Positions 1 through 25,022 of a stretch of 25,022 nt of DNA are shown in pieces. Both the position numbers and the translations under genes were made by a program. Each line of letters opens with the position of its first letter. Position 1 is the first letter of the stretch. Where the stretch lies: positions 1 through 25,022 of the IMG/VR virus record IMGVR_UViG_3300018420_000105; one strand, written 5' to 3'. Below the pieces are notes generated by a model, which was not told where the DNA came from, did no database searches, and saw only the letters and a program-made list of their open reading frames with translations. The stretch comes from a virus.

Positions 1-242
1 CGGAAGACGGCGTTACTACAACAAAAGCAGAGCATGAGGCTGCGTATCAGGCTAAATTAGATGCTGATAAGGCTGAATCAGTGCGGTCTGAACGCGACCA
101 GAAGCTAAAGAACACAGACTGGATGGGATTGTCAGATGTCACCATGAGTGAAGATTGGAAGACCTACAGACAAGCCTTGCGCGATGTGCCAGGGCAATCT
201 GCGTTTCCTAATGACATCACTTGGCCTTCTGAACCCAGCTAG
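1..242 (+). CDS. Tail fibre assembly-type chaperone, C-terminal part (5' truncated)
   Basis: An open frame enters from the left edge (codons begin at base 3) and stops at TAG 240-242. The visible roughly 79 residues end in the pattern KNTDWMGLSDV, WKTYRQALRDVPGQ, FPNDITWPSEP. From family knowledge, this is the C-terminal signature of the phage tail assembly chaperone family found with tail fibres (DW..L.D....W..YRQALRD....FP..I.WP..P). Such proteins help fold or assemble tail fibres and are not normally in the virion. The preceding stretch is charged and helical. The next gene starts on the last base of this stop codon, so the two are translationally linked. The start and N-terminus lie outside the window. 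Confidence 0.65.
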   Translation, partial: EDGVTTTKAEHEAAYQAKLDADKAESVRSERDQKLKNTDWMGLSDVTMSEDWKTYRQALRDVPGQSAFPNDITWPSEPS

Positions 243-1126
243 TGATAATTGGACCTGAGACTCCAACGTCTATTGTCCAAGCTACACAGCCCCAAGCACA
301 AGAAACCATCACACTCAGGCTCTCGCCTGACTTAGTCCAAGAACTCGACCTCCCCGAAGATCAGATTGTCAAAGGGTCTGTCTCTGAAGACGGCTCGTCC
401 ATCACCATCAGCACAGAGAGCGGCACAGCAGAAATTGCTGGCAACTTTGTGTCGTCAGCCGGTGAGGACATTAACGTCCGGGTCCGCTCTGCAGAAATCC
501 CTCAACAGCAGGAAACGCCGAAACCTGACGTTCTAACCAGGCAGTCGGAACTCGATGCTGTTTTTGAGAAAACATCTGCAAACATCGACAACAGCGCAGA
601 TGTCGAAAACCTGCTCACAAATCTAAAAAATGCGATTGAGGGTGGTGCGAATTCATTTTCTGGCGAGGTGGAGATCTTTGAAGGTTTACCACCTGTTGAA
701 ATTGAATTTGAAAAATCTGAGCCGTCTAGTTTTCTTTGGGAAGCGCCAGAGGCAAGGGAATTTGAGGAAGCAGCCGAGGGTAGCAACTCGGTAGATTTTG
801 GCGAGGGCGAAATAAACAGTGGGGAGACTGAAGAAGTCTTATTCAGTCAAACCCTTAATTCTGATGATGATTGGACTATCAATGTCGATGCGGACATTGG
901 GGATCAGGATCACATCTGGCTCCAGGGAAGGGTGCAGGACAACCATGGCAGATTTTCAATGTGGTTCGACAAACCTCGCACGGCTGCGTATGCGCTGGAA
1001 AATATAAGTGAGGTGCAGAAAAAACTAGAATCGTTTGGTATCACAGTTGATCACCTTGGTATTTCACCATTTCCGCGCACAGCGGTAGAAGATCCTCCGA
1101 AAAGCACATTTATGATTGAGGTTTGA
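242..1126 (+). CDS. Unknown late-operon protein with FliK-like C-terminal domain
   Basis: 294 aa starting at GTG 242, which overlaps the previous TAG (TAGTG). I do not recognise the whole protein. The first 230 residues are acidic, rich in Gln, Glu and Ser, with no membrane segment. The last 80 residues alternate in the way seen in flagellar hook-length control (FliK) C-terminal domains: WLQGRVQDNHGRFSMWF, then a helix (ALENISEVQKKLESFGI), then VDHLGISPFP. In FliK this fold contacts the export gate. A phage version could instead be a structural or length-related protein, which is inference. It sits between a tail chaperone and the holin genes, so a tail or lysis-linked late role is plausible. 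No clear Shine-Dalgarno site is seen, which fits translational coupling. Confidence 0.5.
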   Translation: MIIGPETPTSIVQATQPQAQETITLRLSPDLVQELDLPEDQIVKGSVSEDGSSITISTESGTAEIAGNFVSSAGEDINVRVRSAEIPQQQETPKPDVLTRQSELDAVFEKTSANIDNSADVENLLTNLKNAIEGGANSFSGEVEIFEGLPPVEIEFEKSEPSSFLWEAPEAREFEEAAEGSNSVDFGEGEINSGETEEVLFSQTLNSDDDWTINVDADIGDQDHIWLQGRVQDNHGRFSMWFDKPRTAAYALENISEVQKKLESFGITVDHLGISPFPRTAVEDPPKSTFMIEV

Positions 1127-1127
1127 A

Positions 1128-1601
1128 GTGAAAAAGTTAAAAGGTGTGTTGGCTAGTTTGGCCCCGACGGTTGGTCGATCTCTCGGTGGACCACTCGCTG
1201 GCATGGGCATCAAACTAATTGCTGATCGACTTGGCGTTTCAAACACAACTGATCCCGCAAAACTTGAAGAGTATATTGAGAAACACCCGGAGGTGATCCC
1301 GCAAATCCAAGAAGCAGATAACGAGTTTAGACGGACTCTCGAAGAACGTCAGATCGATTTAGAAACCTTTAAGACACAAGTCGAAGACACGCAGCATGCG
1401 CGAATGACTTTCGGAGATGATCCCACGCCTAAAGCATTTGCCATCATCGCGCTCCTTGGTTTTCTCGGATATATATTTATGGTCACGTTTGACGTTCCCG
1501 ACTCTGATGTACTTCCTAATGTTATCTTAGGATACCTCGGAGGCTTAATATCTGGGATAAGCAGCTATTATTTTGGCAGTAGCAACAACAACAAGTCGTA
1601 A
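1128..1601 (+). CDS. 3TM-type phage holin
   Basis: Predicted inner-membrane pore protein that times lysis. I start it at GTG 1128 (157 aa), just after the upstream TGA and about 7 nt after a GAG ribosome site. A TTG start at 1116 in the same frame would add four residues. The N-terminus is a glycine/alanine-rich hydrophobic segment (LASLAPTVGRSLGGPLAGMG). A charged helical middle follows (about residues 45-100). Two close hydrophobic segments come next (FAIIALLGFLGYIFMVTF, then VILGYLGGLISGISSYYF), and the end is a short polar tail. This order matches the GTA/phage 3TM holin family (amphipathic N-terminus, coiled middle, C-terminal TM pair). The next gene begins 4 nt downstream and encodes another lysis-type membrane protein, which supports the call. 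The endolysin is 16 kb away. Confidence 0.7.
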   Translation: MKKLKGVLASLAPTVGRSLGGPLAGMGIKLIADRLGVSNTTDPAKLEEYIEKHPEVIPQIQEADNEFRRTLEERQIDLETFKTQVEDTQHARMTFGDDPTPKAFAIIALLGFLGYIFMVTFDVPDSDVLPNVILGYLGGLISGISSYYFGSSNNNKS

Positions 1602-1605
1602 AATT

Positions 1606-1794
1606 ATGAAAGAAGTTGAAACGCGGGTTACCCGACTTGAAGAACAAGTTATTACGCTATTTAAAAACTTTGAGAGCGTAGATAGGAAACTTGATCACAT
1701 CGAGGCCAAGTTTGAAAAAGAATTGCGCGTGGCGATGATGGAGCGATTAGTCTGGTTAGGCGTAATTGCATTAATTAGTTACCTGGGTACATAG
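1606..1794 (+). CDS. XhlA-like small coiled-coil/TM protein
   Basis: 62 aa from ATG 1606; a TTG at 1573 in frame would overlap the holin gene. The N-terminal 45 residues form a heptad-like charged helix (VETRVTRLEEQVITLFKNF, VDRKLDHIEAKFEKEL). The C-terminal 17 are a single membrane segment (LVWLGVIALISYLG). From family knowledge this is the architecture of XhlA-type haemolysin/holin-accessory proteins, membrane-anchored by the C-terminus. Lying directly after the holin gene, it probably modulates lysis. A structural coiled-coil role cannot be excluded, because similar short proteins occur in tail modules. Confidence 0.6.
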   Translation: MKEVETRVTRLEEQVITLFKNFESVDRKLDHIEAKFEKELRVAMMERLVWLGVIALISYLGT

Positions 1795-1795
1795 C

Positions 1796-3271
1796 ATGCT
1801 GATCAAATTAGAAATCCCGCCAGGTCTGTATAAAAACGGCACCGAGTACCAGGCTGCTGGCCGGTGGACCGATGCTAATCTTGTGCGTTGGTTTGAAAAC
1901 ACACTCAGACCTATCGGCGGCTGGCAGACAATGTCATCAACGCAGTTTAGTGACGTGGCGCGGGGGATGCATGGTTACTTTGACAACTCAAATAACCGCC
2001 GCGTGATAGTGGGTACAACTTCTAACCTTTACGTGTACGCAGAGGGTGTAAGTCAATCTAACATAACCCCAAGTGGTATCGTTACTGGCCGAAATGATGC
2101 GGCATCACAAATAGGCTACGGTGCACAACTTTATGGGGAACATGCCTACGGCGTCGCCAGACCTGACAACGAACAGTATGACCCAGTAACTACCTGGACT
2201 ATAGATAACTTCGGTGAGGATGCTGTTTGTTCAGCAACGACAGACGGCAAAATCTACATCTGGGAGAACAACCCCAGCGCGGTGGCAACTGTCCTGACTA
2301 ACGCCCCAACGTCCAACCAGGGGGTGCTAGTGACAGACGAGCGGTTTGTCATGTGCCTCGGTGCAGGTGGAAATCCCAGAAAGGTCCAGTGGAGTGACCA
2401 AGAAGCTGCCACGGTGTGGACCCCGGCAAGCACCAACGCTGCCGGTTCCTTGGAAGTGGCGTCAGACGGCAAGATCAGAGCCGGTATTGTTGTGCGTGGC
2501 CAGGTTCTCGTTTTGACAGATACGAGCGCACACGCTCTCTCATACGTCGGAACGCCGTTTTATTACACCCAGGAAACAGTAGGATCTAACTGCGGAATAA
2601 TCGCTGCGAAGGCGGTTGCAGTGACAGGCACGGCTGCATTCTGGATGGGGGAGAAGTCATTTTTCAGATATGACGGCGGCTACACGGTTCCGATCAAGTC
2701 TGATGTGAGTGATTTCGTATTTAATCGCCTTAATCAAAGTCAGCGTAGCAAAATTTGGGCGGTTATTAATGGCCAGTTCAACGAATGCTGGTGGTTCTAT
2801 CCATCATCATCCAGCACAGAAATCGACAGCTACGTGGCCTACAACTTCGTTGATGACACCTGGACGGTTGGCTCATTGGCCAGGACCGCGGGTTTCGATG
2901 CCGGTATCTTTATCGATCCTATCTGGGCCAGTACAGACCGCTACATATATGAGCATGAAAGCGGCTTTGGTTACGACTCTGCAACGCCTTTTGCAGAGAG
3001 CGGGGCCATTGAGATCGGGACCGGAGAGCGCCTGGCAGATGTCACTGAGTTAATCCCAGACGAGAGCAACCTGGGTGATACCTCTGTGATTTTTAAAACT
3101 CGTAACTTCCCGACTGCAACGGAGACAACGTCTAGTTCCTTCACTATGGCTAACCCTACCAGTGTCCGGCTTACTGCACGGCAAGTGCGAATTCGTGTAA
3201 GCGGCGCAAGTGCCAGTGATTGGCGATATGGCAATCTGCGACTGAACGTCCAGGCGGGATCGCGGCGATGA
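1796..3271 (+). CDS. P22 gp10-like packaged-DNA stabilization / tail protein
   Basis: 491 aa from ATG 1796, one base after the previous stop codon. The protein is rich in beta-strand patterns, Gly, Trp and Tyr, as in the propeller-like gp10 tail factor of P22 (472 aa), which plugs the portal after DNA packaging. Supporting features are an N-terminal YKNGTEYQAAGRWTDANLVR entry strand, the central GQVLVLTDTSAHALSYVG and FWMGEKSFFRYDGG strands, and a final RQVRIRVSGASASDWRYGNL strand. These follow the layout of gp10-type proteins, but I recognise the resemblance only by eye. The neighbours (a small protein and three large internal-protein-like genes) match the podovirus head-tail order. An alternative is another beta-rich tail-spike base or neck protein. 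Confidence 0.5.
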   Translation: MLIKLEIPPGLYKNGTEYQAAGRWTDANLVRWFENTLRPIGGWQTMSSTQFSDVARGMHGYFDNSNNRRVIVGTTSNLYVYAEGVSQSNITPSGIVTGRNDAASQIGYGAQLYGEHAYGVARPDNEQYDPVTTWTIDNFGEDAVCSATTDGKIYIWENNPSAVATVLTNAPTSNQGVLVTDERFVMCLGAGGNPRKVQWSDQEAATVWTPASTNAAGSLEVASDGKIRAGIVVRGQVLVLTDTSAHALSYVGTPFYYTQETVGSNCGIIAAKAVAVTGTAAFWMGEKSFFRYDGGYTVPIKSDVSDFVFNRLNQSQRSKIWAVINGQFNECWWFYPSSSSTEIDSYVAYNFVDDTWTVGSLARTAGFDAGIFIDPIWASTDRYIYEHESGFGYDSATPFAESGAIEIGTGERLADVTELIPDESNLGDTSVIFKTRNFPTATETTSSSFTMANPTSVRLTARQVRIRVSGASASDWRYGNLRLNVQAGSRR

Positions 3272-3474
3272 AACTGTCCAGACCTCTACCGACTTACGAT
3301 GCCAACCAAATAGCCAGCAACCAGTTTCAGCTGGAGAGCGCTGACAGGCAAAACCACAAGAAGGAACAGACCGTGGAGATCGGTAGTGCCGACCTTGTTC
3401 TAACTGCTCCGAATGGCACGCGGTACAAAGTCACCGTGGACAACAGTGGCAACCTTTCAACGAGCGCAGCCTAA
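3268..3474 (+). CDS. Small conserved-looking structural-module protein
   Basis: 68 aa. I choose ATG 3268, which overlaps the TGA of the previous gene (ATGA), over an in-frame upstream start at 3220 that would sit inside that gene. GGCGGGA at 3253-3259 could serve as ribosome site. The N-terminal half is polar and helical (ANQIASNQFQLESADRQNHK). The C-terminal half is a beta hairpin-like stretch (LVLTAPNGTRYKVTVDNSGN). I do not recognise a named family. Small proteins with the NGTRYKVTVDNSGN-type ending often sit next to tail genes in marine phages. It overlaps both neighbours by 1-4 nt, so it belongs to the same translationally coupled late operon. Confidence 0.6.
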   Translation: MKLSRPLPTYDANQIASNQFQLESADRQNHKKEQTVEIGSADLVLTAPNGTRYKVTVDNSGNLSTSAA

Positions 3475-5975
3475 TGGGTGTTAAATTCAAAAAGGAAGGC
3501 GATTGGGCCGACGGCGTAGACTTTAGCACCGCATTTGATCCAACAATCCCAAGCGGTCCAAATTCTATCGCGATCCCTGCTGGTCAGACACTAGATCAAT
3601 TCCTGGGAAATCCTGGGCCTCCAAGCATGGATACGCCCGGTGGAGGAATGAATGCTTACAATCCATTTCCCGCTAATACCGGATATGCAACTGACAGTGG
3701 CGTGGCTGCTTACGACATGTACGCGCAGCAGGATGCGGAAAACCAGATGGGCGGCTTTTCGCCTGTTGTTCAAAACACTGTCGCCAACGTCTTTGACAAT
3801 CGAGCCAACAACAACGCAAGAGGCGGTTATACGCCTGTCGGTGAAGACATCGAAGGCCAATACGGCTTTGAAGATCTAGCAGCGCAGCCAACAGCTGATC
3901 AAATCCTCAACGACCCCAACAGGACAAATGAGCAGAAGGTCGATGAACTTTACGATCTATACCCAGGCCAAGCCCCTGGCTTAATTTTAGGCCGCGCAAA
4001 TGAAGCCGAAATGACGGCACAAGGCGTATCAGACAGCTATCGGGACTTCCCGGTTGATGTGCTGACTACCATACTCCAAACGATGGGAAATCAGGGCAAC
4101 CAGGACGCAATAGATATCTTGGCTCGGAGTAAGCCGATTCCTCCAAGCAATCCACCTGGGAACCAAAATGGCAACCAGACCGGCAACCAAAATCCGGGAA
4201 ACGATGATCCCAGCACAAACCCCAACGTCATTATAGGTGGTAACGGTACGAATGACGGTCAAACACCAATTGACGATACTCCGAAGCCTGATGAGAACGG
4301 GCAATGCCCGGTTGGTTTCCAAAATGTAGATGGGCAGTGCGTGGCAATTATCCCGCCTGGTGACGTCGATGTCGGCGATGATGATCCCCCTCAAGAAACT
4401 TTTGTCTGCGGCGCAGGAACTCTTAGAGAGGGCGAGACAGTAACCTCGCTTGATCTTTGCAACATACCGAAAGGCGATGACCCACCGGCTTTAGTGTGCC
4501 CCGTTGGCACTTTGCGCGAGGGTGAGACAGTCACTTCCCTTGATATGTGCAATAAGCCTAAAGGTGACCCACCACCCGAAAACACATGTGAAATAGTTGG
4601 TGGCGTGCAGTACGTGCGTGACGCCAACGGTGTTTGCGTTCCCCCAGGGGGTGACCCAGGCGGCGGTCCATATGAGCCAGATGACGACCCTCCCGGCACA
4701 AACACCACAGTAGTTCCAAAAGTAACTCCAGAAATTCCAGCAGCAGGTAACAATATGGGCTTTGGCGATTTTCAATCGACATTCGAGCGAAACACAGAAG
4801 CGGACCAAGAACTGAGGCGACGCTCAATGAATCTGCTGGGCTCTGGCCCGCAAGAGTCGTTGATGCAGCGCTACAATCAAGGGTTGACGCCTTTTTCCGG
4901 TCAGCGGTTTACCGGGCTCAATCAAGATCAAATTAACGCGAATGAGATGCTGCGCGGCAATGTGAGCGCGATCCCAGGGCAGAATATATTTAATCAAGCC
5001 ACAGCCGCTGCGCAAGGGCTTGCACCTATACAAGCAAACACGATCACCGGGCCTCTAATTGATCCAGAAGCGATACAAACTGGTGGCAGACAGCGGATTC
5101 AAGACATTGTTGCCCAGCAGTTCGCTGGCACTAATCTGGCACCCTACACCAACCCTTACGATCAGCAGGTCGTCGATGCGGCACTCAATGACATTGAGCG
5201 GCAACGTCAGATGGCCTTGCAGCAGAATGCGAGCCAAGCAACCCTGGCAGGGGCATACGGTGGTGATCGCGCAGCGCTGATAGATGCTGAAACCAACAGG
5301 GCGGCTCTTGATACAGCTGCGCGCACAGCGGCGAGTCTTAGGCAGCAGGGCTTCAACGATGCAGCGGCTCGGGTTGAGTCAGACGCCAATAGAGCAATGT
5401 CAGCGGCGCAATCTAATCAGGCTGCAGACCAACAGACTGTTCGCGACGCCCTGAGTGTTGCCTCCGATAACCTGCAGGCCAATATGAGCCAGCAGCGAGC
5501 GGCTGATACTGACACTCAACTGAATCAGATACGCCAATCCCAGGCGCTGCTCGATGCCTTCGGCCAGGGCAGTGACATATATCGCCAGTATTTGGGTGAC
5601 TTTGTGGGCCTCGGCGACAGGCTTGATGCGCGTGACCAGAGAGAACTGGATTTTGATTTTGGCCAGTACCTGCTCGGGCAGGAATTTGACCAAGACCAGA
5701 TCACGAATTTACTGAATCTTATTCAGCGTGCACCGCAAAACACCAAAATCACCGACAGCGTTGATGCTGGGGTGACGGGCGATTTAGCAGCACTCAGCAA
5801 TATCTATAATATCGGAAGTGGTATCTATGATTTTGCTAGTGGTATTGGTGGCGCTACGCCCACACCAACTTCCGGTGGTGGTTTAGTTGGGAATTTGGAA
5901 AATCTTGGTATAGATACCTCAGACATGAGTTTGGGAGATGTCTTATTGGCTGGTCTTGGTCAGAGGGGATATTAA
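3474..5975 (+). CDS. Large internal/ejection-type virion protein with Cys-rich linker repeats
   Basis: 833 aa from ATG 3474, overlapping the previous TAA (TAATG). There are three regions. Residues 1-210 are a mixed N-terminal part. Residues 215-420 are a low-complexity Asn/Gly/Pro/Asp linker containing cysteine modules (CPVGFQNVDGQC, then two copies of a C-x-TLREGETVTSLDxC unit). Residues 425-790 are a long helical, Gln/Ala-rich region. The helical part holds NPYDQQVVDAALNDIERQRQ and GAYGGDRAALIDAETNRA, a signature I know from large proteins next to tail genes in marine phages, usually left as hypothetical or internal virion proteins. The protein ends in a Gly-rich hydrophobic stretch. Ejection through the tail or assembly inside the head is inferred, not shown. 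Confidence 0.55.
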   Translation: MGVKFKKEGDWADGVDFSTAFDPTIPSGPNSIAIPAGQTLDQFLGNPGPPSMDTPGGGMNAYNPFPANTGYATDSGVAAYDMYAQQDAENQMGGFSPVVQNTVANVFDNRANNNARGGYTPVGEDIEGQYGFEDLAAQPTADQILNDPNRTNEQKVDELYDLYPGQAPGLILGRANEAEMTAQGVSDSYRDFPVDVLTTILQTMGNQGNQDAIDILARSKPIPPSNPPGNQNGNQTGNQNPGNDDPSTNPNVIIGGNGTNDGQTPIDDTPKPDENGQCPVGFQNVDGQCVAIIPPGDVDVGDDDPPQETFVCGAGTLREGETVTSLDLCNIPKGDDPPALVCPVGTLREGETVTSLDMCNKPKGDPPPENTCEIVGGVQYVRDANGVCVPPGGDPGGGPYEPDDDPPGTNTTVVPKVTPEIPAAGNNMGFGDFQSTFERNTEADQELRRRSMNLLGSGPQESLMQRYNQGLTPFSGQRFTGLNQDQINANEMLRGNVSAIPGQNIFNQATAAAQGLAPIQANTITGPLIDPEAIQTGGRQRIQDIVAQQFAGTNLAPYTNPYDQQVVDAALNDIERQRQMALQQNASQATLAGAYGGDRAALIDAETNRAALDTAARTAASLRQQGFNDAAARVESDANRAMSAAQSNQAADQQTVRDALSVASDNLQANMSQQRAADTDTQLNQIRQSQALLDAFGQGSDIYRQYLGDFVGLGDRLDARDQRELDFDFGQYLLGQEFDQDQITNLLNLIQRAPQNTKITDSVDAGVTGDLAALSNIYNIGSGIYDFASGIGGATPTPTSGGGLVGNLENLGIDTSDMSLGDVLLAGLGQRGY
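4401..4576 (+). repeat. 90-bp imperfect tandem repeat (two copies) in the 833-aa gene
   Basis: Copy 1 begins at about 4401 and copy 2 at about 4491. Both encode a 25-30 residue unit that reads C-x-x-G-TLREGETVTSLD-x-C-N-x-PKGD. The proteins match almost exactly over TLREGETVTSLD while many third codon positions differ. The duplication is therefore not recent, or codon drift has been tolerated under protein-level selection. Each unit has two cysteines. A third, weaker cysteine module (CPVGFQNVDGQC) lies just upstream at about 4300-4340. Confidence 0.8.
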
Positions 5976-5976
5976 A

Positions 5977-7176
5977 ATGGCAGAACCTATGAACCTTTTC
6001 AGTCGGATCGGTAGCACTCTAAACCGTGCTAACGAGGGTTTAGGAGGGCTTCTTGCCTCAATTGGGCGCGCGCAGGCGCCTGGTCGTAATTTGTCCGATG
6101 CGCAAGCGCGAGGTTTGTTCGGAGCGCAAGCGGCTGGGACACAAGACCAGTATTTACAAAATGTGCGAGCGGAGCAGGAATTACAGCGCCGACAAGATTT
6201 AGCGGCGCAGTTGATGGCTCCTGAGGGATTGTTAAATCAGTCTAATTTCGCTTCGGACCCACAGCGAGCAATGCTTACTGAAATGTTAAATCAGGGCGAT
6301 ACCATGAGCGCTCTGCAGGGACTTAGTGGTTTGGAAACGGCTTACAATTCCAAGCAAGCTATGCTCCAAGCGGCAAGCCAGATGGGCCTAGACCCTGGCA
6401 CCTTGGCGATGCTGGGTAGTATGGACGCCGAGTCCATTCAGACTTATCTGGCTGCAGAGCGTGATCGGTCAATAACGCAGGGTAGAACAACCTTTGACCA
6501 AGCTGACTCGCTGCGGGATGAATTCACGGCCCAAAGCGAAGGATTTGAGGAGCGCGAGGACAAGTTTGCGCAGATCAAGAAGTTCAGCGAAGAGCCGTCA
6601 GCAGCGGGTGACATTGCAATGATCTTCGCTTACATGAAACTGCTTGATCCTAACAGCGTTGTTAGGGAGAGCGAATATGCCACAGCAGCTGCAGCAGGCC
6701 CGTTGGTCGATACGCGAACCAGGGGCTTATACAACCAACTGATAAGCGGTGAGAGGCTGCTACCCTCGCAACGTGCAGACTTTATGAGGAGGTCAGCTGA
6801 CCTTTACAGGACAGCGCTAGACGGGCAAAGCAGACGTATTGAGCGGTCCACAGACCTCGCTAGCAATTACGATTTGCAATTCGATAGGGACGTTCTCCCA
6901 GGCGTTGGGCCGCGTTTTAGCGCGGAAGACTTAGATTCTATAGATTATCGTGCGATTGCCTCTAGGACTAGTACAGATGACCCAACGATGAGCGCAGAAA
7001 TTGGTCAGAGGGTATTTAACATTAATGCGCAACTGGCAGGCGAAGCAGCGCTTATTCTGGATGGAACCGATCCGCGAGACATTAGTGATTTGGGTTTGAC
7101 GGAAACCGAAGCGAACAATTTGATTGATCTCGTTGCCGATGCAGCAGTCGCAGCCGGAATTGATTTAGGAGAGTAG
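5977..7176 (+). CDS. Putative internal virion protein (ejection-module type)
   Basis: 399 aa. Start ATG 5977 is chosen because AGAGGGG lies 9-10 nt upstream; an in-frame start at 5938 would overlap the previous gene. It is almost entirely helical and rich in Ala, Gln and Leu, without membrane segments. The motif DIAMIFAYMKLLDPNSVVRE (about residues 216-235), followed by SEYATAAAAG and then YNQLISGERLLPSQRADFMRR, is one I recognise from phage structural proteins encoded beside internal core or transglycosylase-like proteins. No catalytic motif is visible. It is translated just before the 469-aa protein (2 nt gap), and the three large genes probably form one ejection or internal-scaffold set. 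Confidence 0.5.
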   Translation: MAEPMNLFSRIGSTLNRANEGLGGLLASIGRAQAPGRNLSDAQARGLFGAQAAGTQDQYLQNVRAEQELQRRQDLAAQLMAPEGLLNQSNFASDPQRAMLTEMLNQGDTMSALQGLSGLETAYNSKQAMLQAASQMGLDPGTLAMLGSMDAESIQTYLAAERDRSITQGRTTFDQADSLRDEFTAQSEGFEEREDKFAQIKKFSEEPSAAGDIAMIFAYMKLLDPNSVVRESEYATAAAAGPLVDTRTRGLYNQLISGERLLPSQRADFMRRSADLYRTALDGQSRRIERSTDLASNYDLQFDRDVLPGVGPRFSAEDLDSIDYRAIASRTSTDDPTMSAEIGQRVFNINAQLAGEAALILDGTDPRDISDLGLTETEANNLIDLVADAAVAAGIDLGE

Positions 7177-7178
7177 CG

Positions 7179-8588
7179 ATGGCACCGCAAACTAACGTAG
7201 CAAAACTGGCGCGTTACGCACAAATGACGGGAACTCAGCAGGGCAATGACCCTGGGTTTGAGTTCAGTACCATGATTAGCAATATGGGCCCGTCACTGCG
7301 TAAGAATATTGGCGATTTTGTCAGTGCAGTCACTAACCCTATCGATACAGTGACTGCCATGGGTAAGACCGCCGGTGGATATATGGGCAAGGCCGGTATC
7401 CCAATGTTAGAAAATTACACCCCATACGCTGATGCGATGAATGACTTTTTCAGGCAGCGCTATGGCAGCACTGACGCATTCCTAAATACCGTCGAAACCG
7501 ATCCGGTAGGGGCTCTTGCTGACCTATCGACTATTTTCACTGGCGTAGGCGGTGCGGGAAGGGCAGTCACCAGCACTGGGGGCACCGCAAACCGTGTTGC
7601 CTCGCAGATTTCTCGCGTGGGCAATGCTATTGATCCAGTAAACCAATCATTTAACCTGGCGCAAGCACCCTTGGGAGCGCTTATTTCAGAAGGTACCCCA
7701 CAAAACATGTATGCCTCTGGGGTAAAGCCCTCCAGCACCCTCACTGCTAGTGAGCGGGCTAACGTTCTGCAAACTGGTTTAGATGAAGGAATAATGCCAA
7801 CTCCAGCAGGTGTTAGGAAATTAGATGATCTAATTTCAGGATTTGGCCGACGAGTTGATCAACTCATTGCAAAATCAGAATCAGAGGGAAGGGCTGTTGA
7901 TGCCCTGGTGCTTTTTGATGACCTAGCTGACTTGGAGAACACGATATCGACAGAGCCACGTCTAAATAGAGCGAATGAGTTAGAGGCCATCGCTAAAATT
8001 CGCAGTGAGGTGGCTGATTCGATTTATCGTACAGATGATATTGATGCGAACACGCCCCCTAAATTGATGACCGCTAGAGAACTGCAAGACCTCAAAAGAC
8101 AAGCCTATGCTGCAGCAGACTACGGTTTCAAAGCCCTAGAAAACCCCATGAGCAATCAAGCCAGACAGGCTGTCGGCCGAGGTGCACGCCGGGGTGTAGA
8201 AAGAGCAGTTGATAACCCGGAACTGACAGCACTTAATCAAAGGCTTGGCAGTTTACTAGAGGCGCGACCTCAAATTGAGCGCGCATCTGGTGTCACTCAA
8301 AATCGTAATTTCATCAACCTGCCAGGCTTGCTTGGTGCAAGTGCTGGCTATGGCGCAGCGGGTGACCCGTTCGCTGCGGCAGCGCTTGGCACGATGGGAA
8401 GCCTGGCTGGTCGTATACCCCAGGCAAAGATGGGTATCGGACTAAATAGGATGCGCCAGATACCACGAAGACCTATGCAGTCTTTTGGTGGACAGTTTCC
8501 TGCACCGTTCCGAGATACAGGAAGAGGTCTTATGTATAGTGGTAGAGCGCAAGAGGGTATGCGCAATCGTGGCCTAATGGGCCGCTAA
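7179..8588 (+). CDS. Putative internal virion protein, last gene of the late operon
   Basis: 469 aa from ATG 7179, with AGGAGAG six to eleven bases upstream. The N-terminal 130 residues contain a Gly/Ala-rich, possibly membrane-active stretch (VGALADLSTIFTGVGGAGRA). The middle is helical and charged (about 185-365). The C-terminus is Gly/Ala-rich (LLGASAGYGAAGDPFAAAALG) and then very basic with many Arg and Met (GIGLNRMRQIPRRPMQ). A hydrophobic glycine segment plus a basic tail would suit a protein that is packaged with DNA or crosses the host envelope, which is inference. No named family is recognised. It is the last rightward gene before attP and converges on int. Confidence 0.5.
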   Translation: MAPQTNVAKLARYAQMTGTQQGNDPGFEFSTMISNMGPSLRKNIGDFVSAVTNPIDTVTAMGKTAGGYMGKAGIPMLENYTPYADAMNDFFRQRYGSTDAFLNTVETDPVGALADLSTIFTGVGGAGRAVTSTGGTANRVASQISRVGNAIDPVNQSFNLAQAPLGALISEGTPQNMYASGVKPSSTLTASERANVLQTGLDEGIMPTPAGVRKLDDLISGFGRRVDQLIAKSESEGRAVDALVLFDDLADLENTISTEPRLNRANELEAIAKIRSEVADSIYRTDDIDANTPPKLMTARELQDLKRQAYAAADYGFKALENPMSNQARQAVGRGARRGVERAVDNPELTALNQRLGSLLEARPQIERASGVTQNRNFINLPGLLGASAGYGAAGDPFAAAALGTMGSLAGRIPQAKMGIGLNRMRQIPRRPMQSFGGQFPAPFRDTGRGLMYSGRAQEGMRNRGLMGR

Positions 8589-8600
8589 TACTGTATCCTC

Positions 8601-8623
8601 TGCACCGGTTTCTGCACCGGTTT
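8601..8623 (+). repeat. Left arm pair, two TGCACCGGTTT copies
   Basis: TGCACCGGTTT occurs at 8601-8611 and 8613-8623, period 12, about 100 bp left of the att core. The same 11-mer occurs twice on the other side of the core. Paired direct repeats on both sides of a core fit integrase arm-type sites. The same bases also form a hairpin (ACCGGT, 6-nt loop, ACCGGT) followed by TTTTG, so this stretch could double as the terminator of the late operon, whose last stop is 13 nt upstream. Confidence 0.65.
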
Positions 8624-8719
8624 TGTCGTCTGTCAGCGACTTTTGCTGTCTGCGAGTGTCTGACAAGTGTAAGTAAAACAAACACTTATATCAGGCACTC
8701 ATGGACAGTAAAGTACAAT

Positions 8720-8749
8720 CTAGGGTTTCGAAACCCCTAGGGGACGCCA
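8720..8749 (+). other. attP: attP core matching the 3' end of tRNA-Glu
   Basis: Bases 8734-8749 read CCCCTAGGGGACGCCA. From memory, this equals the T-stem 3' strand, acceptor strand, discriminator and CCA of E. coli tRNA-Glu. Extending left to 8723 gives 25 of 27 matches (T for G at 8726, A for T at 8733). The rest of a tRNA (anticodon arm, D arm) is absent upstream, so this is a phage attP carrying only the tRNA tail, not a tRNA gene. It also makes a near-perfect dyad (CTAGGG...CCCTAG, 8720-8740). Integrase is encoded immediately to the right and points toward it, the usual arrangement for tRNA-targeting phages. Confidence 0.75.
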
Positions 8750-8796
8750 TACATTTCCGAATGGAAACAATGGCTTACGTGTTTTTGAGTAATGCT

Positions 8797-8818
8797 TGCA
8801 CCGGTTTTGCACCGGTTT
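8797..8818 (+). repeat. Right arm pair, two TGCACCGGTTT copies
   Basis: TGCACCGGTTT occurs at 8797-8807 and 8808-8818, directly abutting, 48 bp right of the att core and just past the 3' end of int. With the left pair it frames attP, as arm-type integrase sites do. Between the core and this pair is a small hairpin (TTTCC-GAAT-GGAAA, 8754-8767). Between the left pair and the core there is a second inverted repeat (AAGTGT...ACACTT, about 8667-8689) and imperfect CTGTC repeats, which could be Xis or host-factor sites. Confidence 0.65.
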
Positions 8819-8824
8819 CTTGTT

Positions 8825-9967
8825 TCACCCGACCACACGTAGGCCATGATTTGGCACCGCAATACCTTCCAAATGTGATCGATCTTTCTTACCGCTGTAC
8901 CCTCTTATGAAGTGCGCGTAGGTGCTCTGGAAAACGCCTACACCGTGCCCTAATTCCATAGCGCACTCCGCGTGACTATTGTTCTGACTAATCAACTCAG
9001 AGGCTCTGGTGTGCCTAAAACAGTACATATCGCGTGGTTGGAACTTTTGACGTTGCAGGGCAATGTTTTTGTCCGCGTGTAATTGCTTATGTAGCTTGTA
9101 AAGCGGCGTTCTGTCTTTCACAGGATTGCCGTCTTTATTTACGAATAAGAAGTCCCCGTATTCAAGATTTTTGCAATATGCAGCAATGTGCGGCCTCGCC
9201 CATGTCGGTATGTAAACGTGACGATTTTGCAAAGTTTTTGTTGTATCGATCCCCTTGGCCTTAACTTGTCGATAGACGTACAAATCTTCCCCGCCCTCGA
9301 TCAGACAATCAGTGCTGAGTCCCAATATTTCACCCGTCCGCAAACCGCAAGCAAATCCAATCACAGCCATTAAGTGAAAGTCACCAGGTCTGTTAAAGGT
9401 ATAGCGTGGCGCAGCAGCCAAAAGGATACGACGCTCTGGTTCCTCATATTTATCCACAGGCAACTTACTTGTCTTTGCGATTTTTATGTCTGACGCTGGG
9501 TTCGGCCAGATTGCGTGTTCCTGAAAAACACCGCGCAGAACGATAACCCGATTTGTCTGCTCACTGCGAGAGTAGCTGCTGCCGTCTGGTTTTTCCCAAT
9601 TGCTGATTATTTCTTTTACTTCAGCTTGGTGGATTGATCCTAACAATCTGCCCTCAAAGTGGGGCAACCAGATGGTGCGAAGCATCCTGGTGGTTTTATC
9701 GATTTCAACTGTAAATCGTTGGGCATGCAGATAACGCTCCACGGCAACTTCAAAACGCATGGTGTAAAAATCATTGCCATGATGCCCCGTTTCGCTCTCT
9801 GCGATTCGGACCTCTCTCAGCTTCTTTGCTGCTTCAATATGCCTTGCATTGTTTGGTGAGTACGTGCTGGGCAAGACTTCTTCATTGTTTTGCCCCCATC
9901 TGATAACGATTCTATTTCGTTGTTGCCAGACTCCTGTTGCAAGTTTCCTGACGATTCGTTCAGCCAT
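8825..9967 (-). CDS. int: Tyrosine recombinase integrase
   Basis: 380 aa; catalyses site-specific recombination between attP (adjacent) and the host attB. The start ATG at 9967 is strongly supported by GGGAGGTAA just upstream on the minus strand. Residues 1-60 look like an arm-binding domain (GVWQQRNRIVIRW, then a basic helix), and 68-160 like the core-binding helical domain. The catalytic domain shows Arg210 (CGLRTGEILGL), a probable Lys244 (TTKTLQNRHVYIP), Arg318 (CFRHTRAS, with Tyr in place of the first His of HxxR, a common variant), His341 (ELGHG) and nucleophile Tyr350 (FQSTYAHFI). The length is typical of phage integrases. Its first 151 nt overlap xis in a different frame. Confidence 0.95.
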   Translation of the reverse strand: MAERIVRKLATGVWQQRNRIVIRWGQNNEEVLPSTYSPNNARHIEAAKKLREVRIAESETGHHGNDFYTMRFEVAVERYLHAQRFTVEIDKTTRMLRTIWLPHFEGRLLGSIHQAEVKEIISNWEKPDGSSYSRSEQTNRVIVLRGVFQEHAIWPNPASDIKIAKTSKLPVDKYEEPERRILLAAAPRYTFNRPGDFHLMAVIGFACGLRTGEILGLSTDCLIEGGEDLYVYRQVKAKGIDTTKTLQNRHVYIPTWARPHIAAYCKNLEYGDFLFVNKDGNPVKDRTPLYKLHKQLHADKNIALQRQKFQPRDMYCFRHTRASELISQNNSHAECAMELGHGVGVFQSTYAHFIRGYSGKKDRSHLEGIAVPNHGLRVVG

Positions 9968-10122
9968 TGGTTTACCTCCCTCAAGTTCACCATTGTTTGA
10001 CGCCCAATTACTTTGTAATGCTTACCATGTTGCCAGTGACGCTTTCTCCAACCCTCCAAAACGCCATCAGTAATACCTAGATCGGCACAGAATTTCTTTC
10101 CTGATACAAATTCCAACTCCAT
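9817..10122 (-). CDS. xis: Excisionase-like DNA-binding protein
   Basis: 101 aa from ATG 10122, which overlaps the preceding TGA (TGATG). Residues 1-55 match the small winged-helix excisionase pattern: FVSGKKFCADLGITDGVLEGW as the helix-turn-helix, then GKHYKVIGRQTMVNLREVNQW as the wing and last helix. Xis proteins bend attP DNA and direct integrase to excision. The remaining 46 residues are polar and basic (KTMKKSCPARTHQTM) and lie over the start of int in another frame. This tail may be constrained by int coding and not by Xis function. The position next to int supports the call. No strong ribosome site is visible, so it is probably coupled to the upstream gene. Confidence 0.8.
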   Translation of the reverse strand: MELEFVSGKKFCADLGITDGVLEGWRKRHWQHGKHYKVIGRQTMVNLREVNQWLNESSGNLQQESGNNEIESLSDGGKTMKKSCPARTHQTMQGILKQQRS

Positions 10123-10424
10123 CAGAATTCATCCGACAGCAGATCATCCACGCTAAACTCCTTCGCAGGTGCGGCGGCTTGCTGCGGCGCTTCGCCAGGC
10201 AGCGGCTTATCGTGCTGCTTACCTTTTGGCGGCTTGTTCATTATCGGCCCACGGTTCCCCGTGATGTATGTGTTACCGTTGGAGTCCTTACGGATCTTCA
10301 GCCCAAAAAAATGGTAGTACCCGTCAAATTTACCGTGACCCTTAAAGTCATCGTGCCATTCTTCAGTCTTCTCTTTGTTCTTCCAGACAGTAAATCGCTC
10401 CGAATCGTCAAATTCCTTTTGCAT
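10122..10424 (-). CDS. Small SSB-like protein of the recombination module
   Basis: 100 aa from ATG 10424. The N-terminal 60 residues (ERFTVWKNKEKTEEWHDDFKG, GYYHFFGLKIRKDSNGNTYITG) alternate aromatic and charged residues, as in compact OB-like or DUF-type phage proteins. They are followed by a Pro/Gln/Ala-rich linker (residues 65-88) and an acidic tip, FSVDDLLSDEF. A folded head, a flexible linker and an acidic hydrophobic tip is the layout of single-strand DNA-binding proteins, whose tip recruits partners. It lies between the exonuclease and Xis genes and overlaps the exonuclease gene by 17 nt. The SSB role is inferred. It could be another small recombination accessory. Confidence 0.5.
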   Translation of the reverse strand: MQKEFDDSERFTVWKNKEKTEEWHDDFKGHGKFDGYYHFFGLKIRKDSNGNTYITGNRGPIMNKPPKGKQHDKPLPGEAPQQAAAPAKEFSVDDLLSDEF

Positions 10425-11082
10425 GATTTCTCCTTTTTTCTACGTGTTCATTAACTTCCTCTAAAAACTTCACCGTCTCTGCCAGTAATGCCTCTATTTT
10501 TTCTTCGTTGCGGGGGAAGGGGATAACGAAAGTTTGGAACCCTTCCTCCACTCTGGGATCGTGCTGGACGAAGTCACAGCGGGTGGCTCCTGTACACGCC
10601 ATCTGGCAATGCATCTGCCACTGGTATTCGTCTTTAATAAACTTTTTCCAACGTTCATCGTCTTTTGGCACCTCTTCAAGTTCCAATCTAATCAATTCTG
10701 GCTGTGAGGAAATTGAATAGGGACATTTAATTTCGATTAATCGCCCAGGATCGCTCGCCCAAATTCCATCAGGTGAGGCGCATAGATTTTTAATTGCTGG
10801 ATGATCAATGGCCGCTGGCTCTATGATTAATTCACCCGTGATCCACTCATAGGCATCCCGTGCAATCGGCTCATATTTAGTGCCGTGTGCCATAGCCTCC
10901 CTTACAGAAACGGGGAAGGTCTTTTCTTCGCCAATTCCCAAGACCTCATTAATCTTGGTCGTAAGGTACTCTTCACGCGTTTTCAGGTATTTACCGGCAC
11001 GACCTGGCATGACCTTGTGGACCTCACTTGCAGTAACCTTGCCGCGTCGGTGGGCAAACCACTCCTCGCTACGCTGCTGCAT
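10408..11082 (-). CDS. YqaJ/lambda Exo-type recombination exonuclease
   Basis: 224 aa. It degrades the 5' strand of double-stranded DNA ends to give single strands for the annealing protein encoded just upstream. YqaJ-family motifs are visible: QQRSEEWFAHRRGKVTASEV at the N-terminus, HGTKYEPIARDAYE (catalytic Glu region), a central SPDGI with the metal-binding Asp, LIEIKCP with the Glu-x-Lys pair, and EYQWQMHCQMACTG with the conserved Gln. The length (224 aa) is close to lambda Exo (226). The start ATG 11082 overlaps the 3' end of the ERF gene by 14 nt. With ERF and the SSB-like protein it makes a complete Red-like module, read leftward as in lambda. Confidence 0.92.
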   Translation of the reverse strand: MQQRSEEWFAHRRGKVTASEVHKVMPGRAGKYLKTREEYLTTKINEVLGIGEEKTFPVSVREAMAHGTKYEPIARDAYEWITGELIIEPAAIDHPAIKNLCASPDGIWASDPGRLIEIKCPYSISSQPELIRLELEEVPKDDERWKKFIKDEYQWQMHCQMACTGATRCDFVQHDPRVEEGFQTFVIPFPRNEEKIEALLAETVKFLEEVNEHVEKRRNHAKGI

Positions 11083-11683
11083 TGAGGCCGTCCGCTAGCT
11101 TATGCTTCACCGCATTTGCGCGGTCCTTATATTTTTGGGGCAATTCCTTAATTCGCTTCGTGCGGACTTTTTTTGACCAGTTGGCCGTCAGGTCTTTATA
11201 GGTCTGGCTGCTGTTTAATTCGGTTATGAGTTCAGCCAGGATGATTTCGTAATCCGGGTTAGCTGGCTCGACATAGCGCTCCAGTGCACCGTCTGTGTCG
11301 TCCGGGTCTTCCGTAATAATCATGTTCGATAGAATCAGCAGGTTATATCTGCGCAGGTAGGTCTGCGCCGCGCCGACTCTTTGGCTGTCGGTTGGGTCAA
11401 AAAGTTGCTGACTGCCAGTTGTTTGCTCTGTTTCATCATCAACGGTTAAGGCTGTCGAAATCCGATAATTAGTGTGCAGGTACTCGCCGGTGACTTCGTT
11501 GAAGATATCATCTGTACGTTGCGCGTGTCGCACAGAGACTTCTGGATAGTTCTTTTTCAGGTGTTTCTGGATCTGCTCCAGTGACACATATTTGCTTCTT
11601 TGCCCATCAGCTGCTGGTTTAAGTTCATCTCTAGCTAATGCCTTCAAAACGTCCTCTAAGTTTCTTGATCCTTTCTTGCTCAT
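11069..11683 (-). CDS. erf: ERF-family single-strand annealing protein
   Basis: 204 aa from ATG 11683, preceded on the minus strand by AAGGAGG six bases upstream, the best ribosome site in the operon. It anneals complementary single strands during phage recombination. The ERF family core is seen as YVSLEQIQKHLKKNYPE, then HTNYRISTALTV, then the hallmark SQRVGAAQTYLRRYNLLILS with an acidic EDPDDTDGA just after (the TYxRRYxL...DDD pattern). The C-terminus is basic and helical (WSKKVRTKRIKELPQKYKDR), suiting DNA contact. The coupled exonuclease downstream confirms the context. Confidence 0.9.
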   Translation of the reverse strand: MSKKGSRNLEDVLKALARDELKPAADGQRSKYVSLEQIQKHLKKNYPEVSVRHAQRTDDIFNEVTGEYLHTNYRISTALTVDDETEQTTGSQQLFDPTDSQRVGAAQTYLRRYNLLILSNMIITEDPDDTDGALERYVEPANPDYEIILAELITELNSSQTYKDLTANWSKKVRTKRIKELPQKYKDRANAVKHKLADGLNAAA

Positions 11684-11844
11684 GTTTCCTCCTTGAATAT
11701 CTGCGTTTGGCCCTCGTGCAGCAACGAGTCCGCTAATCTATCCAGTTGCGGTTCCGTGGCGATCCACTCCGCTCCTGCCCAAAGGTAGAAGATAAGTATA
11801 AAAAGTATCGCTTTATATGTCTTGTTAGTAACTTGTGTATACAT
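11680..11844 (-). CDS. Possible small membrane protein between repressor and recombination genes
   Basis: 54 aa from ATG 11844 to TGA 11680-11682. The stop overlaps the ERF start (ATGA). Residues 10-27 (YKAILFILIFYLWAGAEW) form one membrane segment, followed by an acidic cytoplasmic- or periplasmic-looking tail (ATEPQLDRLADSLLHEGQ). I recognise no family. By position it equals the lambda genes next to cI (rex, kil, cIII). The catch is that a plausible leftward promoter spans 11836-11864, so its transcript would begin downstream of this ATG. The ORF would then be read only from the repressor transcript. No Shine-Dalgarno site is visible. It may be a real prophage-expressed gene or only a leader region. 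Confidence 0.45.
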   Translation of the reverse strand: MYTQVTNKTYKAILFILIFYLWAGAEWIATEPQLDRLADSLLHEGQTQIFKEET

Positions 11845-11864
11845 ATTGTATATGTGTCGGGCAA
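11836..11864 (-). promoter_or_regulatory. Leftward early promoter (pL-like) with operator in the spacer
   Basis: Read on the minus strand: TTGCCC (11864-11859), a 17-nt spacer, then TATACA (11841-11836). The spacer carries ATACA-ATA-TGTAT (11851-11839), an inverted repeat whose first base is the eighth base of the spacer. The promoter at 13273-13301 has exactly the same geometry and operator type. It would drive ERF, exonuclease, SSB-like, xis and int, and be shut by whatever protein binds the repeat. Confidence 0.6.
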
Positions 11865-11871
11865 ATTTTTT

Positions 11872-12489
11872 TTAGATGTCTTTCATAGATCCGATAACCA
11901 CGCCTAGCACTGTCATGTCCTTTTTGATCTTCACGAACTTCACCGGCCAGTCAGGGTTTTGATTTTCGTACACCCCATCGCCCAGGTATCTGGCGTAGCC
12001 AATCTGCCCTGACTGCTTGAAGCACACCATCTTGCCTGTACTGGCATCTAGGTCGCGATCAACCACGGCTGTTGACCCTCCAGCCAATTCTGGCGCGTTC
12101 GCTTCAGATGAAACGCTGTACGCCCAGGTATTGTCGCTATGTTTTCCGGGCCAAAAAATCTTTCTTAAATTTTTGCCGTTTGTCTCGATTGCTTCTTCCA
12201 CATCCACACCTACTGCATAGTACACGTCGCCGGCAAGACCATTTACTTCAGCGGTGGCATCATCGAGTAATGCGTCTGCTTCAGCTGCTAATCTTGGTGA
12301 CCACTCCGCAAGCTGCACTCCCATCAGCTTGCTAAATTGAAGTCCGCGCTTCAGGCTTATTGGATTTCTGCCATTCACCATGTGACTGATTTGCGACCTG
12401 TCGGTCTGCATTTGTTCAGCCAATTGCGTGTAAGTGAGTGGCTGATGCTTAATCCAAGCTTTCAGCACGTTGTGTTCCGATTGCCCCAT
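11872..12489 (-). CDS. CI-like repressor with S24 fold lacking the autoprotease dyad
   Basis: 205 aa from ATG 12489. The helix-turn-helix is at about 18-46 (LTYTQLAEQMQTDRSQISHM, then NGRNPISLK). The C-terminal half (residues 113-205) follows the LexA/CI peptidase S24 pattern: FWPGKHSDNTWAYSVSSEAN, ELAGGSTAVVDRDLD, GKMVCFKQSG, NQNPDWP, VLGVVIGSM. By alignment with lambda CI, the catalytic Ser of GxSM is Ala130 and the Lys of FKKL is Ala166. A possible LAG cleavage-like site is at 85-87. The C-domain may serve only for dimerisation. Divergent from the rightward early genes, it is the best candidate for the lysogeny repressor. A weak AGG ribosome site lies 8-9 nt upstream. Confidence 0.82.
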   Translation of the reverse strand: MGQSEHNVLKAWIKHQPLTYTQLAEQMQTDRSQISHMVNGRNPISLKRGLQFSKLMGVQLAEWSPRLAAEADALLDDATAEVNGLAGDVYYAVGVDVEEAIETNGKNLRKIFWPGKHSDNTWAYSVSSEANAPELAGGSTAVVDRDLDASTGKMVCFKQSGQIGYARYLGDGVYENQNPDWPVKFVKIKKDMTVLGVVIGSMKDI

Positions 12490-12677
12490 CTTGGTGCCTG
12501 CGTGTAATATAGGCAGCGAGTATATCTGATATATCGCTGTAAATATATAATCGGTACACTAAGGCAAATCTTAACAAAATTATCTGACAGGTAAATCGAC
12601 CAGATCGGTATGTTGTTACTCTATAACAGTCACAACAGAAGGAAAATCCGACATAGGCGGAATTAGATACAAATTGT
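12490..12677. promoter_or_regulatory. Early control region between repressor and rightward genes
   Basis: This 188-bp gap is AT-rich and holds two dyads. At 12514-12539 a 26-bp palindrome has left arm CAGCGA-G-TATATC and right arm GATATATCGCTG around one T, with only one unpaired base. It lies 25 bp upstream of the repressor start, as an autoregulatory operator would. At 12614-12628, TGTTA-CTCTA-TAACA is a second dyad overlapping a TATAAC that could be a -10 box. I could not fix convincing promoters here by eye: CTGACA at 12584 has no well-spaced -10 partner. Confidence 0.6.
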
Positions 12678-12679
12678 AT
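12667..12679 (+). promoter_or_regulatory. Operator-like ATACA-N3-TGTAT over a start codon
   Basis: ATACA-AAT-TGTAT. The last two bases are the A and T of the ATG of the next gene. The surrounding bases (AGATACA...TGTATGT) match the copy at 13286 over nearly all positions. Seven bases upstream stands TAGGCG, and directly downstream TATGTA, in the -35 and -10 places of the sister promoters. Both are poor matches, so this copy may act as a roadblock or weak promoter. Confidence 0.6.
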
Positions 12680-13226
12680 GTATTCCTATCTAGAATATCT
12701 TAAAGCAGAGTGGCTGAAATATAAGAACGTTCACAAAACGTCGCAAACTGCTGTCTCTGAAAAATTAGGATGGGCGCCAGCGACGCTCGGCCTTTATCTG
12801 TCAGGCCGACGGAAAATCAAAAATGAACACGCAGTTCAACTCGCTAATTTATTTAATGTCCAAGTAAGCAAACTGGTTCCTGATCTTGAACTTTCGGTGG
12901 TGCGCGACGTGAATATTGTTGCGACAGCCAGCGGTAATGCACCTCTCCACGATACGAAGAAATTGCAGCTTCCGAAGGGAAGCATAGGTATTTTCTGCGA
13001 TATTCCGATAATGATCGACGGCGCTGCGTTGGCAGTACCAAAAGGCGTTACTCTAATTGTCACTGAGCATACTGAGGATTCTTGGGATGATCGATGGCCG
13101 CCCATGGAACCCAAATATTGGGTTGTCCAAAGTAAAAAGAAAGTAAAAATGATCATGTCAGCTACTCGCCCTAGGCGCAGGCAGGGCGAAACCGTGTACC
13201 ATTTGCACCAGGCATTATTTATTTGA
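12678..13226 (+). CDS. HTH regulator in the cro position, with extended C-terminal domain
   Basis: 182 aa from ATG 12678, the only start in frame. The helix-turn-helix is at about 22-50 (TSQTAVSEKLGWAPATLGLY, then LSGRRKIKNEHAVQLANLF), an XRE/Cro-type pattern. The remaining 110 residues include KKLQLPKGSIGIFCDIPIMI, AVPKGVTLIVTEHTEDSWDD and KYWVVQSKKKVKMIM. These could be a degenerate S24-like beta domain without the GxSM serine. It is much longer than Cro (66 aa). No Shine-Dalgarno site is close; the purine tract AGGCGGA is 16 nt away. An operator overlaps its start codon, so it may be autoregulated or repressed by the CI-like protein. Confidence 0.7.
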   Translation: MYSYLEYLKAEWLKYKNVHKTSQTAVSEKLGWAPATLGLYLSGRRKIKNEHAVQLANLFNVQVSKLVPDLELSVVRDVNIVATASGNAPLHDTKKLQLPKGSIGIFCDIPIMIDGAALAVPKGVTLIVTEHTEDSWDDRWPPMEPKYWVVQSKKKVKMIMSATRPRRRQGETVYHLHQALFI

Positions 13227-13272
13227 AAAGCGTTTAAGAGAAAGGATCAAGCGATGCCCTGCAGATTTCCAT

Positions 13273-13301
13273 TTGACCAATAAAGATACAGACTGTATGT
13301 T
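13273..13301 (+). promoter_or_regulatory. Rightward promoter with operator in the spacer
   Basis: TTGACC (13273-13278), a 17-nt spacer, TATGTT (13296-13301). The inverted repeat ATACA-GAC-TGTAT (13286-13298) begins at base 8 of the spacer and runs into the -10 box. Binding there should block RNA polymerase. The expected transcription start, about 7 nt after the -10 box, falls at 13308, the A of the next ATG, so the mRNA may be leaderless. Confidence 0.65.
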
Positions 13302-13307
13302 TAGCAA

Positions 13308-13697
13308 ATGAGCGACAAAATTTTTAAAACAAATCTGCGCAAAGTTTGCCGTAAACACAAGATCAAAGCGGCTGACATCGTTGCCGCGACAGGGCTGACG
13401 GACTCGCAAGTTGGAGAAATTTATAACCCAAACAGCCGAACGCAAGTTTCTTTAAACCACGCTTACACCATCATCCGGTTTCTGCGCGAACGGACATCCT
13501 CTATGGTTAACATAGATTATTTGATGGATGATGAGCATTTTAGAGTTTACAGCGAATATAACGACAAAATGCTTGTCCACTTCAAAGAGCGCAGAGAGGC
13601 ACTAAATTACTACACCATAAACCTGCAGAGGCTGCAGGCCGAGCAGGATGATTTTCTTGAATACCTGTCGGACATCCGTGATGGCTTAGAAGTTTAA
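13308..13697 (+). CDS. Small putative DNA-binding regulator
   Basis: 129 aa from ATG 13308. The N-terminal 50 residues carry a likely helix-turn-helix (KAADIVAATGLTDSQVGEIY, then NPNSRTQVSLNHAYTIIRFL). The C-terminus is a long charged helix (FKERREALNYYTINLQRLQA...LEYLSDIRDGLEV) suited to dimerisation. I do not recognise a named family. In lambda terms it occupies the cro/cII interval. There is no Shine-Dalgarno site. The promoter just upstream would start transcription at the ATG itself. An ATG at 13297 starts a four-codon frame that ends on this start codon, probably by chance. Confidence 0.6.
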   Translation: MSDKIFKTNLRKVCRKHKIKAADIVAATGLTDSQVGEIYNPNSRTQVSLNHAYTIIRFLRERTSSMVNIDYLMDDEHFRVYSEYNDKMLVHFKERREALNYYTINLQRLQAEQDDFLEYLSDIRDGLEV

Positions 13698-13764
13698 AAA
13701 AATTTGCTCAAGCAAAGTATAAAGAGTATCTTTTCTGTGTATCTTATATCGCAAAGGAATTGCA
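13698..13764. promoter_or_regulatory. Intergenic control segment with hairpin and half-sites
   Basis: TTTGCT-CA-AGCAAA (13703-13716) is a hairpin; on the minus strand a T-run follows it, so it could weakly stop leftward transcripts. Next comes AAGTATAAAGAGTATC (13715-13730), nearly the same as AAGTATAAAAAGTATC at 11794-11809. Then GTGTATCTTATATCGC (13737-13752) shares TATATCGC with the repressor-proximal palindrome. AAGGA at 13754-13758 is the ribosome site of the following gene. Confidence 0.45.
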
Positions 13765-14064
13765 ATGGATCGCAAGTACCCAGACAGCTTCATCAAGCCA
13801 GAATCACTAGAAGAGTGGTTAAGGGCGAACAGCCGCACGCACGAGGAAGCGGCTGATCATTTCGGCTTTCAAAAGATAACTATTACAAAATATGCCTCGC
13901 ACCCCACCCGCGATATCGGCGTCTGGGGCCACAAGGTTTGCGAAACTGAGGAACTAGAAGTTCTGAGTTTGCACGTCAATGGTCGCATGGTCGATTTCCC
14001 GCACCCGCTAAAAATCATTGTTACAAAAGAGTTAAAGCCACGCGGGAAGATGGAGCGTGTTTAA
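13765..14064 (+). CDS. Small early protein, possibly CII-like DNA-binding
   Basis: 99 aa from ATG 13765 with AAGGA seven bases upstream. Residues 14-45 (ESLEEWLRANSRTHEEAADH, FGFQKITITKYA) could form a helix-turn-helix. The rest is short beta-like stretches (EVLSLHVNGRMVDFPHPLKI) and a basic end. No family is recognised. The position between the early regulators and the replication genes corresponds to lambda cII, but that is a positional argument only. It overlaps the next gene by 8 nt. Confidence 0.55.
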   Translation: MDRKYPDSFIKPESLEEWLRANSRTHEEAADHFGFQKITITKYASHPTRDIGVWGHKVCETEELEVLSLHVNGRMVDFPHPLKIIVTKELKPRGKMERV

Positions 14065-14446
14065 CGCCGAGCATATAGCGCAGATCATTGGTGGGCGCAG
14101 AATCGGCGAGGGCAGGTATCGCGGGAAATGCCCTGTGCACGGCAAAGAACATTTCTACGTGACTGATGGTGAGCAGGGCACGATGATGTATTGCCATGCA
14201 GGCGCAACGTTCTCTGAACTTTGTGAGTCTCTGGGTATCAAGCCCACTGACTGCTTCCCAGGCAAATACACGCCGCCTCCTTACGACCCAAGTAACGACA
14301 TGACCACTTTGACGTTGGCCGTTGCTGATCTGAAGAAAGGGAAAAGTCTAAGCGCGTCCGATATAGATTTTGTAAAGAAAGCAAAACGCAGACTCAAAGA
14401 AAACAACAATTGGAGAAACGCAGTTGAGTTTGCAAAAAGTTGTTGA
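14057..14446 (+). CDS. CHC2-type zinc-finger protein (stand-alone primase finger)
   Basis: 129 aa from GTG 14057, with GGGAAGA about 6 nt upstream. Residues 23-50 carry the primase zinc-finger outline: GKCPVHGKEHFYVT, then GTMMYCHAGATFSELCESLG. Cys25, His28 and Cys46 stand where ligands belong, but the usual fourth residue in CHAGC is Ala50. No toprim domain follows. The C-terminal 60 residues are a basic linker and helices. Primase fingers recognise template sites, so it may help the O-like protein or the helicase downstream at the origin. It overlaps the initiator gene by 23 nt. Confidence 0.65.
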   Translation: MFNAEHIAQIIGGRRIGEGRYRGKCPVHGKEHFYVTDGEQGTMMYCHAGATFSELCESLGIKPTDCFPGKYTPPPYDPSNDMTTLTLAVADLKKGKSLSASDIDFVKKAKRRLKENNNWRNAVEFAKSC

Positions 14447-15119
14447 ACTAGGCGATCCCATCGCCGTGGCTTTTTATTCTTTCCTCAGTTTGCTTCCTGA
14501 CGGTCAAGCAGTGAATGCGAAAGAAGTAATGAGCAAATTCAGCATAGGACGCAATCGATTTTATCGTGCTAGAAAGTTGCTGTTGGCACACGAATTGATA
14601 GCGGAGGAAAAGCTGCATGATGAAAGTGGAAAACATGCTGGGGTGCGTTACAGCGTTCCATGTGAAACCACTCGCCGTGATGCTGAAAACGACAACGCGG
14701 AAGACTTGGCACGTTCTATGCAATTATATAATTATTATAATAATACTGAACATGTAATACATGATCATGTAATACATGATCATAATAATATTAATAATAA
14801 TAAAAACACCTCACCGCTAGTTCAAAAATATCCATACGGCTTTGAGCAAGTCTGGACCACCTTCGATGAAACTCTTGGAAGCAAGGGATCGAAGGCAGAA
14901 GCCTTCAAAGAATTTAAAAAATTAAAACTAACCGACGCTAACGTGGACCAGCTGTGCACGATGATTCTGTCCGAGGTAACCCGCAAGCGAACTGACCGGG
15001 AAGCGGGGCAGTGGGTTCCCAACTTTCCGCACGTTTGCCGCGTGTTAAAACGACGAGAGTGGGAGACTTGGGCAGAATCATCACCCTCTGCAACGTCAAG
15101 TAACGAGGTGTACCTGTGA
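14424..15119 (+). CDS. O-like replication initiator
   Basis: 231 aa. I take TTG 14424 because GGAGAA lies 7 nt upstream and the next ATG would remove part of the DNA-binding fold. Residues 8-80 look like a winged helix (LSLLPDGQAVNAKEVMSKFS, IGRNRFYRARKLLLAHELIA). Residues 100-130 are a low-complexity Asn/His linker coded by very AT-rich repeats. Residues 135-220 resemble the C-terminal domain of phage O and DnaT-like proteins (FEQVWTTFDETLGSKGSKAE, WVPNFPHVCRVLKRREWE), which contacts the helicase. The helicase gene follows directly with a GTGA overlap. It likely binds the repeats inside its own gene and loads the helicase. Confidence 0.75.
   Translation: MSLQKVVELGDPIAVAFYSFLSLLPDGQAVNAKEVMSKFSIGRNRFYRARKLLLAHELIAEEKLHDESGKHAGVRYSVPCETTRRDAENDNAEDLARSMQLYNYYNNTEHVIHDHVIHDHNNINNNKNTSPLVQKYPYGFEQVWTTFDETLGSKGSKAEAFKEFKKLKLTDANVDQLCTMILSEVTRKRTDREAGQWVPNFPHVCRVLKRREWETWAESSPSATSSNEVYL
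14721..14812 (+). other. Probable replication origin inside the initiator gene
   Basis: Two perfect 15-bp direct repeats, CATGTAATACATGAT, lie at 14751-14765 and 14766-14780. Each contains its own dyad (CATGT-AAT-ACATG). They are flanked by strings of A and T only (about 14721-14746 and 14783-14809). Iterons plus an AT-rich unwinding zone inside the initiator gene is the lambda ori layout. The encoded linker (VIHDH twice, then an Asn run) looks like it follows DNA needs. Confidence 0.6.
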
Positions 15120-16063
15120 TCCCCATCGATAGAATTTCTGTGAGTGAATTTGATCAAAAAACGTTGGATGGTGTGTTGGCTGAAAAAACACAGCACCGGG
15201 TGCAGTGGCTTGATCGGCACGCAGATAAAATTCTAACTGAGAACACAGAGAACTCAGCACTAATCGGAACTAACCTGCCTTGGGAGAAGTGTGCTGGAAA
15301 AGTTGTTCTGCAGGAGGGCTCTGTCTCAACTTGGATAGGAATCGACGGACATAAAAAATCGAGCGTTTTAAATCAGATCGCTGTGTTTGCTGCCAGGGAG
15401 CAAGTAGTCGGCATTGCGAGTTTTGAAATGGACGTGAGGGCACTTGGCCAACTGATGGTGAAACAAGCCTACGGCGCCACTGAGCCAAGCCGCGACCTTG
15501 TGCAACGTTTCCTTGAATGGTCAAAAGATCGGGTGCTGTGCTATGACCACGTCGGCACAGTAAAACCGATTGAGGTCTACGCCTTGATCGTCAAAATGGC
15601 GCGCGACTACGGCGCGAAATTTATAGTGATCGACTGCCTGCAGATGATCTCGGGAGTGTGTGGAGACAACGAGCAGGAGCGCGCCCTGATGTCGATGCTG
15701 GTGCAGTTGGCTAAGGGCTTCAACATTCACATCGCGCTCGTGCACCACGCCAGGAAGCCAGAGAAGGGTGGTGACGAGTACATGCCTACACGTTTCGATG
15801 CCCTAGGCTCCACGTCGATTTCTCAACTCAGCAGCATCCTGGCTATCGTCTGGTCTGATAAGAAAAAACAACGCCTGCTGGACCAGCACGAACTTGGCGT
15901 GGAGTTGACGCCAGAGGACGAGGAGTATCTGCAAAGACCGGATACTAGGATCACAATTGCTAAGAATCGGCACATCCCTTTCGAGGGCGTGATCGCGCTG
16001 TGGCAGCACCCGTCGAGGCAGTTTATCCCCTCGCCGAGTAAAGACCGGATGCACTTTGACTAA
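15116..16063 (+). CDS. DnaB-type replicative helicase (RecA-like ATPase domain)
   Basis: 315 aa from GTG 15116 with AACGAGG upstream; GTGA overlap with the initiator gene. The family unwinds DNA at the fork by ATP hydrolysis. The ATP site is GIDGHKKS (75-82), where the usual Gly before Lys-Ser is Lys. Then come FEMD (103-106), the SxEM motif equivalent, Walker B FIVIDCLQMI (169-178) and HIALVHHARKP (205-215), the sensor strand. GSTSISQLSSILAIVWSDKK (231-250) resembles the DnaB/Twinkle region after DNA-binding loop 2. The DnaB N-terminal domain is missing; the first 60 residues look unlike it. It is closer in size to the ATPase part of Twinkle/gp4 proteins. Confidence 0.8.
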   Translation: MIPIDRISVSEFDQKTLDGVLAEKTQHRVQWLDRHADKILTENTENSALIGTNLPWEKCAGKVVLQEGSVSTWIGIDGHKKSSVLNQIAVFAAREQVVGIASFEMDVRALGQLMVKQAYGATEPSRDLVQRFLEWSKDRVLCYDHVGTVKPIEVYALIVKMARDYGAKFIVIDCLQMISGVCGDNEQERALMSMLVQLAKGFNIHIALVHHARKPEKGGDEYMPTRFDALGSTSISQLSSILAIVWSDKKKQRLLDQHELGVELTPEDEEYLQRPDTRITIAKNRHIPFEGVIALWQHPSRQFIPSPSKDRMHFD

Positions 16064-16539
16064 TGGAAGGACAGCACTGGCAGATTTCTAAGACCCAACA
16101 GCTGCCGTCGCTGCATCGCGCGATTGAGAAAGCGCTTGATGAAAACGGCACCCTGGTAGTGCAGATCTGGGATGGCAGGAAGCGAAGCGACGGGCAGAAC
16201 AAGCTGCAGCACGCGATGTATCGTGAGATAGGCAAGCAGCTATACGGCGGCGATTGGAGGTTAGCGAAGCGGGAATGCAAGCTGACCATTGGGGTGCCCA
16301 TCCTGCGCCAGGAGTCAGAGCAGTTCAAGGATCTTTACGACAAGGTTATTGGCACTGGAAAGAACGCCAAGATTGATCACCAAACAAAACTGGAATTCAT
16401 GGAAGTGTTGGACGTGAGCAGTGCCCTAAGTGTCTCCGGTGCAAACGAGTACATCGAAGGCATATACAGCACATATGCGGAGAAATTTAGCTGGTCCGAT
16501 TTTGTTTCGCGCAGCAAGAAGGAACTTACACGGCAATGA
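16063..16539 (+). CDS. ninB: NinB-like recombination protein
   Basis: 158 aa from ATG 16063, overlapping the helicase stop (TAATG). The motif WDGRKRSDGQNKLQHAMYRE (36-55) corresponds to the RT..QN..LHA...D pattern of NinB, which binds single-stranded DNA and supports phage recombination (lambda Orf). The following KRECKLTIGVPILR and EFMEVLDVSSALSVSGANEY fit the K..L and S.L...E steps. The C-terminal half ends in a helix. The ninG gene lies directly downstream, as in lambda, which supports the assignment. NinB proteins are usually about 140-150 aa. Confidence 0.75.
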   Translation: MEGQHWQISKTQQLPSLHRAIEKALDENGTLVVQIWDGRKRSDGQNKLQHAMYREIGKQLYGGDWRLAKRECKLTIGVPILRQESEQFKDLYDKVIGTGKNAKIDHQTKLEFMEVLDVSSALSVSGANEYIEGIYSTYAEKFSWSDFVSRSKKELTRQ

Positions 16540-16664
16540 AATTGACAGTAGAAATTGAGGATTCAGAGATCGAGGAGTTGCGCGATCTGATCGAATCATG
16601 GATTGAGCGAATCGAAGATGCCCTCGAAAAAGCGCAGTACGAAGACCACAGCAAAGATCATTGA
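16536..16664 (+). CDS. 42-aa acidic protein between ninB and ninG
   Basis: ATG 16536 overlaps the ninB stop (ATGA) and the frame runs to TGA 16662-16664. The sequence is acidic and helical (LTVEIEDSEIEELRDLIESW). It overlaps the ninG start by 47 nt in another frame. The ATGA coupling and amphipathic helix make it plausible as a nin-region small gene. No family is recognised and no separate ribosome site is visible. Confidence 0.5.
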   Translation: MKLTVEIEDSEIEELRDLIESWIERIEDALEKAQYEDHSKDH

Positions 16665-17079
16665 TGATTGCGCTGTGCTCATGCAGAAGCTAGTCAGGCT
16701 GAAGGCTGCTGACCACAACGGTTTCTGCAAATGCGTGACCTGCGGCAAGGTGAAGCACTGGTCAGAAATGCAGGGAGCCCACTTTATTGAGCGTGGGAAA
16801 CTCGGCACAAAAATCATGGAAGAGAACATCCATCCGAGTTGCCAGTGGTGCAACATGATTGGCGACAAGCACGTCAGGTGGGTGAAGGAGGCATACAGTA
16901 TGTTTATGCGCGACATGTACGGCGAAGAGTTTGTGAAGGAAATGCTGGACCAGAGCAAGCAGGTCAAGAAGTATGGCAAGCAGGAGGCGCTGGACATGCT
17001 TGCGGACCTGAAAGCCAGGGTCAAGGAGCAGGAAGAGCAACTGAACTCGCTGCGGCCGACCAATGAAGAAAACTACTAA
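16618..17079 (+). CDS. ninG: NinG (Rap)-like Holliday-junction nuclease
   Basis: 153 aa from ATG 16618; an in-frame TTG at 16603 would add five residues. It lines up with lambda NinG over CVTCGKVKHWSEMQGAHFIE, then EENIHPSCQWCN, then YGEEFVKEML. The CxxC, AHF/GHY and CxxCN positions are the family's metal-binding and HNH-like core. NinG/Rap cleaves branched recombination intermediates. The lambda N-terminal extension is missing, so this is a short form. The C-terminal 40 residues form a charged coiled-coil helix. It overlaps the Q-like gene by 17 nt. Confidence 0.82.
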   Translation: MPSKKRSTKTTAKIIDDCAVLMQKLVRLKAADHNGFCKCVTCGKVKHWSEMQGAHFIERGKLGTKIMEENIHPSCQWCNMIGDKHVRWVKEAYSMFMRDMYGEEFVKEMLDQSKQVKKYGKQEALDMLADLKARVKEQEEQLNSLRPTNEENY

Positions 17080-17497
17080 AGAAAAAATTGATGACCTGTT
17101 GGACATCTGGATCGACACTGCGCGCCAGGTCGAGGTTGGTTGGCCAGCTGCATCAATGCTCAGCAAGTTCATCGAGTATCGTGGCAGCTTTCAAGACAGC
17201 CACAAACCTGCAGGTTTAGAAATTTATGTCGAGAGGCAACAGACCAGGCACGCGAAGTTTGCAGACATTGACTTGGCGCTGTCGGAACTCGATGAAGAAA
17301 AGGCTATGTCGATATTGGGTAAGCGGTACTACCAGGGCTTAACTGAACGCGGCAAAGCCTACACAAACAAGGACCGGGCAATTAAAGTCGGCCAAGGTTT
17401 AAAACAGTTTGAGAACAACTGTTCAGCGGCCTACAGGCAGCTAGCAAAGACTTTGGATCTGCTCGAAAAAAGATCAAAATACACTACATATTCTTAG
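17063..17497 (+). CDS. Q-like late antiterminator / late regulator
   Basis: 144 aa from ATG 17063. It is helical and basic. Residues 70-135 resemble phage antitermination Q/ArpU-type proteins, which have a sigma-region-4-like fold: ALSELDEEKAMSILGKRYYQ, then GQGLKQFENNCSAAYRQLAK. Its place after ninG and directly before the endolysin is exactly that of lambda Q. I infer that it turns on the late genes, which in the circular genome follow from here through 25022 onward. The sequence similarity is only suggestive. No Q binding site can be assigned by eye. Confidence 0.6.
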   Translation: MKKTTKEKIDDLLDIWIDTARQVEVGWPAASMLSKFIEYRGSFQDSHKPAGLEIYVERQQTRHAKFADIDLALSELDEEKAMSILGKRYYQGLTERGKAYTNKDRAIKVGQGLKQFENNCSAAYRQLAKTLDLLEKRSKYTTYS

Positions 17498-18009
17498 TGT
17501 TTGCGATTACAGTTTTGGTAACGTGGACCTCTGCCGTCCTATTTGTGGGCAATCCCTCTGGCACGTCCACGGCCTCTCAGAACTCTCCGACTATGCAAAA
17601 AATTATCGAACTCCTGAAACGCCAGGAAGGTTTGCGGCTGCATCCCTATCCTGATGGCGAAGACCTATCGATAGGCTATGGACGCAATCTGTCGTCTGTG
17701 GGCATAACCGAAGAAGAGGCAGAGCAGCTGCTGTTCAACGACCTTGAGAGAGTGCTGGCAGAAGTTCGTGACCGATATGAATACTTCGATGGGCTGTCTG
17801 AAAACCGGCAAGTAGCGGTGCTGTCACTAGCTTACAACCTGGGTGCAACACGCCATGCGTTATTTCTTAACCACCATGCGAAGATGGCTGCAGAGTTATA
17901 CACCGAGGCTGCGCAAGAAATTTTTCCAAATAGCCGCTACGCGCAGCAAGTTCCTAATCGTGCACGAGAACTCGCGGAGATCATTGCCAGTGACACCTTG
18001 GAATTATGA
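17497..18009 (+). CDS. GH24 endolysin with SAR-type N-terminus
   Basis: 170 aa from GTG 17497, overlapping the previous TAG. It cleaves peptidoglycan glycan strands. The catalytic region RQEGLRLHPYPDGEDLSIGYG aligns with T4 lysozyme EG-x7-D...TIG: Glu44, Asp53, and Ser58 in place of the usual Thr. QVAVLSLAYNLGA is the conserved helix. Residues 3-27 (AITVLVTWTSAVLFVGNPSG) are a weakly hydrophobic Ala/Ser/Thr/Gly segment, typical of signal-arrest-release endolysins that are exported by Sec and freed when holins depolarise the membrane. Upstream in frame, before any usual start, the bases would code ARKKIKIHYIF, a natural positive anchor, so a non-standard start is possible. Confidence 0.82.
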   Translation: MFAITVLVTWTSAVLFVGNPSGTSTASQNSPTMQKIIELLKRQEGLRLHPYPDGEDLSIGYGRNLSSVGITEEEAEQLLFNDLERVLAEVRDRYEYFDGLSENRQVAVLSLAYNLGATRHALFLNHHAKMAAELYTEAAQEIFPNSRYAQQVPNRARELAEIIASDTLEL

Positions 18010-18400
18010 AGCGTACTGTGAGCGTGTCGTAGACGGCGACAGCATAAAATTCGTAGTGGACCTCGGCTTTGCAGTGAGCAAGCGCGTCGATTGCAGATTG
18101 TTCGGAATCGACACGCCAGAGATGCGCGGTGGTACAGACACAACTAAGGCGGCTGCAAAGTTGGCCAAAGCGCGCGTTGAAGAAATCGTGCCCCCAGGTG
18201 CAAAAGTATTTTTGCGCTCATTAGAGCTCGATAAGTACGGGCGCAGCCTGGCAGTTGTTATCACTGGCGACGGTGACGTGGTGAACGACATTCTAATTGA
18301 TGAGCGGCTTGCGGTTCGCTACGACGGCGACAACAAAGACCAGATAGCCGAGGACCACGCCAAGAATTTAAGCTGGCTACAGGCCCAAGGTAAAATCTGA
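17990..18400 (+). CDS. Staphylococcal-nuclease-like (SNc) nuclease
   Basis: 136 aa from GTG 17990, with GGAG about 11 nt upstream; the longer frame back to 17843 lies inside the lysozyme gene. SNc-family motifs are VVDGDSIKF, VDCRLFGIDTPEMRGGTD and LDKYGRSLAVVI. These place the Ca-binding Asp, the Arg of RLFGID, the catalytic Glu (PE) and the second catalytic Arg (YGRSL). The enzyme class cuts DNA and RNA. It lacks an obvious signal peptide. Encoded between the endolysin and a large protein, it may help digest host nucleic acid at lysis or act in DNA metabolism. The role is inferred. Confidence 0.85.
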   Translation: MTPWNYEAYCERVVDGDSIKFVVDLGFAVSKRVDCRLFGIDTPEMRGGTDTTKAAAKLAKARVEEIVPPGAKVFLRSLELDKYGRSLAVVITGDGDVVNDILIDERLAVRYDGDNKDQIAEDHAKNLSWLQAQGKI

Positions 18401-20514
18401 TGGCAATTCCTGCAGCCCTGGCGGCGCAACTCACGCCTGAACAATTAGCAGCACTAGAACGTGCCACCGGCCCTGGTGCGTTTGGTCAATATCCGCAACG
18501 TATTCCCCAGCAAATGCTGCCTTACAGGCCCAGCGTGACGGATCGCGTCGACATGGGTGCATCCGACTTGTTTGGCAACGACCAGGCTGGTCGCAGACGC
18601 CAAGGCATGGTCAACAGGTATGTGCAGAATCTTACGCCGTTGCCAGCTGCAGATGTGTTTGGTCGAGCGGTTCAACAGTACAACTCGGGCGACTATCTAG
18701 GCAGCGCAATAAACACGGGTTTAGGCGCGATGAGCGTTATCCCCATCGGGAAAGGCCCAGCAAAGGCAGCGCAGCGAATCGCAAGAGATCGTGCGGATAT
18801 GGGCGTCTCACGCAGTAGGGACCGGATCGGGACTACTGGCCAATACATTGGAGCGCCGCAGGGCGTTAATACACCGCAGAAACTGCGCGCAAACCGCGAT
18901 GCATATATGGATTTGGTTCGTGAGGGCGATGCGGGAAGGAACTGGTATCAAGACTCAAGCGAGTTCATATCTAGGGTAACGCCTGATGATGAGCGGGCCC
19001 AACAGATTGCGAACATAACAGGGATCACCAGCGCTGGAACAGGCGTTGATCCAAACCTTGGCTTTACAATCAAGGGTGTGAATCAAAGCGCTGCAGGCAT
19101 GCCAGTGCGTACCGGGCGGTTCCCGAACAATCAGTCAGCGCTGATAGAGCAGACGCTCGCCGGCCAAAATCCTCCACTAGGTCCGAAGCGTGAGCCTTTC
19201 GCTCAGAATCTGGCGGTAAACTTTCGTCCTGACCTTGCGCGATTCCCCGTGCACGATATATGGCAAGGCCGCGCGTTTGGCTACCAGGGCAAGAAGGGTA
19301 AGCCGTTTGATGAGGGTTTTAGCCCCCAGCAACACGCCTTCTTAGATCGAGAAACCGACGCAATCATTGATAGGTTTGCAAAAGAGGGCGAGCAATATGA
19401 CCCGTTAAGTGTCCAAGCTGCCGCGTGGACAGGAGCCAAAATTCGCAGCGGCGAACTTGACCCCAGCGATGCTGCGAAACATTACGGCGATTTCGCAGAA
19501 AAATATGAAGCGGCAGGCACGTTCGAGCAAATACCTGGAGCGGGAACGGGCATGCTGGAAGGCATTGTTGATGCGCCATTTGGGCAGCGGCAAGATTACT
19601 CAAACCGTGTAAGTTGGAATGACGGTAGAGGCCGAGACAGTCTATACAGCGCCGCAGGGCTAATGACAGAGCCCAGCCGCGACGCTATGGGCGCCTTTAC
19701 GCCAGCGAGCGGTATCACCGAATTCAACCCGGCAACGGTAGCCAGGCCGCTGACGCAGACAAATAATCAACTGCTTCAGGCTGATCGACAGATCTTAAAT
19801 GTTACTGAGGCTGCCCGGGCGTTTGTAGATGCGCAAAATGCTGGCGCTTATCACCGCGTGATACCAAGCGGCCAAACTAAGGCTGGAGAAAGAACAAGTC
19901 TAGAAATAGACCTGCAGCGTCCTGTGAGCCAGCGTGAACTTGATAAACTTAATTCTATTGCCCAGAGCCAAGGGTATTTTGCTGTGGATTACGGCAACGG
20001 TGTGCGCTTTATCAATGACGCATTTGAGTCGCCGATAGGCATCCAGCGCGCAGAAACAATGGGCAAGACACCCAGGTTTGGCACAGATGAACTGAAACAA
20101 CTACAGCCACAGATACTTGAGGTTGTTGGAGACGCTAATATCAACCGCGTGAAGATAGATAGCGGCTACCTAGATTACGAAAGTGCGCTAGCCAAAATTA
20201 ACGCAGGATCAGGAATGGCAACACAGCAGTTCCTTGATTACCTTAGCGAAAACGCCACCGTTGCAAGAAACATTGAGCCGAGGTTACGAGCGAAGGCAGC
20301 GGAAAATCTTCAACGAGACGCTAACTTTTCTACCCAAACGGGTATGTCGTTACGTGAAGATATCCAGAATGCTCGCAGAATACTTGCGGATACAGGTATT
20401 GAGGGGCTCAGGGACGCTCTGGCGAAGGGGGCTCTGCTTCCTGCAGCCGTTGGTGCCGTGCTTCTCGGTACTGACTCAGGATCGTCAGGTTCGGTGGGGG
20501 CGGGTCCGGTATAG
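18400..20514 (+). CDS. Large unrecognised phage protein (704 aa)
   Basis: Start ATG 18400 shares one base with the previous TGA. I do not recognise a named family. The N-terminus is Pro/Gln-rich (FGQYPQRIPQQMLPYRPSVT), a pattern common in internal or structural phage proteins. The middle contains FRPDLARFPVHDIWQGRAFG and MTEPSRDAMGAFTPASGITE, which I associate only loosely with hypothetical proteins of marine phages. The C-terminus has a short Ala/Gly/Leu segment (GALLPAAVGAVLLGTDSG) that could be membrane-active. No nuclease, protease or lyase motif stands out. Its length and style match the late virion genes at the other end of the window, yet it is encoded in the lysis/Q neighbourhood. Confidence 0.5.
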   Translation: MAIPAALAAQLTPEQLAALERATGPGAFGQYPQRIPQQMLPYRPSVTDRVDMGASDLFGNDQAGRRRQGMVNRYVQNLTPLPAADVFGRAVQQYNSGDYLGSAINTGLGAMSVIPIGKGPAKAAQRIARDRADMGVSRSRDRIGTTGQYIGAPQGVNTPQKLRANRDAYMDLVREGDAGRNWYQDSSEFISRVTPDDERAQQIANITGITSAGTGVDPNLGFTIKGVNQSAAGMPVRTGRFPNNQSALIEQTLAGQNPPLGPKREPFAQNLAVNFRPDLARFPVHDIWQGRAFGYQGKKGKPFDEGFSPQQHAFLDRETDAIIDRFAKEGEQYDPLSVQAAAWTGAKIRSGELDPSDAAKHYGDFAEKYEAAGTFEQIPGAGTGMLEGIVDAPFGQRQDYSNRVSWNDGRGRDSLYSAAGLMTEPSRDAMGAFTPASGITEFNPATVARPLTQTNNQLLQADRQILNVTEAARAFVDAQNAGAYHRVIPSGQTKAGERTSLEIDLQRPVSQRELDKLNSIAQSQGYFAVDYGNGVRFINDAFESPIGIQRAETMGKTPRFGTDELKQLQPQILEVVGDANINRVKIDSGYLDYESALAKINAGSGMATQQFLDYLSENATVARNIEPRLRAKAAENLQRDANFSTQTGMSLREDIQNARRILADTGIEGLRDALAKGALLPAAVGAVLLGTDSGSSGSVGAGPV

Positions 20515-20584
20515 GATTGCGGGGCGGTGCGTGTCGAATCCACTTATCGATCCAGCCGACCAAAATATTTCTATCTGATTCCAC
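20408..20584 (-). CDS. Possible 58-aa protein at the end of the minus-strand island
   Basis: GTG 20584 has AGAGG six to seven bases upstream on the minus strand; the frame extends in principle to 20656. The product begins VESDRNILVGWIDKWIRHAP and is then Pro-rich (RNPIPDPPPPNLT). Its 3' half overlaps the end of the 704-aa gene by 107 nt on the opposite strand, which is unusual. It could be the third gene of the minus-strand set at 20720-21125, or a chance frame. Confidence 0.3.
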   Translation of the reverse strand: MESDRNILVGWIDKWIRHAPPRNPIPDPPPPNLTILSQYREARHQRLQEAEPPSPERP

Positions 20585-20719
20585 ATTTACCTCTTTAGCA
20601 TTACGCAGCAAGTAAGGTGATAAATCGCGAATGGCGAATTCTACAGAGACCGACAAGCAGAAGAAAGGTATTGGTTCAAATACGCTCCGACCAGTTGCGA
20701 GCCAGAGAGTTGCATCAAA

Positions 20720-20920
20720 TTAGTCCTGACAATGGTTGATTTCGATTAGTTTGCTACGCGCCTCGTAGTGTCCTGCACACCCTGCAGTTTCAGCGTTCAT
20801 TTGCGACGCTACTCTTTGCGCGTGAGCTAAGCTTTTTAAGCCCATGGTAGTTTCGCACGGGCGAGCTGGAAAATCCTTGTTGGGCGCGATGAAAGCGACG
20901 TAGTAAGTGTAATTATCCAT
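20720..20920 (-). CDS. Small unknown protein of a minus-strand island
   Basis: 66 aa from ATG 20920 with TGAGGT six bases upstream on the minus strand. It begins MDNYTYYVAFIAPNKDFPAR and later has LKSLAHAQRVASQMNAETAG, a mix of short strands and a helix, with three Cys spread through it. No membrane segment or known motif. It lies 13 nt after the 63-aa gene and is probably cotranscribed from the divergent region at 21126-21204. Confidence 0.6.
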   Translation of the reverse strand: MDNYTYYVAFIAPNKDFPARPCETTMGLKSLAHAQRVASQMNAETAGCAGHYEARSKLIEINHCQD

Positions 20921-20933
20921 TTTGATACCTCAA

Positions 20934-21125
20934 CTACCCTTGAATGGTTGTTAGATTAACATGAAGTTGCGCTAACGCGCTGTGTACGCCCTTTGAATCC
21001 TGGGCTATGTATGCCTCCAGGGCACGTTTTGCCGCGCGCTTTGCCTTGGCTCGGACCTGGTCATCGTGTGGATAAGCGGCAATCGCCCGATACGCCTGAT
21101 TTATCTGATCTTTCGCGTCTTCCAT
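20934..21125 (-). CDS. Small basic helical protein of a minus-strand island
   Basis: 63 aa from ATG 21125, with AGAGGGAG nine bases upstream on the minus strand. The middle is a long Ala/Arg/Lys helix (DDQVRAKAKRAAKRALEAYI). The protein starts acidic (MEDAKDQINQ) and ends neutral. No family is recognised. A basic amphipathic helix could bind nucleic acid. It is the first gene leftward from a divergent control region, opposite in direction to its surroundings, so it may be a moron or an early regulator. Confidence 0.6.
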   Translation of the reverse strand: MEDAKDQINQAYRAIAAYPHDDQVRAKAKRAAKRALEAYIAQDSKGVHSALAQLHVNLTTIQG

Positions 21126-21204
21126 CGAATCGCTCCCTCTGTGACTGTTTGTATACGGTAAGTATATAGTACATATATCGCCATATACAAACTATACTTT
21201 AGGA
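21126..21204. promoter_or_regulatory. Divergent promoter/operator region
   Basis: Nine-base inverted repeats GTTTGTATA (21147-21155) and TATACAAAC (21184-21192) frame an AT-rich core with AGTATATAGTACATATATCGCC (split arms at 21161-21167 and 21173-21182). The core shares ATATATCGC with the repressor-proximal palindrome. Leftward, TTGTAT (21154-21149 complement at the right repeat) to TATACT-like boxes, and rightward TATACT at 21193-21198, are candidate promoter elements. The rightward box would start RNA at the ATG 21205. Confidence 0.5.
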
Positions 21205-21381
21205 ATGGATGAGGACAAGCGCAAAGAGTTAGTTCGGGAGCAGGCAGCGCTGTCAGGCGGCTGGGTGTCGTTCCCATTCGACGCCAGGTGCAGCCGGTGT
21301 GGTTATGACTTCCTAGGGCACCCGAACAAAGAATCAATTATTAGCGGCTGTCCTCAATGCAACCGTAGTTTCTGCGAGTGA
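21205..21381 (+). CDS. Small zinc-ribbon protein upstream of the methyltransferase
   Basis: 58 aa from ATG 21205 to TGA 21379-21381. Two Cys pairs, CSRC and CPQC, are 26 residues apart (DARCSRCGYDF, SIISGCPQCNRSFCE), the layout of a treble-clef or ribbon zinc site. The N-terminus is charged (MDEDKRKELVREQ). There is no spaced Shine-Dalgarno site; AGGA touches the start codon, and the candidate -10 box TATACT would give a leaderless mRNA. The stop overlaps the methyltransferase GTG (GTGA), so the two are coupled. The function is unknown. Confidence 0.65.
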   Translation: MDEDKRKELVREQAALSGGWVSFPFDARCSRCGYDFLGHPNKESIISGCPQCNRSFCE

Positions 21382-22451
21382 GAGCCTATTACAACGAATT
21401 TGAGCCCTTTGCGGCGCATTGGCTGCGCGAATTGATACGTGAGGGGCTTATACCAGAAGGGGACGTGGACGAACGCTCAATCACGGACGTGGAGCCTACG
21501 GACCTCAAAGATTACACACAGTGCCATTTTTTCGCAGGGATTGGGGGATGGGCATATGCAACTCGACTTGCTCGATGGCCTGACTCCAGACCCATCTGGA
21601 CCGGATCGCCGCCCTGTCAGCCTTTCAGCGCAGCTGGGAAGCGGCTCGGAACAGAAGACGAGCGACACCTCTGGCCTGTCTGGTTCGACCTCGTGCGGGA
21701 GTGCAGACCTCCAACAATTTTTGGTGAGCAGGTTAGCGCAGCGATTAGGCACGGGTGGCTCGACCAACTCCAAGAAGACTTGGAAGCAAGTGACTACGCC
21801 GTCGGGTCGGTCATTGTCCCGGCTTCAGGTGTCGGCGCCCTGCACAAGCGAGACCGGCTATGGTTCGTGGCCTACTGCCGCAGCAACGGATCACAAGGGT
21901 GGTTATCAAGGCGGCAGGATCAGGAACGGGAAGTGGAGCGTGGACAGGCTCGATGTGGCAGCGCAGCTGACCGCTTGGCTGACTCCGACGACCTCCGATA
22001 TGAACGGAGTGAGGAAACTGGATGGCAAGCGGAGCGGCGGTCTGAACACACAAGTGCAAGCGAACACGTTGTGGGGAACTCCAGTGTCAAATCCAGCGAA
22101 CGGTTCACCGGAAGCCTTCCTCGAGAGAAAACGAAAAGCGGTAGCGAAGGGCTCAAAAATGGGAATTTGTTTGAGCGACATTCAGATGCAAGCGAAAACG
22201 GTGCCGTGGCCGACAGTGACAACTCAGGACAACGCTCAGATGGCGGGCCAGCACAGCAAGACCAATGGGACAACACTTGGGGGCGCTGTCAGGCAGTGCA
22301 ATGCAAAGACGGAAAAGTCCGCGCCATCCCAACTGAACCCGCGCTTTTCCCTTTGGCTGATGGGATACCCAATCGAGTGGGCATTCTCAGGGGAGCGGGT
22401 AACGCCATTGTCCCGCAGGTCGCGGCAGAAATCTTGAAGATATTCACATGA
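21378..22451 (+). CDS. C5-cytosine DNA methyltransferase
   Basis: 357 aa from GTG 21378. It transfers a methyl group from S-adenosylmethionine to cytosine C5, likely to protect phage DNA from host restriction. The motifs in order are FFAGIGGWAYA (51-61, SAM loop), GSPPCQPFS with catalytic Cys80, FGEQV (115-119, ENV motif with Gln for Asn), GALHKRDRLWFVA (153-165, QRR motif), and near the end PLADGIPNRVG and GAGNAIVPQVAAEI (motifs IX/X). Residues 170-300 are a hydrophilic Ser/Glu/Arg/Gly-rich stretch. The +1-shifted frame over the same bases encodes a second protein-like product. Recognition sequence unknown. Confidence 0.88.
   Translation: MRAYYNEFEPFAAHWLRELIREGLIPEGDVDERSITDVEPTDLKDYTQCHFFAGIGGWAYATRLARWPDSRPIWTGSPPCQPFSAAGKRLGTEDERHLWPVWFDLVRECRPPTIFGEQVSAAIRHGWLDQLQEDLEASDYAVGSVIVPASGVGALHKRDRLWFVAYCRSNGSQGWLSRRQDQEREVERGQARCGSAADRLADSDDLRYERSEETGWQAERRSEHTSASEHVVGNSSVKSSERFTGSLPREKTKSGSEGLKNGNLFERHSDASENGAVADSDNSGQRSDGGPAQQDQWDNTWGRCQAVQCKDGKVRAIPTEPALFPLADGIPNRVGILRGAGNAIVPQVAAEILKIFT
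21556..22437 (+). CDS. Overlapping-frame LNP...WLMGYP protein nested in the methyltransferase gene
   Basis: 293 aa from ATG 21556, which has GGGGGA ten to thirteen bases upstream; the frame itself is open from 21439. It lies wholly inside the methyltransferase gene in another frame. It is not random-looking: SADLQQFLVSRLAQRLGTGG, STNSKKTWKQVTTPSGRS, GSWPTAAATDHKGGY, WGTPVSNPANGSPEAF, VPWPTVTTQDN and LNPRFSLWLMGYPIEWA are segments I recognise from conserved phage hypothetical proteins (SWPTP..TD and LNP..VEWLMG.P..W), known to accompany phage cytosine methyltransferases. The function is unknown; repeated W-P-T motifs suggest a compact repeated fold. Confidence 0.7.
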   Translation: MQLDLLDGLTPDPSGPDRRPVSLSAQLGSGSEQKTSDTSGLSGSTSCGSADLQQFLVSRLAQRLGTGGSTNSKKTWKQVTTPSGRSLSRLQVSAPCTSETGYGSWPTAAATDHKGGYQGGRIRNGKWSVDRLDVAAQLTAWLTPTTSDMNGVRKLDGKRSGGLNTQVQANTLWGTPVSNPANGSPEAFLERKRKAVAKGSKMGICLSDIQMQAKTVPWPTVTTQDNAQMAGQHSKTNGTTLGGAVRQCNAKTEKSAPSQLNPRFSLWLMGYPIEWAFSGERVTPLSRRSRQKS

Positions 22452-22696
22452 AACCACGTAAAGGCAAGGCAAAGGTCAAGGTGACCGCGTCGGGCAAAAA
22501 GGTCTCATACGGCCAGGCGGGCAAGGCCAAAGACGGTGGACCTCGCGTGCGCCCAGGAACAGCTAAGGGCGATTCCTACTGCGCCAGGAGCGCAGGGCAG
22601 ATGAAGGCGAGCCCGAAGGCCGCCAAGAATCCTAACAGCCCGCTACGGCTGTCTCGGAAACGATGGAAGTGTAAGGGGACGAAGAGTGCCACGTAA
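22448..22696 (+). CDS. Very basic small protein (DUF6321-like)
   Basis: 82 aa from ATG 22448, overlapping the methyltransferase stop (ATGA). Lys, Arg and Gly dominate: KPRKGKAKVKVTASGKKVSY, then GDSYCARSAGQMK and NPNSPLRLSRKRWKCKGTKS. The last two stretches match a domain of unknown function I know from phage proteins (number from memory). Two Cys may bind metal. Such charge suggests DNA or RNA binding or compaction, which is inference. First of three consecutive basic genes. Confidence 0.75.
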   Translation: MKPRKGKAKVKVTASGKKVSYGQAGKAKDGGPRVRPGTAKGDSYCARSAGQMKASPKAAKNPNSPLRLSRKRWKCKGTKSAT

Positions 22697-22844
22697 GAAA
22701 GGCTTGTACGCCAACATTCAAGCGAAGCGAAAGCGCATCAAGGCCGGTAGCGGCGAGAAGATGCGTAAGCCAGGGAGCAAGGGCGCTCCAACGTCTAAAC
22801 AGTTCAAGGCCGCGGCTAAGACCGCGAAGGGGAAGAAGAAGTGA
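22686..22844 (+). CDS. Very basic small protein (DUF5872-like)
   Basis: 52 aa from GTG 22686 to TGA 22842-22844, overlapping the previous gene by 11 nt. It begins MPRKKGLYANIQAKRKRIKA, followed by GSGEKMRKPGSKGAPT and a Lys/Ala tail. The GLYANI...KRI..GSGEKMR.PG..GAPT pattern is one I know from a short domain of unknown function in phages and algal viruses (number from memory). It is about 40% Lys plus Arg, suggesting nucleic acid contact. Confidence 0.75.
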   Translation: MPRKKGLYANIQAKRKRIKAGSGEKMRKPGSKGAPTSKQFKAAAKTAKGKKK

Positions 22845-22951
22845 AGGGTAAGCATTCCAGAGCTGGGCTACACGGCGGCAAAAGGTCAGGCATGCCATAT
22901 GGCAAGAAGGCGGCTAAGAAGACAGCTAAGAGGACTCCTAAGCGCAAATAG
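22841..22951 (+). CDS. 36-aa very basic peptide
   Basis: GTG 22841 overlaps the previous TGA (GTGA), with GGGGAAG eight to fourteen bases upstream. It reads MKGKHSRAGLHGGKRSGMPY and then an AlaLys/Lys-rich tail (GKKAAKKTAKRTPKRK), resembling histone H1 tails. It is short, but the strong ribosome site and its coupled position support it as real. The function is unknown; DNA compaction is plausible. Confidence 0.6.
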   Translation: MKGKHSRAGLHGGKRSGMPYGKKAAKKTAKRTPKRK

Positions 22952-22971
22952 AACCATAAGCAAGGAACGCT

Positions 22972-23478
22972 ATGGATTATGTTGAGATAAAGCTAGACCT
23001 GTCAGAGATGATGGACGCGATTACCGCTGGGGCATTCAGGAACATTGAGTGCATCCGCAACAACGCGACGGTGATATATGGCCAGGACGAGTCAATGACC
23101 TGGGACCATAACATCGAGGGTGCTATGGGCGAGAAGGCGGTGGCCAAGTACCTGGATAGATACTGGCAGGGCAAGGGCCAGATGCGCGGCGACGACGTGT
23201 CCATCTATCAGGTCAGGGCATCAACTCATGACAACGCACACCTGGTACTCCATGAGCGTGACGCTAACGATAAGTGGTTCTTCCTGGTGACAGGCCGCTG
23301 CGGCGACTACAGGGTCCACGGTGGGATCATGGCCAGAGACGGGAAGCGGCAAGAGTTCTACCACGATAAGTTCCAGAAGGGCAGACCAGCATACTGGGTG
23401 CCGCAAAGCAGTTTATCCCATGAGTACCCAAACGCCCGAGGATATTGCGGCGAGTGTGGTGCCTTCATAACCACTTAG
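22972..23478 (+). CDS. Phage protein with possible PD-(D/E)XK-like core
   Basis: 168 aa from ATG 22972, with AAGGA six bases upstream. The core reads GAMGEKAVAKYLDRYWQGKG, then RGDDVSIYQVRAS, HLVLHERDANDKWFFLVTGR and PAYWVPQSSL. I know this order from conserved phage proteins. Glu (GE), Asp (DDV) and QVR can be fitted to the E-D-(E/Q)xK pattern of PD-(D/E)XK nucleases, with Arg in place of Lys. Two Cys pairs at the end (CGECGAF) add a small zinc-like knuckle. Activity is unproven. It may degrade DNA or be an inactive relative. Confidence 0.6.
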   Translation: MDYVEIKLDLSEMMDAITAGAFRNIECIRNNATVIYGQDESMTWDHNIEGAMGEKAVAKYLDRYWQGKGQMRGDDVSIYQVRASTHDNAHLVLHERDANDKWFFLVTGRCGDYRVHGGIMARDGKRQEFYHDKFQKGRPAYWVPQSSLSHEYPNARGYCGECGAFITT

Positions 23479-23491
23479 GAGTTAGAACCCT

Positions 23492-23704
23492 ATGACAACC
23501 CTGAAAGCAGCGCTTGAAGCGAAGATAGCTAAAGAACGCACAATGCAGCGTTACATAGACATTGAGTCAGAGATCAGCAAAGCGATTATTAGCAGTGCGG
23601 CTAACGCGGCAAACGAAGACGGAAATGCGGCGATGAAGCACTCTCAATCTGTACTAAATCTAAGTAACGCTCTAAGTACACTTAGAAGGGATGTATTTGA
23701 ATAA
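23492..23704 (+). CDS. Small helical protein
   Basis: 70 aa from ATG 23492, with GGAG about 10 nt upstream. Mainly one or two helices (LKAALEAKIAKERTMQRYID, AAMKHSQSVLNLSNALSTLR). No membrane segment and no known motif. The gene is cotranscribed with the preceding gene (13 nt gap) and is the last clearly supported gene before the structured non-coding region. Confidence 0.6.
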   Translation: MTTLKAALEAKIAKERTMQRYIDIESEISKAIISSAANAANEDGNAAMKHSQSVLNLSNALSTLRRDVFE

Positions 23705-23840
23705 TCAAAGCCATAATCTTTGGAATCATCCTAAGCACTGTAGTGGTGTGTCACACGCTGTAGGTAGAGGCAGTGCAGCATTAAGCATTGCACAGTTCAG
23801 CATTCAGCAAGTACTACTGGGGGAGGATATTTCTCTGTAA
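23691..23840 (+). CDS. Possible 49-aa overlapping ORF
   Basis: ATG 23691 with AAGGG touching it; stop TAA 23838-23840. The product (MYLNNQSHNLWNHPKHCSGV, then AALSIAQFSIQQVLLGED) has no match I know. It overlaps the previous gene by 14 nt and ends inside a hairpin. It may be chance. Confidence 0.25.
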   Translation: MYLNNQSHNLWNHPKHCSGVSHAVGRGSAALSIAQFSIQQVLLGEDISL

Positions 23841-24096
23841 CAGAGAATCTGATCCCCGAAACGCGCGCGCGACGATAGCGCCAGGGCATGCCCGAATCAA
23901 GGCATTTCCAGGGTCGCGAACCACAAGATATAGGGGTCAGTTGTCAAACTCAGGGCCAGTTTAGGCTAAGTCATTGATTTATAACGATTCACTAATTCCA
24001 GTAATAGTTATTACCGGAAATAGCGATTTTGAATGACCCCCCCCTTGATCACAGGTCGCCCCTATACATAGAAATACACCCACACTGTAACTCCCA
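23705..24096. other. Structured non-coding region upstream of the lipase gene
   Basis: About 390 bp with no convincing gene apart from the weak ORF at 23691-23840. It contains a two-step stem-loop: TTCTCTG-TAA-CAGAGAA (23831-23847) with outer GGGGA/TCCCC arms (23820-23824, 23853-23857). It also holds a GC-alternating run (ACGCGCGCGCG), GGGCATGCCC (23886-23895), an AT-rich dyad GTAATA-GT-TATTAC with TTCC/GGAA outer arms (about 23995-24020), and a run of eight C (24037-24044). I see no T-run after the first hairpin, so it is not a plain intrinsic terminator. Confidence 0.5.
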
Positions 24097-24780
24097 ATGC
24101 ACTCAAAAATTCTCAATGCTGCGCGTTTCTCAAAAAGCGCTTATTCATCTGTCCGCGTACCGGGAAACCTGGCGCACAAGTTCCACAACAAGTGGACTAG
24201 TTCGACTTGGTTTTACCTTGAGGAGGATGACACTAACTGGATCATCCACCGTGGTTCTCAGCAGCCCCGCGACGTGGTGGTGGATTTATTGGCTTACCCG
24301 CCCATTCGGCATTTGGGCAACTGGGTCCACATGGGATTTGGGTTAGCGCACAAGTCCATCCAGAAAAATTTGAAAAAAATTTTGGAAAGGGTGCAGAAAA
24401 ACGGGAAGCCGTTGATTTGCACGGGTCATTCGTTAGGTGCGGTCCAGGCTGAATATACCCATCTGCAGGCTGTTCAACTTGGCATTCCTTCAACGTTATT
24501 GGCGTTTGGTAAGCCCAGGGGTTTTCTAAAGCGATCTAAGAAGCGTTTCCCGGATCAGTCGGTTTGGAGTGTCTGTTCGGGTTCTGACATTGTCTGCCGC
24601 GTTCCCCGCCTTGGCTTTACGGTTGGGTGCAGTTCCCAGAACTTCGTTTTGCTGGCGAACAATGGTGACACCTACGTGAACCCTGATCATAAGTTTGTTG
24701 AGGATGATTTTTCCTACAGGGACATGGTGTCGGACCATTCGATGGATTTGTATTTGAAAAGGCTAAAGGAGTTGGCGTGA
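24097..24780 (+). CDS. Class 3 lipase-family hydrolase
   Basis: 227 aa from ATG 24097; an in-frame stop lies just upstream, and no Shine-Dalgarno site is visible. It has an alpha/beta-hydrolase fold with nucleophile elbow GHSLGAVQAE (Ser112), acid SGSDIVCRVP (Asp164) and base VSDHSMDLYL (His214). The strand WIIHRGSQQPRDVVVDLLAY (48-67) is the first core strand, with the oxyanion-region pattern of fungal-type lipases (RG...D...D). No signal peptide, so it would need lysis or a partner to reach its lipid. It is translationally coupled to a small lipoprotein. Possible roles are membrane lipid cleavage at lysis, host-lipid use or envelope attack; which one is unclear. Confidence 0.87.
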   Translation: MHSKILNAARFSKSAYSSVRVPGNLAHKFHNKWTSSTWFYLEEDDTNWIIHRGSQQPRDVVVDLLAYPPIRHLGNWVHMGFGLAHKSIQKNLKKILERVQKNGKPLICTGHSLGAVQAEYTHLQAVQLGIPSTLLAFGKPRGFLKRSKKRFPDQSVWSVCSGSDIVCRVPRLGFTVGCSSQNFVLLANNGDTYVNPDHKFVEDDFSYRDMVSDHSMDLYLKRLKELA

Positions 24781-24992
24781 AGAGACTTATTTTGCTGTTA
24801 CCGTTTTTACAGGGCTGTGCTGTTGCGGACATGGTTATTGAGAACACTGCTGTGTACTGCAGCCCCCCGTATGTTTTGGCTCGGAGTGCTGCTAGGAGCG
24901 TGGTTACTTTGACCACTGGAATTGCTGTTGTTGACACCTGTGAGGCTTTGGAGGTTTTGGATGGCGCAGCCACTGACGAAGAAGCAACTTAG
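24777..24992 (+). CDS. Small outer-membrane-type lipoprotein
   Basis: 71 aa from GTG 24777, overlapping the lipase stop (GTGA). MKRLILLLPFLQGCAV is a lipoprotein signal peptide with lipobox L-Q-G-C, so the mature protein starts at Cys14 and carries lipid. The rest has two more Cys (VYCSPPY, VDTCEAL) that could pair, and an acidic end. It is the size of Rz1-type spanins but not Pro-rich. An Rz partner is not seen. It could guide or hold the lipase at the membrane, or be a superinfection-exclusion lipoprotein. Confidence 0.75.
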   Translation: MKRLILLLPFLQGCAVADMVIENTAVYCSPPYVLARSAARSVVTLTTGIAVVDTCEALEVLDGAATDEEAT

Positions 24993-25022
24993 GCTAAAGA
25001 CTCAGAACGCGACTTTGGGTGA
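24961..25022 (+). CDS. Start of the next gene (3' truncated)
   Basis: ATG 24961 has GGAGG six bases upstream and runs off the right edge after about 20 codons (MAQPLTKKQLRLKTQNATLG). It overlaps the lipoprotein gene by 32 nt. Basic start; family not identifiable. By position it may open the packaging genes. Confidence 0.5.
   Translation, partial: MAQPLTKKQLRLKTQNATLG

Follow-up and report, generated by a model that had tools for sequence, protein, structure and literature searches.

Two reading frames that overlap on one strand over about 880 nt of a temperate-phage DNA are both under selection, and selection swaps frames along the gene. Sequence comparison indicates that they very probably encode the two subunits of a single phage C5-cytosine DNA methyltransferase, in which gene A would supply the catalytic part and gene B, nested within A in the +1 frame, the target-recognition modules and motif IX. 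The stretch of DNA that was analysed, referred to here as the window, comprises 25,022 nt (positions 1 to 25,022 of IMG/VR record IMGVR_UViG_3300018420_000105). The features of the locus are listed below in window coordinates, with the basis of assignment in brackets.

21205..21381, + strand: upstream 58-aa Zn-ribbon-like ORF, its TGA overlapping the GTG of A (sequence)
21378..22451, + strand: gene A, C5-cytosine DNA methyltransferase catalytic polypeptide, 357 aa, GTG start (PHROG 363, PF00145)
21531..21548, + strand: A motif I, FAGIGG, SAM binding, its codons doubling as the putative ribosome site of B (sequence)
21542..21548, + strand: Shine-Dalgarno-like G-rich site of B, within the motif I codons of A (duplex energy)
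21556..22437, + strand: gene B, proposed +1-frame specificity/motif-IX polypeptide, 293 aa, ATG start (PHROG 1008)
21556..21867, + strand: N-terminal domain of B, TWKxxTPSGR, overlapping A motifs I–VIII (alignment)
21609..21629, + strand: A motif IV, PPCQPFS, catalytic Cys, pairing with PCQAFS of M.HhaI in the alignment (sequence)
21843..21869, + strand: A motif VIII, HKRDRLWFV, the final part of A alignable to M.HhaI (sequence)
21868..21975, + strand: B module 1, WPTAAATDHKGGYQGGRIRNGKWSVDRLDVAAQLTA, type 0 (module clustering)
21885..22307, + strand: hydrophilic linker of A, residues 170–310, overlapping the B modules
21976..22071, + strand: B module 2, WLTPTTSDMNGVRKLDGKRSGGLNTQVQANTL, type 7, 16 loci
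22072..22206, + strand: B module 3, WGTPVSNPANGSPEAFLERKRKAVAKGSKMGICLSDIQMQAKTVP, type 4, 20 loci
22207..22332, + strand: B module 4, WPTVTTQDNAQMAGQHSKTNGTTLGGAVRQCNAKTEKSAPSQ, type 8, 15 loci
22333..22434, + strand: C-terminus of B, LNPRFSLWLMGYPIEWA..., motif-IX-like, overlapping 'PLADGIPNRVG...GNAIVPQ' of A
22398..22424, + strand: A motif X, GNAIVPQVA, near-invariant in alignment A4 (sequence)

Gene A carries the catalytic motifs and a disordered linker

Gene A matched PHROG 363 (E 2e-74) and Pfam PF00145 (DNA_methylase, E 2e-17), and carries motifs I, IV (PCQ), VI, VIII and X together with the catalytic fold, by which a C5-cytosine methyltransferase is recognised. The usual motifs named in a preliminary description of the sequence (FAGIGG, PPCQPFS, HKRDRLWFV and GNAIVPQVA) were all found in A, motif I being mostly invariant in alignment A4. 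The alignment with M.HhaI spans residues 69–168 of A and ends at 168. In the AlphaFold model the catalytic domain is confident and its fold matches M.HhaI (Foldseek E 2e-8) and other C5 enzymes, residues 193–302 are disordered, with pLDDT below 50 and secondary structure absent, and the motif X helix stands at the end. Polar and charged residues make up 76% of the linker, against 49% of the first 168 residues. Neither the M.HhaI alignment nor the AlphaFold model revealed a target-recognition domain or a motif IX in the A chain. A consists of motifs I–VIII and X, and a disordered linker stands where the target-recognition domain and motif IX belong.

Gene B combines an N-terminal domain, a module array and a motif-IX-like end

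The B frame is +1 relative to A; it is open from 21439, and B runs from the ATG at 21556 to the stop codon at 22435–22437. B matched PHROG 1008 (E 3.5e-29), a family that itself carries the label 'DNA methyltransferase'. B had been described at the outset as a conserved phage hypothetical protein; the family is indeed conserved, but it is not an unrelated one, being the half of this enzyme family that holds target recognition and motif IX. A Pfam search and an hmmsearch against the PDB gave no matches for B, and Pfam and PHROG profile searches revealed no nuclease domain (HNH or other). The N-terminal domain was predicted by AlphaFold as a helix and a beta hairpin in a one-module homologue (L047), whose B alone was modelled with a pLDDT of 59 and no fold match in the PDB, so no structural claim is built on this model. 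The C-terminus aligned with the motif-IX region of single-frame (fused) enzymes with an hhalign probability of 97%; the corresponding motif of the fused profile falls in register with motifs IX–X of M.HhaI, but at a score below zero bits.

Between these two ends lies an array of short segments with W-x-T/S-P-like starts. Across 149 B proteins we counted 464 of them, one to six per protein, with a median length of 35 aa. Their order and number vary between phages, and they form about 69 similarity groups in an automatic, rough clustering whose largest group mixes types and whose group 2 is an artefact of the N-terminal domain. All four modules of the window lie in B and none in A. In Bacillus phages (SPbeta, phi3T, rho11), multispecific C5 methyltransferases owe their several specificities to small recognition modules between motifs VIII and IX and, by analogy with these, the B modules look like interchangeable target-recognition cassettes. 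The one SPbeta-type enzyme checked, that of SPbetaL6, contains no P-T-P modules and is unlike the B modules in sequence.

The nested frame is conserved among homologous loci

A +1 run as long as B arose in 47 of 20,000 synonymous shuffles of A (P = 0.0024). ORF length was accordingly dropped as the chief argument for B, since openness of this frame is just moderately unlikely and the case must rest on comparison. Searches with B and with A across viral contigs, prokaryote genomes and phage records yielded 228 loci including the window, all of which, bar a short fragment (L147), have A and B in the +1 phase; three (L060, L155 and L184) show frame jumps in addition, consistent with indels. B without A was looked for in this survey and never found. 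A further set of 80 loci was picked by frame-A motifs only, which avoids choice on B; here B lies in the +1 frame in 80/80, as an uninterrupted ORF in 79 and with the C-terminal motif in 78. A broken B beside an intact A occurred at a single A-selected locus (L336), and none was without B; the reverse case, an interrupted A with B intact, was seen at L360/L362 and at L401. Homologues with stops in the second frame and an intact methyltransferase, the refutation put forward in the preliminary description, were therefore not the pattern observed. The PHROG 1008 match, the 98 phage records matched by B in tblastn and the 80/80 loci together make chance untenable as the origin of B.

Single instances of the overlap have been seen before: the records of K1ind2 ('C-specific methylase' and 'Mte8-like protein') and PhiXhv-28 annotate the two ORFs next to each other, and B of Paenibacillus phage Shelly is annotated as 'g55 internal gene'. 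In Stenotrophomonas phage SOVA965 (L316:1184-1684) the 'DNA-cytosine methyltransferase' annotation sits on frame B and frame A is unannotated, and in a Porphyromonas phage (L236:1475-2089) B is annotated as hypothetical. A literature search, its coverage excluding most subscription journals, found the overlap nowhere described as a family; as far as searched, its breadth, the frame-swapped selection, the module shuffling and the series of layouts described below are new.

The same parts occur in fused, staggered and nested layouts

Actinophage enzymes are built from motifs I–VIII, P-T-P modules, 'FSEWMMGWPxGW' and motif X, arranged in a single frame or split between two staggered ones. Three layouts of the same parts were distinguished among 78 surveyed loci: fused, in one frame; staggered, with motifs I–VIII followed in +1 by the modules, IX and X (Peaches gp77/gp76, Suarez); and nested, with motifs I–VIII and X in one frame and the modules and IX in +1. 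In Mycobacterium phage Rita a single frame passes through motifs I–VIII, LLPTP modules, RLAPAFSEWMMGWPAGW and then IIGNGVVPQQ, and residues 196–388 of this chain match PHROG 1008 (2e-61), the family that B of the window also matches. Furthermore, B and 15 fused enzymes, compared profile to profile, matched with a probability of 97.4 and an E of 1e-11 over the modules and the C-terminal motif. Since actinophages hold the same parts in one frame or in two staggered ones, B appears to be the missing specificity/motif-IX half of the enzyme and not an unrelated protein.

An independent protein overprinted on the methyltransferase and acting outside the enzyme, such as an anti-restriction or regulatory factor, would likewise have its own N-terminal domain, start and ribosome site, and might well give no Pfam match and no recognisable fold alone, as is the case for B. 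Yet in the fused and staggered homologues the modules and the motif-IX-like end sit inside the methyltransferase, between motifs VIII and X; moreover, A is without those parts and B is never found without A. We consider it improbable that B is such a factor.

The DNA of a fused and a staggered locus (L245 and L254) is 96% identical along the gene's first 870 nt and again at its end, indicating that a local frameshift and the exchange of modules can turn one layout into another. In an unrooted layout tree, from which the motif filter had dropped 18 loci, nested loci fall on one side of a branch and the fused and staggered ones are intermixed.

Several loci depart from these layouts. In L155 and L184, indels in the module array run the N-half of A into the C-terminal frame of B, and B into the frame of motif X, the same swap that would produce a fused enzyme. 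In L060 (742-2709) A changes frame within the modules (ORFs 742-2146 and 2124-2709), with pieces of B at 818, 1790 and 2155. At four loci (L301, L311, L312 and L313) frame 0 holds motifs I and IV, +1 holds VIII and X, and +2 holds the module and IX, possibly through sequencing errors or a further split. In the fused actinophage group L238-L256, a +1 signature (rates at codon positions 1/2/3 of.265/.069/.196) marks the evolution of the stretch from motif VIII to the first in-frame LPTP module, where a short +1 ORF encodes an N-terminal domain and one P-T-P module (e.g. L238:1697-2062); these fused enzymes may retain a small overlapping B. The 'alpha/beta' pair annotated in phage MM1 1998 (L319:1201-2358) was rejected as a candidate: its alpha has a complete in-frame motif IX (LTPRECWRLQGFPDW) and its beta is without a P-T-P module, and the annotation of the latter as a C5 methyltransferase beta is doubtful.

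Translation start of B and genomic context

The suggestion in the preliminary description that B has its own ribosome site is borne out by the predicted anti-Shine-Dalgarno pairing at the ATG at 21556, −8.4 kcal/mol, whereas 1,822 internal ATGs taken as controls have a median of −2.4. In four homologues (L001, L002, L005 and L070) the +1 frame is closed immediately 5′ of this same ATG, and the site there is a perfect AGGAGG type, with energies of −10.7 to −10.9; in most other homologues the ATG of B sits 32–62 nt 5′ of motif I. The ATG of the next gene (22448) overlaps the stop of A and, with start/stop overlaps at both ends of A, translational coupling to the neighbouring genes is probable.

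The 25-kb record represents part of a temperate phage; it encodes an integrase, a RecE-type exonuclease and a repressor-like protein, besides NinB- and NinG-like genes. A 704-aa ORF (18400-20514) upstream of the methyltransferase region gave no PHROG matches. The scanned ORFs of the record included no recognisable restriction enzyme, so protection from host restriction would be the likely role of the enzyme.

Selection swaps between the two frames

Substitution rates were compared by region at loci where all landmarks were found, the motif VIII pattern matching 113 of 224 loci. The rates at A-codon positions 1/2/3, each with the 95% interval of the position 3/position 1 ratio, were as follows.

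Upstream of B:.166/.099/.476; 2.58–3.17
A motifs I–VIII over the B N-terminal domain:.172/.092/.334; 1.83–2.09
Module region:.274/.105/.167; 0.48–0.75
B C-terminus:.158/.061/.175; 0.95–1.28
Past the B stop:.019/.045/.281; 7–53

Upstream of B the rates are those of an ordinary gene; in the module region position 1 of A, which is position 3 of B, is the fastest. An independent nested group (L284-L314) shows the same reversal in its modules (.384/.165/.181), and single-frame actinophage enzymes with the same modules have normal rates (.135/.102/.404).

In a dual-frame test each change was classed as silent or not in each frame. The B-frame NN/NS, from pairs that share loci and were bootstrapped over loci, was 0.91 (0.61–1.42), i.e. 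unconstrained, in the control stretch upstream of B, against 0.28 (0.24–0.32) in the N-terminal domain, 0.11 (0.09–0.14) in the modules and 0.02 in the C-terminus. The A-frame NS/SS, in which the SS class has few sites, was 0.11 over motifs I–VIII, 1.19 (0.65–2.0) in the modules and 0.17 around motif X; the A-frame NN/SN of 0.19 in the modules is confounded by B's own constraint. Together, the frame-wise ratios and the rates place the modules under frame-B selection, the catalytic motifs mainly under frame A, and both ends under both. Constraint in both frames upholds what had been proposed from the sequence, namely true dual coding of two proteins over some 880 nt, with A (21378–22451) and B (21556–22437) both confirmed. 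The proposed handover from one frame to the other also held, the +1 frame and not A carrying the protein-like substitution pattern in the modules.

The same measurements bear on the possibility that ribosomes make a single chain, and no separate B, by a programmed +1 frameshift past motif VIII and a second shift back ahead of motif X. The order in the DNA, I–VIII in A, modules and IX in +1 and X in A, is that of a classical enzyme, and fused actinophage enzymes exist. However, two shifts would be needed, and the N-terminal domain of B, upstream of the shift point, is itself under +1 selection (NN/NS 0.28). Moreover, the start of B is conserved and its ribosome site strong, and the A frame stays open through the modules in nearly all homologues, which frameshifting does not require; we regard this route as very unlikely. 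There is only a slight chance that one frame alone is functional and the other open by compositional bias or correlated codon constraint. Openness is weak evidence, an equally long +1 ORF occurring in 0.24% of synonymous shuffles, but B-specific constraint relative to the within-gene control, codon-position rates reversed in two independent groups and B in 80/80 A-selected loci refute this explanation, unless the tests share an unseen artefact. An out-of-frame homing endonuclease, after the mobile HNH nuclease insertion that lies out of frame in the phage methylase of ShiLan (PMC11855218) and resembles B in being a second protein in an alternative frame of such a gene, was ruled out as the identity of B and has a negligible probability, as B gave no nuclease match, overlaps the catalytic motifs and is not an insert, occurs universally and not in patches, and shares homology with the C-half of the enzyme itself.

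Discussion

We favour the reading in which A and B are two subunits of one methyltransferase. A would supply the SAM-binding/catalytic domain (motifs I–VIII) and the motif X helix, with a flexible linker between them. Translation of B would start inside A, at 21556, its ribosome site lying within the motif I codons of A, and B would supply an N-terminal docking domain, the array of W-x-T-P target-recognition modules and motif IX, the last packing the recognition domain against the catalytic domain. As a complex, A and B would reassemble the two-domain fold that is found within a single chain in classical C5 enzymes. The choice of DNA to be methylated probably lies with B; each module is probably a separate DNA-recognition cassette, and a four-module enzyme would then methylate several sequences, shielding the temperate phage from host restriction.

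M.EcoHK31I has the target YGGCCR, and its small ORF is said to lie inside the large one in another frame, as reportedly described by Lee, Kam and Shaw in 1995. It is a two-polypeptide C5 enzyme whose large chain has motifs I–VIII and X and whose small chain has IX, and its recognition domain is predicted in the large subunit, not the small (PMC3404938). Like it, A of the window has motifs I–VIII and X, a motif-IX-like part being on the separate small polypeptide B, and the small ORF is nested in the large one in another frame, as in 80/80 A-selected loci too. Contrary to that prediction the recognition part here appears to be in the small frame B, in a likeness drawn by description and not by sequence. 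Furthermore, the small frame of the window adds a long N-terminal domain and a shuffled array of one to six recognition-like modules, and the pair is phage-borne with no restriction enzyme recognised nearby. No EcoHK31I-like restriction locus was recognisable in a plasmid collection. M.AquI (alpha/beta) is split within the variable region, with IX and X together (PMC3404938); the staggered actinophage loci (Peaches gp77/gp76), divided after motif VIII, resemble it, whereas the window keeps X with A and its frames are nested.

Several small modules are also a feature of the SPbeta/phi3T/rho11 enzymes, the analogy behind the proposal that each module of the window may have its own target; unlike those single chains in a single frame, the window has its modules in B, separate from A. 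ShiLan gp70 and Rita gp76 share with the window motifs I–VIII, P-T-P modules, FSEWMMGWP and X, and PHROG 363 with PHROG 1008, but hold all parts in one frame. We lean, by a little, towards a very large phage family in which catalytic and specificity subunits occupy overlapping frames, targets are swapped by recombining +1 modules while the catalytic frame tolerates any linker left, and fused, staggered and nested forms interconvert by frameshift.

The result corrects annotation, which gives the name 'the methyltransferase' to frame A and often overlooks B or leaves it hypothetical. It is rare in DNA phages for a long same-strand overlap to be demonstrably selected in both frames; the recurrence of this one in hundreds of genomes makes it a good natural system for the study of dual coding. 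If each module is a target cassette, a split modular enzyme could yield programmable C5 methyltransferases, and the content of the array would predict which restriction systems a phage evades.
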